Assembly: GCF_024363565.1 (NCBI RefSeq) | Contig: NZ_JAJEKE010000006.1 | Coordinates: 124,001 to 188,000, forward strand | Reading direction: 5' to 3' | Source of the DNA: Lutispora saccharofermentans | Lineage (GTDB): Bacteria > Bacillota > Clostridia > Lutisporales > Lutisporaceae | DNA: 64,000 nt | Part shown: piece after piece, positions 1 to 64,000 of the stretch | Position numbering within the stretch: position 1 is the stretch's first letter | Layout of the letters: each line of letters starts with the position of its first letter | Notes under the pieces: model-generated | The model's input: only the letters and a program-made list of their open reading frames with translations | What the model was told of the DNA's origin: nothing | Databases searched by the model: none | Program-made: the position numbers and the translations under genes

Positions 1-758
1 GAGCTTAAGTCTTTGGATTTATTCTCAATGCCCTGCCAATTCTTATCATAGCTGTCCAGAATATCCTTCATTGTCTTGTTCGATATCAGATATACATAAT
101 ATGAAATATCGCTGTCGCTTTCACTATACTGGCTGTCAGTGATCTTATCCTCTTGGAGTATGGGGAATTGTTCCGCAGGATATCCGTCGGAAAGCACCAC
201 TGTTTCTGCAGCGTCATAGTAGCTCTTCTTTTCCAGTGCCTCTTGCTCTTTCATAGCTTTATCATAATAAGATACATCCAGATAAATGCTAAAATTCCCA
301 TCATTGGTCTTTGCAATCGAAACTATAAACCCATAGTCTTCCTTCTTCCCCGACATAAAGAAACTGTTCTGGTCTGACTGCTGCGAAAGGTTCTTAGCAT
401 CCCCCAAAGCTTCTGTATAAAAAGCCACTGCCTCCTCATATTTTTTCCCCGTTAGATATATAATGCCGATTGCTTTAGAATCCTTATTGTCATTTACATT
501 GACTATGTTAGCATCCTCCAGTATTGGCACTACATCTTTAGGGAAGCTATCAGGAGCTTTGAGATTGCTTCCCATCTCTCCGAGGCTTACCTTTACATCC
601 GAGCCGGCTTCCTTTGCAGCTTCATTTATTTCTTCTTCAACCTTTTTCACTTCTTCATCAGCGGCCTTCAGGCCCGCCTGCTTTGAAGGTCCGCCGCATC
701 CGCCAAGCATTGCCATTATTATTATGATGATCATCAGGATATACCATATCTTCTTCAA
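1..758 (-). CDS. putative lipoprotein, 3' end beyond left edge
   Basis: This is a secreted lipoprotein of unknown function. The reading frame opens with TTG at 758 behind a strong GGAGGAGGTA site at about 763-772. The product begins MKKIWYILM, has a run of isoleucines as hydrophobic core and a lipobox-like LGGC at about residues 20-23, so it should be anchored to the outer face of the membrane. A charged Lys/Glu/Ala-rich segment follows, then a soluble domain of roughly 200 residues with repeated Tyr/Asp/Lys stretches. No stop is met before base 1, so the C-terminus is missing. I do not recognise the family. The signal peptide and frame are directly visible; the function is not. Confidence 0.75.
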   Translation of the reverse strand, partial: MKKIWYILMIIIIIMAMLGGCGGPSKQAGLKAADEEVKKVEEEINEAAKEAGSDVKVSLGEMGSNLKAPDSFPKDVVPILEDANIVNVNDNKDSKAIGIIYLTGKKYEEAVAFYTEALGDAKNLSQQSDQNSFFMSGKKEDYGFIVSIAKTNDGNFSIYLDVSYYDKAMKEQEALEKKSYYDAAETVVLSDGYPAEQFPILQEDKITDSQYSESDSDISYYVYLISNKTMKDILDSYDKNWQGIENKSKDLS

Positions 759-906
759 AATACTACCTCCTCCAGAATTATAACGGTATATAATAATTAT
801 AGGGGATACCAGAGGCTTAGGCTTCCAATAAATTGCGCTGCACTTTCAATAAGTTGACAAATTAAAATTAAAATTTATCAGCCGGAATATGCTTTAGTGC
901 ATACAA

Positions 907-935
907 TTGTAACTTTCTTTAAAATGGTGTATCAT
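907..935 (+). promoter_or_regulatory. possible sigma-70 promoter of the AbrB-type permease
   Basis: TTGTAA (907-912) and TATCAT (930-935) are separated by 17 bases, 38 bases ahead of the ATG at 974. The match is moderate. Confidence 0.4.
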
Positions 936-973
936 TATTTAATGTTTATGTATTGCAAAGGGGTACATTCAAA

Positions 974-2032
974 ATGACAAATTTCCTTCTTACACTGGCA
1001 ATAGGACTTGCTTTCGGATATGCTTTTTATAAGATGAAGATCCCGGGAGGCATGATGGTTGGGGCAATAATCGGGGTTGCTTCCTTAAATATAATCTGGG
1101 GGATATCTTATGTTCCATCATACGCAAAGTACACGGCACAGATAATTGCAGGGGCTTTCATAGGCTGTTCGATAGACAGAAATGATATTCAACGGCTGAA
1201 ATATCTTATTAAGCCTTCATTGGTACTGCTTTCTTCTATGCTGATATTGAATATCTCGCTGGGCTTTTTGATCTATATGATAAGCCCTCTGGACCTTATT
1301 ACTTCTTTAATGAGCTGTGTGCCGGGGGGCATGAGTGATATTCCCATCATCAGTGCGGACATGGGTGCAGACGCGCCGAAGGTTGCGGTGCTCCAGTTTG
1401 CTCGTATGGTTGCAGGTATAGGTTTATTCCCCACATTGATCTCTATTATTGGTAAACATGACAACAGGATAAACTCAGATACCCAATCCGATATAGATGC
1501 TTCTTCTGTGAAAATCACCAGGCCCAAAGGGAAAACCGCGGCAATTTTTATCCAAACCATTGCAGTAGCTTCAATATTCGGCATCATCGGCAAGATGCTT
1601 AAAATTCCCGCAGGGATTATGCTTTTCTCAATAATCGGCGTTATTTGCTTTAAGCTGCTATTTAATAGATCCTATATGCCCATGTGGGCAAAGAAGCTGG
1701 CCCAAGTGCTTTCCGGCACATATATAGGCTGCGGCATAGGTTATGAAGATGTGCTGCAGTTAAAATATTTGATAGTGCCTGCTGCGCTTTTAGTTCTGGG
1801 ATACTTCGCGGCTTGCTTTATAGTGGGCAAGCTGCTCAGCAGATACTTTGAAATGTCTTTGAAAGAAGCTATGCTGGCAGCCACACCTGCCGGTGCATCG
1901 GATATGGCGCTCATATCTTCCGATCTGGGCGTTCAGAGCACCGATCTCATGGTGCTGCAGATCATACGCATGATAATCGTGGTATCATTATTCCCTCAAA
2001 TCATCAATTTGATCGTCAAGCTTCTGGCATAA
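974..2032 (+). CDS. AbrB-duplication family membrane protein (putative permease)
   Basis: The product (352 aa) is an integral membrane protein of the AbrB/putative ammonia-monooxygenase-like permease family, whose substrate is poorly defined. It is an internal tandem duplication. Residues ~12-70 (KMKIPGGMMVGAIIG, then ...AGAFIGCSID) recur at ~205-265 (KMLKIPAGIMLFSIIG, SGTYIGCGIG). The pair VPGGMSDIPIISADMG and TPAGASDMALISSDLG mark the same position in each half. The ATG at 974 is preferred because AAAGGGG lies 10 bases upstream; an in-frame TTG at 953 precedes that site. The gene appears monocistronic and its 3' flank holds a repeat cluster. Confidence 0.85.
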   Translation: MTNFLLTLAIGLAFGYAFYKMKIPGGMMVGAIIGVASLNIIWGISYVPSYAKYTAQIIAGAFIGCSIDRNDIQRLKYLIKPSLVLLSSMLILNISLGFLIYMISPLDLITSLMSCVPGGMSDIPIISADMGADAPKVAVLQFARMVAGIGLFPTLISIIGKHDNRINSDTQSDIDASSVKITRPKGKTAAIFIQTIAVASIFGIIGKMLKIPAGIMLFSIIGVICFKLLFNRSYMPMWAKKLAQVLSGTYIGCGIGYEDVLQLKYLIVPAALLVLGYFAACFIVGKLLSRYFEMSLKEAMLAATPAGASDMALISSDLGVQSTDLMVLQIIRMIIVVSLFPQIINLIVKLLA

Positions 2033-2081
2033 GAAAAAGCATCTACAAGTATAATGGTATGTATATCTGAGCAGGCCGGGG

Positions 2082-2205
2082 GACGGAAACCACTGAAAGA
2101 CACGGAATTTTGCACTGAAAAACACGGAAATGTTTTTTTAATGCCATATCACCACAGGACTGCGAGTTAATCCGTGTTCTCCATTCCCCTATGACCTCAG
2201 CGGCA
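2082..2205. repeat. interspersed repeat, copy 1 (matches 46,744-46,868)
   Basis: A segment starting GACGGAAACCACTGAAAGAC with spaced CACGGAA motifs recurs at 46,744. The 3' ends of both copies contain a run like CCATTCCCCT/CCGTTCCCCT followed by GACCTCA/GGCCTCA. Both copies lie just downstream of gene ends. The exact boundaries are estimates. Confidence 0.6.
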
Positions 2206-2246
2206 TACTCAAATACCATTTGCCAGAATATATTGCACTACAGTAA

Positions 2247-2458
2247 AATAGCATCCATGTATAGACTAAGTATGCTTATATAAAAATTGCCAATGACCCT
2301 TATGAGCTGAGCCTTAGAAAAGCCGTAAGCGAGGCACGGACGCCGAGCAAGCTTTCCAGGTCATGGATGACCTTTGGGAAGCGTAGGATTTTCTTAGGCT
2401 CAGTGAATTAGTGTCATCAATTTCTATATACTATACGAAGCTATACATGGATGCTATT
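2247..2458. repeat. 212-bp fold-back element, copy 1
   Basis: The element is bounded by perfect 18-bp terminal inverted repeats, AATAGCATCCATGTATAG and its complement (2441-2458). Inside, CTGAGCCTTAGAAAA pairs with TTTTCTTAGGCTCAG, and the centre AGGTCAT-GG-ATGACCT is a perfect small hairpin, so the whole unit can fold into one long imperfect stem. An equal-length copy lies at 8260-8471. Both sit between convergent genes. It could be a MITE-like element or a family of structured bidirectional terminators. Confidence 0.85.
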
Positions 2459-2506
2459 GCTTATGCAGCTTGCCATTAGTCTGAAGGGATTATTTTAAAA
2501 CCCTTC

Positions 2507-3523
2507 CTATTTTTTTATAGAATAATATATGTGCTTGCATACTTCAAAAACTGTGGTAAGGACTATTATTGCTATGAAGATTTTAAAGCTTGTCGTGCCT
2601 ATATCCCCCAGCCTTTGCAAAGGAGCAAAATCCGTGTTCATGATGCTTTCCTTTACGGCAGGATTCAATATCCCGGGATTGCCTGCCATCATAAGAAATA
2701 TAGCTAGAGAGCCTATGTCAACTCCTATCTGGATGAATCTTAAAGCATTAGTCCATTTGCCTATCCTGAGTTTATATGCATTCAAAAGCACATTGCCTAT
2801 CCAGAATATATTCAAATACGGCATATAGAGCCTTAAGGTATCAATGGAGAATATTGGAACGGAAATAGTCTGCGCTCCCTGATTATAATATATGGCGATT
2901 ATATGAGGAAATCTGTTGAAGATGATTATGCCCAATATCGTAAAGCATATAGCAGCGTATACTTCCGATGCTTTTATCACCTCATAGGATACAGGCACAG
3001 GCTCCAGATCCTTAGGGCTCCACTTGCTATTAGGATTCATATCCTTTATATCTTCTTCCTTCGCAAAATACTGTATAATGGCAAACACAATGGTGACAGA
3101 ACCTACAGCACTTATAGCGGCTGATATCATCTGCATCGGCAGCTTATACAGCAACTCTATAAAGTGGCCCTGTGTGCTCAATATGGAGACCAAAGTTGCA
3201 ATACAGATTCCCAAAGCTACGGCCCCCAGTACAATGGTGAGAAGCAAACGGTATAGATCATATAATTCAGGGCCGATCAGGTACCTGCCGCTAGATTTAT
3301 ATTTTGCCGCAACCTCTGCAGGAGGGCCGAATGACTCTAAAATCGACAGTACATCCTCTTCCTTTTCTTCATAAGCTTCTCCTTTAGCCAATCTGTCACT
3401 CGTGGTCTTTTCATCCAGGGCATCCAATATCAGAGATCTCAGCTCTTTTGTTATATCTTCTCTCTGGGCTTTTGGCAGCTTTTGGCCCACCGCATATAGG
3501 TAACGATCAATCCAATTTTTCAT
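2507..3523 (-). CDS. HAAS-domain-like membrane protein coupled to PadR
   Basis: The product (338 aa) has a charged helical N-terminal domain (KNWIDRYLYAVGQKLP, then about 90 residues including REDITKELRSL) of the kind found fused to permeases beside PadR regulators. About six hydrophobic segments follow from ~residue 95 to the end. The ATG at 3523 is chosen because GGAG lies 9 bases upstream; longer frames begin inside padR. It overlaps the padR stop by 17 bases, implying translational coupling. Such pairs usually respond to membrane or antibiotic stress, but nothing here shows the signal. The family assignment rests on pattern memory. Confidence 0.7.
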   Translation of the reverse strand: MKNWIDRYLYAVGQKLPKAQREDITKELRSLILDALDEKTTSDRLAKGEAYEEKEEDVLSILESFGPPAEVAAKYKSSGRYLIGPELYDLYRLLLTIVLGAVALGICIATLVSILSTQGHFIELLYKLPMQMISAAISAVGSVTIVFAIIQYFAKEEDIKDMNPNSKWSPKDLEPVPVSYEVIKASEVYAAICFTILGIIIFNRFPHIIAIYYNQGAQTISVPIFSIDTLRLYMPYLNIFWIGNVLLNAYKLRIGKWTNALRFIQIGVDIGSLAIFLMMAGNPGILNPAVKESIMNTDFAPLQRLGDIGTTSFKIFIAIIVLTTVFEVCKHIYYSIKK

Positions 3524-3875
3524 TATTCCCATCTCCATTCTTAGTTTCGAGAAGCTTTGTAATGATATCATTCAGGTGAACCCACTCTGTCATAAGACTA
3601 TTCAATACTCTTTTGCCTTTTGCATTCAAGATATAGTATCTTCTCGGCCTTGCTTCATCCAAAGACCAGCTGCTATCCAGCAGTTCCTGCTTTTCCAGCC
3701 TTCTCAGGAGGGGATATAGTGTGCTCTGATCGATGGATAGTCCCCTTTCTGTCAAACGCTGAACCAGAGAATAGCCGTATTGCTCTTCCTCCAGCTGACT
3801 CAAAACGCTCAAAACCAAAGTGCCTCTTCTTAACTCCATGGCCAGACTTGATACAATTTCATCTACTTCAGACAT
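3507..3875 (-). CDS. PadR family transcriptional regulator
   Basis: This 122-residue winged-helix repressor carries the PadR core ELRRGTLVLSVLSQLEEE, then GYSLVQRLTERG and STLYPLLRRLEKQELL, with the basic wing PRRYYILNAKGK. It would dimerise through its C-terminal helix and bind a dyad in its own promoter. The start at 3875 (MSEVDEI) has AAGGAAG eight bases upstream; a GTG nine bases earlier is less likely. It is the first gene of a two-gene operon with the membrane protein downstream, which is the usual PadR-target arrangement. Confidence 0.88.
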   Translation of the reverse strand: MSEVDEIVSSLAMELRRGTLVLSVLSQLEEEQYGYSLVQRLTERGLSIDQSTLYPLLRRLEKQELLDSSWSLDEARPRRYYILNAKGKRVLNSLMTEWVHLNDIITKLLETKNGDGNNEKLD

Positions 3876-3898
3876 TTTGATCACTTCCTTGTGATTTG

Positions 3899-3928
3899 AT
3901 TATACTGTACGACACATAGTATCGTCAA
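3899..3928 (-). promoter_or_regulatory. padR promoter with dyad operator in the spacer
   Basis: Read on the minus strand, TTGACG (3928-3923) and TATAAT (3904-3899) are 18 bases apart. An imperfect dyad ATACT...AGTAT (3902-3922) occupies the spacer, which fits autorepression by PadR. The promoter is seen; the operator role is inferred. Confidence 0.6.
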
Positions 3929-4033
3929 TCATATAATATTATTTTTGTAAAATATTAATAAATATAAATCATTATAAATCAAAAGCTATTCATAGCGCCC
4001 TTGCTGCTAAATTTGCTTCATTTCATATGATGC

Positions 4034-4062
4034 TTGCCAACATCTTTCATCAGTGCTATAAT
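4034..4062 (+). promoter_or_regulatory. promoter of the TPP-riboswitch operon
   Basis: TTGCCA (4034-4039), a 17-base spacer and a consensus TATAAT (4057-4062) lie just ahead of the riboswitch. Confidence 0.75.
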
Positions 4063-4083
4063 CATAGTTGAAATTTAATACAT

Positions 4084-4170
4084 AGTGCTGGGGGTGCCAT
4101 ACGGCTGAGAGAAGTTCTATACTTTAACCCTTTGAACCTGATGCGGGTAAAACCGACGGAGGAAAGCCAT
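4084..4170 (+). promoter_or_regulatory. TPP riboswitch (THI element)
   Basis: The conserved landmarks occur in order: GGGGTGCC, GGCTGAGA, ACCCTTTGAACCTGATGCGG, GTAAAACCGACGGAGGAAAG. The aptamer binds thiamine pyrophosphate. It is followed 24 bases later by an intrinsic terminator, so it most likely shuts off the downstream transporter operon when TPP is plentiful. Confidence 0.97.
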
Positions 4171-4193
4171 TAAAATATATGGATGGACGCCTT

Positions 4194-4222
4194 AAGCACT
4201 GTTGCAATACAGTGCTTTTTTT
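4194..4222 (+). terminator. riboswitch expression-platform terminator
   Basis: AAGCACTG pairs with CAGTGCTT around a short loop and runs into seven T. Its position directly after the TPP aptamer makes it the expected attenuator. Confidence 0.85.
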
Positions 4223-4340
4223 ATCGCATAGGAAAAAATAAATTTCCTATGCGATGGGGGATGCAAGGGGGAAGCCCCCTGCCGTACAAGGAGGGTGCTC
4301 AGGATGCCGTGCATCCGTCAAAGGGAACCATAGGGTTCCC
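4223..4340 (+). promoter_or_regulatory. chain of hairpins in the leader between terminator and first gene
   Basis: Four further inverted repeats follow in series: ATCGCATAGGAAA/TTTCCTATGCGAT (4223-4255), GCAAGGGGGAAGCCCCCTGC (4262-4281), GGATGC/GCATCC (4302-4316) and AGGGAACC/GGTTCCCT (4320-4339). None has a T-run. They may stabilise the mRNA or form a second control element. The function is unknown. Confidence 0.55.
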
Positions 4341-4388
4341 TAGTGAAAGAAGTGCGACGTGAGCCGTTCTTCTTATTTGGAGGTAATT

Positions 4389-5159
4389 ATGTATATCGAT
4401 GCTCACAACCATATAGACTTCTATGGAGAAAAAATAAAGCAGGCTTTGAACATAATAAAGAAAGATGAGATATTAACCCTTGCCTGCTCTCAAGATGAAA
4501 AAAGCTATCTTTATGCCAAAGAAATTGCCCTCCAGACCCCCTTGATAGTGCCCTGCTTCGGGATTCACCCCTGGACAGCCCATGAAAATCATAGGGATCT
4601 GGATCGCTATGAAAGATATATCGAAGAAACTTCCATGATAGGCGAGATCGGCTTAGATTTCCACTGGGTACCGGAAAAAGAAAAATATCCTCATCAGGTA
4701 AAAGTCCTTAAATATTTTTTTCAGAAGGCAAAAACCTATGATAAAATTACCAATTTGCATACCAAAGGAGCTGAGGAAGAAATATTGAGCCTGATAAAAA
4801 AGTATAGCTTGAGGTCTCCCCTAATACATTGGTATAGCGGACCTTTTCATGTGCTCAAAGAGCTTCTTGACTATGGCTGCTATTTTACTGTAAGTGTAGA
4901 CATAGGCTATTCTGAGACTACAAGGAAAATTGTTGAGTACCTGCCTATGAATAGGATCCTGACAGAAACTGACGGTCCCACGGCTCTTCAATGGGTCAAT
5001 GGGGAATATGGCTATCCCAACTATGTAATAGCTGTTTTAGAGAAGATATCAGAGATAAAAAAGCTGCCAATAGAAGAGTCAAAAATGGCTATTTGTGATA
5101 ATTTTAATAGCCTGTTAAAAATTGAAAGTAGGTGTTCTCGTGAAAAATATCAATCTTAG
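4389..5159 (+). CDS. TatD-family metal-dependent hydrolase in the thiamine-precursor operon
   Basis: The product (256 aa) is a TIM-barrel hydrolase of the TatD branch. Visible metal ligands are HNH in DAHNHIDF near the N-terminus, Glu in GEIGLDFHW (~residue 88), His in NLHTKG, His in LIHWYSG and Asp in TETDGP. The ATG at 4389 has GGAGGT upstream. It is the first gene behind the TPP riboswitch and overlaps the next gene by 20 bases. TatD proteins are usually called DNases, but the setting suggests a hydrolytic role in salvaging a thiamine pyrimidine precursor. That role is inference; the family is clear. Confidence 0.85.
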   Translation: MYIDAHNHIDFYGEKIKQALNIIKKDEILTLACSQDEKSYLYAKEIALQTPLIVPCFGIHPWTAHENHRDLDRYERYIEETSMIGEIGLDFHWVPEKEKYPHQVKVLKYFFQKAKTYDKITNLHTKGAEEEILSLIKKYSLRSPLIHWYSGPFHVLKELLDYGCYFTVSVDIGYSETTRKIVEYLPMNRILTETDGPTALQWVNGEYGYPNYVIAVLEKISEIKKLPIEESKMAICDNFNSLLKIESRCSREKYQS

Positions 5160-5427
5160 TCTTCAAATAATTCCCTGCGTTCCGGAGGAAAGGATATATC
5201 CGGTGGTGGACAAGGTCATAGAGTATATAGCTTCCACAGGGGTTAAATACGAGGTGGGGCCTATGGAAACCACCATGGAAGGGGATTTGGATCATCTATT
5301 GGAAATCGTGAAAAAAGCTCAAGAGATTTGTGTAAAGGAAGGATGCAGCAGGGTTTTATCTCAAATAAAGATTGACTATAAAGCAGAAGGAGTAACCATG
5401 GATGAAAAAATCCACAAATATAGATAA
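5140..5427 (+). CDS. thiamine-binding protein, MTH1187/YkoF-like family
   Basis: This 95-residue ferredoxin-like-fold protein belongs to the MTH1187 family (formerly DUF77), whose members bind thiamine or its pyrimidine moiety. Features are LQIIPCVPEERIYPVVDKVI, the GVKYEVGPMETTMEGD segment typical of the ligand pocket, and KIDYKAEGVTMDEKI near the end. The GTG at 5140 is chosen because AGGTG lies five bases upstream. The gene overlaps the TatD-like gene by 20 bases and the permease gene by 26 bases. It could act as an intracellular sink or sensor for the imported precursor. Confidence 0.82.
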   Translation: MKNINLSLQIIPCVPEERIYPVVDKVIEYIASTGVKYEVGPMETTMEGDLDHLLEIVKKAQEICVKEGCSRVLSQIKIDYKAEGVTMDEKIHKYR

Positions 5428-6154
5428 CAGGTTGTACCCAATAGCAAGCATGATAATAATGACTCTGCTATGGCAAATAATAGTGGATTTTTATGATGTG
5501 CCGAATTATATACTGCCTTCTCCTGCAGATATTATGGCTGCTTTGGTAAGGGATCACAGCCTCATACTCTCCCATACAAAGATCACCCTATACGAATCCT
5601 TCGTGGGATTTGGATTTTCCATAGTGCTGTCCTTTATACTGGCTATTATCATGGACAGCTTTGAAGTGATAAAAAAGGCCTTCTACCCCATATTGGTGAT
5701 ATCCCAGACCATACCGACAATAGCCATTGCTCCGCTTTTCATAATATGGTTCGGCTTCGGAACCTTGCCGAAAATTGTTGTAGTGATCATGGTCTGCCTC
5801 TTCCCCATAGTCATCAGCCTGGTAGACGGCTTAGAGAAAATAGACAGGGACTTCCTCAGATTGTTTGAAGCTATGAAAGCCACAAAGCTCCAGACCTTTT
5901 TCCACCTCAAGCTGCCTTATGCATTGATAAACCTGTTTTCCGGCTTAAAAATTGCCGCCACCTATATGATAATGTCTGCAGTTGTGGGAGAATGGCTGGG
6001 CGGTGACAAGGGCATCGGGGTCTATATGGTGAGAGCAAAGAATGCATATGCCTTAGACAAAGTATTTGCCTCTATTTTGGTGATAGTGCTTTTGAGCATC
6101 ATCACAATTTACATCATCGACTTCATAGGCAGGAAGCTTATTCATTGGAAATAA
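5402..6154 (+). CDS. thiX: ABC transporter permease, ThiX-like
   Basis: The product (250 aa) is an SsuC/ThiX-type inner-membrane permease with about six transmembrane segments. The EAMKATKLQTFFHLKLPYAL segment is the EAA loop that contacts the ATPase. LPSPADI near the N-terminus is typical of the SsuC/TauC/ThiX group. The ATG at 5402 follows AAGGAGTAACC. With the neighbouring binding protein and ATPase it forms an importer predicted, from its TPP riboswitch, to carry a thiamine pyrimidine precursor such as HMP or formylaminopyrimidine. The exact substrate is inferred. Confidence 0.85.
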   Translation: MKKSTNIDNRLYPIASMIIMTLLWQIIVDFYDVPNYILPSPADIMAALVRDHSLILSHTKITLYESFVGFGFSIVLSFILAIIMDSFEVIKKAFYPILVISQTIPTIAIAPLFIIWFGFGTLPKIVVVIMVCLFPIVISLVDGLEKIDRDFLRLFEAMKATKLQTFFHLKLPYALINLFSGLKIAATYMIMSAVVGEWLGGDKGIGVYMVRAKNAYALDKVFASILVIVLLSIITIYIIDFIGRKLIHWK

Positions 6155-6191
6155 AACATAAAGTAAAACATGATAGGAGGAACATAAAGAA

Positions 6192-7199
6192 ATGAAAAAA
6201 ATACAAATTTTAGCCTTGATAACAGTTTTAGTATTCAGCATATCTTTAGTTTCAGGCTGTTCGACGCAAAGCACCGCAGAAAATACAAAGGAAGAGTTGG
6301 AGCCGGTAAAGGTGATCTTGGACTGGACTCCTAATACAAATCACACCGGCCTTTATGCAGCATTAGAAAACGGATATTATGAGGAAGAAGGCCTGAAGGT
6401 AGAAATAATCCAGCCTACGGAAGGCACCTCTACGACTTTAGTAGCTGTAGGGCAAGGCGACTTTGCCGTAACATATCAGGAGGATGTGACCTATGCCCTG
6501 ACAAGCAAGGATCCTCTGCCAGTCAAAGCCATTGCGACGATTATCCAGAATAATACCTCCGGCTTTGCTTCACCTAAAAGCAAAAATATAGAGACTGTCA
6601 AAGACTTTGAGGGAAAGGCCTATGGAGGCTGGGGCTCCCCTTCCGAGGAAGCGGTCTTAAAAGCGGTGATGATGAAAAACAATGCGGATTATTCGAAGGT
6701 AAAAAATATAACTCTGGGCAATGATGATTTTTTTGCCGCTACCCAAAAAGAAATAGATTTTGTATGGATATTTGAAGCATGGACGGGTATGGAAGCGAAA
6801 GTAAGAGGGGTTGAGCTCAACTATATCCCCGTCAAGGATTTAGACCCGGCATTGAATTACTATACTCCTATTTTGATCGCAAATACCAAAACCATAAAGG
6901 AAAACCCGGATAAGGTGAGAAGGTTTTTAAAAGCCACGGAGAAGGGGTATAGATATGCTATAGAAAACCCTGAAGAAAGCGGCAAGATATTATTGAAGTA
7001 TGCTCCGGAATTGGGAGAAGAACTGGTGATTGAAAGTCAAAAATTTTTGACCGGTGAATATACCAAGGGTGCTCCGAAATGGGGCATGATGAAGGGAGAG
7101 ATCTGGAGAGATTATGCAAAATTCTTATTCCAGAACGGTTTGATAGAAAAGGAGCTAATCGTTGAAGATGCATATACCAATGAATTCCTACCCGAATAA
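6192..7199 (+). CDS. thiY: substrate-binding lipoprotein, NMT1/THI5-like (ThiY-like)
   Basis: This 335-residue lipoprotein has the signal [20 protein letters not shown] and lipobox SGC at about residue 23. It carries the THI5/NMT1-like fold: [20 protein letters not shown] near the N-terminus, [20 protein letters not shown], and [14 protein letters not shown] in the middle. DWTPNTNH and the GGWGSP loop match pyrimidine-binding ThiY proteins. It would capture the precursor outside the cell and deliver it to the ThiX-like permease. The ATG follows AGGAGG with good spacing. Its 3' end overlaps the ATPase gene by 38 bases. Confidence 0.88.
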
Positions 7200-7920
7200 T
7201 GAGGACCTCCCGCTTATCTCGGCGGAAAGCATAAAAAAAAGCTTTGGCGAGATAAAGGTTCTTAAAGACATTTCCATAAAAGTAAATAAAGGTGAGTTCG
7301 TGACTCTGTTAGGGCCCAGCGGCTGCGGCAAAACCACCATATTCAATATCATCACAGGGCTTGTCCGCGAGGATGAGGGTAAAATAACCATCAGGGGAAC
7401 CATGGGATATATGCAGCAAAAGGATCTGCTGCTGCCCTGGAAGACTATAATGGACAATGTAGCCCTGCCTCTGATATTAAAAGGGGTCGGCAAAAGCACA
7501 TGGGAGGCTAGGGTAAGAAAATACCTCCCGGTTGTGGGCCTGGAAGGCTATGAAGAAAAGTATCCTTCCCAGCTTTCAGGGGGCATGAGGCAAAGAGCAA
7601 GCTTTTTGAGAACCTTCATGGCCTCTGAGGATATCATGCTGCTGGACGAGGCTTTTGCATCTTTGGACTCCATTACAAAAGAAAATATGCAGAAATGGCT
7701 GCTGGAAATGAAAAATAGATTGAATAATACCATACTCCTGATAACCCATGACATAGATGAGGCTATATTTCTTTCGGACAAGATATATGTATTGTCGCAA
7801 AAGCCTTCTACAATAAAAAAAGAAATCTCTGTGGATTTCTGCAAAGAAGATAAATTAGAAAGGCTTTTATCTCCCCAATCGCTTTTATTAAAGCAGGAAA
7901 TACTGGGTTTATTGGGATAA
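7162..7920 (+). CDS. thiZ: ABC transporter ATPase, ThiZ-like
   Basis: The product (252 aa) is a nitrate/sulfonate/thiamine-precursor type ABC ATPase. Walker A is GPSGCGKTT (~residue 52), the Q-loop is QQKDLLLPW, the signature is [14 protein letters not shown] and Walker B is [12 protein letters not shown], followed by the THD switch. TTG at 7162 has AAGGAG seven bases upstream and is the best-supported start; ATG codons at 7168 and 7180 are alternatives. It ends the riboswitch operon. A C-terminal [13 protein letters not shown] extension is unremarkable. Confidence 0.88.
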
Positions 7921-7939
7921 GCAATAATACCCTATAATC

Positions 7940-7957
7940 AATAGCATCCATGTATAG
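7940..7957. repeat. solitary end of the 212-bp element
   Basis: The 18-base terminal repeat AATAGCATCCATGTATAG occurs alone here, without the rest of the 212-bp unit. It suggests a decayed or composite copy. Confidence 0.7.
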
Positions 7958-7991
7958 TTCTGCCTTGCCAATACAACAGCTATAAGTAGAA

Positions 7992-8187
7992 TGGTATGTA
8001 TATCTGTACACAGTTATGCATTTTGACAGGGCTATTGCTCGCCTTTGGAAAACTCCTAACGGTTCCAAACAGGCCTCCTGCCTGGTGGAACCTAAGCTGT
8101 CGTCCGTGACAGCTTTACGAAGTTTTCAACAAAGCCATCGCAAAGACCTGTTAGCAAAATACATATAAGTGACATCTATACATACCA
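7992..8187. repeat. second fold-back element family, about 196 bp
   Basis: TGGTATGTATATCTGT at 7992-8007 is matched in inverted orientation by ACATCTATACATACCA at 8172-8187. Internal stems include GGTTCCA/TGGAACC, CAGGC/GCCTG and AGCTGTC/GACAGCT. It is a different sequence from the 212-bp family. A solitary end, TGGTATGTATATCTG, lies at 2055-2069. Confidence 0.7.
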
Positions 8188-8259
8188 TTTACTTATTCCG
8201 CTATGCAAACAATAGTATCTGTTGTATATATGCCTTAGGAACTTATTCCGCTGCAGTAA

Positions 8260-8471
8260 AATAGCATCCATGTATAGACTAAGTATGCTTATATAAAAAT
8301 TGTTAATGACCCTTATGAGCTGAGCCTTAGAAAAGCCGTAGGCGAGGCACGGACGCCGAGCAAGCTTTCCAGGTCACGGATGGCCTTTGGGAAGCGTAGG
8401 ATTTTCTTAGGCTCAGTGAATTAGTGTCATCAATTTTTATATACTATACGTGACTATACATGGATGCTATT
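8260..8471. repeat. 212-bp fold-back element, copy 2
   Basis: This copy is the same length and over 90% similar to 2247-2458, with the same perfect 18-bp terminal inverted repeats. At the apex one change leaves a G-U pair, so the stem is largely kept. It again lies between two convergent genes. Confidence 0.85.
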
Positions 8472-8496
8472 GACTTGGTTGCTATTCCTATGGTTA

Positions 8497-9015
8497 TTAG
8501 AATTTTTCTTTATGCACTTTGTTATACAGCAAAGCATTTTCATCATGGGGTGCTTTTTCTTCATCCGGATATCCTATTGCAATCATGCATTCCACCTTGG
8601 CGCTTTCGGGCATGCCCAATATATCCTTTATGTAGGCCTCGGAAGTTGTGTCCCCATCATATTGTCTTCCTCTGACCTGCACCCAGCAAGTGCCGAGTCC
8701 CAATGAATGAGCAGTGAGCTGCATGATAACGGCTGCTATGGAAGCATCCTCAATCCATACGTCGTATGGATCTCCGTCAATGGCTACAATGATTGCCAGA
8801 GGAGCTTCCGCCAAAAGCTGAGAGCCTCTGTCCCTACATTTTGACAGTTTCTCAAGCTTTTCCCCATCCTCTACGGCAATAAACTCCCATGATTTCCTGC
8901 CGTTAGACGAAGGCGACATCAGCGCACCCTTCAATATGGCCTCGAGCTTTTCTTTTTCGACCTTTCTTTTCTGGTATTTCCTTATGCTTCTTCTTGTTCT
9001 AAGCAAATCTAACAT
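8497..9015 (-). CDS. nitroreductase family protein
   Basis: This 172-residue flavoprotein of the nitroreductase superfamily begins MLDLLRTRRSIRKYQ, the conserved FMN-binding Arg-rich start. APSS-like MSPSSNGRKSWEF follows at ~residues 33-45, with GTCWVQVRGR and AIGYPDEEK near the end. It would use NAD(P)H and FMN to reduce nitro or quinone-like compounds as a cytosolic dimer. The gene stands alone; its 3' end abuts the second 212-bp repeat. No substrate can be inferred. Confidence 0.88.
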   Translation of the reverse strand: MLDLLRTRRSIRKYQKRKVEKEKLEAILKGALMSPSSNGRKSWEFIAVEDGEKLEKLSKCRDRGSQLLAEAPLAIIVAIDGDPYDVWIEDASIAAVIMQLTAHSLGLGTCWVQVRGRQYDGDTTSEAYIKDILGMPESAKVECMIAIGYPDEEKAPHDENALLYNKVHKEKF

Positions 9016-9074
9016 ATGATATGATCACCTCTAATAGTTTTCTTTAAATATATTATATATCATTATCGAAGATT

Positions 9075-9734
9075 TTAAAATTCCCTATTCTTATAGAACC
9101 TGACTGACAGCATAAAGGATATGAGCAGAAATACCGATATTGAGGCTATGAAAATCGCAGCTATAGCGGCATCGCTCCTAGAACTGAAGAAGTTTACCAT
9201 GCTTTGAAGCCATGCAGCATCTTGATTCTTCCGCAAGTAATCCGATATAAATGAAATACCGAAGAAGAACAAGAAAAATACTACAAAGTTGACCACCCTA
9301 AGCTTCATATACCCGTATTTAAAAAATATGGGAAACCATATTCCCGTCATCAAACCGACGCTGATCAAACCGCCTATAAAGATTTCCAGTGATAAAGGAT
9401 AAACCTTGAGAGGGATTTGTGCCATAATTATAATACTGGTCGATGCCATGTATACAATAGTGCCCATGGCAAGATAAACGATGACCGACAGGTACTTAGC
9501 GGCTACAATGCTGCTTCTTTTTACCGGCAGGCTGTTTAGCATGACATCCGATTTATTCTTATCTTCATAAGCGCAGGAAGTCATAGCAAGCATATAGGTA
9601 AAAGCGACTAATCCTGCCGAGAACATGGAAGACCCCATTCCCTGAAAGGCAACTAATACAAATACCATATAGGCAAGGCTGAATATCATCTGCTTCTTTT
9701 GTATCAACATATCTTTTACTATGAGATTATACAT
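9075..9734 (-). CDS. ABC-2 type transporter permease subunit
   Basis: The product (219 aa) is a membrane protein with about six hydrophobic segments and the N-terminal MYNLIVKDMLIQKKQM that opens many ABC-2 permeases of YtrC/D- or bacitracin-type exporters. The ATG at 9734 follows CCAGGAGGTGTC; longer frames run into the ATPase gene. It overlaps the ATPase stop by eight bases and belongs to a three-gene operon (GntR, ATPase, permease). The likely role is export or stress response at the membrane, with unknown substrate. Confidence 0.85.
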   Translation of the reverse strand: MYNLIVKDMLIQKKQMIFSLAYMVFVLVAFQGMGSSMFSAGLVAFTYMLAMTSCAYEDKNKSDVMLNSLPVKRSSIVAAKYLSVIVYLAMGTIVYMASTSIIIMAQIPLKVYPLSLEIFIGGLISVGLMTGIWFPIFFKYGYMKLRVVNFVVFFLFFFGISFISDYLRKNQDAAWLQSMVNFFSSRSDAAIAAIFIASISVFLLISFMLSVRFYKNREF

Positions 9735-10593
9735 TTTGACACCTCCTGGTATAATAGAGCATGATATCTTCAAGGTTAGGCTTTTCAATAATAAGCCTGT
9801 CGCCGTAGCTTTTTTGCGTATCCTTCCTATCGCTTACCAGGGCTTCGAAGCCGAACTGATTCTCCCTGATGCTTATAAAGTCCTTCCTGCTGTTATTATT
9901 CAGGAGTTCCTTGCTTCCTTTCACCAGACCATAGTTGTTCAATAGGTCGTCTTTCTCCATGCTCAGTATGATTTCTCCCTTATCGATAAGCGTCACATAG
10001 TCTGCAATCTTATCAAGATCAGAGGTGATGTGGGTAGAGAAAAATACCGCTTTGTTCTCATCTTGTATTGTTTCAGAGAGTATGTCCAAGAGCTCGCTCC
10101 TCACCAATGGGTCCAACCCGGAGGTAGGCTCATCCATTACCAGCAGGTCCGCTTTATGGGATAAGGCTATCGCCAGGGAAAACTTCATTTTCATGCCTTT
10201 AGACAGATCCTTTATTTTCTTTTTGGGCGGCAGTTGAAAATCTCTGATATATTTTTGAAAGACCTTTTCGTCCCAGGTTTCATAAAAAGGAGCCACTACC
10301 CATTTCATCTCTGAAATCATCAATTCCTCATAAAAATGGTTTTCATCGAATACAAATCCGATCCTATTTTTTATTTCTTTCTCATGCTTTAGGTGATCCA
10401 TGCCGAAAATTTTAATTTCACCGGCATCCTTTTTGAGCAGATTCATCATGAGTTTTATAGTAGTCGTTTTGCCGGCTCCGTTTGGCCCGATAAATCCCAT
10501 GATATATCCTTTTTCCATGGTTATATCTATGCCCTTGAGACTAAAATCCTTGAAATCCTTTCTAAGTCCCTTTATTTCCAGAATAGGTGCCAT
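9727..10593 (-). CDS. ABC transporter ATPase (YtrB-like)
   Basis: This 288-residue cytosolic ATPase has Walker A GPNGAGKTTTIK (~residue 36), Q-loop FVFDENHFYEEL, signature DLSKGMKMKFSLA and Walker B LLVMDEPTSGLDP, then STHITSDLD. The C-terminal 80 residues form an extra regulatory domain. It pairs with the adjacent ABC-2 permease. It lies directly after the GntR regulator with three bases between the genes, the usual YtrA-YtrB arrangement in Firmicutes that responds to cell-wall-active compounds. That response is family knowledge only. Confidence 0.9.
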   Translation of the reverse strand: MAPILEIKGLRKDFKDFSLKGIDITMEKGYIMGFIGPNGAGKTTTIKLMMNLLKKDAGEIKIFGMDHLKHEKEIKNRIGFVFDENHFYEELMISEMKWVVAPFYETWDEKVFQKYIRDFQLPPKKKIKDLSKGMKMKFSLAIALSHKADLLVMDEPTSGLDPLVRSELLDILSETIQDENKAVFFSTHITSDLDKIADYVTLIDKGEIILSMEKDDLLNNYGLVKGSKELLNNNSRKDFISIRENQFGFEALVSDRKDTQKSYGDRLIIEKPNLEDIMLYYTRRCQNV

Positions 10594-10596
10594 AGT

Positions 10597-10971
10597 TTAA
10601 TCCTCCTCATACAACAGTTTTAACATTTCCTGAAGTTCTCCATATGATATGTCTATTGTCCTGGCAGCCGATACAGCCTCTGCCAGTTTTTCTTCCACAA
10701 TCCGTATCCTTGCCTCTTTGAGAAGCTCCTTGTTTTGAGCACCTACGAAGGAGCCCTTGCCCGGAACGCTGACGATATAGCCTTCTCGTTCCAATTCTTC
10801 ATATGCTCTTTTTGTAGTAATAACACTTATATGGAGCTCCTTAGCCAAATTTCTTATGGAGGGAAGCAGCTCCGTTTCTTTCAGTTCTCCATTTATAATA
10901 AGGCTTTTTATTTGCTCAGTGATTTGGTCATAAATAGGTTTATCCGATAGATTGGATATAACTATATTCAA
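10597..10971 (-). CDS. GntR family regulator, YtrA subfamily
   Basis: This 124-residue repressor has an N-terminal winged helix (PIYDQITEQIKSLIINGEL, LPSIRNLAKELHISVITTKR, REGYIVSVPGKGSF) and a short C-terminal helical tail instead of a large effector domain, which defines the YtrA subfamily. TTG at 10971 is chosen because GGAGGTGGGG lies just upstream. It heads an operon with an ABC ATPase and permease. A 47-bp near-perfect palindrome sits immediately upstream and is its probable operator. Confidence 0.88.
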   Translation of the reverse strand: MNIVISNLSDKPIYDQITEQIKSLIINGELKETELLPSIRNLAKELHISVITTKRAYEELEREGYIVSVPGKGSFVGAQNKELLKEARIRIVEEKLAEAVSAARTIDISYGELQEMLKLLYEED

Positions 10972-10986
10972 TAATCCCCACCTCCA

Positions 10987-11033
10987 ATAAAGGCTATACT
11001 GTATATATCGTATATATACAGTATAGCCTTTAT
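10987..11033. promoter_or_regulatory. 47-bp palindrome, probable GntR operator
   Basis: The 21-base arm beginning ATAAAGGCTATACTG is repeated perfectly in inverse orientation around the 5-base centre TCGTA. It lies 16 bases upstream of the GntR start, where a repressor would block the promoter. Alternatively it could be read as a strong hairpin. Confidence 0.75.
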
Positions 11034-11064
11034 GCATTGTTCTGTCAATAACTATATTTATGAT

Positions 11065-11298
11065 TTAAGCTCTTCTTAAAAGCATGTCTATTTTGGATTG
11101 ATCAAAGCCTATTACTATGTTTCCATCAATATCTATCACAGGCACTCCGCTTTGTCCTGATTTTCTGATCATCTCCATTGCGCCTGGTCTGTCGACTGCC
11201 ACATTGATGTCTTTGAATCTTATCTCTTTGAATTCTAAATAGTCCTTAACTTTATGGCACCAAGGACATGACGGAGTAGAATATACTATAACGCTCAT
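11065..11298 (-). CDS. glutaredoxin-like protein (NrdH/YruB type)
   Basis: This 77-residue thioredoxin-fold protein has the redox motif CPWC at residues 11-14, the cis-proline region GVPVIDIDGN and the C-terminal FDQSKIDMLL. Both active-site positions are coded by ordinary Cys codons (TGT, TGC). It would reduce disulfides or persulfides in the cytosol. Its start overlaps the stop of a 35-codon upstream gene (ATGA) and has GAGGAGGTGATTTC ahead of it. A CsoR-type operator upstream of the pair suggests copper or sulfur-stress control. Confidence 0.88.
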   Translation of the reverse strand: MSVIVYSTPSCPWCHKVKDYLEFKEIRFKDINVAVDRPGAMEMIRKSGQSGVPVIDIDGNIVIGFDQSKIDMLLRRA

Positions 11299-11402
11299 GA
11301 AATCACCTCCTCAAAATCTATCAATGCACCCGCAGGACATACCTTCACAGAAGGACAGGGATGGTTCTGCGGGCACCTTGCTTCATTAATAGTAATACTC
11401 AT
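11295..11402 (-). CDS. 35-residue cysteine-rich peptide resembling a single [4Fe-4S] site
   Basis: The small frame encodes MSITINEAR followed by CPQNHPCPSVKVCPAGAL and IDFEEVIS. Its spacing C-x5-C-x5-C-P resembles the first half of short ferredoxin-like proteins in which CPxGA(L/I) closes one cluster. Only three cysteines are present and the usual second half is absent. The stop overlaps the glutaredoxin ATG as ATGA, and the glutaredoxin ribosome-binding site lies inside this frame, so the two are probably translationally coupled. Its own ribosome-binding site is weak. It may be a real small protein, or the remnant of a longer ferredoxin now acting as a leader. Confidence 0.62.
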   Translation of the reverse strand: MSITINEARCPQNHPCPSVKVCPAGALIDFEEVIS

Positions 11403-11424
11403 ATATACATTTCGTCATTATACG

Positions 11425-11443
11425 TATACCCCCCACAGGTATA
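11425..11443. promoter_or_regulatory. CsoR-family-type operator
   Basis: TATACCCCCCACAGGTATA is a dyad (TATACC/GGTATA) around a C-rich core, the form bound by CsoR/CstR repressors. It lies 23 bases upstream of the small cysteine-rich gene on the minus strand. A similar site stands before copA at 49,384. Confidence 0.6.
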
Positions 11444-11547
11444 TGATAGCACGGTTTATATCTCAAATCAATACCCAATGATATTATTTTATGAATTCTA
11501 TATAAATCTTATTTCTTTTAGGCTGTCAATCATATTTTATTTAGTTA

Positions 11548-11576
11548 TTGACCTAATCAAATGTCTGCGCTATAAT
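11548..11576 (+). promoter_or_regulatory. promoter of the ArsR/ABC operon
   Basis: TTGACC (11548-11553), a 17-base spacer and consensus TATAAT (11571-11576) lie 42 bases ahead of the ArsR start. AATTAGGT-like repeats overlap the region and may bind ArsR. Confidence 0.75.
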
Positions 11577-11618
11577 CCAATTAGGTAAACATCAAATTAG
11601 ATTCCGGAGGTATCCTAA

Positions 11619-12047
11619 ATGGATAGGACATCAGTATTAAAAGCCATTGCCGATGAAACGCGAATGAAGATTCTGACGCTGCTCTTGGAACATAATTGTT
11701 GCGTACGGGCATTGGCAAGGAACCTTGAGTTATCGGAAGCCACTATATCACAGCACTTGAAAATATTACGGGAAGCAGGATTGATTTCTGGCGAAAAGCG
11801 CGGCTATTTTATGCACTATGATGTGAAGCGCTCGGTATTGCGTGAGTTGGCCGGAGAGATTAAAGCGTTGGCGTCCATAGAGCGCGAAATCTGCACTCCG
11901 GAAAAAGGCAGGTGCCTTTCATCTGAACAAGAAAAATGCCATGTCAAAGATGAATGCATTGATGACACCAAAAATCTTTGCCATGGCTCTATTCCTGATG
12001 ATAAGGAGGACATGCATCATGGACATTGTAAGTGTCACAAACCTTAA
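11619..12047 (+). CDS. ArsR/SmtB family metal-sensing repressor with Cys/His-rich tail
   Basis: This 142-residue winged-helix repressor carries DETRMKILTLLLEHNCC, the recognition helix LSEATISQHLKILREAGL and the wing KRGYFMHYDV. Its last 50 residues contain many Cys and His (CTPEKGRC, EKCHVKDEC, HHGHCKCHKP) and look like a metal-binding tail. Two Cys at ~26-27 lie in the helix often used by ArsR sensors. GGAGGT precedes the ATG. It overlaps the downstream ABC ATPase gene by 29 bases, so the tail and the ATPase start share DNA. The likely role is derepression of the exporter on metal binding. Confidence 0.88.
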   Translation: MDRTSVLKAIADETRMKILTLLLEHNCCVRALARNLELSEATISQHLKILREAGLISGEKRGYFMHYDVKRSVLRELAGEIKALASIEREICTPEKGRCLSSEQEKCHVKDECIDDTKNLCHGSIPDDKEDMHHGHCKCHKP

Positions 12048-12984
12048 AAAGACTTATGGAGATTTTGCAGCGGTAAACGGAGTGGATTTTTCTATAGGCC
12101 GAGGCGAGATATTCGGATTTTTAGGCCCGAACGGTGCGGGCAAAACGTCAACCATCAATATGATGATCGGTCTGTCGAAGCCGACTGAGGGCACCATAAT
12201 TATAAAAGGAATTGATGTAAGAAAGCAGGTGAAAAAAGCACAATCCATCATGGGAATTGTGCCGGATGAAAGCAATCTGTATGATGAACTGGACGGCTTT
12301 GAAAATCTTTGTTTTTGTGCTTCCCTATATGGTATGAGAAAAGAAGAGCGGGAGTCCAAAGCAAAACAACTTTTAGATAAGTTTCGTTTAACCGAAGCGG
12401 GCAAGCGCCCTTTTAAAGCATACTCAAAAGGTATGCGACGCAAGCTGGTCATTGCGGCAGGCATCATTCATTCGCCGCAAATCTTATTTCTTGATGAGCC
12501 AACAACTGGCATTGATATTGAAAGCGCACGACAAATACGTGAGTTGATCGTTGAATTGAAGAATCAAGGTACTACGGTTTTTATCACCACGCACTATATA
12601 GAAGACGCGGAGCGTATTTGTGACCGCATCGCCTTTATAGTATCAGGCAAGATAATAGCTATAGGAAGCGTACCCGAATTGATGGAAAGCATATCCCACG
12701 GTTATATGATACGGCTTTCGGCAGAAGAAAGCATCATGAAATATGCAGTTGATTTGCAAGCTCGTTTTGAAGGTTGCAACATCAATGCAAGTCAAAATAA
12801 TTCGCTCGTGTTGGCATCGCAAAATAGGATACCCTTGCTCCCCGTGATACAATATTTTGATGAAAAGGGAGTTTCAATTTACGAAGTAAAGCAATTGCGC
12901 CCTACGCTGGAAGATGTATTTGTAAAAGTCACTGGGATTGAGGCAGAGAAGTTGGAAAAGGAAAAAGGAGTTGCTGGCAAATGA
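12019..12984 (+). CDS. ABC transporter ATPase
   Basis: The product (321 aa) has Walker A GPNGAGKTSTIN (~residue 39), signature YSKGMRRKLVIA, Walker B ILFLDEPTTGIDIES and TTHYIEDAE, followed by a C-terminal domain of about 90 residues as in DrrA/NatA-type exporters. ATG at 12019 is set by AAGGAGGA eight bases upstream. It overlaps the ArsR gene before it and shares ATGA with the permease gene after it. With that permease it forms an exporter under ArsR control, possibly for a metal-linked toxin; the substrate is unknown. Confidence 0.88.
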   Translation: MDIVSVTNLKKTYGDFAAVNGVDFSIGRGEIFGFLGPNGAGKTSTINMMIGLSKPTEGTIIIKGIDVRKQVKKAQSIMGIVPDESNLYDELDGFENLCFCASLYGMRKEERESKAKQLLDKFRLTEAGKRPFKAYSKGMRRKLVIAAGIIHSPQILFLDEPTTGIDIESARQIRELIVELKNQGTTVFITTHYIEDAERICDRIAFIVSGKIIAIGSVPELMESISHGYMIRLSAEESIMKYAVDLQARFEGCNINASQNNSLVLASQNRIPLLPVIQYFDEKGVSIYEVKQLRPTLEDVFVKVTGIEAEKLEKEKGVAGK

Positions 12985-13712
12985 AAAGCTGGATTGCATT
13001 TTGGAACATCTTAAAAAAGGACATTCAAAATTACTATCTAAAACCGCCTAATATAAGCTGGGGCATTATTTTCCCTTTATCGTGGACCCTTATGCAATTT
13101 ATCCGCTCAGGCAGCTTGAATATCATAGAGTTTTTGCCTGGCTTAATGTCAATGAGCATACTGTTCGGAACCACATCCATGCTTGCTGTGACCATCACCT
13201 TTGAACGCAAAGGACGCTCTTTCGAACGCCTTTTGTTGGCTCCCATCAGTCTGAATACGATGGTGCTGGCGAAAATTACAGGGGCTGTGCTTTTCGGGAT
13301 TTTCAATGCTTTTACTCCCGCCGTGGTCGCAGCTTTTTTTGCAGATCTCACCGGAGTAAACTGGGGCGTCGTTCTTCTGGCGGTATGTTTAATCTCCATA
13401 ACTTCAACGCTGCTCGGCTTGCTAATCGCAGTTTCTGCAAAAGAGGTGTTCGAGGCACAGACCTTTTCAAACTTTTTCCGTTTTCCAATGCTTTTTCTTT
13501 GCGGTTTATTTATTCCAATTCATGAGTTGCCTGCATTTTTCAGGCTTCTTTCCTACTGCTTGCCGCTCACCTATGGTACGGATATTCTAAACGGTGCAAT
13601 CGCTCAAACAAATACCCTGTCATCATTGTTATGTATTCCTGTTCTTTTAGTCTTTGCAGTATTCCTATTTGTAATTTGCCGGTACAATATTAACCGCAAA
13701 TGGATTTTATAA
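12981..13712 (+). CDS. ABC-2 type transporter permease
   Basis: This 243-residue membrane protein has six hydrophobic segments. Motifs typical of the ABC-2/DrrB group are FERKGRSFERLLLAPIS in the cytosolic loop and FLCGLFIPIHELPAFFRLLS before the last helices. It overlaps the ATPase gene by four bases (ATGA) and completes the ArsR operon. A symmetrical terminator follows about 120 bases downstream. Confidence 0.88.
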   Translation: MKSWIAFWNILKKDIQNYYLKPPNISWGIIFPLSWTLMQFIRSGSLNIIEFLPGLMSMSILFGTTSMLAVTITFERKGRSFERLLLAPISLNTMVLAKITGAVLFGIFNAFTPAVVAAFFADLTGVNWGVVLLAVCLISITSTLLGLLIAVSAKEVFEAQTFSNFFRFPMLFLCGLFIPIHELPAFFRLLSYCLPLTYGTDILNGAIAQTNTLSSLLCIPVLLVFAVFLFVICRYNINRKWIL

Positions 13713-13832
13713 AAAATATACGATATTTGCAAATCCACTTTATATGGGCTAAATTATTCTCTTGGTTTTTCATTAAAATTACCTTTCTTTTTGTTGCTAT
13801 AGTGGCTTGAACAACTCCATTACTTCTAAAGT

Positions 13833-13868
13833 CCTCTCAAGCTTTAGTTTAAGTTAAAGCTTGAGAGG
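13833..13868. terminator. symmetrical terminator between convergent genes
   Basis: CCTCTCAAGCTTTA pairs perfectly with TAAAGCTTGAGAGG around an 8-base loop. It lies between the end of the ABC operon and the end of the flavin oxidoreductase gene and could serve both strands, although the T-runs are weak. Confidence 0.65.
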
Positions 13869-13876
13869 GCTTATGC

Positions 13877-14896
13877 CTATTTTCCTCTTTCATATTGATA
13901 TGGCCACGGAATTTCCTCTCTCAGCTCCTTGGCTGAATTGAGCGGAAAATATGGATTTCTCAGCAGTTCACGTCCCATGAACACCATATCCGCTCTGTCA
14001 TTTTGCACTATCTCCTCCGCCATTACAGCCTCAGTGATCAATCCGCCCGCAATGACATATAATCCGGTAATCCTCTTTATGGTTTCTGCGAATTTTATCT
14101 GATATCCCGGGTAAACCTTCATCTTCACAGGCACCACTGCTCCGGAGCTTACATTAACAATATCAACACCCTCCGGCTTGACCATGTTAATCATCTCCGC
14201 CAGGTCGGTATCATGGTTTCCGCCTTCAGCATAGTCCTCCGCAGACACCCTCACAGCCAGAGGCTTTGCTGCCGGCCATACCGTTCTTACCGCCCGTATG
14301 ATTTCCTTCAGGAGTCTTGCCCTATTCTCAAGGCTTCCTCCATATTCATCGGTCCTGCGATTCGATAAAGGCGACAGGAATTGGTTTATCAAATACCCAT
14401 GAGCTCCATGAATTTCTATTACATCAAACCCTGCTTTATAAGCCCTGGATGCAGCTTCCTTGAATAAAGCCACAGTCCTTCTTATATCTTCTTTGGTCAT
14501 CTCAACAGGCGTCTTATAGCTTTCATCAAAGGCTATGGGGCTTGGAGCTATGATCACATCCTCATCGGCGCCGCATTTTCTCCCTGCATGATTTATCTGT
14601 ATCCCTATTTTAGCTCCATGTTTTTTTACCTCCTCCACGATTTTGCCCAAGCCTTCGATCTGGGAATCATCCCAAAGCCCAAGGTCCCTGTCTGATAATC
14701 TTCCCCTTGGCTCAACCGCTGTCGCTTCAACGACTATCAATCCTACGCCTCCTATGGACCTGGTGGAATAATGAATAAAATGCCATGAATTTGCTCTGCC
14801 CTCGCTGTCCGAGCTATACATGCACATCGGAGGCATAACGATCCTGTTCCTCAGATCCATATCTCTAATCTTTATGCTTGAAAAAAGCTTTGGCAT
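13877..14896 (-). CDS. NADH:flavin oxidoreductase, old yellow enzyme family (NamA/YqjM-like)
   Basis: This 339-residue FMN-binding TIM barrel has NRIVMPPMCMYSSD near the N-terminus (the Cys that tunes flavin potential in the YqjM class), INHAGRK at ~105, EIHGAHGYLINQFLSPLSN at ~175 (His pair and flavin contact) and FMGRELLRNPYFPL near the end. It would reduce activated C=C bonds with NAD(P)H. The length matches YqjM. It follows the nitrilase-family gene by 24 bases on the same strand, so the two are probably cotranscribed. Confidence 0.9.
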   Translation of the reverse strand: MPKLFSSIKIRDMDLRNRIVMPPMCMYSSDSEGRANSWHFIHYSTRSIGGVGLIVVEATAVEPRGRLSDRDLGLWDDSQIEGLGKIVEEVKKHGAKIGIQINHAGRKCGADEDVIIAPSPIAFDESYKTPVEMTKEDIRRTVALFKEAASRAYKAGFDVIEIHGAHGYLINQFLSPLSNRRTDEYGGSLENRARLLKEIIRAVRTVWPAAKPLAVRVSAEDYAEGGNHDTDLAEMINMVKPEGVDIVNVSSGAVVPVKMKVYPGYQIKFAETIKRITGLYVIAGGLITEAVMAEEIVQNDRADMVFMGRELLRNPYFPLNSAKELREEIPWPYQYERGK

Positions 14897-14920
14897 AAGC
14901 AGCGATCTCCTTTCATCCTT

Positions 14921-15745
14921 CTATTTTTTACATACCTCATATATGTCATTTCTGAGATGCTTTAACAAAGGCAGCTCTTTCCTGACCTTTTGAACCATGT
15001 CCAAATCAAGCTCTCCGTAGAGTATGCATTCCTTTTCATCCGCTTCCTTTATTATGGCTCCCCATGGATTTGCAATGCATGAATGTCCGTAAGCATGGTA
15101 AGTGAAATCCAAATTTCTCGAGGAAGATGCTGCGATAAAATATACTTGATTGTCCAGCGCTCTGGTCCTGACAGTTATCTCCCAATGTGCAGGCCCAGTA
15201 GTAAGATTGAATGCTGCAGGTATCACTATTATTTCTGCTCCTGCTTTGCACATGAGCCTCATCAGCTCCGGGAACCGCATGTCATAACAGATGGCTACTC
15301 CGATTTTGCAATACTCCGTATCAAACACGGTTGCTTCCTGCCCGTACCCTAAAACATCCGATTCCTTGAATCTCACTCCGCCTTCAACATCAATGTCAAA
15401 CAGGTGCATCTTTCGATGCTTTCCTATAAGCTTCCCATCTCTGTCAAATGAATATGAAGTGTTATATACGGCATCTCCGTCCTTTTCCGGTACAGAGCCT
15501 CCGATTATGTATATCCCAAGCTCTTTGGCCAGATGAGAAAGCATACTTGCAGTATCTCCCGGATAAGCTTCTGCAAATGCGGAGAAATACTTGGTATCAT
15601 AGGGGCAATTGAACATTTCAGGCAAAATCACAATATTGCTGCCATTTCCTGCCGCCTCTCTTATCATGTTTTCCGCCTTTTGTAGATTCATACTTTTGTC
15701 CAATTCAACCTGCATCTGGCATATGCCTGCCTTCACATTTCTCAT
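14921..15745 (-). CDS. carbon-nitrogen hydrolase, nitrilase superfamily (omega-amidase-like)
   Basis: The product (274 aa) is a cytosolic C-N hydrolase with the Glu-Lys-Cys triad visible as VILPEMFNCPYD, GKHRKMHLFDID and VAICYDMRFPE. These motifs and its length fit the Nit2/omega-amidase branch, which hydrolyses alpha-ketoglutaramate-like amides, though other small amides are possible. It begins MRNVKAGICQMQVE. It is the first gene of a pair with the flavin oxidoreductase. A short AT-rich promoter region lies between it and the divergent BON gene. Confidence 0.87.
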   Translation of the reverse strand: MRNVKAGICQMQVELDKSMNLQKAENMIREAAGNGSNIVILPEMFNCPYDTKYFSAFAEAYPGDTASMLSHLAKELGIYIIGGSVPEKDGDAVYNTSYSFDRDGKLIGKHRKMHLFDIDVEGGVRFKESDVLGYGQEATVFDTEYCKIGVAICYDMRFPELMRLMCKAGAEIIVIPAAFNLTTGPAHWEITVRTRALDNQVYFIAASSSRNLDFTYHAYGHSCIANPWGAIIKEADEKECILYGELDLDMVQKVRKELPLLKHLRNDIYEVCKK

Positions 15746-15953
15746 AAAAAAACCTCCTCGTATGCTGTGCTCCTTTTTTCCTTTGCTTTACTCCACTTTC
15801 TTGCTCATGCTCCCCTCCTTACATATCATTATACAATATATAAGTATAAATAATATCTCTTATTATGCATGTGGAACTGTTGAATGAATACATTAAGCGC
15901 CTATTTTTGTGGAACCATATTCAGAGAAATATATAGTACGCGGAGGAATGTAA

Positions 15954-16394
15954 ATGATTAAGGATTCTGAACTAGTAGACAGGATAAAGGAAGAACTAAA
16001 GGAAAAAATGCAGCTCAGCTCCATGGATATCAATGTGGATTCAAAGCAAGGCAATATAATACTTTCAGGAATTGTTGATGTCCTGTCGGAAAAAAACTTT
16101 GCAGAGGAAATTGCAAAGAAAATAGATGGCGTGGTTTCTATAGAAAACAGCATAACCATAGGGATGGACAGCAATATTACTGACAGCCATATCAGACATG
16201 AGATAGAAAATAAGATATACCAAGGAGAGGAAAGCCGCGGCCTGTTAAATGTAGGAATAGACGTTAAGGGCGGTACCGCCGTATTAATGGGACGTGTAGA
16301 AGATGAGTCAGACAAAAGGAAAGCGGCGGAGCTGGCATCCTCGGCCAGGGGCGTAGTCAATGTTGTGGATAGCATCAAAATAGACCGGGAATGA
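15954..16394 (+). CDS. protein with two BON domains
   Basis: This 146-residue protein consists of two BON domains of about 65 residues: residues 1-68 (LVDRIKEELKEKMQL, GNIILSGIVDVLSEK, GVVSIENSITIG) and 75-146 (IRHEIENKIYQGEES, GTAVLMGRVEDESDKRK, GVVNVVDSIKI). There is no signal peptide, so it is probably cytosolic or membrane-peripheral. BON domains bind phospholipids or mediate protein contacts in stress responses. GCGGAGGAATGTAA gives a good ribosome-binding site. No partner can be inferred. Confidence 0.85.
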   Translation: MIKDSELVDRIKEELKEKMQLSSMDINVDSKQGNIILSGIVDVLSEKNFAEEIAKKIDGVVSIENSITIGMDSNITDSHIRHEIENKIYQGEESRGLLNVGIDVKGGTAVLMGRVEDESDKRKAAELASSARGVVNVVDSIKIDRE

Positions 16395-16421
16395 TCCTCT
16401 CATACCGGTTCAGAGTTTTAT

Positions 16422-16463
16422 AAAGCCCATAGCATATACAAAACATATACGCTATGGGCTTTA
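16422..16463. terminator. terminator between BON gene and NifX-like gene
   Basis: AAAGCCCATAGC pairs with GCTATGGGCTTT around a 17-base loop containing a smaller GTATAT-type repeat. It can serve both convergent genes. Confidence 0.8.
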
Positions 16464-16472
16464 TGCGCTTTA

Positions 16473-16844
16473 TTAATGCCCGCATCCTCCGTGATGACTG
16501 CAGCAGCTGCTGGCTGCAAATTCGGGCAATTGGTTTTTCTTAAAAAGATCAATATTGTCAGATACTGTTCCCGTCATTACCTTATAGACTTTTACTCCCT
16601 GATTGTTCAGCTTTGTCAATGCTCCCGCTCCTATGCCGGCTACCAAAATGGCATCTATCTTTTCTCCCCCAAGGGCCTTTAGCGGCTGGCACATCCCATG
16701 CTCATGATGCAAGTCTCCATTGTCGATCACCTTCATTTTCTGATCATTCAAATCATATACAAGGAAGAAAGGGGCTGAGCCGAAATGATTATAAGCGACG
16801 CTTTCCAAGCCTTTATTTTCTTCCACAGGAATACATACCTTCAT
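16473..16844 (-). CDS. NifX/NafY-like (dinitrogenase iron-molybdenum cofactor type) protein
   Basis: This 123-residue protein has an RNase-H-like NifX fold (MKVCIPVEENKGLES, YNHFGSAPFFLVYDL, GGEKIDAILVAGIGAGAL) and ends in a Cys/His cluster, SSCCSHHGGCGH, likely to bind metal. Such stand-alone proteins occur widely in anaerobes and are thought to carry or insert metal clusters; nitrogen fixation is not implied. The ATG at 16844 is set by AGGAG seven bases upstream. It follows an ArsR gene by 13 bases, so they form an operon that probably responds to metal. Confidence 0.85.
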   Translation of the reverse strand: MKVCIPVEENKGLESVAYNHFGSAPFFLVYDLNDQKMKVIDNGDLHHEHGMCQPLKALGGEKIDAILVAGIGAGALTKLNNQGVKVYKVMTGTVSDNIDLFKKNQLPEFAASSCCSHHGGCGH

Positions 16845-16857
16845 ATTCATTCTCCTT

Positions 16858-17223
16858 TCAACATTTATGGTTTTTACAGCATCTTGCTTTTCTTGATTGG
16901 CATAATACTTCACAGTCATCCGGGATATGCAGGCCAAGGTTAAAGGCTATGGATGGATCATCATCTCTCAATTGATCTATAAATTCTATCATTTGCGATA
17001 AAACCTGCTTCTGAACATCATAGTGGACAAAGTATCCTGCCTTTCTGCCTTCTATCAGTCCTGCATCCCTGAGGATCTTCAAATGTTGAGAAACAGCTGC
17101 TTCCGAAAGATTCAAATGCCTTGCTACTCCTTTGGCGCATATCCTCTTTCTTGAAAGAATGATGAGTATTTTAAGTCTGGTTTCATCTCCAAGAGCTTTA
17201 AACAGCTGTAAAATAGGATCCAT
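16858..17223 (-). CDS. ArsR/SmtB family repressor
   Basis: This 121-residue winged-helix protein is a paralogue of the ArsR at 11,619: both share DETR.KIL, LSEA.(I/V)SQHLKILR(E/D)AGLI and KAGYFVHYDV or RGYFMHYDV. Its tail CEVLCQSRKARCCKNHKC is Cys-rich and probably metal binding. GGAGGAACCA precedes the ATG. It is cotranscribed with the NifX-like gene and probably represses both. Confidence 0.88.
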   Translation of the reverse strand: MDPILQLFKALGDETRLKILIILSRKRICAKGVARHLNLSEAAVSQHLKILRDAGLIEGRKAGYFVHYDVQKQVLSQMIEFIDQLRDDDPSIAFNLGLHIPDDCEVLCQSRKARCCKNHKC

Positions 17224-17239
17224 TGGTTCCTCCTTTTAG

Positions 17240-17255
17240 TTAAGTATTTGCTTAA
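17240..17255. promoter_or_regulatory. possible ArsR operator
   Basis: TTAAG-N6-CTTAA forms a dyad 17 bases ahead of the ArsR start, with another half site, CTTAAGTATTTTTG, about 20 bases further upstream. This fits the imperfect 12-2-12-like sites of ArsR proteins. Confidence 0.55.
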
Positions 17256-17310
17256 TTAGATAATATAACTCTTAAGTATTTTTGTCAACCAGGAATTATA
17301 TGAGGTAATA

Positions 17311-17344
17311 AAAATACCCCTGCAATTTGCAGAGGTATTTTTTG
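17311..17344 (-). terminator. terminator of the FG-GAP-like gene
   Basis: Read on the minus strand, AATACCTCTGCAAA pairs with TTGCAGGGGTATT and is followed by TTTT. It lies ten bases after the stop of the large exported protein. Confidence 0.8.
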
Positions 17345-17353
17345 TAATGCTTA

Positions 17354-19252
17354 TTAATCAATAGACTCAGATACCTTCACGTCTACCAGCTTGATCCTAT
17401 CATTATCTATCTTCCATATAGATTGTACATAGCCTAGGGTATCTGCATTCGCTGTTCCGAGAGCCCTCTGCGTACCAACAAGTTCCAATATTCCGTCATT
17501 ATCCGCATCAACAGCTTTAAGATCGCTTAAGGGATTAGACATACCACCCGGCTGCATTAGCATCTTACCCTGTTCATTGTAAATTCCACCCTCTACATAA
17601 AGGGATTTCTTGCTGCTTATGTCCAAGGTATAAGTTTTATTCATTTCCTTAACAAATATGTCTGCTTTAAAGTGATCTTTGTATATTACATCAAAATCTA
17701 AGCCTTTGCTGAATTTATCCTGATCTAGCAAATGCACCGCTTTATTTCCCTTAAAGGATATAAGGCTGTATGTTGACATTCCGCCACTCCCGCCGCTGTA
17801 AACACTTATCAGCATTTCTTCTGCTTTATCATCATTGAAAATCCCTAAGAATAATTCAGGTGCATAGCCTTCGTTATTCCCGGTTAAGGTAAATTCCTCA
17901 TATATGAAGTCCTTCTCGTCATTGATCTGAATTTTTAAGTCTCTTACATACAGCGAGTCGCTGCCGAATTCCTTTGTTCCCATTAATGTAACCTTATCTA
18001 TGCTGCCATTGCCATTGACATCTCCTTCTTTAGTCATAAGAGGCATAGCAATACCAGCTTGCTCCAGGTTCATCTTCTGCCCGGCCCATTTCCAGGTGGT
18101 TATCAAATAGGCAATAGAATCCGCATGGCAGCATCCGCAGATTCTCTGGGTACCTATCAATTCAAAGCTGCCGTCAAGGTCAATATCAACAGGCTTGAGC
18201 TCTCCGTAAGAATCTGTCCAGCCTTCGGTGCTCTGCAAAATCTTGCCTTCATTATCATAAATGCCTGCTCCAACATACATAGCTTCATTATATGCCAAAT
18301 CCAATATTTCTGTTTTATCTAATGTGTCACTTCTAAGCTCGGTTTTGAAGTCCGGTAAAAATTTAACCTTTAGGTCAATTCCTTGATTGAACTTTTCAAA
18401 ATCAAACAAAGAATGAGGTTTATTCTCTTTAAAAGAAAACAGTGCATATTGTATTATACCTCCGCTTCCTCCCGTAGGCATACCGATCAATACATCATCT
18501 ACTTTATCGCCGTTGAAATCTCCGACAAAAGCAGAAGCTCCATATCCCCCGGCATCTTTATCAATGGCTGCTTCCATATATTCCCTTGTTTTGCCGTCCT
18601 GAACAATTAATATCACATCGGAACAATAAAGTGAATCATCATATTCTCGAACTCCGGCAACAATAATATGATCCTTAACCTTGTCCCCATTAATATCTTC
18701 AAATTTGTAATCGCTTACATATGTATTGCCGCTCAATTTCAACTCAGGTATTGATAATTTATCATTAACTGAATACTTCGGACGATTAATGCTGATTTCA
18801 GCATTTTCCTTTGACATATCAACATCGCATTTTAAGACTTCTGTAAAAAATTCCAAGGGCACATATGTACCTGATTTTTTCATTTCAGGCGCTGCACCTA
18901 GTTTAAAGGGTGCCATTTTTGTAAAGAAATAGCTGTCTTCTCCTATTTTTATTTTTGTCCATTGAGCTTTCAGGTTAAGCTCTACGCTATTCTCACTGCC
19001 AATCCATTTTACATCGTAGCCCAATGCCTCTGCTGCCGCTCTGAGAGGAACCATCACATGTCCGTTTTTCTCATATATGGATGAATTGTTTAAATTCAAT
19101 GCCTTTCCATTTACCCATATGCTTTCAGGTATTTTCACCAAATCTGCTGAGGCTTTAGTCTCTGAAGACTGAGCCACAGCCATTGCAGGCTGTCCTGCCA
19201 ATAAAACGCTTACCATAAGCAATGCCGCTAAAACTAATTTCTGCTTTTTCAT
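17354..19252 (-). CDS. exported protein: copper-amine-oxidase-type stalk domain plus duplicated FG-GAP/VCBS-like repeats
   Basis: The product (632 aa) has a Sec signal peptide (MKKQKLVLAALLMVSVLLAG, AMA cleavage site ~25). Residues ~40-165 form a stalk domain (WVNGKALNLNN, VPLRAAAEALGYDVKW, SGTYVPLEFFTEVL), commonly seen on clostridial surface proteins. The rest is two copies of one unit (~175-390 and ~400-625), each with a calcium-binding-like D-N-G-D segment (DINGDKVKDHI, DVNGNGSIDKV), a GGSGG(I/M) loop, and a closing DLDGSFELIGTQR or DADNDGILELVGTQR. It is probably cell-surface or secreted. It lies directly downstream of the accessory SecA gene, which may export it. Confidence 0.8.
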   Translation of the reverse strand: MKKQKLVLAALLMVSVLLAGQPAMAVAQSSETKASADLVKIPESIWVNGKALNLNNSSIYEKNGHVMVPLRAAAEALGYDVKWIGSENSVELNLKAQWTKIKIGEDSYFFTKMAPFKLGAAPEMKKSGTYVPLEFFTEVLKCDVDMSKENAEISINRPKYSVNDKLSIPELKLSGNTYVSDYKFEDINGDKVKDHIIVAGVREYDDSLYCSDVILIVQDGKTREYMEAAIDKDAGGYGASAFVGDFNGDKVDDVLIGMPTGGSGGIIQYALFSFKENKPHSLFDFEKFNQGIDLKVKFLPDFKTELRSDTLDKTEILDLAYNEAMYVGAGIYDNEGKILQSTEGWTDSYGELKPVDIDLDGSFELIGTQRICGCCHADSIAYLITTWKWAGQKMNLEQAGIAMPLMTKEGDVNGNGSIDKVTLMGTKEFGSDSLYVRDLKIQINDEKDFIYEEFTLTGNNEGYAPELFLGIFNDDKAEEMLISVYSGGSGGMSTYSLISFKGNKAVHLLDQDKFSKGLDFDVIYKDHFKADIFVKEMNKTYTLDISSKKSLYVEGGIYNEQGKMLMQPGGMSNPLSDLKAVDADNDGILELVGTQRALGTANADTLGYVQSIWKIDNDRIKLVDVKVSESID

Positions 19253-19292
19253 ATTTCGTCCACCTCTAAAAGTATATTTATCACTGAACTAA

Positions 19293-19338
19293 CATTCAGT
19301 GGGGGTTGAATCCCCCTCTGAATGAAGTCTCGTTCAAT
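19293..19338. repeat. hairpin repeat related to 53,736-53,795
   Basis: CATTCAGTGGGGGTTGAATC then CCCCTCTGAATGAAGTCTCG forms a stem. The right half is identical to the right arm of the larger repeat at 53,736. A nested stem ATGAAGTCT/AGACTTCAT follows. It lies between the secA2-like stop and the next gene and may terminate secA2 transcription. Confidence 0.65.
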
Positions 19339-19442
19339 ATGCATTGGAAATGCATAAGACTTCATCTCAAATGCACTTGTTATTATTTTGACGGATTCAA
19401 TCAAAATAAAGTTTCGAATTGCACACTCCATGTTCATGATTA

Positions 19443-21806
19443 TTATTTTTTAAAAATTGACCGCACCGAAAAAAGAGTGCCCTTGATGTAAGTAGAAGCA
19501 GCTTTTACCAGATACGGAAGGCGGCTGAACTGATCGGGACTGTCATTCATAAGATATGTCCAGGTAGATGATGGCCCTTTCAGGATCTTATCATCCAGCA
19601 AAACTCCATTTTCATCCGCTTCAGCGCTGTTGAATATATTAACTATCTCTGAATCTATCTCCCTCACCATATTTTCATAAGCCTCAGCAGCAATCCTGTG
19701 AAATTCATCCAAAGGATTTTTATTTCCTAAGGAGACCAAATGTATCCCTTCCTGCACATATGATATATAGTCAAGATAATCGGCCCAGCATTTGTTTATG
19801 CAATATAGAGTGATCTGTTTTTCTGCTTTACGTAAAGCCTCTTCCCCCACTTCTGCCATAAGAGAATAATATCTGTCGGCAGCTTTAACAGACAGCAGCT
19901 CCGGGACAATCCTATCATGCAATATTTCCTGCCGCCTATTATGGATGATGCGGCGCTGCTGTTCAATGATATAGGAATATTTCCAAAGCTGCCTTCTCAC
20001 ATCTGAATTATATCCCTCTACCATTCTTTGCCCTTTTTCTATGGCACGCTTTATTGAAGCATCTTCATGAGGGTCTTGCTGCTTTGCTCTATAATCATGG
20101 ATATCTGTTGTTCTTATGATTCCATACTTTTTTATCAAACCATCCTCAAAACTTATAAAGAATCTGCTTTCTCCCGGATCGCCCTGGCGTCCTGCCCTGC
20201 CTCGGAGCTGGTCATCAATCCTGCTGCTTTCGTGACGGCTTGTTCCGATCACATATAACCCGCCCAATGCAGCAACCCCATCTCTCTGCTCTTCATTCAT
20301 CCCTCCCAGCTTTATGTCAATGCCGCGCCCAGCCATATTGGTAGAAACAGTTACAGCTCCAAGCTCCCCTGCTTTTGCAATTATTTTTGCTTCCATAGCG
20401 TCATTTTTTGCATTTAGTATCCTGCATTCCACTCCAGCCTTATTTAAATCATTTGCAAGGTTTTCTGATTCCTCTATACTCGCTGTGCCTATCAATACAG
20501 GCTGACATCTTTTGTTTGCTCTGATGACTTCCTTTATAATAGCCTTATTTTTTGTATGTATGTCAGTAAAAATTACATCTTCATGGTCTATGCGGATGCA
20601 AGGCTTATTGGTTGGGATCACCAGCACCTCCAATCCATATAATTCATTGAGCTCTCCTGCAGCTCTTTTGGCAGTGCCGGTCATGCCGCAGAGCCTCGGG
20701 TATAAGCTCAAAAAATGCTGAAGCGCTACAGAGCCCATTATTTTCCCTTTATAGTCAGATGCTATGCCTTCCTTTGCCTCCACTGCACCCTGCAAATTAT
20801 CAGGCCAGTGCCGCTTATCCGCTATGCGCCCTGTAAACTCATCAATAATCTCGATCCTTCCGTTTCGTACAATGTAATCCTTATCCTTGTAAAGCAGCTT
20901 TTCAGCATGAAGGGCGCAGTTGATTTTGGTCAGCAATTCCAGATTCTTTATGTCATAGAGGTTTCCGGATCCCAGCATTTCTTCAACCCGCATAAGGCCG
21001 GCATCTGTGAGATATATATTTCTTTCGTATTGGTCTATCTCATAATCTGCATCAGCTTCAAGCCCTTTAACAATATTGTGAAAACGCGCCAATCCTTCCG
21101 CTTCAGTCTTTACATTCCCTGCAATCACCAGAGGTATGCGGGCTTCGTCAATGAGTATGGAATCAGCTTCATCCACTATGGCGTAATTGAACCGGCGCTG
21201 TGCGACATTCTTCCGGTCTGCGCATAAGAAATCTCTTAAATAATCGAAGCCCGATTCCTTAGCCGTCACATAGGCAACATCACAAGAATAGGCTTTCTGC
21301 CTTTTCTCTATGCTCATGCCTTCTCTTATATAGCCTGCCCTTAATCCCAGAAATTCATAAACAGGCCCCATCCACTGCGCATCCCTGAAAGCCAGGTAAT
21401 CATTAACGGTCAATATATGAACTCCCTTCCCGGATAGTGCATTCAAATAGGCAGGTGACACAGCCGCCAGGGTTTTGCCTTCTCCGGTCTGCATTTCTAT
21501 GATTTTGCCCTTATGCAGGGCAATACCCGCAATGATCTGCACATCGAAAGGATACAACCCTAATACACGGTATGAGGCTTCCCGTACAAGAGCAAAGGCT
21601 TCTGCCAGCAGTTTATCCAGGGATTCTCCTTTTTGAGCCCGCTGCTTCAGCTTCCGTGAGACAGTCTTCAGCTCATTATCGCTTAAAGTTTTTAGTTTTA
21701 TATCATTGATCTCATTCAAGATCTTATAATAAAGCTTTAAATCATATTCAACGGGATTATACCAATCCTTGATAAAGTCATTAAAGTGTCTTAGCTTTTT
21801 AAGCAT
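19443..21806 (-). CDS. secA2: accessory preprotein translocase ATPase, SecA2-like
   Basis: This 787-residue SecA-family ATPase has Walker A MQTGEGKTLAA (~residue 105), DEAD box VDEADSILIDEARIPL (~212), CGMTGTA, STNMAGRGIDIKLGG (~490) and QLRGRAGRQGDPG (~540). It lacks the C-terminal zinc-binding CxCxSG...CH tail of housekeeping SecA and is shorter. It carries the GIHLVSLGNKNPLDEFHRIA segment in the scaffold region. These features point to an accessory SecA that exports a subset of surface proteins. The gene directly upstream of the FG-GAP-like exported protein on the same strand, it may serve that protein. No SecY2 or glycosylation genes are visible here. Confidence 0.83.
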   Translation of the reverse strand: MLKKLRHFNDFIKDWYNPVEYDLKLYYKILNEINDIKLKTLSDNELKTVSRKLKQRAQKGESLDKLLAEAFALVREASYRVLGLYPFDVQIIAGIALHKGKIIEMQTGEGKTLAAVSPAYLNALSGKGVHILTVNDYLAFRDAQWMGPVYEFLGLRAGYIREGMSIEKRQKAYSCDVAYVTAKESGFDYLRDFLCADRKNVAQRRFNYAIVDEADSILIDEARIPLVIAGNVKTEAEGLARFHNIVKGLEADADYEIDQYERNIYLTDAGLMRVEEMLGSGNLYDIKNLELLTKINCALHAEKLLYKDKDYIVRNGRIEIIDEFTGRIADKRHWPDNLQGAVEAKEGIASDYKGKIMGSVALQHFLSLYPRLCGMTGTAKRAAGELNELYGLEVLVIPTNKPCIRIDHEDVIFTDIHTKNKAIIKEVIRANKRCQPVLIGTASIEESENLANDLNKAGVECRILNAKNDAMEAKIIAKAGELGAVTVSTNMAGRGIDIKLGGMNEEQRDGVAALGGLYVIGTSRHESSRIDDQLRGRAGRQGDPGESRFFISFEDGLIKKYGIIRTTDIHDYRAKQQDPHEDASIKRAIEKGQRMVEGYNSDVRRQLWKYSYIIEQQRRIIHNRRQEILHDRIVPELLSVKAADRYYSLMAEVGEEALRKAEKQITLYCINKCWADYLDYISYVQEGIHLVSLGNKNPLDEFHRIAAEAYENMVREIDSEIVNIFNSAEADENGVLLDDKILKGPSSTWTYLMNDSPDQFSRLPYLVKAASTYIKGTLFSVRSIFKK

Positions 21807-21881
21807 AAAAAAACTCCTCCTTCTGTAAATGGCAAAATAAACATATGATTCATGAAACCATATGAGTGTATATATGCTTGA

Positions 21882-22187
21882 TTATTTTACAGAAAGGGAA
21901 TCGTCTAATTTTAAGATATTATAAAGGATAAGCATAAGGCTGCTGAAGAAAAAGATTATATCCAAAGAAAGTATGAAATGATTTGAAGAAGTAAAAAAAC
22001 GGCAAGCACTCGCAGCCAAAGAGGCCAATTCTATTTTTATCAGAAAGCACTGATACAAAACCTGCATATTTGGGGCAAGTAAAAGAACACATGATAATAA
22101 AGCCTCATTCTTAAATGAATAAGCCAATTGCCTGGCTATCAGAGTCAAGCCTGCTGCTATCGTCAGAAAGGCAATAGTATATATCAT
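21882..22187 (-). CDS. small hydrophobic protein of unknown function
   Basis: This 101-residue protein has about three hydrophobic stretches (residues 2-18, 28-50, 70-92) and no motif I recognise. GGGGTGAAATAAGCGC ahead of the ATG gives a plausible start, and it follows the FmdE-like gene by 25 bases, so it is probably cotranscribed. It ends about 75 bases before secA2 and could be a membrane partner of either neighbour. The coding assignment itself is moderately secure. Confidence 0.55.
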   Translation of the reverse strand: MIYTIAFLTIAAGLTLIARQLAYSFKNEALLSCVLLLAPNMQVLYQCFLIKIELASLAASACRFFTSSNHFILSLDIIFFFSSLMLILYNILKLDDSLSVK

Positions 22188-22212
22188 GCGCTTATTTCAC
22201 CCCCTGTTTCTA

Positions 22213-22737
22213 TCAAAATCCCCTGCTGTATTCCTCAAAGCAATCCAGGCAAACCTTTTTGCCATCCATAAACCTGATTTTATGGTCTGCCGCTCCTTCT
22301 CCGCAATTTTCGCAGATGATGGTCTGGAATATCTTCGCCCTCTGAGGTATAGGGTAATGAGGTACTTTAAATTCAAATAAATCCTCTGCCGGAGAGTTCA
22401 GCAAGTATTCTTGCTTCTCTTTTCTATCCATACTGCGGCTGAATGGCTTCAAAACCATCCTTATACTTTTCCCGGTGCTTCTTTCAAAAAAGCTGTATGC
22501 GCTTTTCCCCCTGTCTCTGAATATAAGGTTCCCCTTGCCGCAGGTGCAGCCTGTCATGACCTGTATAGCATCTACGCCGCAGGCATCATTCTCAGTAACG
22601 CATACTATTTCCTCATCCGGTGAAAATCCTATTCCTAACCTGGCTATTGCGGCTTCGGCGGCCTTAAATCCGATAGCCAGCCCGGGGCATTCATGACCAT
22701 GGAACTTCACACATTTATCCCATAATTCTTTATTCAT
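22213..22737 (-). CDS. FmdE family protein
   Basis: The product (174 aa) belongs to the FmdE family, named from formylmethanofuran dehydrogenase subunit E but widespread in anaerobes without that pathway. The N-terminal domain has CVKFHGHECPGLAIGFKAA, with the His and Cys that bind metal, then ENDACGVDAIQVMTGCTCGKGN. The last 40 residues carry a zinc-ribbon-like CENCGEGA...CLDCFEEY. It is likely a cytosolic metal-binding protein linked to molybdenum or tungsten enzymes or metal insertion. None of those enzymes is in this window, so the role is open. Confidence 0.88.
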   Translation of the reverse strand: MNKELWDKCVKFHGHECPGLAIGFKAAEAAIARLGIGFSPDEEIVCVTENDACGVDAIQVMTGCTCGKGNLIFRDRGKSAYSFFERSTGKSIRMVLKPFSRSMDRKEKQEYLLNSPAEDLFEFKVPHYPIPQRAKIFQTIICENCGEGAADHKIRFMDGKKVCLDCFEEYSRGF

Positions 22738-22930
22738 GTTTAAACCTCCGTATTGCAGCTATAAAAAGCTTCCTATTAATTCAATAGCATCTATTTTGAA
22801 ATCTTTATGCCATGGCTGTCGCTCCACTTCTCAATTGCAGTCATCATGGCATTCTACCTCTAGTTCAAATATATCCATAGTATATACATTAGTCAATAAC
22901 TATATAAGACACTTCATTGGATGATATCGT
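22738..22930. other. intergenic region with weak fold-back remnant
   Basis: This stretch contains AATAGCATCT near 22,783 and ATGCCATGGCTG facing CAGTCATCATGGCAT, giving an imperfect hairpin at about 22,808-22,856. It resembles the fold-back elements only at one end. No gene is seen. Confidence 0.4.
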
Positions 22931-22964
22931 ATATACAAAAAACATGGACGGTGATCCATGTTTT
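22931..22964 (-). terminator. terminator of the ADP-ribosylglycohydrolase operon
   Basis: On the minus strand AAAACATGGA pairs with TCCATGTTTT around a 6-base loop and is followed by a T-run. It lies 14 bases after the stop codon of the last gene. Confidence 0.85.
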
Positions 22965-22977
22965 CCAAATAGCATTC

Positions 22978-23958
22978 CTAGCCCAGCAAAGCTTGAGCTA
23001 TACCCATAAAGTCAATTTTATTTCTATGCTTGATCTCTTCTATCCACTTGCTGCTCAGACTGCCGGCTCCGCTGAAGGCTCCGCAGATCCCCCCTGTTAT
23101 AGATGCATTGGTATCTGCATCGTTGCCTACGTTCACCGCTGCTATGATGCCTTTTCCCGCGTTGCCTTCCGCAGCATAAAATATTCCGAGAGAAAGAGGT
23201 ATGGATTCGTAGCTTTTCATATCGGAGCCTATGTACCGGTACAGCTCATAGCAGATATGCTCCAGGCTCTTCGGCCTGTTGCTGTCGACTATATCTATGG
23301 CCAGCTGTATCCTGGCAGCTACAGAAGGAGCGGGTATGTCAAAGCCTACCTCTTCCCCTCTTTGGGCAGCATAGATCGCGGCCTCCATGACCTGCCTTGA
23401 AGTATAGCCCCCTTCTACGCCCAGGGCTACAGCCGCGGCCACAGCACAGGTGGATGCTACCCCCGGCTTGCTGCCGTGGGAAGGCAATGCAGATTGTATG
23501 GCATCCGCAACGGCATCCTCTATTCTGCCATGATTGAAGATACCTATAGGCATTGCTCTCATGGCCCCGCCGTTGGTATCGCCTTTTTTGCCTATCTCCA
23601 AATAATCCTTGCCCTTTATTATCGCTTCCAAAAATCTGCGGGTGCTGGGCCCTATAACAGTAGAATCCAGCATTTTTTTATCTATGGCCCATCTTCTCAT
23701 CTTTTCAACAAAGAGGTCTGCGTCAAATCCTTTAGCCTCTATCAAGACAGAGGATATTATCAAAGATTCCTCCGTGTCATCTGTTATCTCGCCTTGCTGC
23801 AAAGAGCCGTGAGCAATCTGCTCCGCTGCCGGCTTCATAAAATCCGTAATCTTCCCGTATACTCTCTTTATCTGATCCGGCGACATGAATGAAGCCGGCA
23901 TTCCCATGGCGTCTCCGATAGCCGCCCCCAATAAGCTTCCATATGCTCTATCTATCAT
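22978..23958 (-). CDS. ADP-ribosylglycohydrolase family protein
   Basis: This 326-residue all-alpha hydrolase has the two acidic metal-binding motifs of the family: GEITDDTEE at ~58 and GNDADTNASITGGICGA at ~272, plus GSLLGAAIGDAMG at the start and GGAMRAMPIG at ~130. Members cleave N-glycosidic bonds to ADP-ribose or related ribosides using two magnesium ions. Here it is the last gene of an operon with a PfkB sugar kinase and a Pot-like ABC importer. It therefore probably hydrolyses an imported riboside-like compound rather than protein ADP-ribose. The start overlaps the kinase gene by 11 bases. Confidence 0.88.
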   Translation of the reverse strand: MIDRAYGSLLGAAIGDAMGMPASFMSPDQIKRVYGKITDFMKPAAEQIAHGSLQQGEITDDTEESLIISSVLIEAKGFDADLFVEKMRRWAIDKKMLDSTVIGPSTRRFLEAIIKGKDYLEIGKKGDTNGGAMRAMPIGIFNHGRIEDAVADAIQSALPSHGSKPGVASTCAVAAAVALGVEGGYTSRQVMEAAIYAAQRGEEVGFDIPAPSVAARIQLAIDIVDSNRPKSLEHICYELYRYIGSDMKSYESIPLSLGIFYAAEGNAGKGIIAAVNVGNDADTNASITGGICGAFSGAGSLSSKWIEEIKHRNKIDFMGIAQALLG

Positions 23959-24901
23959 AAGCCTTATCCCTTTCCATATTCGTTAGATTTTTAATGTCTT
24001 CTATTCCAAATTTCCCGTGAGGCCCTTTAAAGGTAGCGGTGATTGCGCCGCAGGCGCAAGCGACATTGACGGCTTCACAGGTGGACAGGCCATGGGATAA
24101 TCCGTATATGAGGCCTGCTGCAAAGCTATCTCCCGCACCTGTAGTATCTATGACATCTACTTTAAAGGAAGGCATAACAAAGCTCATATCTTTGCTCCAC
24201 ACCTTGACCCCCCTGCTTCCCTGTTTGAGCACCAGCAGCTCTATTCCCGTGCTCTTGAACCAATTCTCAGGCTCCGCATCCAATGCCAGAATGCTTTTTA
24301 TTGTTTCTGCTTCAGTCTCATTGGGAGTGATTATATCGGCTTTGGACAAGATCCAGAGAAGGGTATCCTTCTCTATCAGCTGCGCTAAGGGTCCCGGATC
24401 AAATAAAATCTTGCTTCCCATATCTTTGAGCCTTCCAATGGCCTCTATAATATTGCTGGAATATCTTTCATCCAGCAAGTAATATCCTGTTACATATACA
24501 TAGGATATTTTTGCCATCAATTCATCTGCTGTCATATAGGGAGAAAAGTACGATTCGCAGCCCTTATAGGTCAGGAAGGTCCTTTCTCCGGCACCCTCCA
24601 GGATCGTGACACAGTACCCGGAGCTCTCGCCTTCAAGCTGCTTTATGCAGCTCGCATCGAACCGGTTATCCTCGATATAGCTTTTGATCATATCGCCTCT
24701 GATATCTCCGCCCACGGCGGACACGATATAGGGCTGCATCCCAAGATTCTTCAAGGTTTGAGCCACATTTACGGCACAGCCCCCGATCCTTTCAAAGCTA
24801 TCATTTATGAGGACATCCTGTCCTCTTACGGGATATTCCTTTACCATCATATAGCTGTCTACAATAATGCCCCCAAATATCAGAACATTTCCTCCATCCA
24901 A
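23948..24901 (-). CDS. PfkB family carbohydrate kinase (ribokinase-like)
   Basis: This 317-residue kinase carries GGCAVNVAQTLKNLG near residue 40 and the anion-hole and catalytic-base motif DTTGAGDSFAAGLIYGLS at ~255, with DIITPNETEAETI at ~185. PfkB enzymes phosphorylate ribose, fructose, nucleosides or similar sugars. TTG at 24,901 starts immediately after the ATPase stop codon, with GAGGA upstream. The pairing with an N-glycosidase suggests it phosphorylates the released sugar or the intact riboside. The substrate is inferred only. Confidence 0.88.
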   Translation of the reverse strand: MDGGNVLIFGGIIVDSYMMVKEYPVRGQDVLINDSFERIGGCAVNVAQTLKNLGMQPYIVSAVGGDIRGDMIKSYIEDNRFDASCIKQLEGESSGYCVTILEGAGERTFLTYKGCESYFSPYMTADELMAKISYVYVTGYYLLDERYSSNIIEAIGRLKDMGSKILFDPGPLAQLIEKDTLLWILSKADIITPNETEAETIKSILALDAEPENWFKSTGIELLVLKQGSRGVKVWSKDMSFVMPSFKVDVIDTTGAGDSFAAGLIYGLSHGLSTCEAVNVACACGAITATFKGPHGKFGIEDIKNLTNMERDKAYDR

Positions 24902-25978
24902 CTATTCCTCACCATCCCATTCCAGAACCAGGCTGTTTTCAGGCTCCCAGCTTAAATATACTTCATCTCCTATATCGTACTTTTCAGCGTTGCCTGTATT
25001 CTGGCGCTGCACAATTACCTCCTGGCCCATGGAATCTACCCTGTATATGGATGTATCACCCACATAGGTAACAAATAATACAGTCCCCTTAAGGCTCAGC
25101 TCCTTAGCCTGCCTGCTCACTTCTATCTTTTCCGGCCTTACTGTTATGGCAGACAATTGGCCCGGCTGAATATTTTTCTCAGACACAAACCTCATAACTC
25201 CATCGTTTTTCAGCCTTAATGCATAGATATTGTCTTGTTTTTCTGCTATGCTGCCCTTAAAGAAGTTTGCCTGGCCCAGAAAGCTTGCTACGAAAGTATC
25301 CTTTGGCGTTTCATATATTTCTTCCGGTGTCCCTATCTGAATGATTTTTCCCGCTTTCATGACGGCGATTCTATCGGATAATGTTAGCGCTTCCTCCTGA
25401 TCATGAGTAACAAATATGGTAGTTATCCCAATCTTTTTTTGTATTTGGCGGAGCTCCACCTGCATTTCGACCCTAAGCTTTTTGTCCAGCGCACTGAGGC
25501 TCTCGTCCAATAAAAGGAGATCAGGCTTTATTACCAGAGCCCTTGCCAATGCCACCCTCTGCTGCTGGCCTCCGGACAGCTGCTTGGGCCTTCTTTTTTC
25601 ATAGCCGGCAAGCCTGACCATCTCAATTGCCTTGGCTACTTCTTCCTTTATATCCTTCTTGCTCATTTTCCTTTGCTCAAGGCCATAGGCTATGTTCTGC
25701 TCCACTGTCATGTGCGGAAAGAGGGCATAGCTTTGAAATACCATGCCGAAGTTTCTGCTGTAAACAGGTATATCGTTGATTATATTGCCGTTTACCTCTA
25801 TGATTCCCCCGTCACATTTTTCAAAGCCTGCCAACAGCCTTAAGGTGGTGGTCTTGCCGCAGCCGGAAGGGCCCAAGAGCGACAGGAAGCTTCCTTTTTC
25901 TATATCAAGGCTGATGCTGTCCAAAACAGTGTTGCCGTCATATTTTTTTGTTAGATTTTTTATACTGAGAAAAGCCAT
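24902..25978 (-). CDS. Pot-like ABC importer ATPase with TOBE domain
   Basis: This 358-residue ATPase has Walker [13 protein letters not shown] (~residue 36), signature LSGGQQQRVALARAL, Walker B LLLLDESLSALD (Glu-Ser in place of the common Glu-Pro) and THDQEEALTLSDR, then a TOBE-type C-terminal domain from ~240. This arrangement fits the polyamine/iron/thiamine-type class. It is the third transporter gene of the operon and lies directly before the kinase. It would energise import of the ligand captured by the lipoprotein at 27,674. Confidence 0.88.
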   Translation of the reverse strand: MAFLSIKNLTKKYDGNTVLDSISLDIEKGSFLSLLGPSGCGKTTTLRLLAGFEKCDGGIIEVNGNIINDIPVYSRNFGMVFQSYALFPHMTVEQNIAYGLEQRKMSKKDIKEEVAKAIEMVRLAGYEKRRPKQLSGGQQQRVALARALVIKPDLLLLDESLSALDKKLRVEMQVELRQIQKKIGITTIFVTHDQEEALTLSDRIAVMKAGKIIQIGTPEEIYETPKDTFVASFLGQANFFKGSIAEKQDNIYALRLKNDGVMRFVSEKNIQPGQLSAITVRPEKIEVSRQAKELSLKGTVLFVTYVGDTSIYRVDSMGQEVIVQRQNTGNAEKYDIGDEVYLSWEPENSLVLEWDGEE

Positions 25979-25994
25979 TTCATCCCTCCTATAT

Positions 25995-26780
25995 CTATCT
26001 GAAAAGGTTCTTTAAGGAAGAACCCATTATAGCCGCAATTATGCTTATGACCAGCAATGATAAAGCAAGAATTATAGTCGATATTGCATTTATCTCCGGT
26101 GTGAAGCCGAATTTAATAGATGAATATATCTCGATCGGCAAGGTAGTAGTGCCGGTAGGTATTAGAAAATACGACAATACAAAGTTATCAAAGGAAACCA
26201 TAAAAGCCATAAAACCTCCTGCCAGCATGGCAGGGGATATCATAGGGAAAATCACCCTTATAAAAGTTGTCCATTCGTTTGCTCCAAGACTATAGGACGC
26301 CTCCTGGACAGATTTGTCCATATCCTGCATCCTGGCGCTTATCACAAGCACCGCATAGGGTAAAGAAATGACGACATGGCCTATGAGGAGCATTAAAAAA
26401 TTTCTATCCAGTCCCAGGGATTTGAGAAGCAGCAGCAAGGACAGCCCCATTATCAGCCATGGTATGGTTAGAGGCAGGACCACCGCAGAGTTTACAAGAG
26501 CCTTGATCTTAGCGCTGGCCTCCTGATTTCCAAGCATCAATGCCGTTGCCAATATGACGCAGATAATCCCTGTGATGGCTGCCAAGTACAGGCTGTTCAT
26601 GGTAGCATCAATAAGCTTTTCATTCTGCGCCAAAGCCTCAAACCATCTCATGCTGAATTTGAAGGGCAAAGCATTATATTGAGACTCATTGAAGGACATG
26701 GCCATCAGGACCGCTATGGGAGCATACAAAAACACAAACACCGCTGCAGTATAAAACCAGTTAAATATCTTCTTGCCCAT
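25995..26780 (-). CDS. Pot-like ABC importer permease (PotC-type)
   Basis: This 261-residue membrane protein has about six transmembrane helices. It starts MGKKIFNWFYTAAVFVFLYAPIAVLMAMSFN and carries the EAA loop EASYSLGANEWTTFIRVIFP at ~145. These fit PotC-type permeases. It lies one base after the stop of the companion permease gene and 16 bases before the ATPase gene, so it is translated as part of one operon. Confidence 0.88.
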   Translation of the reverse strand: MGKKIFNWFYTAAVFVFLYAPIAVLMAMSFNESQYNALPFKFSMRWFEALAQNEKLIDATMNSLYLAAITGIICVILATALMLGNQEASAKIKALVNSAVVLPLTIPWLIMGLSLLLLLKSLGLDRNFLMLLIGHVVISLPYAVLVISARMQDMDKSVQEASYSLGANEWTTFIRVIFPMISPAMLAGGFMAFMVSFDNFVLSYFLIPTGTTTLPIEIYSSIKFGFTPEINAISTIILALSLLVISIIAAIMGSSLKNLFR

Positions 26781-26781
26781 A

Positions 26782-27603
26782 TTACTTCTCCTTATTTAAA
26801 AGTATTGACATGCCTCCCATGGACAGTAATACCATGGACAGCAATATGAAAGCTATGGCCGCGCCAAAGTTCCAGCCGTATATCTCAAAAAATTGATCCT
26901 CTATAACGGTGCCTATGACCGAGCCGTTGACACCGCCCAATATCCTTGGCTCCACGAAGCTGCCGAGGCAGGGGACGAAGACCAATATGGAGCCTGTTAT
27001 TATGCCCGGCTTGCTCAGAGGCAGTATTATGCGCCGGAAGGTTTCTACAGGTCCGGCTCCCAAGCTTCTTGATGCATCTATTATTGAATTGTCCAGCTTC
27101 TCCAAAGCCATATAGATGGTTATTACCATATATGGGAAAAATATATGCACCAAGCCTATGATTGCAGCTTTGCTTGTAAAGAGTATGCCTAAATCCGTAC
27201 TGCGTATCAGCCCCATGCTGTTCAGGAACTGTGCCAATACTCCCCCATCCCGCAGGAATACGAGCCATGAGTATGCACGCACCAGCTGACTGGTCCAGAA
27301 GGGTATTATGATGAGCAGCAGCAGCAGATTCTTGCCTTTATTTATGGCCTTGGCCATTATATAAGCCATCGGATAAGCCAGTATCATGCATATGAAGGTT
27401 ACGATAAGGCTCATCTTGATGGTTTTCCAGGTAAGCTTTAGATAAAAGCCCTTGCTGAAAAACTTGGCATAGTTTTGCAGGGTCAATCGGGCTGTTTCCC
27501 CATCGCTCAAAAAGCTGTAATAAAGCATTATAAATAGTGGGACTATAGCAAAGGCAAATAATATAAACATTGCCGGGCTCATCAGGAGCACTTTCTTTTT
27601 CAC
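26782..27603 (-). CDS. Pot-like ABC importer permease (PotB-type)
   Basis: This 273-residue membrane protein opens with KKKVLLMSPAMFILFAFAIVP and carries the EAA loop DASRSLGAGPVETFRRIILP. GTG at 27,603 is chosen because AAGGAGGT lies six bases upstream; longer frames include untranslated leader. It pairs with the PotC-type permease. It is separated from the binding-protein gene by 70 bases containing two competing hairpins. Confidence 0.88.
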   Translation of the reverse strand: MKKKVLLMSPAMFILFAFAIVPLFIMLYYSFLSDGETARLTLQNYAKFFSKGFYLKLTWKTIKMSLIVTFICMILAYPMAYIMAKAINKGKNLLLLLIIIPFWTSQLVRAYSWLVFLRDGGVLAQFLNSMGLIRSTDLGILFTSKAAIIGLVHIFFPYMVITIYMALEKLDNSIIDASRSLGAGPVETFRRIILPLSKPGIITGSILVFVPCLGSFVEPRILGGVNGSVIGTVIEDQFFEIYGWNFGAAIAFILLSMVLLSMGGMSILLNKEK

Positions 27604-27632
27604 CGACTTACCTCCTTGAAATATTATCCGTT

Positions 27633-27665
27633 TAAGCAGCAATGAGGCTGCTTAAAAGCAGCCTC
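27633..27665 (-). promoter_or_regulatory. competing hairpins between binding-protein and permease genes
   Basis: Two stems share the same bases and cannot form together: TAAGCAGC/GCTGCTTA (27,633-27,654) and GAGGCTGCTT/AAGCAGCCTC (27,644-27,665). Intercistronic stems here usually protect the upstream binding-protein mRNA or reduce read-through. Confidence 0.6.
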
Positions 27666-27673
27666 CAAAATCA

Positions 27674-28777
27674 TTACTGAGCTTTGACCTCCTGCCACAG
27701 CTCGTTCCATTCCCTTTTCACATCTTCGCCATGGTATGATATGAAGAACAGCTTATTCAAGCTTTCTTCGCTCAGGTTCATCTCTTGTATGGTTTTTTCA
27801 TCAAGAGCCTTCACCGCTTCTGAGTTTACAGGAGCCGGACCGCCCTTTTTGACCCAATCCTCTTGGAATTCCTTGCTTATCATATAATCAATAAATTTAA
27901 ATGCCAGATCTTTATTCGGAGCATTTTTTACCACTCCCCAATAGTCCACCCATCCGATAGCACCTTCATTGGGAACTACGTATTCAATAGGCTCTCCCTC
28001 CTGCTTCATGGCTGCGGCCTGGCCGCTCCACATCATTCCTATGGCTATCTGCTTGTTTGCAAAAAGCTTGGACCATTCATCCCCGGTTTTCCAATATGTC
28101 CTGTTCAGCGGCTTTTGTTCAATAAGCTTTTTCTTTATTGCTTCCAGGTCCGAAGGATTGCTGGGGTCCTGGCCCAAAGCGATAGCCGCCGTCATCACTG
28201 CGTCATTGAAGTCATCCCTGAAGGCTATCATGCCTTTGTATTTTTCATCCCACAGCACATTGACGGAATCAACCTTTTCCTTCACCAGTTCGCTGTTATA
28301 AGCAATGGCTGTAGAGCCCCACACCCAAGGCACTGCATAGGTCTTGCCGTCCTGCTTGTTTTCCGGAAGAGTCGTAAACTTATCAAATATGTATTTATAG
28401 TTTTCCATACTGCTGCCGTCTACCTCTTCCAAAAGCCCTTCCTTTATCGCTACCGGCAATATTGACGCATTGGGCAGAATCACATCTATCTTGCCTACGC
28501 CGCCTGTTCTCAGCTTGGTCAGCAATTCTTCCTCGGAAGCCATATACTCATGGACAACCTTGCAATCATATTTCTGCTCAAAGTATTCGATGACTTTGCT
28601 GTCATCAGAGCCGTAGTCCTTCCAGTTGACCACCACGAGAATAGGCTTGCTGCCTTCAGCTGCCTTATTGCCTTCATTTCCTCCTTCAGTTTTGCTTCCA
28701 CAGGCAGCAAGAGCCATTGCCATGCTCAATATGATGATCGCTGCTATGAAGCTTTTGATGATTCTCCTCTTTCTCAT
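27674..28777 (-). CDS. Pot-like extracellular substrate-binding lipoprotein
   Basis: This 367-residue lipoprotein has signal MRKRRIIKSFIAAIIILSM and lipobox LAAC (~27). The body is of the PotD/extracellular-binding type: VVNWKDYGSDDSKVIEYFEQ, ILPNASILPVAIKEGLLEE, YAVPWVWGSTAIAYNSELV and AIGMMWSGQAAAMKQEG. Polyamine binders share this fold, but the acidic polyamine-contact residues cannot be verified by eye. The downstream kinase and N-glycosidase point to a riboside-like or cationic ligand. It is the first gene of the operon and is probably the most highly expressed. Confidence 0.88.
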   Translation of the reverse strand: MRKRRIIKSFIAAIIILSMAMALAACGSKTEGGNEGNKAAEGSKPILVVVNWKDYGSDDSKVIEYFEQKYDCKVVHEYMASEEELLTKLRTGGVGKIDVILPNASILPVAIKEGLLEEVDGSSMENYKYIFDKFTTLPENKQDGKTYAVPWVWGSTAIAYNSELVKEKVDSVNVLWDEKYKGMIAFRDDFNDAVMTAAIALGQDPSNPSDLEAIKKKLIEQKPLNRTYWKTGDEWSKLFANKQIAIGMMWSGQAAAMKQEGEPIEYVVPNEGAIGWVDYWGVVKNAPNKDLAFKFIDYMISKEFQEDWVKKGGPAPVNSEAVKALDEKTIQEMNLSEESLNKLFFISYHGEDVKREWNELWQEVKAQ

Positions 28778-28834
28778 TCCTTATTCCTCCATTCAAAAAA
28801 TTATTGGATAAATTTATGCTTATTTTTTATTTGC

Positions 28835-29554
28835 CTAGGGTATATATGTATCCATATTGGCCACAATATTGAAATCCATCTTGGGACCATATATCACTTT
28901 TACCCTTTCAACCTCCACATTGTTCATATCATACACCTTCCCTTGGGCTGTCAGCAAAGGCATAGGCCTGTCGAAGGAAAAGATCTCCCTGGATAATTTG
29001 TCGCTTTGTATGCAAGTCAGCTTGAGTTCGGCCCTTTTAGGATGTATGTCATATTTTGTGCGCATGATATTGTATAATGACTCTACGGCAAAGTCATGAT
29101 CTTCTATGGCCGGAAATAAATCCAATGGGATCAATGAAGCATCTATAGTGAGATATAAGGGTCTATCATCATCCTTCTTTACGCCTCTGGCTCTTTTGAT
29201 CTCCAGATACTCCCTGCCATCCGCTATCGTCTTGCGGATGCTTATAAGCTTCGATACCGGAGTCTCGTTCCTGCTCTTGAGGTAATCGGTAAACCCTCCG
29301 AAATTCCAAACATTGTACTTCATTTGCTTAAAGCATACGAAAGTACCTTTGCCATGCACTTGATGCAGGTATCCCTCATTTACCAGAGTGGATATGGCCT
29401 TGCGCACGGTTGCCCTCGTTATCCCAAACCTGGAAGACAACTGAGTCTCGGAGGGTATCATATCGCCTTCCCCGTATTTGCCCTTCAATATGTCCTCCTT
29501 CAATATGCGCTGCAATTGGACATATAAAGGTAAGGGATCATTCTTATTCAGCAA
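28835..29554 (-). CDS. GntR family regulator with UTRA domain
   Basis: This 239-residue regulator has an N-terminal winged helix (PLPLYVQLQRILKEDILKG, IPSETQLSSRFGITRATVRK, NEGYLHQVHGKGTFV) and a UTRA ligand-binding domain (~80-239: LISIRKTIADGREYLEIKRA, RPLYLTIDASLIP, RVKVIYGPKMDFNI). TTG at 29,554 is chosen because GAGGAGGTG lies just upstream. It precedes the Pot-like operon on the same strand with 57 bases between them, so it probably controls that operon in response to the imported compound. A perfect dyad in its own promoter suggests autoregulation. Confidence 0.9.
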   Translation of the reverse strand: MLNKNDPLPLYVQLQRILKEDILKGKYGEGDMIPSETQLSSRFGITRATVRKAISTLVNEGYLHQVHGKGTFVCFKQMKYNVWNFGGFTDYLKSRNETPVSKLISIRKTIADGREYLEIKRARGVKKDDDRPLYLTIDASLIPLDLFPAIEDHDFAVESLYNIMRTKYDIHPKRAELKLTCIQSDKLSREIFSFDRPMPLLTAQGKVYDMNNVEVERVKVIYGPKMDFNIVANMDTYIP

Positions 29555-29637
29555 ATTTTCACCTCCTCTTGTATACATGTCTATACAAGTTTAGCTATAA
29601 TATATATTAGACATAAATAAAAAAATTCCTTCTTAAA
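29538..29637. repeat. 100-bp direct repeat, copy 1 (GntR/UTRA promoter region)
   Basis: This segment covers the first codons, ribosome-binding site, operator and promoter of the GntR/UTRA gene. It recurs in the same orientation at 45,740-45,839 with about five mismatches and no gaps, offset exactly 16,202 bases. Confidence 0.9.
29568..29589. promoter_or_regulatory. GntR/UTRA operator
   Basis: CTTGTATA-N6-TATACAAG is a perfect 8+8 dyad lying 13 bases ahead of the TTG start. AT-rich promoter sequence (TATAATATATATTAG in the opposite sense) adjoins it. A second identical site lies at 45,770. Confidence 0.75.
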
Positions 29638-29713
29638 TGCCCCATATCAATAAGAATACTTTTGGTCTTGAGATTTGCCGCAGGATTTTCAGTCCCGCGG
29701 CTTTTCTCTTACC

Positions 29714-30140
29714 CTAAATTCTGCCCATAAAGTTGAAATAGACATCAACCTGCTGGGTATAGTTTTTCTTTTTCCACGGTTCGGAACGCTCATGCACCCC
29801 AATCTTCTCGATAAAAACTCCTGCACAATTTCAGGCGTTAGCCCCTGAATATCGGTATAACTGTCCACGATTGCCATAAAACGGTCGGCGTTGAACATTT
29901 TGTCCTGCCCCAGCTTGCAGGAATTGCTGGGTATGCTCCTTGGCTTCGGCTGTGACCCGCTGAATCTCTGCCAGCATGATTTGGTGCAACGCCATGGCCT
30001 TGATGGTGTGGGGTGTACACGCCTCCTTGTACTAGTGGTATTTTCCGCAGACATAAGTAAATTGGCTTTCGTTCCAACTTCCGCATCGGCACAGGTAGTG
30101 CTTTGTTCCGCAGGCGGTATGGTGCCGCTTCGCTCCAAAA
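29714..30140 (-). pseudogene. C-terminal remnant of a large serine recombinase
   Basis: The minus strand encodes pieces typical of the C-terminal part of large serine recombinases in clostridial mobile elements: MLAEIQRVTAEAKEHTQQF, then ADRFMAIVDSYTDIQGLTPE, then after a one-base frameshift KIGVHERSEPWKKKNY and VDVYFNFMGRI ending at 29,714. The parts lie in three frames, so the gene is dead. The N-terminal catalytic domain is absent. It marks the left part of the mosaic island. Confidence 0.8.
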
Positions 30141-30374
30141 GCCGAAAACCATGTTCACACCTCCTTTCGGGGAAAAATATAAAGTATGAATATCAAAATG
30201 GGAAATTTACCGTTTCACCCTTTAAGATATAGAAATAGAAGGCGGCGACGGAGTCCACTTTGCATCCCCTTGAACTACTAAAGTTAACAATAATAACGAA
30301 CGAAATAATAAATAATCTTTTCTCAATGTTTTTGAAATCGCATAAAATTAAATTTTCTGCTATATCAAGCTGTC
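30141..30374. other. non-coding junction sequence in the island
   Basis: I see no supported gene here. The stretch includes an AT-rich segment (30,280-30,360) and ends near a strong discontinuity in base composition. It is probably assembled from deleted mobile-element parts. Confidence 0.4.
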
Positions 30375-30494
30375 ATGAAATGTGGCGGCGGCTGCAACCA
30401 GAATATCGGCATTTACGGACAGAATTATATCGAGGGCAACGAACAGAGCTATGAAGGAGTCGCATTCACGGAAGGCGGCATGGAGGTGTTTTAA
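30375..30494 (+). pseudogene. 39-codon C-terminal fragment of an unrecognised mobile-element gene
   Basis: The frame reads MKCGGGCNQNIGIYGQNYIE then GNEQSYEGVAFTEGGMEVF and stops. It has no ribosome-binding site and a composition unlike its AT-rich upstream flank, so it looks like the 3' end of a larger gene. I cannot name the family. Confidence 0.4.
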
Positions 30495-30739
30495 TTATAA
30501 TCAGCTTGACAAACGCTGGGCTGAGACATGATATACGGCACTTCCGGCACCATCGGTGAGGGCAGCTGTGCCCCGCCAGCCATAAGCGCGGTCAGCAGAA
30601 GTGGGATCTGTCGCTGATTATGAACGAAGCCCGGAAAGGCGCTGCCGCAGGCGGCCCGTTTTGGGCAATTGGCAATTGGCAATTGACGTAAGGTAAACAA
30701 CATGATTTATATATTCCATCCACAGAACATACCAACCTT
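30495..30739. other. GC-rich junction, no supported gene
   Basis: Short frames exist on both strands but none has a ribosome-binding site or recognisable motif. The tandem AATTGGCAATTGGCAATTG at about 30,664-30,683 is a small direct repeat. Confidence 0.4.
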
Positions 30740-31146
30740 TTGGATTTTACATGCTTATGCGCTGCAGACAGTGATATGCCCATCAAAAATATGGTGGACA
30801 GCTTTGTTTTGAAACAGTTTATCATCTATAATATGCGCAATTTTTTCCACTTTACTGAGGTGGTTCTGGACAGCGGCATGGGCAATATCGTCTGCGGCAC
30901 GAATATGGAAGCGATTCAGAGGGAGATTACCGAATGTCTGAGTGAGCAGGGCATGACCCGACATCACCCCAAGGAACGGGTGAAAGAGACGGAGGGTATC
31001 CGGCAATACTGGTTTGAATGTGAAAATGTACATATTGCCGTTCTTTCCTCCCAGCCGAGAATGGAAGCCACCACTGCGGCTATCGGACTTTCCTCTTGGC
31101 TCTCCGCTGTCGGCGCTTCCGTCTGCTATGTAGAGGAAAATCAAAG
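30740..31146 (+). pseudogene. fragment resembling a ParA/MinD-type ATPase of a mobile element
   Basis: The frame contains TEVVLDSGMGNIVCGTNMEA and, near its end, HIAVLSSQPRMEATTAAIGL followed by SSWLSAVGASVCYVEEN. The second part resembles the beta1-P-loop-helix of ParA-like proteins, but the P-loop lysine is missing (RMEATTAA). The reading frame then runs into the inverted duplication at 31,147 and picks up antisense codons. It is therefore truncated and probably not functional. Confidence 0.5.
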
Positions 31147-31686
31147 AAGTTGCTGCAATGTTTGTTCAGAGGACGTAACGCCGCATCTATTGGATAGATA
31201 CACATCCTGACTGCCGCCTTCAACAAAATCAAGAAAGAAGCTGTGTAAATCCAACAGGAGAACCGATGGATATACTTGTAATTTCTCTAGCAATAGCTTT
31301 TCGAGAGCCTGATGGTAAGGCTGATAATATTGGATTACTCGTCGGTTAATCTCATTCTCATCTAGCGGTGAAGAGTACAAAGAGCTGCCTTGTGTGTTCT
31401 CATGATAGACAACTGTCTTGCGATAATCTCCACTTCTTGCACTCTCAATTGAGCGATTCATATCCACCACATATCGGCTTAGCTGATTGATGATTGTGGT
31501 GCATCCCATTGCGGGAAGAAAGTCGTAAAGTTCCGGCAAGAACCAATCCGAATTTGACAAGCATGCGCTACCAAGGAGGCGTTTGCGAATATCTTGAGGA
31601 ACAAATACTCCGCTGTGGGGTAAATCAATTACCACTGGAAACTGATGTACATTTTCATTCAAGATTTTGTAGTGTTCCATATTCAT
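31141..31686 (-). pseudogene. 3'-truncated N-formylglutamate amidohydrolase family gene (copy A)
   Basis: The first ~180 residues match the intact gene at 58,380 (NMEHY.ILNENVHQFPVVID, PHSGVFVP, LLLDLHSFFLDFVEGG), with about 10% differences. The match stops at TLQQL, where the inverted duplication ends; one further codon and a stop come from foreign sequence. About 80 C-terminal residues are lost, so activity is doubtful. Confidence 0.88.
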
Positions 31687-31697
31687 TCATCCCAATC

Positions 31698-32618
31698 TTA
31701 CTTATACTTTGTGTCGTTTTTGGACCCTATGGATGACCCATCAATTAGTTCCTTCAGGCCATGTTGCTTCCTGAAAATCCCCAACAGCACGGCTACAAAA
31801 TATGCCTTAACCGTATTGCCCAGGACTTCTTCAATCACGCGGGGAATCCATATAGCTGCAAACGGAAGTACCTTCCATGCGGTAAAGATTGTTTCCCGCA
31901 ATACGACTGTGTTTAGGGTAGTTACAATCAGACCAGAACCAATCATAACGATAAGAAGCTGGGGTATTTGCCCTCTGCTTGTGTCATGAAGAAACTTCTT
32001 TGATATAAAAAGATCAGCGGTTAGCAAAAGAATACCGAGAGCAGCGCTGCCGATAAGCCCTGCTGTTACGAAGGTAATGTAGGTCGCCAGATTTCCTGAT
32101 GGGTCTTTCGTGTCAATTGTTCTTGTAATAAGCATTTTGCTGACAAGGTGCATATTGTCTGTATTGATGTTTTCTTTTTGTACATGGTCATAAAAGCCAT
32201 TGTCAATACCATCGGCAGACAGAAATGCAATATTAAAAATGCCTACTAACAATAAAAGAGCGGAACATACTGCAACTGCAATTCTCATTTTCTTACTGTC
32301 TTTATTTCGCAACGCATTCCATAATGCGCCCCTGATAAATCCACCAGCAGCTACTACCAGCGTCATGAGGGGGATATAGGTTCCCACAGGCTTCAATAAA
32401 TAGCCTAAAAAGTCAGAAAGCCCTGATACAATAGCGCCATACACAGGCCCAAATAAAAGGGATGGCATGATGGAGAAAATGCCGGAAATTCCAATGCTCA
32501 TTCCATTTTGTCCAAACATGGGTATGTAAAAGAAAAATGTTGTTTTCAAAGCGAGTGAAATACTGAGGAATACCGCAGATATTGTGATGCGGCGCACATA
32601 TAAAGATGAGCCTTTCAA
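31698..32618 (-). CDS. folT: folate-family ECF transporter S component (copy A)
   Basis: This 306-residue membrane protein is the substrate-binding S component of an energy-coupling-factor importer. It starts at TTG behind AAGGGAGAAG. It has SAVFLSISLALKTTFFFYIP near the N-terminus, GISGIFSIMPSLLFGPVYGA and SGLSDFLGYLLKPVGTYIPL at 50-85, as in FolT-like proteins. It is longer than a typical S component because of a ~70-residue insertion in the middle (~125-200). The THF riboswitch upstream supports folate as ligand. It differs from copy B at about six residues. The ECF A/A'/T module is not in this window. Confidence 0.82.
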   Translation of the reverse strand: MKGSSLYVRRITISAVFLSISLALKTTFFFYIPMFGQNGMSIGISGIFSIMPSLLFGPVYGAIVSGLSDFLGYLLKPVGTYIPLMTLVVAAGGFIRGALWNALRNKDSKKMRIAVAVCSALLLLVGIFNIAFLSADGIDNGFYDHVQKENINTDNMHLVSKMLITRTIDTKDPSGNLATYITFVTAGLIGSAALGILLLTADLFISKKFLHDTSRGQIPQLLIVMIGSGLIVTTLNTVVLRETIFTAWKVLPFAAIWIPRVIEEVLGNTVKAYFVAVLLGIFRKQHGLKELIDGSSIGSKNDTKYK

Positions 32619-32699
32619 TTTAACTTCTCCCTTCTTAATAAGCGTATTCTAGAAAGTTTATCGTTAAATTGATTTGCTAAGTTGCGACCATAAAAAACA

Positions 32700-32734
32700 C
32701 CTCCTGTTATGCAGCACAGCTACATAACAAGAGG
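32700..32734 (-). terminator. terminator after THF riboswitch, copy A
   Basis: Mirror of 57,332-57,366: CCTCTTGTTATG pairs with CATAACAGGAGG and is followed by a T-run on the minus strand. Confidence 0.85.
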
Positions 32735-32761
32735 CATAATGATTACACCGCTTCTCCTTAT

Positions 32762-32881
32762 GTAGCAGCGGGATGCGAATCTTGTACCGTAAGCCTGCAA
32801 AGGCTTTTCGTCCCTCTGACAACTCCCCGTTCAGAAGGCACTGAAAATCAATGATTTACGCACAAAATCCTACTCTGCTCT
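32762..32881 (-). promoter_or_regulatory. THF (tetrahydrofolate) riboswitch, copy A
   Basis: On the minus strand the landmarks GAGTAGG, TGTGCGTAAATC, CAGTGCC, ACGGGGAGTTGTC, GGACGAAA and GATTCGCATCCCGCT occur in order, matching the THF riboswitch class. It is identical in layout to copy B. Confidence 0.88.
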
Positions 32882-32955
32882 TATATTCATAATTCTTTCT
32901 GAATGAAAATCACAACATTCAGAAAGAAATAAAAAAACCCACCAATCCAAGCATC

Positions 32956-33026
32956 ATGCACAGACGGTCGGCTTCATAAAACGCTATACTTCCTGTGGTT
33001 ATTTCCACTTCCGTCAGTCATATAGC
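32956..33026 (-). promoter_or_regulatory. ZTP-type (pfl) riboswitch, copy A
   Basis: On the minus strand, a stem GCTATA/TATAGC encloses TGACTGACGGAA, the hairpin GTGG/CCAC and AGGAAG, followed by GCCGACCGTCTGTGCA. This matches the ZTP riboswitch class, with one deviation (CTGTGC instead of the usual CTGGGC). Confidence 0.72.
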
Positions 33027-33032
33027 ATATTC

Positions 33033-33061
33033 ATATTATCACTACTTGTTAATATTGTCAA
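33033..33061 (-). promoter_or_regulatory. promoter of folate operon, copy A
   Basis: Mirror of 57,005-57,033: TTGACA, 17-base spacer, TAATAT on the minus strand, just inside the duplication boundary. Confidence 0.8.
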
Positions 33062-33152
33062 TTTCAATTCCGAACCAAGTTCAGAGATGTTGATGATATT
33101 TGTTTCATCAGATATAATAAGATGCGTAATTTAACATTTCATAACATAAAGG

Positions 33153-33184
33153 CGGCATTCCGCAACAATTCTATTGAAAACGGC
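33153..33184 (+). repeat. 32-bp direct repeat, copy 1
   Basis: GGCATTCCGCAACAATTCTA plus TTGAAAACGG recurs at 41,567-41,598 with a few changes. The two copies bracket the two-component remnants and the D-amino-acid cassette. Confidence 0.75.
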
Positions 33185-33291
33185 TGTATGATTTGAAAAA
33201 ATAATAAAATGGGCTGCATACAAAAAATCAAGTCAAATACACCTAATTTCTTTTTATGCAAGCAGAGCCGTACGGAGATTGTTAGGAGAAA

Positions 33292-33534
33292 ATGATGGTG
33301 AAAATTGCAATATGTGATGATAAGAAATCCGCATGTGAAGATTTAAGACATAAGATACTCACCTATATGGAAGAAAGAAAAGATCATTGTAAAATAGAAT
33401 GCTTTTTTAGTGCTGCAGAACTTTTGCAGACTTCATGTCCTTACGATATTTTTTTCTGGACATACAGATGCCAGAACAAGATGGACTTTCATTAGCAAAA
33501 AAGATATGGGAGAAAGGAAATCAATGGCAGGGAT
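33292..33534 (+). pseudogene. LytTR/AgrA-type response regulator fragment, frameshifted
   Basis: The receiver domain starts VKIAICDDKKSACEDLR with the acidic pair DD, but the frame breaks near 33,450. The next frame continues DIQMPEQDGLSLAKKIWEKG, containing the phospho-acceptor Asp. The rest of the receiver and any DNA-binding domain are missing. TTAGGAGAAA gives a ribosome-binding site. It is a decayed regulator. Confidence 0.75.
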
Positions 33535-33891
33535 TGGACATTCCTGTATGTTCTTCTGGGAATTTTACTGCTGTCAGCTTGCGGCGCGCTTTTTCAAAAG
33601 TGCAAATTTGCAGAAGCGTTTGCCTTATCATCGTTGGTTATTTCCATACATAGCATTGCGGACGGAATGATGCAGTCTTTTACCTATTGGATTCTTTCGT
33701 TAATCAACGTAAAATTTGCCCCGATGTGCGCTGATTTTGTCCGGTATTCATCTGTCATTTTATTATTGATTTTCACATTCCATATTGTTAGAAAGTTTTT
33801 TTCGGGCAGTGTAAAGAACGTGTGTATATCCATATTATTGGTTCTTATAGTCCAAGTTTTATTTATTACATTAGCAGAAGCTGTGGTATAA
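33535..33891 (+). pseudogene. membrane-protein fragment
   Basis: An open frame without a start encodes three hydrophobic segments (TFLYVLLGILLLSACGALF; SSLVISIHSIADGMMQ; SSVILLLIFTFHIVRKFF and ILLVLIVQVLFITLAE). It directly follows the regulator remnant and may be the membrane part of its sensor or of an unrelated gene. The family is not recognised. Confidence 0.45.
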
Positions 33892-33901
33892 GATTCTATC
33901 T

Positions 33902-34042
33902 GCAGATTCTGCTTCAAAAATGGAGCCGGATGCAGATGCCGAAATTAATAAGCTCACTTCCGATATTGAAAAAGAAGAAAGTAAGCTTTCAGAATTACAA
34001 AAAGAAATGGTACAGCATATTTCTATTGTCGACACTATCTAA
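33902..34042 (+). pseudogene. coiled-coil C-terminal fragment related to the 41,659 protein
   Basis: The frame reads ADSASKMEPDADAEINKLTS, then a Glu/Lys-rich coiled coil and a stop at 34,042. It has no start or ribosome-binding site. Its layout resembles the C-terminus of the coiled-coil protein at 41,659. Confidence 0.45.
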
Positions 34043-34071
34043 AGTTGTGGTTAATTTCAGACGCTTTTTCT

Positions 34072-35412
34072 TTAAAGATTAAATTCGATTAACCGCTGTG
34101 GACGTCCAGAGGCTTTTTGCCGTTTCCCAACCACGTTCGCATGGTCTGCCAACTCCAGCTTTTTAATTATTCGGTTGATACATCTTTCCGACACGCCGCA
34201 TTCCCTCGCCACCTCACATGCAGTATATAATCGTCCAGGATTGTTTATCACCATATTTTTGAGCTGAAATAGACGGTTTATTCCAATTCCTGTAGCATCA
34301 GAAATCCGCTTTAACTTGGAATCTACGGTCTTTGTTTCCTGTTCAGTGCTTGTGTCCATATGGTTTCCAAATACTGGGCCCCAGCAGTTCTGATTTGGAT
34401 ACAATACCATTGCAGTATTGGAGTTGTACTCCCGCTTTTTCACTTGCTCCATTGCCAGCACAGCATTGCATTTGCTTTCCATTATCGTAGCCCCGTAGCC
34501 AATTCCCATACACACCCGTTCGAGCGATTCCTTTTCCAACTGGTTGAGCAGCGAAATGCTTTTGTAATAGTCTGTCACATTTTCCAAGACTTCCTTAGTA
34601 CAGAACAGCAGATATCCGTCGAACTGTGCTTGTGTGATTGCAGCGTCAATTGACGCTGCAAATTGATAGAGCCGTTTTTCGATTTCTAACCGGTTTATTA
34701 GACGATCATGCTCTTTTTGTGTCAGAATAGAGTTCATGCTCAAAGAAGCAAAGCCGACAGCTATTACTATGGTCTGATTACTTTGCTGCATACCAATTTG
34801 ATATCTGTAATAAAGCTCCCGCAGCTTTTGCCGATAAGCGCTGGCATCATGCACAATACAATAAGCGGGTATCTTCTCTTCTCTTAAGCGTTTTTCAACC
34901 ATGGACAGTGTTGTAAAACAGCAGGATACTTTACCCGATTCGTAGCACTGCTTATGAAATTGATAGACCGTTTTCAAATCAGATATCCGAAAGTTTTCGT
35001 AATCGACGCTGAGTAATCTATCCTCACCGATGTCGAGACAGATATCCTGCAGTTCTTCTCTGGTAAAAGAATCAAGGCTGTACCTTTCAATATCGTAACC
35101 ATCTTGATTAGCCTGAAGCATAACACGCAACAAAGAAGAAGTTTCCCTTATCACATAATCCCAGAGACAAGTGGGGGCGATCTGCCTGAGCGCACAATAA
35201 TATGGTATGCGTCCGGCAAAAAGGAGAGCATCATATTTCCTCTGGTAAACTTGGGCAACTTCTCCTGCTTCTTCATAATTATTGATATTAACAAAGTCCA
35301 CTGTAATGCGCGGGTTGCTATTCATTGCTTTCAAAATATGTTCTATGCCTAAATCTACTACTTCACGGTTTATTTTAGGAGAAGACTGACAAACTATAAA
35401 CGCAATCCTCAA
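34072..35412 (-). CDS. transcriptional regulator of the D-amino-acid cassette (degenerate GGDEF-like plus wHTH)
   Basis: This 446-residue cytosolic protein has three visible parts. Residues 1-~75 (MRIAFIVCQSSPKINREVVD, YDALLFAGRIPYYCAL) look like a sensory alpha/beta domain. About 200-345 (TIVIAVGFASLSM, FDGYLLFCTKEVLENVTDYY, CMGIGYGATIMESKCNAVLA) resemble a degenerate cyclase-like domain, as in PucR-type regulators. About 385-446 (YTACEVARECGVSERCINRI, GRPQRLIEFNL) form a winged helix. It is divergent from the D-amino-acid operon and probably controls it. The family name is uncertain. Confidence 0.65.
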   Translation of the reverse strand: MRIAFIVCQSSPKINREVVDLGIEHILKAMNSNPRITVDFVNINNYEEAGEVAQVYQRKYDALLFAGRIPYYCALRQIAPTCLWDYVIRETSSLLRVMLQANQDGYDIERYSLDSFTREELQDICLDIGEDRLLSVDYENFRISDLKTVYQFHKQCYESGKVSCCFTTLSMVEKRLREEKIPAYCIVHDASAYRQKLRELYYRYQIGMQQSNQTIVIAVGFASLSMNSILTQKEHDRLINRLEIEKRLYQFAASIDAAITQAQFDGYLLFCTKEVLENVTDYYKSISLLNQLEKESLERVCMGIGYGATIMESKCNAVLAMEQVKKREYNSNTAMVLYPNQNCWGPVFGNHMDTSTEQETKTVDSKLKRISDATGIGINRLFQLKNMVINNPGRLYTACEVARECGVSERCINRIIKKLELADHANVVGKRQKASGRPQRLIEFNL

Positions 35413-35696
35413 TACTTACCCCATCCTTAAACAAACAAATTTTTATTCTGAATATACCCCAATCATAAATCTTCCTTTGTGATTTTGCAACACTGTTTCA
35501 ATAAGTATAAGAGCAAATAATTAAAATTTTTATAATATTTATTTAAATGAGTTAATATTTTTTATTAAAGTCAATTTTAAGGCTCTTTAAAGACTCCTTT
35601 TTTTAAGCTAAGATCTTAACAAAGGCCATGCCGTTTAATATCGGACTGATTATTAACATGGCTGTAAATTGTTAAGAAATGAAAGGAGAAATCATT
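35413..35696. promoter_or_regulatory. divergent control region of regulator and D-amino-acid operon
   Basis: This AT-rich 284-base interval separates divergent genes. At 35,615-35,676 CTTAACAA and TTGTTAAG form an outer dyad around GGCCATG...CATGGC, a likely binding region for the adjacent regulator. No riboswitch is recognised. Confidence 0.5.
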
Positions 35697-36401
35697 ATGA
35701 CACCTGAACAAATCCTACGCTCTCCTGGCATGTGGATAGCATGTATTATTACTCCGCTAATTCTGCTCGCCATGACCGCCCTATACTTTCGGCTTTCATT
35801 AAAAGCCGCCAAGCACCTTGGTATTAAAAGTGTCAAGAATATTGTCCGTGCAGCAGCAGTTACATCTATTGGCCCGTCTTTTTCTAACATCTTAATTATT
35901 GTGTCGATGGTGGCGATGTTGGGTCCTGCATTTACTCTGCAAGGTTCTAACTATGCTGGTGCTCCTCGTTCCAAACTTACCCTCGCATCTATGTGCACAG
36001 AATTAATCGGTCAAACGCTAGGGGAAAATCTAGATCTTACTGGTCTATCTTTTCTGCTGTGGGGCATTCCAATGGGGTGTGTGGGTTGGTTTATCGTTAC
36101 CCTATTCTGTACGCCAAACATGAATAGCGCTATCGGATTTTTAGAGCATAAATTTGATCCAAAGCTGATTAAGATGATTCTTGGCTGCTCTTCACTCGGC
36201 GTTTTTTCTTATCTTTTATGTAACAATGTTATTGGTAAGCCCAACTATTATTACGCCTTGGCATCAATTCTGGGCTGTGCTGTTGTTCTGATTATCAATG
36301 CACTTTTTAAAAATAATAAATTGATCGTACAGCTTGGTAGCGGTATAGCTATTCTTGTCAGTGTTATAATCACCGGAATTACTCAAAATATGATTGGTTA
36401 A
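35697..36401 (+). CDS. membrane protein of DUF5058-like type, putative transporter subunit
   Basis: This 234-residue protein has six to seven hydrophobic segments. Polar motifs inside the membrane region include AAAVTSIGPSFSNILIIVSM (~45-65) and LLWGIPMGCVGWFIVTLFC (~115-135). It resembles proteins annotated DUF5058, from memory. AAAGGAG precedes the ATG. It is followed 22 bases later by a second membrane-protein gene and then a D-aminoacylase gene. A two-subunit importer for N-acyl-D-amino acids is the simplest reading, but this is inference. Confidence 0.7.
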   Translation: MTPEQILRSPGMWIACIITPLILLAMTALYFRLSLKAAKHLGIKSVKNIVRAAAVTSIGPSFSNILIIVSMVAMLGPAFTLQGSNYAGAPRSKLTLASMCTELIGQTLGENLDLTGLSFLLWGIPMGCVGWFIVTLFCTPNMNSAIGFLEHKFDPKLIKMILGCSSLGVFSYLLCNNVIGKPNYYYALASILGCAVVLIINALFKNNKLIVQLGSGIAILVSVIITGITQNMIG

Positions 36402-36423
36402 TTTGGATTGGAGGAATAATCAA

Positions 36424-37095
36424 ATGAACAGCTTTAGCAAAAAGGCCGTAAAGATTGGCACAATGTTTATGCTATGCGCGGCAATTTCGGTATTTATCCC
36501 TGCGCTTTATCTATGGCTTCGATATGGCGCATGGCCCGGTTGGAGTGGACTTGGATCGTTGGCAAGCCTTCTGGTGCCTATGAGTATAGTTGGTTGGATC
36601 GTGCAACCTATCTCTTATTTCCCCGCGCTGGGTGTTGCCGGCACATATATGACTTGGATGGCTGGATCTGCCGCCGACGTTCGTGTTCCCGCCTCAGCGG
36701 CAGCACAAAATGCTGCTGAGGTAGAACCTGGCTCAGCAGAGGCTGAGGTTGCTTCTACGCTGGGCGTGTGCACATCCATTGTAGTTACTGTTTTGGTTAT
36801 GTTATTGTTTGTGATCGCTGGCGCCGCCATTGTTAATATACTGCCGCCATCGGTCACAGCAGCTTTTGTTTATATATTGCCAGCTCTGGTCGGTGCTCTT
36901 TACACTACCCTAACATTGGCAAATAGAAGAGTTGGCTCAATTACTTTGTTCATAAACGCCATTTTATATTTTGTTCTCAGAAAGGCAGGCATTCCCACTG
37001 CTATTATTATGCTGCTAATGGTAATTAGCGGAATTATAATAACTATTGCTATATTTCGATCCCAAAACAAAAAATCGCTTATAGAAAAGGAGTAA
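36424..37095 (+). CDS. membrane protein, putative second transporter subunit
   Basis: This 223-residue protein has about six hydrophobic segments and an unusual extramembrane loop rich in Ala and Glu (~85-115: ADVRVPASAAAQNAAEVEPG then SAEAEVA). GGAGGAATAATCAA precedes the ATG. I do not recognise the family. It lies between the first membrane protein and the D-aminoacylase, three bases before the latter, so all three are cotranscribed. It is probably a partner subunit of the upstream protein. Confidence 0.7.
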   Translation: MNSFSKKAVKIGTMFMLCAAISVFIPALYLWLRYGAWPGWSGLGSLASLLVPMSIVGWIVQPISYFPALGVAGTYMTWMAGSAADVRVPASAAAQNAAEVEPGSAEAEVASTLGVCTSIVVTVLVMLLFVIAGAAIVNILPPSVTAAFVYILPALVGALYTTLTLANRRVGSITLFINAILYFVLRKAGIPTAIIMLLMVISGIIITIAIFRSQNKKSLIEKE

Positions 37096-37098
37096 AAA

Positions 37099-38730
37099 AT
37101 GTTTGATATAAAAATTATCAATGGTATGGTGATCGACGGATCCGGTAAAAATCGTTATCGAGCTGACGTGGGCATTACGGGAGATTTAATTGCTGCCATT
37201 GGAGACCTTTCCACCGCAAAAGCAAAAAAAACTGTTAATGCAGATGGAAAAATTGTCACTCCCGGCTTTATTGACATGCACACGCATTCCGACCTTTCTC
37301 TGCTATACGATTCCTTAGCAAGCGCTCGCATATATAACGGCGTGACCACGGATGTGATTGGAAACTGCGGTGTGGGAGTTGCTCCGGTTTCCGAGAAAAC
37401 TAAAGATTTACTGCTTAAATATTTGACAACTCGAATTGTCGGTTCCATCCCGGTGGATCATCTGGATCTGCCTTGGACCACATACGAGGAGTATCTGGAC
37501 TATGCAGACAAAAAGCCTACCGCTATTAATATGGTACCGCTTGTAGCGCAGGGTGCCATTCGAATCCATGAAATGGGGTTTGATGGTACGCCCGCCACTG
37601 CTGAGCAGATGGCGCATATGCAGGAAGAGATATATAAAGCAATGGAGGCCGGCGCGTGTGGTCTCACAAGCGGCCTTGTATATTTACCGGGGCTTTATAC
37701 TGATGAGGACGAGTTAGCTGAATTATGCAAGGCGATTAAACCTTACGGCGTCAAATACATCACACATCAGCGAGACGAGGGATCCGGAATTTACGAATCA
37801 ATGGAAGAGGCATTTAACATCTGCCGGAAAGCAGATGTTGGGTTGCATATTTCGCATTTAAAGCTTACAGATCCTAAGCATTGGGGCTGTGTGGGAAAGC
37901 TGTTTGCTAAACTAAAGGAGGGTTCCGATTCCGGCTTGGACATTACATACGACACTTACCCTTATACTAGCGGCATGTCCTCGTTGGCCTCTCTCGTGCC
38001 TGCGTGGTGCTTCGAAGGCGGCGGTGTGGCCCACATGCTTGAACTGCTGCGCGATCCGAATCAGCGCGGAAACGTTCAAGAGGGGATCCGCAAAAAGATG
38101 ATTGATTTTGGCTATAATACCTGTGAAGAAGCTGCTGCTTCCTTTAAGGTTGCAAATGTTACAGCCGACAGCGGGAAATGGATGGAAGGAAAATCTCTTC
38201 CGGAGCTAGCGGAACTGCGAGGCACAGATGTTGTTACCAGTATCTGCGATATTCTTTTGGAGCAAGATTCTAAAATACAGGTGCGCATGATTTGCCAACA
38301 GGATAGTGATATGGAAGCCATCACAGCTAATCCCGAGTCCATGGTTGGATCTGACAGCATGTGTATGTCCAACAAAGGTATTATGGCAGCGGGACAAACA
38401 CACCCGCGCGCCTATGGCACACAAGGAATGATTTTACGCCATTTTGTGCGTGAAAAAGGGCTGCTTACATTAGAGTCCGCCGTACGAAAGATGGCAGCCC
38501 TGCCAGCTCAAACTTTATGTTTGGATCGTCGTGGCCTTCTGCGAGAGGGCTACTTCGCTGATGTGGTCGTGTTGGATGCGGATACGGTACGTGACAACGC
38601 AACCTATGAGCACTCCAAAGTATACACCAGCGGTATCGATTGTGTAATCGTCAACGGGGGGGTTGCCATGGAAAACGGAGTTCAAGATAACAACGTTCTG
38701 ATGGGTCGCGTACTTCGAAGAAAGCGCTGA
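37099..38730 (+). CDS. N-acyl-D-amino-acid deacylase (D-aminoacylase)
   Basis: This 543-residue amidohydrolase removes the acyl group from N-acyl-D-amino acids. Metal and active-site landmarks are GFIDMHTHSDLSL at ~57, the Cys ligand in GNCGVGVAPV at ~90, THQRDEGSG at ~220, ISHLK at ~252 and a late Asp in GSDSMCMSNKG at ~415. The length is near the ~480-540 typical of the family. It has no signal peptide, so substrates must be imported, presumably by the two preceding membrane proteins. The released D-amino acid could be passed to the PLP enzyme encoded next. Confidence 0.9.
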   Translation: MFDIKIINGMVIDGSGKNRYRADVGITGDLIAAIGDLSTAKAKKTVNADGKIVTPGFIDMHTHSDLSLLYDSLASARIYNGVTTDVIGNCGVGVAPVSEKTKDLLLKYLTTRIVGSIPVDHLDLPWTTYEEYLDYADKKPTAINMVPLVAQGAIRIHEMGFDGTPATAEQMAHMQEEIYKAMEAGACGLTSGLVYLPGLYTDEDELAELCKAIKPYGVKYITHQRDEGSGIYESMEEAFNICRKADVGLHISHLKLTDPKHWGCVGKLFAKLKEGSDSGLDITYDTYPYTSGMSSLASLVPAWCFEGGGVAHMLELLRDPNQRGNVQEGIRKKMIDFGYNTCEEAAASFKVANVTADSGKWMEGKSLPELAELRGTDVVTSICDILLEQDSKIQVRMICQQDSDMEAITANPESMVGSDSMCMSNKGIMAAGQTHPRAYGTQGMILRHFVREKGLLTLESAVRKMAALPAQTLCLDRRGLLREGYFADVVVLDADTVRDNATYEHSKVYTSGIDCVIVNGGVAMENGVQDNNVLMGRVLRRKR

Positions 38731-38778
38731 TTCAAATTGCTTTTATACGCTTTTGTAATTAAAAGGAGAGTGATTATT

Positions 38779-39828
38779 ATGTATATAGTTGACAACGCAA
38801 AAATTTTTCTCAAAAAAATACCCAGATTGTCGCTAGGCTTTTATCCAACGCATTTGCAAAAGTTGGAAACGCTTTCTAATGAAATAGGCATAAATATTTT
38901 CCTTAAACGCGAAGACCTGTCTGGCAGTAATTTGTTTGGTGGAAATAAAATGCGCAAACTAGAGTATCTGATGGCAGATGCACAAAATAAAGGCTGCAAA
39001 TATGTGTTTACATTTGGGGCTACACAATCAAACCACGCCATGCAAACCGCCGCTGCATGCCGTAAGTGTGGACTTATTCCGGTACTTTTTTTGGTGAATC
39101 TGGTGGATACTGATGAAGGTGCCCCAAAGGCTAACCTTTTGCTCGACAAAATTTTTGACGCTGAAATTCATATTGTTTCTGTACAACCAAACGAAAATGT
39201 GATGGAGGCTATGCAACGAACAACGGCTATAGCCGCCAGCTATCAGAATCAACTGGAGGACGCCGGTCATAAATGCTACATTATACCCGGTGGAGGCGCT
39301 TCTCCGCTTGGCTCTGTGGGCTTTTATAGCGGTTATATTGAGTTATGTGAACAATTGAACTCTCTTGGATGCACGGCAGATTACTTGTTCCACGCTACAG
39401 GGTCCAGCGGCACGCTGGCAGGCCTTGCTGCAGCACGCGCGATGATAGCACCTCAAATGCAGCTTGTGTCAGTAGCTGTAGATAACCCCGGTGATGATTA
39501 TGCAGAAAAGGCCGCTGCACTGGCAAATGAAACGCTTGCCCTGCTAGGCGCGGACAAGACTGTTTCTGCAGGCTCTCTTTGTATTTCCGCAGACTATTAT
39601 GCTCCCGGCTATGAGCAACCCAACGAGTTATCTTCCGCTGCAATCAGACGATTGGCACGCACTGAAGGTATCCTATTGGATCCGGTTTATTCCGGGAAGG
39701 GATTCGCCGGCCTGTTAGATTATATTGAAAAGGGCATTGTCGGTAAAGGTGAAACAGTCGTGTTTCTACATACCGGTGGAGTAACCGCCCTTTTTGCCGA
39801 ACAGGAGATTGTTGGCGATTTAACATAA
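38779..39828 (+). CDS. D-cysteine desulfhydrase / ACC-deaminase family PLP enzyme
   Basis: This 349-residue fold-type II PLP enzyme has FLKREDLSGSNLFGGNKMRK, which includes the PLP lysine, TFGATQSNHAMQTAAACRKCG for phosphate and substrate binding, and GTGGT-like HATGSSGTLAGLAA. Family members convert D-cysteine to pyruvate, sulfide and ammonia, or deaminate related D-amino acids. ATG at 38,779 follows AAAAGGAGAG. It is cotranscribed with the D-aminoacylase, which supports a D-amino-acid substrate. Desulfhydrase versus ammonia-lyase activity cannot be told apart by eye. Confidence 0.87.
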   Translation: MYIVDNAKIFLKKIPRLSLGFYPTHLQKLETLSNEIGINIFLKREDLSGSNLFGGNKMRKLEYLMADAQNKGCKYVFTFGATQSNHAMQTAAACRKCGLIPVLFLVNLVDTDEGAPKANLLLDKIFDAEIHIVSVQPNENVMEAMQRTTAIAASYQNQLEDAGHKCYIIPGGGASPLGSVGFYSGYIELCEQLNSLGCTADYLFHATGSSGTLAGLAAARAMIAPQMQLVSVAVDNPGDDYAEKAAALANETLALLGADKTVSAGSLCISADYYAPGYEQPNELSSAAIRRLARTEGILLDPVYSGKGFAGLLDYIEKGIVGKGETVVFLHTGGVTALFAEQEIVGDLT

Positions 39829-39880
39829 GAACCCAACACGAGTAGCTGAATGTAACCCTTCCCAATGTTAAAATCTAACC

Positions 39881-39923
39881 TATGGGGCTATTGCTCAGCA
39901 TAAGAGCAACGGCCCCATATTTT
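39881..39923 (+). terminator. terminator or attenuator ahead of the MFS gene
   Basis: ATGGGGC and TTGCTC pair with GAGCAA and GGCCCCAT, followed by ATTTTG. It may end the upstream operon with some read-through into the MFS gene, which starts 18 bases later. Confidence 0.65.
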
Positions 39924-39940
39924 GAAATGTTGAGGACGAT

Positions 39941-41524
39941 ATGAATCATACTATTATTCACTCTGTAACAGAAAAAGAAATGGCTGTTGTACAAAAGTTT
40001 ATCCTGGCAGGGATGATGATCGGCTCAAGTGCTATAGGTGTTGTCGAAAATGCCCGGAGTAATTTGCTTCCCACCATATTGACACAGCTACACGCACTTC
40101 CTTTTTATTCTATTGTTCTTGTTTTAGCTGGTGCATCCACCGCTGTGGTTTTGCCAATTGCAGGAAAAATAAGCGACTTGATCGGTTATAAGCGCGTTTT
40201 TATTTTAGGAGTATTAGTATATGCCATCGCTTGTACCGGTTGCCTTTGCGCCACGGCCTTTTTTGTATATTTGCTTTTCACAGTGTTGGCAGCCTGCGCA
40301 TTTGGCTTTCTATTTGGCGTATACCGTACTATTATCGTAGCCATTAGCTTACCTCAGGTTAGAGCTAAACGTATTGCAATTTGTACGATTATCGATAATT
40401 TCTCTATATGGGGTGGGCCATTCATAGGTGGACTGCTTTGCGACTTTTGGAATTGGAGAATTATCTATGCTGTGGTGCTGATACCGCTTCTGACCTCAGC
40501 GACGCTCGTTTTTCGTTTTTTACCCGAGTCAAAGCACTTCAGTAAAACAGAAAAAGTGGATTGGCAAGGAATGCTTCTATTTGCTGCTTTTTTGTTTCCA
40601 TTGATGCTTTGGCTTGCAATGGGCGGCACCCAGTTTGCCTGGTGGTCATTTCCCGGTGTTACTCTTCCGTTCACCGTCACTATCGTTTTTCTTTTTCTTA
40701 TAAAATGGGAGAAAAAATCGAAAAACCCGATGGTTCCACTGCAGCTTTTTAAAAAGCCTGTGTATTGCAGTATTTTTATTATGGCTATCCTTGCCAATAT
40801 GTGCGAAGCCGCAAATGGATACCTTTTGTTATATCTACAGTATCTATTCGCAAGAAGTGCCACGACTGCAGGACTAATGCTTCTTCCCAAAGGAGTTCCT
40901 AGCACCGTAATTGCACTGCTAATTGGCCGATATCTTTCTAGATACAAAAAATACACACATGCGCTGGCTTTGTCCCTGCTTTGCAGTATAATCGCATACT
41001 TGCTGATGGCACAACTATCTATGGATTTCCGTGAGAGCTACTTTTTTATTATTATGTTGTTTTACGGTGCGGGCACCAGCTCTTTGTTAGCTATTTCTAT
41101 GTTGCTGGCGCAGCACTATATCGAGCATTCACACCTAGGCGTCGGCACTTCTTTTATTATTTTTGCTGGGCCATTTGGCATGGCCGCTGGGTATGCAGTG
41201 GGAAATATAGTTATAAGCAGCTTTTGGAAAGGAGAAAAGAACATTGCTGCAGGGTTGGCGGAACTGCTTTTACCTGATCAGTTGATACAATTGTCCAAGA
41301 TGGGGGTTCTGAAAGATCGCTCTATTTTTGAGGAGATACGCAAAACGCTTCCTTCGGAAGCTTATTTTTTGCTGGACACCACCGTTGCGCAGATAGAACA
41401 AAATTTTTTACACTGTCTTTCCATATTGTTTTATTTATTTACTTTTCTTGCGCTAATTGCTCTGGGCATTACGGCATATATCCGCTTTTGTGAAAAATCG
41501 TCACGTTGCACAATGGTTGACTAA
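39941..41524 (+). CDS. MFS transporter, 14-helix DHA2-like
   Basis: This 527-residue transporter has about 14 hydrophobic segments. MFS landmarks are GKISDLIGYKRVFILGVLVY (motif A, loop 2-3) and the region around GVYRTIIVAISLPQVRAKRI. DHA2 proteins usually export drugs or small metabolites by proton antiport. It follows the D-amino-acid genes on the same strand, so it may export a product or an alternative substrate, but association is the only evidence. GAGGACGAT precedes the ATG. Confidence 0.83.
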   Translation: MNHTIIHSVTEKEMAVVQKFILAGMMIGSSAIGVVENARSNLLPTILTQLHALPFYSIVLVLAGASTAVVLPIAGKISDLIGYKRVFILGVLVYAIACTGCLCATAFFVYLLFTVLAACAFGFLFGVYRTIIVAISLPQVRAKRIAICTIIDNFSIWGGPFIGGLLCDFWNWRIIYAVVLIPLLTSATLVFRFLPESKHFSKTEKVDWQGMLLFAAFLFPLMLWLAMGGTQFAWWSFPGVTLPFTVTIVFLFLIKWEKKSKNPMVPLQLFKKPVYCSIFIMAILANMCEAANGYLLLYLQYLFARSATTAGLMLLPKGVPSTVIALLIGRYLSRYKKYTHALALSLLCSIIAYLLMAQLSMDFRESYFFIIMLFYGAGTSSLLAISMLLAQHYIEHSHLGVGTSFIIFAGPFGMAAGYAVGNIVISSFWKGEKNIAAGLAELLLPDQLIQLSKMGVLKDRSIFEEIRKTLPSEAYFLLDTTVAQIEQNFLHCLSILFYLFTFLALIALGITAYIRFCEKSSRCTMVD

Positions 41525-41566
41525 ATGCCTCTATAGCATTTTTGATATGGATTGGTGCATCGAAAG

Positions 41567-41598
41567 GACATTCCGCAACAATCCTATTGAAAACGCCG
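41567..41598 (+). repeat. 32-bp direct repeat, copy 2
   Basis: GGACATTCCGCAACAATCCT plus ATTGAAAACGCC is the partner of 33,153-33,184. It lies 61 bases ahead of the coiled-coil protein gene. Confidence 0.75.
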
Positions 41599-41658
41599 GT
41601 TATATTTGTAGAATGAGAAGTATAAACGCTAATTTCACGTGACAAAGGAGGAGCCCCC

Positions 41659-42264
41659 ATGTTAATAGGAGCAGTAAATAATACCATTTCCCAACAAAAT
41701 CTCTACGCAAATAAGGCTGAAGACAACCAGAAGGCAGATGCCATTGACAAAGCAGAGGATGTTTCCAAAACGGGATTTCAAAAACCATCGGGCGCATTGA
41801 ATGAGCCCCGCGATGAATATATTCGGGGCGGTGATAAGCCCAATGAAACTCCGGGCATTTACCGCATGGAAAAAGATGAAAATGGTCAGCCCAAAATTGT
41901 GTTTGACCGTCCCGATTCGCCTGAAAAAAGCGAGCAAGCGGCATCAGAAAAAAAAGAACCTGATATTGCTTCACCGGAAGTAGCACCAAAGCAAAGTGAA
42001 CCTGAGGACAAATCACAGGCTCCAGAAAAAGCAGATGACAAGAAAGCGGACATGAAATGCACGGTTGATACGGGCAATGTTGACCATGAGATTAAAAAGC
42101 TCAAGGAAGAAAAAAAGCAGATCCAACAAGAACTGAAAAATGCAAGTGATGATGAAGACAAGCACAAGGATTTGGAAAGACGGCTTTCCCAGGTAGAAGC
42201 TGAATTGAGCGCCAAGGATAACGATGGCTATAGAAAGCAAAATTCGACTTACACCAATGGCTGA
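41659..42264 (+). CDS. charged coiled-coil protein, mobile-element associated
   Basis: This 201-residue soluble protein starts MLIGAVNNTISQQNLYANKA. A low-complexity Lys/Glu/Pro middle follows, then a C-terminal coiled coil (~135-190: EIKKLKEEKKQIQQELKNAS). There is no signal peptide or known catalytic motif. AAAGGAGGAGCCCCC precedes the ATG and a strong terminator follows, so it is probably an expressed single gene. Its N-terminal segment looks like a short conserved tag found in mobile-element proteins. The function is unknown. Confidence 0.65.
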   Translation: MLIGAVNNTISQQNLYANKAEDNQKADAIDKAEDVSKTGFQKPSGALNEPRDEYIRGGDKPNETPGIYRMEKDENGQPKIVFDRPDSPEKSEQAASEKKEPDIASPEVAPKQSEPEDKSQAPEKADDKKADMKCTVDTGNVDHEIKKLKEEKKQIQQELKNASDDEDKHKDLERRLSQVEAELSAKDNDGYRKQNSTYTNG

Positions 42265-42282
42265 CCGGGAGCATTTTTAAAT

Positions 42283-42334
42283 AAGCCGCTGAAACAACGT
42301 ATATGTGAACCGTTGTTTCAGCGGCTTATTTCTT
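42283..42334 (+). terminator. terminator of the coiled-coil gene
   Basis: AAGCCGCTGAAACAACG pairs perfectly with CGTTGTTTCAGCGGCTT around an 11-base loop and runs into ATTTCTT. Confidence 0.88.
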
Positions 42335-42438
42335 ATATGCTGCAATGCGTAATCGATTGTAAGCAACGGTTTTGAAAAGGTATATGAAAAAGAAGCGTAC
42401 TTAAGGCAGTCCTTGATAAACCAGTATTTGAACGAAGT

Positions 42439-42470
42439 ATGGCGTAGCGTAAAAAGCTACGCCATTTCTT
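42439..42470 (+). terminator. hairpin with short T-run
   Basis: ATGGCGTAGC pairs with GCTACGCCAT around a 7-base loop, followed by TTCTT. No intact plus-strand gene ends here. It overlaps the end of a recombinase remnant on the other strand. Confidence 0.6.
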
Positions 42471-42606
42471 CATGTATCGGGTTATTTAGTTCTGGTAGAA
42501 TCCAAACCAAATCATAGCTAATGTGAATATTCTGCCTGCGTCTTCCATCCGATTTGTCCGGTGCTTCTACAAACACCCTGCTTTCCAAGTCAGCCTGTTC
42601 TGCTTC
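42457..42606 (-). pseudogene. C-terminal remnant of a second serine recombinase
   Basis: The frame reads EAEQADLESRVFVEAPDKSD then GRRRQNIHISYDLVW and stops at 42,457. VFVEAPDKS.G.RRQ.IHI.YD is the closing segment of many large serine recombinases. It is fused out of frame to the 3' end of the adjacent hypothetical gene. Confidence 0.7.
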
Positions 42607-43229
42607 GTAACCGTTGGACCGTAAGTTTTATTCACTTCATCACTCCAGTTTTCAAGCTTCGATGCCAGACTAACGCAGTCTAAATACTGTGAATACGTCT
42701 GCGAATTCTGTAAATAAAGCTGTGACATCTGTTGTAACATTGCCACCCAGTCTATTTTAGCAGATGCATTATCCGGATCTTGCAAATCTATTCCCTTTCC
42801 TATATAGGCTGCATTGGACGCATACGCCTTCATTCTTGTAAATGAACCATAGGTTCCCCCATCTGTGATTCCCTGATCATCCTGATAACAGGATAATGCA
42901 AACATTTCTAACTGTGACGCATTCTTAGGATCTACATCTTTAACATGAACATCATAATACCGCTGTTCCCCACCATAGTTTGATGAAATCCTTACGATTG
43001 GATCAGCTTCGGTAGAAGCGGTAGAATAAGTTGCCGACATTCCATAATGAATACTGTCATTATATTTTATCATTGTTAGTCCAAGCACCTCTCCTGTGCC
43101 ATCCGTAGTAGACTTCTCCACTGCTGACGAAAGACAACTGTAGAATTCATCTGTTTTCTTATCTCCTGTCGCTTCATAACCTACGTAGTCCGTTCTGTAA
43201 TTCGTTGAATGTAATGCGCCTATTCTCAT
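42567..43229 (-). CDS. unknown protein, C-terminus altered by a junction
   Basis: This 220-residue soluble protein begins MRIGALHSTNYRTDYVGYEA. It has an Asp/Thr/Tyr-rich body (SAVEKSTTDGTGEVLGLTMI; SNYGGEQRYYDVHVKDVDPK; LEMFALSCYQDDQGITDGGT). I do not recognise the family. The last dozen residues (TKQNRLTWKAGCL) are read out of frame from a recombinase remnant, so the native C-terminus is lost. It shares ATGA with the gene before it, so the two were an operon. Confidence 0.55.
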   Translation of the reverse strand: MRIGALHSTNYRTDYVGYEATGDKKTDEFYSCLSSAVEKSTTDGTGEVLGLTMIKYNDSIHYGMSATYSTASTEADPIVRISSNYGGEQRYYDVHVKDVDPKNASQLEMFALSCYQDDQGITDGGTYGSFTRMKAYASNAAYIGKGIDLQDPDNASAKIDWVAMLQQMSQLYLQNSQTYSQYLDCVSLASKLENWSDEVNKTYGPTVTKQNRLTWKAGCL

Positions 43230-43459
43230 AGCTCATTTCTCCTTTCTTGCAGTTCTTCTGTCAGTCGGAACTGCTCCCGCTTTCCTGAAAGGTCCAAGCG
43301 GTATTGTAGTTTCATTATGCATAAAAAAGATTGCAGCCCATTATTATAATGATTTGCAATCCATTGCATTCTATCCATCCATGATTTAATTGTCTCACTT
43401 ATATATTTATCGACACTACCATTTAAAATCTTAACACCATTATTCACAATTGAATGCAA
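43226..43459 (-). CDS. small unknown protein, probably N-terminally truncated
   Basis: The 77-codon frame encodes a helical protein (VDKYISETIKSWMDRMQWIA; KLQYRLDLSGKREQFRLTEE). There is no ribosome-binding site at any upstream start, which suggests the 5' end was lost. Its stop overlaps the start of the next gene (ATGA), supporting a former operon. The function is unknown. Confidence 0.4.
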   Translation of the reverse strand: MHSIVNNGVKILNGSVDKYISETIKSWMDRMQWIANHYNNGLQSFLCIMKLQYRLDLSGKREQFRLTEELQERRNEL

Positions 43460-43604
43460 TCGTCAAATAATAAATCTGCCACGAAAAGTAATATATTATA
43501 TGAGCCGTTGTTTGGGCGGCGGAGTTCATATTTGCTGCATTAACAGCGGTTTTGACAAAATCAAAGCCGCTGTTTTGCTGTTGGCTTTAGCGAAAGATAA
43601 AGGT

Positions 43605-44093
43605 TTAATTCAGCAGCTTACGGTAGTATTTCTTTTGCTTGTCATAGACATAGCCGTTTGCCAGTAAAACCCCATTTGAAGCACCGTTATCTTCATCCGG
43701 CTGCACAACGATTTCACGGGCATTCTCTATATCTTTGATATGTCCTGTCAACACACGAACGGTCTCTTTTCCATAGCCTTTACCCAAGTATTCTTCGTTG
43801 CCAATCAGGTAGTCTATGCTATAGGTATCACCGCACTGGGTGACGGTATACCAGTTCTCAAGATCTTTTGCATCGTAGCAATCGTAATGTTGGCAAAAGC
43901 CAATGGATGTTTCACTGTCCATGACAATGAAGTGATGTATCCAAGCATATTCATCATGCCGTCCATTGATTTCAGTCAACCAATCCTCCGGGTCTTGATA
44001 CCATTTCAGAATATAGTCCTTGTGAAGCCATGTGGTGAACATGGCAACATCTGTATCTTGAAATGGGCGAAGCAGTATTTTGCTTTTTTCCAT
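43605..44093 (-). CDS. GNAT acetyltransferase, aminoglycoside 6'-N-acetyltransferase-like
   Basis: This 162-residue cytosolic enzyme has KILLRPFQDTDVAMFTTWL at the N-terminus, SIDYLIGNEEYLGKGYGKET with the acetyl-CoA-binding (Q/R)xxGx(G/A)-like GKGYGK loop, and VVQPDEDNGASNGVLLANGY. These fit the AAC(6')-Ib-like GNAT_8 branch, so an aminoglycoside or related amine is a possible substrate. ATG at 44,093 follows GGAGGAAACTTC. A paralogue with about 60% identity lies at 61,181 in the second island. Confidence 0.78.
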   Translation of the reverse strand: MEKSKILLRPFQDTDVAMFTTWLHKDYILKWYQDPEDWLTEINGRHDEYAWIHHFIVMDSETSIGFCQHYDCYDAKDLENWYTVTQCGDTYSIDYLIGNEEYLGKGYGKETVRVLTGHIKDIENAREIVVQPDEDNGASNGVLLANGYVYDKQKKYYRKLLN

Positions 44094-44179
44094 AATGAAG
44101 TTTCCTCCAAGCATTTCAGGTCAGAATAATATTTTAAAGTTAATCAGATTTACCAACTAAACTCTGTGCAGAGAATTTA

Positions 44180-44614
44180 TCAAATCCGTTGCATGATATA
44201 CCGAGAGCTTTTAATGATTTCGGTTACCTGAAATCCAAACTTTTGATATAAAGCAATGGCCCTCTTGTTGTTTGCGAAAACATATAGGAAAATGGGGAGT
44301 TTTGTTTCAGAAATACACCTTTTCAGCATTTCCGTTCCTATGCCCATATTTCGATATTGAGGGAAAACATAAAAATCATCAATTCCCATTTTTCCATCTG
44401 CATCATGGAAATAGTAATATCCAACCTTTTTTTCGTTAAGCACGACACATATGTACTCTTGTATATGAGTTTCAATCTTATTTCGTACCCATGACAAAAC
44501 TTTTTGATAATCAATCGTTTCCATGTTTTCGTATTCGTCAATGAGTGCCTTGTTCAGCTTAAAAACAGGTTCAATATCTGTTTTGTCAGCACTTTTATAT
44601 TTTATATTTATCAT
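44180..44614 (-). CDS. GNAT family N-acetyltransferase
   Basis: This 144-residue enzyme has the GNAT core: YYYFHDADGKMGIDDFYVFP (beta4), QYRNMGIGTEMLKRCI (acetyl-CoA loop) and LYVFANNKRAIALYQKFGFQ (final strand and helix). It would acetylate an amine of a small molecule or protein. It lies 87 bases upstream of the AAC(6')-like gene on the same strand. The substrate is unknown. Confidence 0.82.
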   Translation of the reverse strand: MINIKYKSADKTDIEPVFKLNKALIDEYENMETIDYQKVLSWVRNKIETHIQEYICVVLNEKKVGYYYFHDADGKMGIDDFYVFPQYRNMGIGTEMLKRCISETKLPIFLYVFANNKRAIALYQKFGFQVTEIIKSSRYIMQRI

Positions 44615-44634
44615 TACACATGCTCCATAGCATA

Positions 44635-44889
44635 TCAGGCCGTTATGTCAATCATTCCGGCAGATGTATCGTAAACCGTTGGGGTAGTTGCTTCGCCTCT
44701 CGCCACATTCCACGCTTCTCTGTATATACCGTAAAATTCAGAGGTGCGGGCATCCTCCGCCGGTGTCCCCATAGCATGCCATGTACCGTTTGAAAAGGTC
44801 GCAACGATTTCTCCGCTGCTGCCCGTCGGCCTGAATCTGCTCCTTGTCATTCCCGAAGTTTTGGTAACCAACACGCCGCTTTGGATCAT
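44635..44889 (-). pseudogene. fragment of an unrecognised gene
   Basis: The frame reads TGSSGEIVATFSNGTWHAMG then TPAEDARTSEFYGIYREAWN and ends in ITA. There is no plausible start, and the upstream part overlaps an antisense ABC-permease remnant. It is probably the 3' portion of a larger gene cut by recombination. Confidence 0.4.
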
Positions 44890-45061
44890 CTATCCTTATT
44901 GCTACAGCGGCTATCTGGTGTCCTATTCACTGCACGAATTTACAACGGAAGCGGCCGACACAGCATTTCATCTGTTCCCGTTCCTGCCCTGTGCGGTCCT
45001 GATCTTTGCATTGGTGCTTACAGTGGCGGTAACACAGTTTGGAAAGAAAGAAATGAGGTAA
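44822..45061 (+). pseudogene. C-terminal remnant of an ABC-type permease
   Basis: The frame encodes two hydrophobic stretches, LLLVIPEVLVTNTPLWIIYP and AFHLFPFLPCAVLIFALVLT, ending GKKEMR. It lacks a start and is abutted by an antisense gene piece. The layout resembles immunity-type ABC-2 permeases. Confidence 0.5.
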
Positions 45062-45064
45062 TAG

Positions 45065-45330
45065 ATGGAAAATAAGAAACTGCAAAAAGTAAGCATGACG
45101 GAGCTGATCGTCAGCTTCCTGCCGCTGGCAACTTTTATCCAGGTTCTGTTAAAAATCACTTTGCTGGACAGAGTACATAGCATTTGGGCCTTTGCCTTTC
45201 CATCGTTTGTATGCGAGGCCGCGAAAGCCGCAACGCTGTAAATGTTACTTCTACGGTAATCAGCATCTTTTGGGTACTGCTGGTGGCTGGAATTGTCGTT
45301 CTGGCTTTATTTCTGAATTTCCTGCAATAA
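45065..45330 (+). pseudogene. small membrane-protein remnant, frameshifted
   Basis: ATG at 45,065 follows the permease remnant and gives 58 residues (MENKKLQKVSMTELIVSFLP, LLKITLLDRVHSIWAF). It stops at 45,241, and the next frame continues VTSTVISIFWVLLVAGIVVL to 45,330. The pieces look like one membrane protein split by a frameshift or deletion. Confidence 0.45.
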
Positions 45331-45523
45331 GGGGTAGCTGGCTATGCTGATTACTTAGAAAGTTTTTTTGTCTGCCAGTCCGTGTCAACGAAACAGTATA
45401 TCAAAGCTATTGATGAGTTTTCTATATCGTTTTGTTGACGAACAGGAGAGAAATAACTGATAAGAGATAAATTGTTAAGCCCTAATCATATTTAAAATTG
45501 CCTGATAATTAACAACAGAATAA

Positions 45524-45603
45524 GCAAGGGCAAACCCAGTGAAAGCCGGGGGCTCAAAACTGAGGATCTAAGGCATTATTTGCGCTATGATAGTCTGGCT
45601 GCC
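45524..45603 (+). promoter_or_regulatory. c-di-GMP-I (GEMM) riboswitch, orphan
   Basis: The order GGGCAAACCCAGTGAAAGCC, GGGGGCTCAAAACTGAGGAT, CTAAGG, GCTATGATAGTCTGGCTGCC fits the c-di-GMP-I class (GGCAAACC...GAAA...GGG.CGCAAAGC...GGTCTAAGG...CTATGAT...GCC). The core reads CTCAAAAC instead of CGCAAAGC, a minor variant. The gene it once controlled is truncated after about ten codons. Confidence 0.75.
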
Positions 45604-45610
45604 AAATTAA

Positions 45611-45644
45611 AAAGCCTGCCCTTTGTATTAGAGGGTGGGCTTTG
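45611..45644 (+). terminator. expression-platform hairpin of the c-di-GMP riboswitch
   Basis: AAGCCTGCCCTT pairs with GAGGGTGGGCTT around a short loop, 8 bases after the aptamer. The following T-run is short (TTTGGT). Confidence 0.65.
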
Positions 45645-45722
45645 GTCCTGCTAAGTTCTAAACCTTTGACAGTTGTTAAAAGAGATGCAGCTTTCGCCAC
45701 GCTCTGGAGGAGGTGTAGTTTT

Positions 45723-45812
45723 ATGAAAATATATCTTATTCATTCTTATTCAGCAAGCTTTCACCTCCTCTTGTATACATGTCTATACAAGTTTAGCTAT
45801 AATATATATTAG
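45723..45812 (+). pseudogene. truncated gene behind the c-di-GMP riboswitch
   Basis: ATG at 45,723 follows GGAGGAGGTGTAGTTTT, a strong translation start. Only MKIYLIHSYS precedes the repeat junction at 45,740-45,750. The frame then runs through the antisense of the duplicated GntR promoter and stops at 45,812. The original protein cannot be identified. Confidence 0.65.
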
Positions 45813-45839
45813 ACATAAATAAAAAAATCCCTTCCTAAA
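45740..45839. repeat. 100-bp direct repeat, copy 2 (orphan GntR/UTRA promoter)
   Basis: It carries the same promoter, operator (CTTGTATA-N6-TATACAAG at 45,770-45,791), ribosome-binding site and first five codons as 29,538-29,637, then a stop. It is a promoter without its gene, pointing left. It marks the right side of the mosaic island. Confidence 0.9.
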
Positions 45840-45967
45840 ATTTCAGTAATTTTTTTATTTAAAAAGTGAACCAAATCCCTTCCTGGATACTCTAATTATC
45901 AGAGCTCAAAAACATTATCGGTCGATAAGGGAAAGAACTACACAATATATATAAAGGAATAAAAGCA

Positions 45968-46078
45968 ATGAAGAAAAGTGATTTTGCCGAGCAGGTAATG
46001 GCAGCCGAGGCCACATTGTATCACATATCCAAATCCATCCTGAGAAATGACTGCGATTGTGCCGATGCCGAAATAAGA
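45968..46078 (+). pseudogene. N-terminal fragment of a sigma-70 family (ECF-type) sigma factor
   Basis: The frame begins MKKSDFAEQVMAAEATLYHI, then SKSILRNDCDCADAEIR, which matches region 2 of ECF-like sigma factors (LY.IA.SILRN..DCADA). It then runs into the terminator of csoR. AAAGGAATAAAAGC precedes the ATG. The gene was cut where the island meets the copper operon. Confidence 0.7.
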
Positions 46079-46104
46079 GGCTGGCGGTTTACACCGCCAG
46101 CCTC
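46077..46104 (-). terminator. terminator of the copper operon
   Basis: GAGGCTGGCGGT pairs with ACCGCCAGCCTC around a 4-base loop. On the minus strand it follows the csoR stop directly and leads into TTATTTC. Confidence 0.85.
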
Positions 46105-46440
46105 CTATTTCATCATCTTTTCAATGGTCTTCAAAAGCTCATCGACCACTTCCATCTCTCCCGCTTGAATTCTATTTATCAGGCAGCTTTTCATATGGCT
46201 TTCCAGCAAGAGCTTGCTGACCGAGTTCATTGCAGCCTGGGCTGAGGCTATCTGGTTGAGGACATCATCACAGTATGCATCCTTTTCTATCATGCCTTTT
46301 ATGCCTCTTACCTGGCCTTCTATCCTGTTCAATCTTGATATCAGGGATGATTTCATCTTTTCAGGCCTGCTTGTGGTTCTGTGGCAGCATGCTTCGTCCT
46401 TGCAGCTTCCGCAGTCGGCTGCTTTGCAATCATCATTCAT
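46105..46440 (-). CDS. csoR: copper-sensing repressor CsoR
   Basis: This 111-residue all-alpha repressor has SRLNRIEGQVRGIKGMIEKD (~35-54) and the copper ligands Cys in DAYCDDVLNQ and His-Cys in ESHMKSCL, the C-H-C set of Cu(I)-responsive CsoR. An N-terminal extension contains extra Cys (DCKAADCGSCKDEACC). It is the last gene on the minus strand after copA and copZ. It would bind the C-rich dyad ahead of copA and release it on Cu(I) binding. Confidence 0.92.
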   Translation of the reverse strand: MNDDCKAADCGSCKDEACCHRTTSRPEKMKSSLISRLNRIEGQVRGIKGMIEKDAYCDDVLNQIASAQAAMNSVSKLLLESHMKSCLINRIQAGEMEVVDELLKTIEKMMK

Positions 46441-46472
46441 ATGCTATAACCTCCGGAATTTGATGCGGTACC

Positions 46473-46685
46473 CTACAGGCTCTTAATGCCGGTCACATCG
46501 TATCCTGCTTCTTCAACCGCTTCCTTGAGCTTGGAATCCTCAATCTCGCTGCTTGATTCTGCGATGGCATATTTTCCTTCCAGGCTTACCGTCACATTTG
46601 CTGCTCCGATTTCTTTCAGAGCCTCTTCCACATGCTTTGCGCAATGGCCGCAGCTCATGCCTTCGATATTGATCTGTTTCTTCAT
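46473..46685 (-). CDS. copZ: copper chaperone CopZ
   Basis: This 70-residue HMA-domain protein has the Cu(I) motif GMSCGHCAKHVEEAL at residues ~8-22. It would shuttle copper to CopA. ATG at 46,685 follows GGAGG with good spacing. It lies between copA and csoR on the same strand. Confidence 0.92.
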   Translation of the reverse strand: MKKQINIEGMSCGHCAKHVEEALKEIGAANVTVSLEGKYAIAESSSEIEDSKLKEAVEEAGYDVTGIKSL

Positions 46686-46743
46686 TTTATTTTCCTCCAT
46701 TCATTTTTAAATTCAGAATATATAAAAATTGCGGAAAGAAAGG

Positions 46744-46868
46744 AGACGGAAACCACTGAAAGACACGGAAGTTTACACTAAAAAACACTGAAGTTTATTT
46801 ATTGATAATCTGTAGCTTTTAATTACTGACTTTTAGTGTTCCCCGTTCCCCTTTGCAATGGCCTCATA
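46744..46868. repeat. interspersed repeat, copy 2 (matches 2082-2205)
   Basis: GACGGAAACCACTGAAAGAC with a spaced CACGGAA motif lies between copZ and copA, immediately downstream of the copA stop. It repeats the element at 2082. The centre of the two copies differs. Confidence 0.6.
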
Positions 46869-46883
46869 TAGCACAACATTTAT

Positions 46884-49346
46884 TTAATGCGGTTTGAATC
46901 CTCTTAATCTAAGGGCATTGGTCAAAACTGAAACTGAGCTTAGGGACATGGCTGCTGCTGCAAATACCGGGTTTAGCAGCGGCCCGCCGAACAGATGCAG
47001 TAGCCCGGCTGCAAGGGGTATCCCGGCTGTATTATAACCGAAAGCCCAAAACAGGTTTTGCTTGATGTTTCTTATGGTGCTCTTGCTTAACTGTATGGCA
47101 GCAGGCACATCCATAAGATCGCTTCTCATCAATACTATGTCTGCAGATTCCATGGCTACATCTGTACCTGAGCCGATGGCTATACCGATATCTGCCTGTG
47201 CAAGGGCCGGAGCATCGTTTATGCCGTCTCCTACCATGGCAACCTTCTTGTTCTCCGCCTGCAGCTTTTTAACCTCATCAGCCTTATCCTGAGGCAGCAC
47301 TTCGGCAAGGACCATGTCGATCCCGACCTGCCTTGCTATTGCCTCGGCGGTCCTTCTGTTGTCGCCGGTTATCATAGCCACTTCTATTCCCATGTCATGG
47401 AGCCTCTTTATCGCCTTAGCGCTGCTGTCTTTGACTACATCGGCTACGGCAATTATGCCGGCAAGCTTATTATCCACGGCAATATACATCGGGGTTTTTC
47501 CCTCGGATGCAAGTCTGTCCGACTCGCCTTCCAGGTGCTTCAGCCCTATATTTCTGTCGTCCATGAGCTTCCTGTTTCCAAGGAGTATATCTGAGCCTTC
47601 GATCTGAACCTCTATCCCATGGCCCGGTATTGCAGCAAACTTATCGACCTTTAGCATTTCCAGGTTCTCTTTTTCTGCGCCCTTTACTATGGCTTCACCC
47701 AGAGGATGCTCGGAGCCTTTTTCCGCTGATGCAGCTATTTGCAGCAGCTTATTTCTTCCAATCTCGCCGGACGCAATTACGTCCGTCACTTCAGGATTGC
47801 CTTCAGTTATGGTACCCGTCTTATCAAATACTATGGTATTGATCTTGTGGGCAGCTTCTAAAGCTTCCCCTCCTTTTATCAGTATACCATATTCTGCGCC
47901 TTTGCCTGTGCCTACCATAATGGCTGTAGGTGTCGCAAGCCCCAAAGCACATGGGCATGCAATGACCAGTACGGATATGAATATGGTCAATGAAAAGACT
48001 GTGGATTCTCCGCTCAAGTACCAGGCCACAGATGCTATAATGGCGATGGCAAATACTATGGGCACGAAGTAGCCTGAAACTATATCAGCCATTTGGGCTA
48101 TGGGAGCCTTAGAGCCTTGCGCATCTTCAACAAGCTTTATTATCTGGGCAAGAGCAGTATCACCGCCTACCTTTGTAACTTTGAATTTGATCGAGCCGTT
48201 CTTGTTGATGCTTGCGCCTATTACCTTATCCCCCACATGCTTTTCTACCGGAATGCTTTCACCCGTGAGCATCGACTCATCTATGGAAGTATAGCCCTCC
48301 ACCACTTCACCGTCCACAGGTATCTTTGCCCCCGGCTTAACCAAAATTACGTCTCCGACTTCCACCTCTTCTATGGGGAGCTCTATCTCCCTGCCATCCT
48401 GTATCACTATGGCCGTCTTGGGTGCCAGGCCCATCAGCTTCTTGATAGCTTCGGAGGTCTTGCCCTTTGACACAGCTTCAAGGGATTTGCCCAGCAAAAT
48501 CAATGTTATAATAACGCCCGCCGATTCAAAATATAAATTCATGACGCTGTCATGATCACCCATATAAATCCTGTAAGTAGAATACAGACTGTAGATCACA
48601 GCCGCCGATGTGCCCATCGCTATCAATGAATCCATGTTTGGGCTTCTTCTTATTATTGCTCTGAAGCCTACGGTATAAAACCTGTATCCCGCAATGATCA
48701 CCGGAGTCACCAAAATTATCTGAACCAGTGCAAATGCCAGCGGGTCATGCATCGGATCTAAAAAAGCCGGCAACGACTTATTTAAACCCGGTATCATATG
48801 CGCCATTGCATAAAATAATAAGGGAGTGGTGAATATTGCCGATACAATGAATTTAGTCCATAATACTTTTATCTCTTTTTCTTTTCTGGCCTTGTCTTCG
48901 TCAACCTTATTGCTGCTTTCGATCTCCAATGCTTTATATCCGGCTTTTGAAATCGCCTGCTTTATTTCTGAAAGCCTCGTCGCTTTCGGATTATATTTTA
49001 TATTTGCTTTTTCTGTCGCAAAATTAACCGAAACACTTTCTACGCCTTCAAGCTTGGACACTGCCCTTTCTATTGCTTTTGCACATGCCGCACATGTCAT
49101 CCCGGATATAGGTACGGCTATGGCCTTTGTTTCCGCTTCTTCTACAGCCTCATATCCTGCTTTTTTTACCGCTTCTTTTATTTTATCTGTATCGAGCTTG
49201 CTTTCATCATACTGAACAACCATTTTTTCAGTTGCAAAATTCACACTCGCTTCAACTACGCCTTCAAGCTTCTTAACTGCTCTCTCCGAAGCTTTTGCAC
49301 ATGCTGCGCATGTCATTCCGATTATCTTTAAAGATTCGGTCTTCAT
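46884..49346 (-). CDS. copA: Cu(I)-exporting P-type ATPase CopA
   Basis: This 820-residue P1B ATPase has two N-terminal HMA domains, each with [10 protein letters not shown] (~residues 10 and 85). It has eight transmembrane segments, the CPC transport motif in [15 protein letters not shown], phosphorylation site [19 protein letters not shown] and [11 protein letters not shown]. The last membrane segments carry [12 protein letters not shown] and [19 protein letters not shown]. It exports Cu(I) from the cytosol. It is first in the copA-copZ-csoR order, behind a CsoR-type operator at 49,384. Confidence 0.96.
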
Positions 49347-49383
49347 AGTATTCTCCTTTCATCGGTCTGCATTTCATTATAGG

Positions 49384-49400
49384 ATAGCCCCCTACCCTAT
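49384..49400. promoter_or_regulatory. CsoR operator ahead of copA
   Basis: ATAGCCCCCTACCCTAT is a C-rich dyad of CsoR type, 37 bases upstream of the copA start. Confidence 0.75.
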
Positions 49401-49461
49401 ATTTATATAATATATTATTCCTTAAATAGTGTCAATATATTGATTAAAAATTATACCGTTA

Positions 49462-49496
49462 AATCAATAACTACCCGTTTTACGGGTAGTTATTGA
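49462..49496. terminator. perfect hairpin at the left edge of the second island
   Basis: ATCAATAACTACCCGT and its exact complement flank a 3-base loop. It lies just after the end of the recombinase remnant on the minus strand and may be its terminator, or part of an element end. Confidence 0.65.
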
Positions 49497-49546
49497 TCTG
49501 AGGCTATAAGCCTCTGTTACCGGCTAGCGCCGAAAAACGCTGGCTT

Positions 49547-50460
49547 TCAGATTGCCAATAACAGTTTGGCCGCTGCTGCTTGCCGTTCGTAATCCTCACT
49601 CATATGCCGATAGTCATTATGAATAATTTCTACGTCTTTCCAGTCCTGATAAAGTGCTTGCTTGAACCGCATTGGTAATACACATACATACCCTTGTTTG
49701 CAATCCGAGACATGGCCCGTCCGCAATCTGCACAACGAAGAAATCCACTGAACAAATAAAGCTCTTCCTTTTTCGGTGCGGTACGAGTATCGCGTTTCAA
49801 TAGCTGTTGTACTTTGTCAAAGGTTTCCCAGTCAATAACAGCAACATGAGTATTCTCCACAATGAACCATTCATCTTCCGGCACTCTTTCCTGCACATGG
49901 ATTTTGTAGCTCTTTACCCGCTGGCGGCCCTGTACCATATCCCCGACATACACACGGTTTTTCAAAATGGTATCAATGGTTATGGTACTCCACATGGGAT
50001 TCTTTTGGGCATTGGGAGCATTGTATTTAATTCCCTTGCTCCGTTTGTATGACGTCGGGCATAAAACGCCGTGGTCGTTCAGGTGGTGCGTAATCTGGAG
50101 CTTGTTTATCCCATTCAGGAACATAGAAAAGATACTTTTCACAATCTCAGCGGCTTCCTCGTCCACAAGCAGGGCGTGTCCGTCATTTGGGTCTTTCACA
50201 TAACCATAAGGTGCAAAGGAACCGATAAACTCACCGTTGCGCCGCATACCGGGTTACGCTCTCAAACTCGTCCATATGCCTTTCGTAGTATTCATCCAGC
50301 AGTCGGCGTTGATTAATAACGCTATTGCTATCGTCGTTTCCCCGGTTCATATCCTCTTTGGAAAGGTGAATATATTCGCCAAGCCTTCAGCGCCGGGTAT
50401 TTGTCAGAAAAGATAAGGCTGTTTTCGCAGTTCTGTTTTTTGTCCGTGCCATTTGTCCTC
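49547..50460 (-). pseudogene. serine recombinase pseudogene
   Basis: The minus strand carries several recombinase pieces. GEFIGSFAPYGYVKDPNDGH opens the recombinase domain, VDTILKN/DTILKNRVYVGDMVQGRQRV follows, and FLRCADCGRAMSRI is the zinc-ribbon. An upstream piece (NRGNDDSNSVINQRRLLDEY and GEYIHLSKEDM) is in another frame. The catalytic N-terminal domain and the C-terminus are deleted, with a stop inside, so it is inactive. Part of it is related to the piece at 60,690-60,940. Confidence 0.85.
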
Positions 50461-50464
50461 CTTC

Positions 50465-50539
50465 CTAATTTGAAACCTCAATGCAAATCTGGCTCCCATT
50501 GACGAGTTTATATCTGATCGTTACGAATGGCTTGTCCAT
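50465..50539 (-). pseudogene. short remnant of a sigma-like mobile-element protein
   Basis: A 24-codon frame with a good GGAGGT site reads MDKPFVTIRYKLVNGSQICI EVSN, resembling the start of small sigma-like regulators of clostridial conjugative elements. It stops early and is probably a remnant. Confidence 0.45.
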
Positions 50540-50705
50540 AGTTTTACCTCCGTTCACCGTTTTTGCGGATTAGTTGTTGATGAACGGAGAAAGGAGGGGA
50601 ACGGCAGCCGGGGATACTATGGAGCTTAGGCTCGGAGGGATAGTTACACTTGAGCATGGGGAAGGCTCCGCCAAACTCACGTTTTTTTATTTGGCGGGTA
50701 GACCT

Positions 50706-53636
50706 TTATTTGGATGACTTATTTACAAGGGGCGTTACCGTGAAGTCCGCTGAATTTACGGTACATTCAAATGGAAATTTTGTTTTTGCCGCCGTTTCAT
50801 CGTTGGCGACAACAAATACGCTTTTCTGAGCAATCACTGCGTCAATAAAGCCAGCATAATTTTTTATATCTTCAACAGTTGTGCTTAACATATCCTGACG
50901 GATTTTTTTCCAGTCATCAATCGTGCAGCCGGCAAGCGGCTTCAGCTCGAAATAGTAATTGTCCGAGTTATAATACTGGTCAAACTGGTTGACCGTTGAA
51001 ACGATAAAACTATCAAGTTCTTTTTGCGTCATGGATAAGTTGCGAAGATAATTGCCCGCTCCAGCGAAAACTTCCAGAGCTTTATCTATCTCGCTTATTC
51101 CTGCGACAGAAAAGATGATTGTTCCATTTGTAAAAGATGCGCTGGCGCCATAAGCACCCATTTTACCGCGCAGAACCGGTCTCAGATATTCCGCTTTAAG
51201 AAGATTGCCGAGTACCTCCATTTTACCGGAATACTGATAACCACTTTTGTAAATATTCCCGATTTGCATGATATGGCTTACATCCTGTTTATTGGACAGT
51301 ATGACAGCCGAGTTGTAGCCTGGCTGTATTGTATCTGTGTAATCGGAGTGTACTTTTCCGCTAATGTTGGCAACGAAAGAGTCAAAAATTGATTTGAACG
51401 TATTGTACCCGGCGCTGTTGCCATAGTAGCCGATAATCAGTCCGTTCCGATTTACCGTATCTGCAAAAATACTATTTAACCGACTTGCACATGCACTGCA
51501 TCCACTGGGTGTTTGTAGCATCTGTTTGATAAAGTTGAAATAGAATATTGAACCCATTCCAGTACTCCCGACCGTGGCGGTGCGGAATTTATCAGCCTGG
51601 CTTTGGGAATCATACATCATATCGCAAGATATATAATACGGAGTGGAGGACAGCCTCTTGCTGTTGCTGTCTTCCTGCTCCAAAAATTCTTCCAGTTCTT
51701 TTGCTGAAAACAAATCGGTTCGGTTCAAAAATCCGACGACCTGCCGTGTGGTGTCCGCAATTGTCATCTTGTCACATGAAGCCGCGATGATAAAGCGTGG
51801 GTTTATATCATTTTTGTTAAAAAAATTCTCGGCAGGAGATAATGAACAATAAACACTATTAAGGCCGAGAGAAGTGAGCTTGTAGTTTAGAAACTGCGTC
51901 ATCAGGGTTGCGTATTGTAAGTTTTCTCCTGACTTTGGCAATTCAAAATACATACCGAAATTGATCGTCTCGGCGGAATCATCAAGCGTGGCATAACAGC
52001 TTGCACCGTTTGATGTCTCAAGCTTTTCGGTTTGTCCTGACTTTGGTCCCAAATGGTCTTGTCTAAACTCATCAATGGAAAGAACCGGAAGCTTTGCCAG
52101 TGTTTCAGAGCTGTCCGGCGTTTCGGCCCAAGCGTTGAAAGCTTCGGTTTCTGCCTTTATTTTGGCAAGTTCACTGGCCGACACCTTTATTTCGTTACTA
52201 TCGGCAACTTTGGAGATATGGCCTGATACAACAATGCTTTTATATTGGTTGCTTATAAAATACCGGTCAAGTATTGTTTTAAAATACGATGGGTTGTCTT
52301 TTAAATACTGGAAGTCTGCGGTTTGATTCAAGAACATAAACGGGTTGCTGCCGTAAACAAAACCATCCAGAGCGAGATCGGATGTTTCAGTTACTCTGTA
52401 ATTATTTTTACTGTTTTCAACCTGCTCAATTGCGGCGTTAAGTTCATCCTTCCCAATGCCGTCCAGCTTTAAAGAAGTCAAAATAGACTCAAAGTCTGAG
52501 ATAACCTCATTCTTTTTATCTGCGGTAACATTGGAAATGATAATCGCCAGATTGAATATACCGCCTGTGTACCCGCCCACATTATAAATGTCGGGATAGT
52601 TTTCGCTCAGCCTTTTTTGGACAATAGCCATCAGAGCTTCCCGTGCGAAAGCCGCCTTTGTTTCAATCACAGGCGAACCAGAGTAAAGAAAACCGATATC
52701 AACCGTCTTCGTCTGATCTATAACGTTATAGCTTTGTATTGGGTTTTGCGGTTTTATGGCTGAATAATTCCACTTAATATCCGGCGCTTTATTGCTATAG
52801 TCCTTTAGATAAGAATTCAGTAAGGATAATGTTTTGCCTATATCCTGATTGCCTGAAATACAGATAATACTGTTGGCGGGTGTGTAGTATTTTTTGTAAA
52901 CGCTGAGTACATCGGAATACGTCAGGCCGGTTATGGCATCAACGGTACCGCCGCTGCTAAAGGCCGGTACGGTGTTGCCATATAAATTGGTATACATTTT
53001 ACTTGCGACAAAATTAATTGTGCTCTCAGAACCTTGCAAATCATTTAAGCGCAGTTCGTTGTAAACTACTCCGTTGTAGACCGCTTTTCCTTCGGAATAC
53101 TCCCTGCGGATGCCTTGCTGTTTGAAAATATTCTCGTCGGTCAGAACGCTGGGGCTTAAAGCGGCGTTGATATATACGTCAGCCAGATTATAAAAATCGG
53201 TTTTATTAGAAGTTTTAAAAGCATAGCAAGTGCTGTCGTCAGCTGTAGAAGCATTTATCATCGTTGCCACCGATGTGCTGCGCAAATAGGTCGTCAGGTT
53301 TTTTGAAGGGTACTTTTCACTGCCGCACATCAGACTGTGCTCCAGTATGTGATTAGCTCCCTTGTTATTTTCCGGCGGCGTCCTGAAGCCTATGGAGAAG
53401 GTCTTTTCCTCTTTGCCGTCATCCAGGTAAAAAATGCTTGCGCCCGATTTTGTATGTTTTAGATAGTAGGCGGTTGCGTTTTTTTCGGCAAGGTACTGTT
53501 TTGTAATCAACGTGAAGCCTGATTTTTGCAAATCGACCCCATCAAAGGTACTTTGCGCCGCGAGAGCGCTCAATGGAAAGCATTGAATCAAAAACACCGT
53601 AATCAGAAGAATTGTCAAAGTTTTTGTTTTTACCAT
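50706..53636 (-). CDS. secreted M16C-type zinc metallopeptidase (PreP-like)
   Basis: This 976-residue protein has a Sec signal (KTLTILLITVFLIQCFPLSA, LAA cleavage ~27). It carries the inverted zinc motif HILEH in GANHILEHSLMCGSEKYP (~95) and the downstream Glu in GVVYNELR (~185). It spans the four-domain M16C layout, near the usual ~970 length. M16C enzymes degrade peptides inside a closed chamber; a secreted form would act outside the cell. It has no lipobox or wall anchor. It lies beside a VanRS-like two-component system on the same strand, separated by a hairpin repeat, so co-regulation is possible but unproved. Confidence 0.88.
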   Translation of the reverse strand: MVKTKTLTILLITVFLIQCFPLSALAAQSTFDGVDLQKSGFTLITKQYLAEKNATAYYLKHTKSGASIFYLDDGKEEKTFSIGFRTPPENNKGANHILEHSLMCGSEKYPSKNLTTYLRSTSVATMINASTADDSTCYAFKTSNKTDFYNLADVYINAALSPSVLTDENIFKQQGIRREYSEGKAVYNGVVYNELRLNDLQGSESTINFVASKMYTNLYGNTVPAFSSGGTVDAITGLTYSDVLSVYKKYYTPANSIICISGNQDIGKTLSLLNSYLKDYSNKAPDIKWNYSAIKPQNPIQSYNVIDQTKTVDIGFLYSGSPVIETKAAFAREALMAIVQKRLSENYPDIYNVGGYTGGIFNLAIIISNVTADKKNEVISDFESILTSLKLDGIGKDELNAAIEQVENSKNNYRVTETSDLALDGFVYGSNPFMFLNQTADFQYLKDNPSYFKTILDRYFISNQYKSIVVSGHISKVADSNEIKVSASELAKIKAETEAFNAWAETPDSSETLAKLPVLSIDEFRQDHLGPKSGQTEKLETSNGASCYATLDDSAETINFGMYFELPKSGENLQYATLMTQFLNYKLTSLGLNSVYCSLSPAENFFNKNDINPRFIIAASCDKMTIADTTRQVVGFLNRTDLFSAKELEEFLEQEDSNSKRLSSTPYYISCDMMYDSQSQADKFRTATVGSTGMGSIFYFNFIKQMLQTPSGCSACASRLNSIFADTVNRNGLIIGYYGNSAGYNTFKSIFDSFVANISGKVHSDYTDTIQPGYNSAVILSNKQDVSHIMQIGNIYKSGYQYSGKMEVLGNLLKAEYLRPVLRGKMGAYGASASFTNGTIIFSVAGISEIDKALEVFAGAGNYLRNLSMTQKELDSFIVSTVNQFDQYYNSDNYYFELKPLAGCTIDDWKKIRQDMLSTTVEDIKNYAGFIDAVIAQKSVFVVANDETAAKTKFPFECTVNSADFTVTPLVNKSSK

Positions 53637-53735
53637 TATCTCACCTCTTATTATTTTTTGTACATAAATAAAGAAACTCCTTATTCTGTACTGATTTATT
53701 TAATCATGGAAAACCGCCTATCCCAAAGCCGCCAA

Positions 53736-53795
53736 ATTGAACGAGACTTCATTCAGTGGGGGTTGTATCCTCCACTGAATGAAGTCTCGTTCAAT
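53736..53795. repeat. 60-bp hairpin repeat with 24-bp perfect arms
   Basis: A 24-base arm beginning ATTGAACGAGACTTC is repeated exactly in inverse orientation around a 12-base loop. Its right arm recurs at 19,317-19,338. Both copies lie between minus-strand genes. Confidence 0.85.
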
Positions 53796-53797
53796 AA

Positions 53798-53850
53798 TAA
53801 AACAACTCCTGTTAGTTACTATTTTATCTAACAGGAGCTATTTGTTTTTT
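53798..53850 (-). terminator. terminator of the VanS-like gene
   Basis: AACTCCTGTTAG pairs with CTAACAGGAGCT and on the minus strand is followed by TTGTTTTATT. Confidence 0.75.
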
Positions 53851-53903
53851 AATATTAACTTGTTTAATTCCTAAGAAAATCCTAAGAAAACATTGATGTT
53901 TTC

Positions 53904-55022
53904 CTAACAAGAAATTGGCAAGGTCACAAAGAAAGTAGTAATTTCATTTTCACTTTCTGCGGTTATGCTTCCTCCATGCAAAGTAATGATTTCTTTTGCA
54001 ATCGCTAATCCCAAACCTGCACCGCCTGTATTTGTTGCACGGGTTTCATCGAGCCTAAAAAACTTTTCAAATATTGAATTTAATTTTGAGGATGGAATGG
54101 TTTCTCCATGATTGCAAAAAGCAATCTTGACAGAGGCATCAGTAGCCTTAGCACTAACAATAATTTCAGTGCCGGGATAGCTGTATGAAATTGCATTTTT
54201 TAGGATATTGTTAAATACCCTTGCCAATTTTACAGAATCACCATAGACGGTTAAATCCTCATTTGCATCTAATTTTATCTTATTTTCATGTGCTGATAAA
54301 ACAGGATAGAATTCGTCCGTCATTTGGACCAACATATAGTAAAGGTCGATAGTTTCTTTTTCTAAGGATGTATTCTGGAGATTATAGCGGGTAATCTCAA
54401 AAAATTCATTGATAAGTTTTTCTAAGCGTTTAGCCTTATCCAGTGTAATATGAACATATTTTGCTTTTTGCTCCACAGGCATATCCGGAGCTTCATCCAA
54501 TAGGCTAAGATAGCCAATGACAGAAGTTAAAGGCGTTTTCAAATCATGGGCAAGATACGCAATCAAATCGTTCTTTCGCTGTTCTGCTTCTTGTGCTGCA
54601 TGTTCATTATTTTGTACAGATATTTTTAGTTTGTTCAGATAGATTTCTGCATCCTTTAACGGGGCCGACAGTTCAATTAATTCGTTTTTATGCTGAAAAA
54701 TATTTTCCGTTGCATTTAAGACCTCATTGAGATACTGAAAAGGCTTGTTCCAATAGTAAAGCAAAATTGCGCCATACCCAACCATAATATATACCAGTGC
54801 GCCCAATTCCCTATGAAGTTCAATCCATGCGGCGATTTGTGACAACAACTCATTTTGTCCTGCAAATTGTCTAAGCAAGTTGGCCGTTAAGAGATAAACA
54901 GCCACGCCTAAAGCGGTATATATTATCGCGGCAGAAAGCACCTGAAGTAGCTGCTTCCTATATACTTTGTTGAACTGCACTTCATGGCGTTCTTTCAATT
55001 CATTTTTCAATTTTATACCCAC
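53904..55022 (-). CDS. VanS-like sensor histidine kinase
   Basis: This ~372-residue kinase has two transmembrane segments (LSAAIIYTALGVAVYLLTAN; LGALVYIMVGYGAILLYYW), a linker and the H box DLIAYLAHDLKTPLTSVIGY. N box RVFNNILKNAISYSYPG and G box GGAGLGLAIAKEIITLHGGS follow. This layout matches VanS-type kinases, which sense envelope stress. The start is uncertain: GTG at 55,022 or TTG at 55,010, both overlapping or touching the regulator's end. No vanH/A/X-type resistance genes are nearby. Confidence 0.85.
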   Translation of the reverse strand: MGIKLKNELKERHEVQFNKVYRKQLLQVLSAAIIYTALGVAVYLLTANLLRQFAGQNELLSQIAAWIELHRELGALVYIMVGYGAILLYYWNKPFQYLNEVLNATENIFQHKNELIELSAPLKDAEIYLNKLKISVQNNEHAAQEAEQRKNDLIAYLAHDLKTPLTSVIGYLSLLDEAPDMPVEQKAKYVHITLDKAKRLEKLINEFFEITRYNLQNTSLEKETIDLYYMLVQMTDEFYPVLSAHENKIKLDANEDLTVYGDSVKLARVFNNILKNAISYSYPGTEIIVSAKATDASVKIAFCNHGETIPSSKLNSIFEKFFRLDETRATNTGGAGLGLAIAKEIITLHGGSITAESENEITTFFVTLPISC

Positions 55023-55695
55023 ACCCCCAAACAGTTTTGATGTATTTGGGTTCTTCAAAAGAGTCTCCCATTTTTTCACGCAGATGCCGGATATGAACGG
55101 TGATTGTATTGTTGCCTTTACTAAAATATTCGTCTCCCCAAATTTGATGGAATAATTCCTCTGAACTAACAACATTTCCTATTCTCTTACACAGAATTTG
55201 CAGAATCGAAAACTCTGTGGGCGTTAGGGAAAGGGGTTTCTCATTCAAAGTACATTCATGAGTGTTAATATTTAAGACCAGCCCCGCATGAGCAATAATA
55301 TCTTCTTCTGGCTCTGTGACGATATTGTATCGCTTGTAGCGGCGTAGCTGTGCCTTGACACGAGCCACTAATTCCAGCGGAAGAAACGGTTTTGTAATAT
55401 AATCATCTGCACCGAAAGTCAGCCCGGTAATTTTGTCAATTTCCTCTCCTTTGGCAGTCAACATGATAATAGGGTAGTGATACCTTTCGCGGATTTTTTT
55501 GCATATTTCCAAGCCATTCATATCCGGCAGCATTATATCTAGGATTGCCATATCCAGCTTTTCTTCGTTAATATATTTCAAAGCATCAGCCGCAGTATAA
55601 GATTTGAAAACAATAAAACTCTCATTTTCTAAATACAAAGAAATGAGATCAGTAATTTCCTGCTCATCATCGACAATTAGTATTTTGTCACTCAT
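55000..55695 (-). CDS. VanR-like response regulator (OmpR family)
   Basis: This 231-residue regulator has an N-terminal receiver (ILIVDDEQEITDLISLYLEN, phospho-Asp in DMAILDIMLPDMNG, Lys in GADDYITKPFLP) and a C-terminal winged helix (LNEKPLSLTPTEFSILQILC, GNNTITVHIRHLREKMG). ATG at 55,695 follows AAGGAG by eight bases. It lies between a small HTH gene and the VanS-like kinase, overlapping both slightly. Confidence 0.92.
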   Translation of the reverse strand: MSDKILIVDDEQEITDLISLYLENESFIVFKSYTAADALKYINEEKLDMAILDIMLPDMNGLEICKKIRERYHYPIIMLTAKGEEIDKITGLTFGADDYITKPFLPLELVARVKAQLRRYKRYNIVTEPEEDIIAHAGLVLNINTHECTLNEKPLSLTPTEFSILQILCKRIGNVVSSEELFHQIWGDEYFSKGNNTITVHIRHLREKMGDSFEEPKYIKTVWGCGYKIEK

Positions 55696-55876
55696 CGCAT
55701 ACACTCCTTCCTTTTGTATATCTTCTATCCGTGGGTTTTTCTGCGTCTTTTGGTATCAACCACATACGGCTAAATCGCATCACGCCGGGTATACGATTTT
55801 CTTCACACAGTTTTTGCACTCGCCGTTCTGAAATCCCCCATTTTACGGCGGCTTCCGGGGCAGAAATATAGTCCAT
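55688..55876 (-). CDS. small helix-turn-helix protein ahead of the two-component pair
   Basis: This 62-residue DNA-binding protein has the MerR/excisionase-like winged helix: ISAPEAAVKWGISERRVQKL then CEENRIPGVMRFSRMWLIPK. It overlaps the regulator gene by eight bases. A homologue of the same size precedes the second two-component pair at 62,407, so the order HTH-regulator-kinase is a conserved cassette. It probably acts as an additional regulator. Confidence 0.83.
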   Translation of the reverse strand: MDYISAPEAAVKWGISERRVQKLCEENRIPGVMRFSRMWLIPKDAEKPTDRRYTKGRSVCDE

Positions 55877-56106
55877 ACGCTAATCGTCCTTTTCACATTC
55901 ATTCTTATTTATTATATACGGTTAGCCGAATAATAACAAGTATCATCACGGGCAGAAGCACATTCTATTAACCAAACAGATAAGAAATACCTGGGACATA
56001 CCTATGCTTTTATTTAGTAGAAGTCAAACACGTATTTTTTTTGCAAAAGCGGGGTTTCACAAATTGAGTAGGAGGTAGGTGATTAGTTCACCTACCGACC
56101 TCTCAC
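55877..56106. other. intergenic region ahead of the HTH/VanRS operon
   Basis: AT-rich sequence at 55,900-56,030 probably holds the promoter of the minus-strand operon. No gene is seen. The right part, including GGAGGTAGGTGATTAGTTCA, belongs to group II intron remains. Confidence 0.4.
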
Positions 56107-56140
56107 ACCACCGTACATAGGGTTGCCTATACGGCGGTTC
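56107..56140 (-). mobile_element. group II intron domain V-like hairpin
   Basis: On the minus strand AACCGCCGTATAGG-CAA-CCCTATGTACGGTGGT forms the 34-nt hairpin expected for domain V, with its internal bulge. Downstream GAGAGGTCGGTAGGTG fits the intron 3' region. It lies after the reverse-transcriptase remnant, in correct order. Confidence 0.75.
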
Positions 56141-56237
56141 CTTAGTTTACGCTATGACAGATTTGTAATAAGAACTTAGAAACTGAAAACCATCCTTTTC
56201 TAACCTATGGTTTGAAAGGGCGGTTTGTAGAACCGGG

Positions 56238-56718
56238 CTACCGGCTATCCGCCAGTTTGGCGTATGCCACTACTGTTTTCTCCCGATTCACTTTAAGGAA
56301 CAGTTTCCTTTCTATGTATGGGATGATATGTTCCAGCGTTTGTCTGGCACTTGCCTTGCTCTTGCACAGAATTACCATATCATCTGCGTAGCGGACGAAT
56401 CGGTGCCCTCTCTTTAAAAGCTCGTGGTCTAGTTTGTTCAGCATGATATTCGCACATAACGGACTAAGAGGTCCGGCACTTTCCAAGAGCATCATGGGCG
56501 CTTTTCTACGGTCTGAATCCATAGCTCGTTTCCACGAATTTTGGCTCATATGTGGGTGTCAGTACCTGTGCGATTGCCTGCTGGGTGACACGGTCTACAC
56601 GTCCGTGAGACCTCACCAGGTACTCGCACGTTCTTTCTCTCCATTTATCTGCCTTATTTACTGCAAATGATTCCGTGTAGTTATTGGGCTTTGACTTGCG
56701 TTGCAGCCTTACCCTCAT
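56238..56718 (-). pseudogene. group II intron reverse transcriptase/maturase pseudogene
   Basis: Two pieces are visible on the minus strand in different frames. The first, RVDRVTQQAIAQVLTPTYEP then FVETSYGFRP, is the RT-1/2 region. The second, SAGPLSPLCANIMLNKLDHE with the catalytic YADD in FVRYADDMVILCKSK and LFLKVNREKTVVAY, is RT-4 to RT-7. An internal deletion and frameshift separate them, and the maturase and endonuclease parts are missing. Group II intron origin is clear. Confidence 0.88.
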
Positions 56719-56887
56719 CTACAGCCTGATAAGATTTCTGTTCGTCAGACCGGAGATTTGCCTCCACCTTCCTTGAGATTCCTCGTCACCGGGGACACTC
56801 TTGGTCTTGGCTATATCCTTCCCACTACTACCGGGCGGATTCGGGACTTTCACCCGTTAGAGCGTGCACCCGCCGGGCGCACAACGG

Positions 56888-56923
56888 CAAGCAATGTGAC
56901 TGTGGCCACAGTCACATTGCTTG
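56888..56923. repeat. 36-bp perfect palindrome
   Basis: CAAGCAATGTGACTGTGG is followed immediately by its exact complement, with no loop. No T-run adjoins it. Confidence 0.85.
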
Positions 56924-56948
56924 TTGGGGAGCCTCCCCAAACCCTGAC

Positions 56949-56999
56949 ACTTCGGGCCAATCCCACGCGAGTGTTACTCGTGTGGGATTGGCCCGAAGT
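56949..56999. repeat. 51-bp hairpin abutting the inverted duplication
   Basis: A 24-base arm beginning ACTTCGGGCCAATCC pairs with its inverted copy (one G-U change) around GTT. It ends at 56,999, exactly where the 1.92-kb duplication begins. Confidence 0.85.
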
Positions 57000-57004
57000 T
57001 GAAA

Positions 57005-57033
57005 TTGACAATATTAACAAGTAGTGATAATAT
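57005..57033 (+). promoter_or_regulatory. promoter of the folate-uptake operon
   Basis: Consensus TTGACA (57,005-57,010), 17-base spacer, TAATAT (57,028-57,033). Transcription should start just before the ZTP-type aptamer. Confidence 0.85.
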
Positions 57034-57039
57034 GAATAT

Positions 57040-57110
57040 GCTATATGACTGACGGAAGTGGAAATAACCACAGGAAGTATAGCGTTTTATGAAGCCGACC
57101 GTCTGTGCAT
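57040..57110 (+). promoter_or_regulatory. ZTP-type (pfl) riboswitch
   Basis: The aptamer shows GCTATA/TATAGC enclosing TGACTGACGGAA, GTGGAAATAACCAC and AGGAAG, then the 3' element GCCGACCGTCTGTGCA. Class members read ACUGGCG and CCGUCUGGGC, so two conserved positions vary here. ZTP builds up when 10-formyl-THF is short, and these riboswitches usually switch genes on. Confidence 0.72.
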
Positions 57111-57137
57111 GATGCTTGGATTGGTGGGTTTTTTTAT
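57098..57137 (+). terminator. terminator overlapping the ZTP aptamer 3' element
   Basis: ACCGTCTGTGC can pair, with several G-U pairs, with GCTTGGATTGGT, followed by GGG and seven T. It uses the aptamer's 3' element, as expected for ZTP riboswitches that turn expression on. Confidence 0.65.
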
Positions 57138-57173
57138 TTCTTTCTGAATGTTGTGATTTTCATTCAGAAAGAA
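57138..57173 (+). promoter_or_regulatory. spacer hairpin between the two riboswitches
   Basis: TTCTTTCTGAATG pairs perfectly with CATTCAGAAAGAA around a 10-base loop. It has no T-run after it and separates the ZTP-type and THF elements. Confidence 0.7.
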
Positions 57174-57184
57174 TTATGAATATA

Positions 57185-57304
57185 AGAGCAGAGTAGGATT
57201 TTGTGCGTAAATCATTGATTTTCAGTGCCTTCTGAACGGGGAGTTGTCAGAGGGACGAAAAGCCTTTGCAGGCTTACGGTACAAGATTCGCATCCCGCTG
57301 CTAC
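57185..57304 (+). promoter_or_regulatory. THF (tetrahydrofolate) riboswitch
   Basis: Landmarks GAGTAGG, TGTGCGTAAATC, CAGTGCC, ACGGGGAGTTGTC, GGACGAAAAGCC, GGCTTACGGT and GATTCGCATCCCGCT occur in order, matching the class that controls folT and folate genes in Firmicutes. It should reduce expression when reduced folates are plentiful. Confidence 0.88.
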
Positions 57305-57331
57305 ATAAGGAGAAGCGGTGTAATCATTATG

Positions 57332-57374
57332 CCTCTTGTTATGTAGCTGTGCTGCATAACAGGAGGTGTTTTTT
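57332..57374 (+). terminator. THF riboswitch terminator
   Basis: CCTCTTGTTATG pairs with CATAACAGGAGG and is followed by TGTTTTTT, 28 bases after the aptamer. Confidence 0.88.
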
Positions 57375-57447
57375 ATGGTCGCAACTTAGCAAATCAATTT
57401 AACGATAAACTTTCTAGAATACGCTTATTAAGAAGGGAGAAGTTAAA

Positions 57448-58365
57448 TTGAAAGGCTCATCTTTCTATGTGCGCCGCATCACAATATCTGCGGTATTCCT
57501 CAATATTTCACTCGCTTTGAAAACAACATTTTCCTTTTACATACCCATGTTTGGACAAAATGGAATGAGCATTGGAATTTCCGGCATTTTCTCCATCATG
57601 CCATCCCTTTTATTTGGGCCTGTGTATGGCGCTATTGTGTCCGGGCTTTCTGACTTTTTAGGCTATTTATTGAAGCCTGTGGGAACCTATATTCCCCTCA
57701 TGACGCTGGTAGTAGCTGCTGGTGGATTTATCAGGGGCGCATTATGGAATGCGTTGCGAAATAAAGACAGTAAGAAAATGAGAATTGCAGTTGCAGTATG
57801 TTTCGCTCTTTTATTGTTAGTAGGCATTTGTAATATTGCATTTCTGTCTGCCGATGGTATTGACAATGGCTTTTATGACCATGTACAAAAAGAAAACATC
57901 AATACAGACAATATGCACCTTGTCAGCAAAATGCTTATTACAAGAACAATCGACACAAAAGACCCGTCAGGAAATCTGGCGACCTACATTACCTTCGTAA
58001 CAGCAGGGCTTATCGGCAGCGCTGCTCTCGGTATTCTTTTGCTAACCGCTGATCTTTTTATATCAAAGAAGTTTCTTCATGACACAAGCAGAGGGCAAAT
58101 ACCCCAGCTTCTTATCGTTATGATTGGTTCTGGTCTGATTGTAACTACCCTAAACACAGTCGTATTGCGTGAAACAATCTTCACAGCATGGAAGGTACTT
58201 CCGTTTGCAGTTATATGGATTCCCCGCGTGATTGAAGAAGTCCTGGGCAATACGGTTAAGGCATATTTTGTAGCCGTGCTGTTGGAAATTTTCGGGAAGC
58301 AACATGGCCTGAAGGAACTAATTGATGGGTCATCCATAGGGTCCAAAAACGACACAAAGTCTTAG
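57448..58365 (+). CDS. folT: folate-family ECF transporter S component (copy B)
   Basis: This 305-residue membrane protein is nearly identical to copy A, with a few substitutions and a different last residue. TTG at 57,448 follows AGAAGGGAGAAG. GISGIFSIMPSLLFGPVYGA and SGLSDFLGYLLKPVGTYIPL mark the S-component core; a ~70-residue soluble-looking insertion (NGFYDHVQKENINTDNMHLV) is unusual. Folate as ligand is inferred from the tandem ZTP and THF riboswitches. It needs an ECF A/A'/T module from elsewhere in the genome. Confidence 0.85.
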   Translation: MKGSSFYVRRITISAVFLNISLALKTTFSFYIPMFGQNGMSIGISGIFSIMPSLLFGPVYGAIVSGLSDFLGYLLKPVGTYIPLMTLVVAAGGFIRGALWNALRNKDSKKMRIAVAVCFALLLLVGICNIAFLSADGIDNGFYDHVQKENINTDNMHLVSKMLITRTIDTKDPSGNLATYITFVTAGLIGSAALGILLLTADLFISKKFLHDTSRGQIPQLLIVMIGSGLIVTTLNTVVLRETIFTAWKVLPFAVIWIPRVIEEVLGNTVKAYFVAVLLEIFGKQHGLKELIDGSSIGSKNDTKS

Positions 58366-58379
58366 CAAGATTGGGATGA

Positions 58380-59171
58380 ATGAATATGGAACACTACACA
58401 ATCTTGAATGAAAATGTACATCAGTTTCCGGTGGTGATTGATTTGCCCCACAGCGGAGTATTTGTTCCCTTAGATATTCGCAGTCGTCTCCTTGATAACG
58501 CATGTTTATCAAACACAGATTGGTTCTTGCCGGAACTCTACGACTTTCTTCCTGCAATGGGATGCACCACAATCATCAATCATCTAAGTCGATATGTGGT
58601 GGATGTGAATCGCCCTGTTGGTGGTGCAAGAAGCGGAGATTATCGTAATACGGTTGTCTATCAGGAAAACACGCAAGGTAGTCCTCTGTATTTTCCACCA
58701 CTGAATGAGAAAGAGATTAACCAACGAGTAATCCAATATTATCAGCCTTACCATCAGGCTCTCGAAAAGCTATTGCGAGAGAAATTACAAGTATATCCAT
58801 CGGTTCTCCTGTTGGATTTACACAGCTTCTTTCTTGATTTTGTTGAAGGCGGCAGTCAGGATGTGTATCTATCCAATAGATGCGGCGTTACGTCCTCTGA
58901 ACAAACATTGCAGCAACTTCATAAAGGTTTTACAGCACAAGGCTACAGTGTTATAGATAATGCAATCATGGGAGGACACGTCATTCACCATTACCGCAAT
59001 ATTTTTCAGGAGCGGTTTGAAGGTATACTTATAGAACTTCGATATACAAAATATATTGAGAATCGCTATTTTGGAGAAGAAGAATTAACGGATAGAAACG
59101 AAATGCTTTTCCAGTCAGCAAAGCAGAAGCTAAAGGATGTGTTTATGCGATTGCCTTATTTTCGGAAGTAA
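58380..59171 (+). CDS. N-formylglutamate amidohydrolase family protein, intact copy
   Basis: This 263-residue cytosolic enzyme of the N-formylglutamate amidohydrolase (FGase) family shows FPVVIDLPHSGVFVP (~15-30), VVDVNRPVGG, LLLDLHSFFLDFVEGG (~140) and HVIHHYRNIFQERFEGILIE (~200), with His/Asp/Glu residues suited to metal binding. In histidine breakdown the enzyme releases formate. Beside a folate importer it might act on formyl- or glutamyl-containing folate-related compounds. Start ATG at 58,380 or 58,386; GGGATGAATGAAT is the nearest ribosome-binding site. It continues 252 bases past the duplication. Confidence 0.82.
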   Translation: MNMEHYTILNENVHQFPVVIDLPHSGVFVPLDIRSRLLDNACLSNTDWFLPELYDFLPAMGCTTIINHLSRYVVDVNRPVGGARSGDYRNTVVYQENTQGSPLYFPPLNEKEINQRVIQYYQPYHQALEKLLREKLQVYPSVLLLDLHSFFLDFVEGGSQDVYLSNRCGVTSSEQTLQQLHKGFTAQGYSVIDNAIMGGHVIHHYRNIFQERFEGILIELRYTKYIENRYFGEEELTDRNEMLFQSAKQKLKDVFMRLPYFRK

Positions 59172-59201
59172 AACAATAACTATATCAGAATAACAATCAA
59201 A

Positions 59202-59456
59202 TTAGCCCGTAGTTATCCCGGCCTTTGCCATACACTGATGAATGGCATCCAATTCGTCCTCTGTCACCATGACATGCAGATGAATCCCGCGCTTGCGCGG
59301 GGGCTGTTCCTTCACCTTATCCAGCGGCTTAACCTCCGGCACAGGAATGGATGGAGGAATCGGCAGGGCCGTATTGTTCGGGATGCCATCAATCATGTTA
59401 CAGTTTTGTTCCGTGGAAAGTTCCGCGTTTTTCAGGTAATTGTCTTTGTTGTACAT
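59202..59456 (-). pseudogene. 5' part of a MobC-like relaxosome protein
   Basis: The frame starts MYNKDNYLKNAELSTEQNCN behind GAAAGGAGCC. It has a Pro-rich linker, then KRGIHLHVMVTEDELDAIHQ and CMAKAGITTG. The latter is the start of the MobC/ribbon-helix-helix domain (VTEDE...I...M...G), which breaks off at 59,202. It is a remnant of a conjugative or mobilisable element. Confidence 0.65.
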
Positions 59457-59586
59457 GGTAAGGCTCCTTTCTATATTTGTTATAATTGAATACATAGCAA
59501 CAAATTGGTATAATTTAGTTAGCTCTTGTGATTTAACTCACAGATAAATATAAATTTAATTACACAGCACGAAGGGAAGAATCAAA

Positions 59587-60348
59587 ATGAAAAACTGGTT
59601 TACACTGGATCAAATTGATGCAGATACTCGCATTATCAGCGAATACCGCCATTGGGAAGAAACGCATTGCTACCTGCTTGAAGGCAGTAAGCGGTGTTTG
59701 CTCATCGACACCGGGCTTGGCATCTGCAACATCTCCGAGGAAGTGAAAAAACTGACGGACAAGCCGGTTGCTGCAGTAGCGACACACATCCATTGGGATC
59801 ATATAGGCGGGCATAAATACTACCCGGATTTCTACGCACATGAGGCTGAACTAAACTGGCTGAACGGTGAATTTCCGCTGACGATGGATACCATCCGGGG
59901 TATGGTCATAGACCGCTGCGATTTACCGGAGGGTTATGACGCCAGCACTTATAAGTTCTTTCAGGGAATGCCTACACGGATACTTCAAGACGGTGACACC
60001 ATCAACCTGGGTGGGCGCATGATCACTGCACTGCATACGCCGGGACACTCTCCGGGGCATCTATGTTTTTGGGAACCACAACGTGGATACTTATTTACCG
60101 GCGATCTTATCTATAAGGACATGCTGTTTGCGTACTACCCTTCCACCGACCCGCAAGCATATCTCGTGTCGCTTGAAAAGATTGCGGTACTGCCCGTGAA
60201 AAAAGTATTTCCGGCTCATCACAGTCTGGACATTCAGCCGGAGATTCTGATCCGTATGCGAGACGCTTTCCGGCAACTGAAAGTCAACGGCAACCTACAT
60301 CATGGTAGCGGTACCTTTGATTACGGCGATTGGGCTATCTGGCTGTGA
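59587..60348 (+). CDS. MBL-fold metallo-hydrolase
   Basis: This 253-residue metallo-beta-lactamase-fold enzyme has THIHWDHIGG (HxHxDH, ~60), the metal His in HTPGHSPGHLCF (~153), the bridging Asp in FTGDLIY (~172) and the late His in FPAHHSLD (~212). It is cytosolic and likely hydrolyses a thioester, lactone or similar bond. GAAGGGAAGAATCAAA precedes the ATG. It lies alone among mobile-element remnants. The resistance function of class B beta-lactamases is not suggested, because it has no signal peptide. Confidence 0.85.
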   Translation: MKNWFTLDQIDADTRIISEYRHWEETHCYLLEGSKRCLLIDTGLGICNISEEVKKLTDKPVAAVATHIHWDHIGGHKYYPDFYAHEAELNWLNGEFPLTMDTIRGMVIDRCDLPEGYDASTYKFFQGMPTRILQDGDTINLGGRMITALHTPGHSPGHLCFWEPQRGYLFTGDLIYKDMLFAYYPSTDPQAYLVSLEKIAVLPVKKVFPAHHSLDIQPEILIRMRDAFRQLKVNGNLHHGSGTFDYGDWAIWL

Positions 60349-60389
60349 TGATATAAATTCCAATTTGCACGTTGCTGTTATCTAATAAT

Positions 60390-60620
60390 TCAAGCGCCCG
60401 AAGGGTAAAAGTGTTCCGTCCAATACTTGGTACCCATCTGGGCATACTGTACGCCGCCGCTGGCACAGTGGAGAATCATGTTATCACCCGCATTAATGCC
60501 GACGTGCGACACCGGCCCGGAGCTGTCATAGGTTCCGGTAAAAAAGATAATGTCGCTGGGTTTTGCTTCAGCAGGGCAATAATCAGGAGAAACGCCCCAA
60601 GCACAATCAATACGCCCACG
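60390..60620 (-). pseudogene. C-terminal fragment of an NlpC/P60 hydrolase of conjugative-element type
   Basis: The frame reads CAWGVSPDYCPAEAKPSDII, FFTGTYDSSGPVSHVGINAG, DNMILHCASGGVQYAQ and ends HFYPSGA. HVGI and HCASG are the catalytic-His region of NlpC/P60 domains used by conjugation machines to open peptidoglycan. The catalytic Cys and N-terminus are missing. Confidence 0.7.
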
Positions 60621-60940
60621 GTATGGCGGTTTCATAGTCCATAATGAAAATTTCCTCATACCGTACTCCGTCCGCATAAATACGTTTTAGAAGCTTCTGA
60701 ATCTTGTCAAAGGCTTCCCGGTCAATAATTGGCTCATGGGTATTTCCAACAATGAACCATTCATCTTCGGATACTCTTTCCTGCACATGGATTTTGTAGC
60801 TTTTTACCCTCCGTCGGCCCTGTACCAGGTCCCCAACGTACACGCAGTTTTTCAAAATGGTATCAACAGTAATGGTACTCCACATAGGATTCTTTTGGAC
60901 GTTGGGAGCATTGTATTTAATTCCCTTGCTTAAATGTAAT
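60607..60940 (-). pseudogene. serine recombinase fragment fused to an ArdA-like fragment
   Basis: Residues from SKGIKYNAPNVQKNPMWSTI through GDLVQGRRRVKSYKIHVQER and DREAFDKIQKLLKR match the recombinase at 49,630-50,247. The frame then switches to YADGVRYEEIFIMDYETAIP, which resembles the start of an ArdA-type antirestriction protein. The fusion point is near 60,690. Neither part is complete. Confidence 0.7.
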
Positions 60941-61180
60941 TTCATGGTATAATAAAAACATCTTTGTATAAGCAAAGACATCTTTTGCAATGTGCTTTAT
61001 GAGATATAGTTTAAGTAAATTAATAGGATAAAAAATTATAAGGTAAATTTGAATGGGTGAAAAGCAATATGAATAATATCCGTCCTCCGTGTTAATTTTT
61101 AGCATGGATTCGAGGACCTCCATATAAATTTTATTAATTCACAAGAAAATGGTATAGATTTTGTAATGGAGGTTGAAAAA

Positions 61181-61669
61181 ATGAAAATCAACAAACTTAC
61201 CCTACGACCTGTCTGCGATAAAGATATTAGCTTACTAACCTCATGGTTGAACAAAGACTATATCTTAAAATGGTATCATGACCCAAACGAATGGCTTGCT
61301 GAAATTAACGAACGGCACAGCACATATTCATGGATACATCATTTCATAGTCATGGACGGCAAAATGCCCATTGGCTTTTGCCAATATTACGATTGCTATA
61401 ACGCCAATGATATGGAAGACTGGTACAGCGTTACCCGACATGGTGATACCTTCAGCATAGATTACTTGATTGGTAACGAAGCATACTTAGGCAAAGGATA
61501 TGGAAAAGCCATTGTCAAGCTCTTGACTGATACCATTCAACAAAAAGAAAATGCAAATCGAATTATTGTGCAGCCGGAAACAGAAAACCATTCCTCTAAT
61601 CACGTGCTAATGGCAAATGGCTATACTTACGACAAACAAAATGAGTATTACTTCAAATTGCTGTATTAA
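61181..61669 (+). CDS. GNAT acetyltransferase, paralogue of the 43,605 gene
   Basis: This 162-residue enzyme has KLTLRPVCDKDISLLTSWLN, SIDYLIGNEAYLGKGYGKAI and RIIVQPETENHSSNHVLMAN, aligned throughout with the gene at 43,605 (about 60% identical). ATG at 61,181 follows TGGAGGTTG. It has its own strong terminator and looks functional. An AAC(6')-like role is possible; the substrate is unknown. Confidence 0.8.
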   Translation: MKINKLTLRPVCDKDISLLTSWLNKDYILKWYHDPNEWLAEINERHSTYSWIHHFIVMDGKMPIGFCQYYDCYNANDMEDWYSVTRHGDTFSIDYLIGNEAYLGKGYGKAIVKLLTDTIQQKENANRIIVQPETENHSSNHVLMANGYTYDKQNEYYFKLLY

Positions 61670-61721
61670 ATTTTATAGGCATAAGTTGCTAAAGGCAAAA
61701 TAATTATATTTACCTCATTCA

Positions 61722-61763
61722 AAAAATGAAACCGGGCAAGTTGTATTGCCCGGTTTCATTTTT
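61722..61763 (+). terminator. terminator of the GNAT gene
   Basis: AAAATGAAACCGGGCAA pairs perfectly with TTGCCCGGTTTCATTTT and ends in a T-run. Confidence 0.93.
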
Positions 61764-61812
61764 CTTATTCTACCTCCCCAGCACCTGCCAGAGTATCCTT
61801 GCATAAAGGCGG

Positions 61813-61953
61813 TCAATCAATTCGCCCCACAAGATTGCAGATGATGGTGATTTCTTGCCGTTCTACACCATAGACCACGGTTTTCTGCCCGACTACAATC
61901 TTGTCCGCCGGTATTGACTTTTCCAGTTGTTCCTTTTGGTACTTTTCCATCAT
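61813..61953 (-). CDS. 46-residue unknown mobile-element protein or remnant
   Basis: The frame reads MMEKYQKEQLEKSIPADKIV then VGQKTVVYGVERQEITIICN and LVGRID. An AGGAG site abuts the first ATG, so initiation at the second Met is more likely. The sequence beyond the stop continues in another frame, suggesting truncation. The family is not recognised. Confidence 0.45.
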   Translation of the reverse strand: MMEKYQKEQLEKSIPADKIVVGQKTVVYGVERQEITIICNLVGRID

Positions 61954-61984
61954 CTCCTATAGTTTAACTCATCAAAGGATACCT

Positions 61985-62218
61985 GTGAAAACTCCTAATA
62001 TGAATGCACACATAGAATCATTCCACTCTATATTAGAAGATGAATGCTACAGCCGTAATGAATGGAGCAGCTTCAAGGAAGCATATAAAGCAGTAGCAGA
62101 ATATATGAATTTTTACAATAACCGTAGAAGACATGGAAGTATAAAATACATGGCTCCAAATAGATTCTACGATGCATTTATGAGTAAGAATGTAAATGCT
62201 AAAGCATTTGCTGTATAA
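61985..62218 (+). pseudogene. IS3-family transposase C-terminal fragment
   Basis: The frame reads VKTPNMNAHIESFHSILEDE, CYSRNEWSSFKEAYKAVAEY, MNFYNNRRRHGSIKYMAPN. It contains the catalytic Glu region (N.HIESFHS.LE.E) and the closing YN..R.H.S motif of IS3 OrfB integrase cores. The N-terminal two thirds are absent. Confidence 0.82.
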
Positions 62219-62406
62219 TCTCCATAGTTAGGGGGGCAAGCCGATATCAACCTGCTTGCCGGTTAGTGGAGCGCCGTTATAGTTTGAATTAAAGTACATT
62301 CTATGACAAACAGCATTTTGTTTTAGGTTTAACTTAGATCTTTGTTGATATTATTCATTTCACCGTATATGATTGTTCTATCAACTTAAAAACGGAGGAT
62401 ACCCAT

Positions 62407-62595
62407 ATGGATTTCATTTCGGTTCAAGAAGCTGCTACCCAGTGGGGTATTTCCGAGCGGCGCATACAGAAACTTTGCGAGGAAAACCGTATTCCCGGTG
62501 TCGTGCGGTTTAGCCGCATGTGGTTAATCCCTAAAGATGCTAAAAAACCTATCGATGGTAGGGTGAGACAGAAAGCAGGTGATAAGAATGAATAG
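62407..62595 (+). CDS. small helix-turn-helix protein, paralogue of 55,688
   Basis: This 62-residue protein has ISVQEAATQWGISERRIQKL then CEENRIPGVVRFSRMWLIPK, about 80% identical to the 55,688 protein. CGGAGGATACCCAT precedes the ATG. It overlaps the following regulator gene by eight bases, the same arrangement as in the other cassette. Confidence 0.85.
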   Translation: MDFISVQEAATQWGISERRIQKLCEENRIPGVVRFSRMWLIPKDAKKPIDGRVRQKAGDKNE

Positions 62596-63292
62596 TAAAA
62601 TTTTACTGGTGGATGACGAGAAAGACATTATTGATCTGATACAAGAAGTATTGCTACAAGATGGTTTTCATGCCATTCAAAAAGCGTATACAGGACTGGA
62701 TGCGTTACAAATTTGCCGGGAATTCCAGCCTGACGTTGTTGTTTTGGATATTATGCTTCCTGACCTTGGCGGCTTGGAGGTGTGCAAAAAAATACGGGAA
62801 TTTTCCTATTGTTCCATCCTGTTCCTTTCCTCCAAAAATGATGATATTGATAAAATTCTTGGTCTTTCCTGCGGTGGTGACGATTATATTACCAAACCAT
62901 TCAGCCCGCGTGAAGTTGTTTTCCGCATCAAAGCTCAGCTTCGCCGTCAACAGTATCAGGCTACGCTAGGTTCAGGCTGTAGCGATACTTTGTGTGTCGG
63001 CCCTCTTTCTCTCGATAGGGAAAGCTGTCGGGCTTATAAATCAGGACAAGAAATCAGCCTGACCGGGCGTGAATTTTTGCTGTTGTCTTATCTGATGGAG
63101 AACGCCGACAAAATTATCAGCAAAGAACGTTTATATGAACAGGTATGGGGTGAATACAGCAGCATTTGTGATAATACCATTATGGTTCATATCCGGCATA
63201 TCCGCGAAAAGATTGAGGATACCCCATCAAGCCCACAGCAGCTTATTACCGTGAAAGGCTTGGGGTACAAGTTGAAGAAAAGGACTGATTAG
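62588..63292 (+). CDS. OmpR-family response regulator
   Basis: This 234-residue regulator has receiver motifs ILLVDDEKDIIDLIQEVLLQ, VVVLDIMLPDLGG (phospho-Asp) and GGDDYITKPFSP, then a winged helix (SGQEISLTGREFLLLSYLME, DNTIMVHIRHIREKIED, VKGLGYKLKK). It looks intact. Its partner kinase gene follows directly but is deleted in the middle, so phosphorylation by that partner is unlikely. Confidence 0.92.
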   Translation: MNSKILLVDDEKDIIDLIQEVLLQDGFHAIQKAYTGLDALQICREFQPDVVVLDIMLPDLGGLEVCKKIREFSYCSILFLSSKNDDIDKILGLSCGGDDYITKPFSPREVVFRIKAQLRRQQYQATLGSGCSDTLCVGPLSLDRESCRAYKSGQEISLTGREFLLLSYLMENADKIISKERLYEQVWGEYSSICDNTIMVHIRHIREKIEDTPSSPQQLITVKGLGYKLKKRTD

Positions 63293-63796
63293 ATGAAGAA
63301 ATCCGGCTACCGCATAATTTTTCATATTTACCTGATTTTCTTCTTGTCGCTGCTTGGGGCAATTATCGCGTCAATTAGCCTTTTCTATTTATTAATTACC
63401 GTTCAAACACCAGGTGGTTCTACTATAAGGAGCGATTGGCCGAAAACATTTACAGAGGATTTCAGGGAGCAGATTATTTTTATTGATGATAAACCACAGG
63501 TCAAACAGGCCGGAATAGAGCTGTTGCAGGAGAACAGTATAGGGCTGCAAATTTCCGCTTCTGATACCATACTTCAAATTATTGTGTCTGATAATGGAAA
63601 GGGAATGACAGCAGAGGAAACAGGCTCGCTCTTTCAGCGTTACTATCGGGGAACTAATACGGAGCATAAGCCAGAGGGAACGGGGTTAGGGCTTGCCATT
63701 ACCAAAAGCATTGTCGAGCTTCACGGAGGTACAATTTCCGTATCCAGCATACCTGGTATTGGAACCGCTTTTCAAATACAACTCCCTAGAACATAA
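63293..63796 (+). CDS. sensor histidine kinase with internal deletion (no HAMP, H box or N box)
   Basis: This 167-residue product joins the N-terminal membrane segment (IIFHIYLIFFLSLLGAIIAS) and start of the sensor domain (EQIIFIDDKPQVKQAGIELL) directly to the end of the ATPase domain (VSDNGKGMTAEETGSLFQRY, GTGLGLAITKSIVELHGG). The dimerisation and phospho-His helix and the N box are missing, while the frame stays open. Full-length relatives are about 430-450 residues. The joint lies at GLQIS, where intact relatives have a similar LQIS later, suggesting deletion between short repeats. It cannot autophosphorylate in the usual way. Confidence 0.85.
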   Translation: MKKSGYRIIFHIYLIFFLSLLGAIIASISLFYLLITVQTPGGSTIRSDWPKTFTEDFREQIIFIDDKPQVKQAGIELLQENSIGLQISASDTILQIIVSDNGKGMTAEETGSLFQRYYRGTNTEHKPEGTGLGLAITKSIVELHGGTISVSSIPGIGTAFQIQLPRT

Positions 63797-63821
63797 ATTA
63801 AGGTTGCCTAAAAAGTAGATT

Positions 63822-63868
63822 AAGGTTGACGGCTTATCATTTTATTATGATAGCTGCCAACCTTTTTT
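63822..63868 (+). terminator. terminator after the two-component cassette
   Basis: AAGGTTGACGGCTTATCA pairs imperfectly with TGATAGCTGCCAACCTT, followed by six T. Confidence 0.8.
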
Positions 63869-63888
63869 ATATGTCGGGAGGTGAAAAA

Positions 63889-64000
63889 ATGAAATTGAAA
63901 AAGATGCTGCCATTCGTGGCTACTGTGGCTATTACGCTTCTTGCCGCATTTGTGGCTGTAGCGTTTCTGCTGCGTCCGCAGACTTTAGAGATTGGATCTG
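63889..64000 (+). CDS. start of a membrane-anchored or exported protein, cut by right edge
   Basis: ATG at 63,889 follows GGGAGGTGAAAA. The first 37 residues (MKLKKMLPFVATVAITLLAA then FVAVAFLLRPQT) form a signal anchor or signal peptide. The rest lies outside the window. It could be an exporter-associated or surface protein controlled by the preceding regulator. Confidence 0.7.
   Translation, partial: MKLKKMLPFVATVAITLLAAFVAVAFLLRPQTLEIGS

Follow-up and report, generated by a model that had tools for sequence, protein, structure and literature searches.

A tandem ZTP/THF-I riboswitch leader with a conserved four-codon minigene that may unlock the start of a FolT-like ECF transporter gene

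A riboswitch-led transcription unit and its inverted copy

We analyzed a 64,000-nt stretch of contig NZ_JAJEKE010000006.1 from Lutispora saccharofermentans, hereafter the window. On its forward strand, a gene for a 305-aa FolT-like ECF transporter S component (57448–58365; PF12822, 44.8 bits) starts with TTG at 57448–57450. The protein also matched the folate-family model TIGR04518 over residues 7–125 with 53.8 bits; because this score falls under the curated cut-off of 60, we call the product FolT-like only, and in that form the folate-family ECF gene that the initial annotation placed behind the leader is borne out. The AlphaFold model of the protein is poor (mean pLDDT 54.8). A 263-aa N-formylglutamate amidohydrolase-family gene (FGase) follows on the same strand (58380–59171; PF05013, 155.5 bits). 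We asked whether FGase invariably accompanies the transporter and rejected the idea: the gene is present at only 4 of the 29 named loci of the ECF family, once as a partial gene and with some of the loci cut by contig ends, and FGase therefore lies outside the core unit.

The leader ahead of these genes carries a ZTP element first and a THF-I element second, each with its own terminator and both behind a single promoter, which is the anatomy of a gate. The promoter proposed earlier was confirmed by a pattern scan and the sequence as TTGACA-17-TAATAT with TG before it, on the forward strand at 57005–57033; transcription from this promoter-like site would start at the base of the ZTP aptamer. 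Taken together, sites of this kind are no more frequent in the 64-kb window than chance predicts (2 found vs 4.2 expected). The in-line TTGACA is kept in 10 of 11 aligned ZTP-bearing leaders, and the remaining one, L051, has one further down. Rfam covariance models recovered both aptamers of the initial annotation on the forward strand: the ZMP/ZTP riboswitch aptamer (RF01750) at 57035–57115 with 52.6 bits against a cut-off of 39 (E = 1.1e-5 in the 64-kb search), and the THF-I riboswitch aptamer (RF01831) at 57187–57302 with 81.1 bits against a cut-off of 36 (E = 3.9e-17), in which Rfam marks no non-standard pair.

One terminator had been proposed after each aptamer, and both were found, again on the forward strand. 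Terminator 1 (57091–57135; fold, −17.4 kcal/mol) ends in a 7-T tail, and its stem is partly formed by the 3′ portion of the ZTP aptamer; it is absent from the pattern-scan listing of the window, in which terminator 2 appears (57329–57369, 6-T tail). Pattern scan, fold and sequence together place terminator 2 at 57329–57374, with a 19-bp stem whose 3′ arm contains AGGAGG (57361–57366), the Shine–Dalgarno sequence of a minigene. Between the two switches, a spacer hairpin with a perfect 13-bp stem and no T tail behind it folds on the forward strand at 57138–57173 (−15.5 kcal/mol). Inverted repeats like this one are visible by eye in the leaders of several relatives. Bases 57300–57308, which share the last 3 nt of the THF aptamer P1, are complementary over 9 bases to 57339–57347 in the 5′ arm of terminator 2. 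This predicted antiterminator (57300–57347, forward strand), a putative switch, has the shape expected of a THF-dependent terminator.

The minigene, ATG GTC GCA ACT TAG (Met-Val-Ala-Thr-stop), occupies 57375–57389 on the forward strand and was recognized by leader comparison and neutral simulation. Its ATG lies 8 bases past AGGAGG and one base beyond the end of the interval initially annotated. From 5 to 14 bases past its stop lies the 5′ arm of a start-codon hairpin, TCAATTTAAC (57394–57403, forward strand), the exact reverse complement of the 3′ arm GTTAAATTGA (57442–57451, forward strand), which holds the ECF start TTG; both arms are supported by fold, covariation and sequence. An inner stem (57410–57439, forward strand), predicted by the fold, pairs CTTTCT (57410–57415) with the start of AGAAGGGAG (57431–57439), the ECF Shine–Dalgarno sequence.

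The whole unit occurs a second time, inverted, at 31146–33070 on the reverse strand (96.4% over 1926 bp); the copies 31146–33070 and 56995–58920 form an inverted repeat of the transcription unit, 24 kb apart. Rfam and the sequence locate the parts of the second copy on the reverse strand: promoter 33061–33033, ZTP 33031–32951, THF 32879–32764, minigene 32691–32677 and ECF gene 32618–31698, followed by a truncated FGase gene that is cut at the repeat end. The 443-nt leaders of both copies are identical, the ECF genes show 23 differences in 921 positions and the FGase genes 48 in 541, such that the copies are 100% identical in the leader and only about 91% identical by the FGase gene. This gradient, read from the sequence, is compatible either with gene conversion or with a strongly constrained leader. 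Three items were absent from the interval of the initial annotation: the inverted copy (33070–31146), the minigene (57375–57389) and the start-codon hairpin (57394–57451).

Just upstream of the promoter of the forward copy lie group II intron matches (56063–56795, reverse strand) with a reverse-transcriptase fragment (56238–56549), and beside them a long palindrome at about 56950–56998. Elsewhere in the window, a TPP riboswitch (4080–4181) and a Clostridiales-2 RNA (4249–4328) occur on the same strand less than 70 bases apart.

Precedent, distribution and integrity of the tandem gate

The initial annotation took the combination of ZTP and THF switches to be undescribed. This belief was wrong, and we rejected the novelty of the pair on the basis of Sherlock et al. 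2022 (PMC9481103), who list ZTP followed by THF-I among A AND NOT B gates, count 10 cases, predict that this gate acts at high ZTP as long as THF is not yet abundant, and state that such tandems were already noted upon validation of the riboswitch classes. Their tandem consists of the same classes in the same order, an ON switch and then an OFF switch; the 10 cases are that paper's own count, which may or may not include the loci compared here. The main text of that paper contains no mention of a uORF, upstream ORF, translational coupling, leader peptide or ECF. The two-input logic proposed for the present leader, ZTP high AND THF low, agrees with its anatomy and with the published prediction, and stays a prediction.

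A search of other genomes for co-occurring ZTP and THF elements, proposed with the initial annotation, gave a divided answer. Among 61 related genomes, searched with strict filters, only the window's two pairs were adjacent among the 40 THF and 22 ZTP matches listed (one listed ZTP being below the cut-off), and we dropped the idea of frequent adjacency in relatives. Co-occurrence did emerge at the 29 named loci of the ECF family: at gathering score, 21 have THF, 10 have ZTP and 9 have both, with some loci cut by contig ends. The tandem thus follows the transporter family, not the relatives of the window. Caproicibacter fermentans (L037) offers one example of such a tandem leader. Within the same genome, the other ZTP element lies ahead of what reads like a pyruvate formate-lyase-like gene, and the other THF element (L004) ahead of what reads like a FolT-like protein of 173 codons from ATG. 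In L045 (Lacrimispora amygdalina), the region upstream of 3501 retains ZTP only; the THF aptamer, terminator, minigene and 5′ hairpin arm are jointly missing.

Altered affinity of the ZTP element had been suggested from two departures from consensus. The first, ACUGACG, proved to be the clade norm, as it occurs in 9 of the 10 other ZTP-bearing leaders (the exception, L041, has ACUGGCG), and this part of the argument falls away. The second part stands: CUGUGC is private to the window ZTP, all 10 other ZTP-bearing leaders carry CUGGGC, and Rfam marks a non-standard pair in the hairpin that holds CUGUGC. In the Rfam consensus line, the CUGGGC segment missing from the window ZTP lies by the ligand site. 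For the F. ulcerans riboswitch, G63 and G71 were called essential for ZMP binding (PMC11419147), and by our own count against that numbering the G-to-U change in the window affects the next base after G71. Judged from these letters, weakened ZMP/ZTP sensing by the window element is possible. Because the element passes the Rfam cut-off and lacks CUGGGC, we call it ZTP-class by model score only and regard its ligand response as doubtful.

The ZTP element might also be decaying outright, leaving a leader that serves mainly as a THF-only switch. We consider this possible, if somewhat doubtful, and it is compatible with the relay proposed below. It finds support in the private G-to-U change in CUGGGC and in the score of the window ZTP, the lowest among the 11 elements linked to the ECF gene family (52.6 vs 57.2–64.1 bits). 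At gathering score, moreover, 12 of the 29 family loci have THF without ZTP, including L044 (Lutispora thermophila), whose leader matches that of the same-genus genome G001 in the stretch compared. Six of these THF-only loci were scanned (L039, L044, L046, L047, L050 and L059) and yielded no ZTP match at E ≤ 10, which also sits with decay; ZTP remnants in THF-only leaders, plausible by eye, were dropped on that result. Against decay, both copies of the unit carry CUGUGC within an identical leader, and the window ZTP still scores above the family cut-off.

Conservation of the minigene and the start-codon hairpin

The comparison covered 19 leaders, that of the window plus 18 more. Rows left out were L045 (THF deleted), L053 (no ATG behind the Shine–Dalgarno sequence), L054 and L060 (direct start), L055 and L059 (THF distant from the ECF gene), L069 and L070 (33–35% identity), and L057, L058 and L061–L064 (no THF match or a partial gene only). 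The duplicates L066, L068, L072 and L073, which equal the leaders of L044, L050, L046 and L047 in the stretches compared, were omitted as well. Genome searches with the ECF alignment contributed one new leader, L067; no further leader of this kind was found in viral contigs or in the plasmids searched. The minigene lies at the same place in the 19 leaders and consists of exactly ATG, three codons and a stop in 14 of them, termed strict below. Elsewhere it takes other forms: a shifted frame of 8 codons in L040, a TTG start and 5 codons in L051, a GTG start and 3 codons in L052, and 3 codons in L056. In L067, the minigene stop has become a Trp codon, and the frame continues for 32 codons until a stop adjoining the ECF ATG. 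Separately, a THF leader at L059, a locus in a genome bin (2400–2620), ends in TTG GGT GGA GGT TAA right behind GGAGG, one base before another ATG; this is possibly a second, independent minigene.

The last codon of the strict minigenes encodes Thr in 12 of 14 leaders, spelled ACT in 4, ACA in 5, ACC in 2 and ACG in 1; L043 has Met and L047 Asn at this position. Both TAG and TAA are used as stops, and codons 2 and 3 are variable. The synonymous changes seen in the Thr and stop codons suggest that the minigene is constrained as coding sequence. For neutral simulation, as for the covariation of the hairpin arms described below, we used 16-taxon sets that also omit L051, L052 and L056. On a tree from ECF third positions, none of 1500 runs retained the minigene in at least 14 of 16 taxa, whether the rate was left at 1.0 or scaled to 0.5 or 0.25. 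With the all-codon tree, which is slower, 0, 3 and 114 of 1500 runs at these respective rates attained the observed count.

The conserved Thr raises the alternative of a sensing leader peptide, in which the Thr codon would report threonine or termination status and a stall, rather than passage of the ribosome, would set the output. Consistent with this, the 12 Thr codons draw on all four spellings, and Thr was essential in one termination-stalling motif, ending T-stop, cited in PMC7246954. The minigene, however, offers a single Thr codon only, the hydrophobic part of the reported stalling motif is absent, and Met and Asn occupy the Thr position in L043 and L047; we regard the sensing peptide as improbable. 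The same source (PMC7246954) gives C-terminal Thr as depleted 2.25-fold in bacteria and as without effect on protein level in Mycoplasma.

THF loci outside this comparison served as controls. At 26 of 30 of them, a frame of at least 100 codons begins 5–14 bases behind a Shine–Dalgarno sequence, shortly after the aptamer; the genome's own FolT-like THF locus L004 is one of the 26. At three uncounted controls whose aptamer end was not located, L010, L012 and L031, frames of 183, 186 and 263 codons lie there, and L013 has no such frame within 160 bases of the THF aptamer. In L054 and L060, two remote members of the ECF family, the ECF gene likewise starts directly at the terminator Shine–Dalgarno sequence. 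These direct starts at other THF loci indicate that the minigene belongs to this transporter clade and not to THF riboswitches generally. A nearest-start rule also met very short frames near the gene start in controls L008, L009, L015, L018, L021, L022, L026, L032 and L034. A short frame alone is therefore no evidence, and the marks of the minigene are its kept length, the Thr and the hairpin. In L008, ATG AAT GAA TAA stands behind a Shine–Dalgarno sequence after the THF aptamer and shares bases with the long frame's ATG in a different register, either by chance or as a second kind of coupled start.

We then examined pairing around the ECF start. In the window copy, predicted start-codon pairing is 1.00, against a median of 0.55 for 37 gene starts of the window (which should include both copies), and positions −14 to −6 are paired with a mean probability of 0.45. 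Across the 19 leaders, the real 5′ window pairs so well with the start-codon window that at most 7 of 500 shuffled 5′ windows equal it in 15 leaders; the four that fail to exceed the shuffles are L040 (whose window was placed behind the shifted stop), L044, L051 and L052. Only 5 leaders pair better with their own start window than with any other of the 19, because the arms largely resemble one another and are mostly interchangeable. Among 16 arm pairs, picked and put in register by hand and including related rows that share ancestry, 96.3% of cells pair vs 90.4% in shuffles, and sliding by one column reduces this to 50.0%. Both sides have changed in 4 pairs and 8 cells of this set, compared with 1.5 and 1.8 in shuffles. 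Double changes occur in L038, L049 and L050; the arms of L056 differ in sequence and still pair, and L041 keeps its arms despite a stop-to-start distance of 228 nt. Prediction depends on the stretch folded: with 80 bases upstream, start pairing was 0.33 in L041, 0.54 in L049, 0.35 in L051 and 0.65–0.67 in L043, L048 and L056, and with the full stretch it reached 0.98 in L041 and 1.00 in L049. We also considered L045 as a natural test of a start freed along with loss of the minigene. This was not supported, as the L045 start is still predicted to be paired (0.94) without the THF switch, the minigene and the 5′ arm.

These data bear on a simpler account, in which the leader is the published ZTP/THF-I termination gate and nothing more, the minigene being a remnant of a direct start and the ECF gene being translated independently from its own Shine–Dalgarno sequence. 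The tandem is indeed already published (PMC9481103), the ECF gene does have AGAAGGGAG upstream of its TTG, and L054 and L060 do start directly at the terminator site. A remnant should decay, however, and even at a quarter of the third-position rate no simulated run kept at least 14 of 16 minigenes; the start-codon hairpin, too, covaries. We judge this account unlikely.

A proposed relay from the riboswitches to the start codon

Sequence and comparison together establish the two aptamers, the terminator-like stems and the Shine–Dalgarno sequence within the second stem, and they show that the minigene is conserved and that the hairpin covaries. Building on these, we lean towards a leader that joins a predicted ZTP and THF-I gate (ZTP high, THF low) to a minigene whose translation would likely open the ECF start hairpin. 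The proposed sequence of events begins with ZTP binding, which would disrupt terminator 1. THF binding would stabilize P1, free 57339–57347 and allow terminator 2 to form; terminator 2 would then end transcription and at the same time hide the ribosome site of the minigene, so that leaked transcripts would stay silent. When THF is lacking and ZTP has carried transcription past terminator 1, the minigene would be exposed and translated. A ribosome at its stop would cover most of the 5′ arm of the hairpin, making the ECF start usable, and the conserved Thr in the last codon may slow release and hold the hairpin open longer.

A ribosome at a stop codon should cover about 11 bases downstream, as footprints indicate. 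We therefore blocked all bases up to 11 past the minigene stop and recomputed the pairing of the start codon. In the window leader, pairing fell from 1.00 to 0.06. With this mask, start pairing decreased in 13 of the 14 strict leaders, in L043 only from 0.65 to 0.62, and dropped below 0.5 in only 5 of the 14, namely the window, L036, L039, L041 and L044. Other strict leaders stayed paired (L050, 0.96; L047, 0.81), and in L048 the value rose from 0.55 to 0.69. Among the non-strict leaders, L067 (0.00) and L056 (0.22) were open and L040 (0.99) was closed; in L051 (0.27) and L052 (0.28), the start was little paired from the outset. Support from this model for the relay is mixed: either reinitiation or a longer pause would be needed in several species, or the coupling model is incomplete.

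In its fullest form, the proposal is a relay of three layers, in which transcription gates for ZTP and THF precede an ATG-x-x-Thr-stop minigene that THF would mask and whose slow-ending ribosome would unlock the start, together a fail-safe in many Clostridia-type bacteria. We see the case for this complete version as evenly balanced.

Short ORFs that act on a downstream gene have been described in other settings. In Mycobacterium tuberculosis, the ppe2 B12 riboswitch (Kipkorir et al. 2024, PMC11260477) likewise controls a short ORF that the downstream gene requires. There, coupling works mainly by termination-reinitiation at an AUGA overlap and the aptamer binds B12, unlike the ZTP and THF aptamers here; the window ORF, in further contrast, is four codons long and is separated from the gene by 58 nt and by the hairpin that covers the start codon. 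Another very short ORF, mgtQ of Salmonella (Choi et al. 2021, PMC8092293), lies ahead of a transporter gene and, when translated, releases a ribosome site held in a stem-loop, but it encodes 8 amino acids, needs its Asp and Glu codons and is intergenic, and the abstract of that study mentions no riboswitch. Closest to hand, locus L004 in the same genome places the same THF-I class ahead of a FolT-like gene and differs in that the gene stands directly behind the Shine–Dalgarno sequence; neither a minigene nor a ZTP element was found there. The tandem gate is known. What sets the present leader apart from ppe2 and mgtQ is the four-codon size, the Thr-stop, the place behind a tandem gate and the start-codon hairpin, and in the open-access literature we found no description of a minigene and start-hairpin relay behind this tandem.

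According to the introduction of PMC11260477 (2024), the effect of riboswitch-associated uORFs on gene expression had not yet been addressed. The leaders described here form a conserved natural series with variants, including a lost minigene stop, other hairpin letters and missing THF or ZTP elements, and make the uORF question directly testable. They also keep Thr before the stop, a position where bacteria otherwise avoid it (PMC7246954). If the relay is true, a single terminator hairpin would control transcription and, through a four-codon minigene, translation as well, and this second lock would cut the leak of a transcriptional riboswitch.
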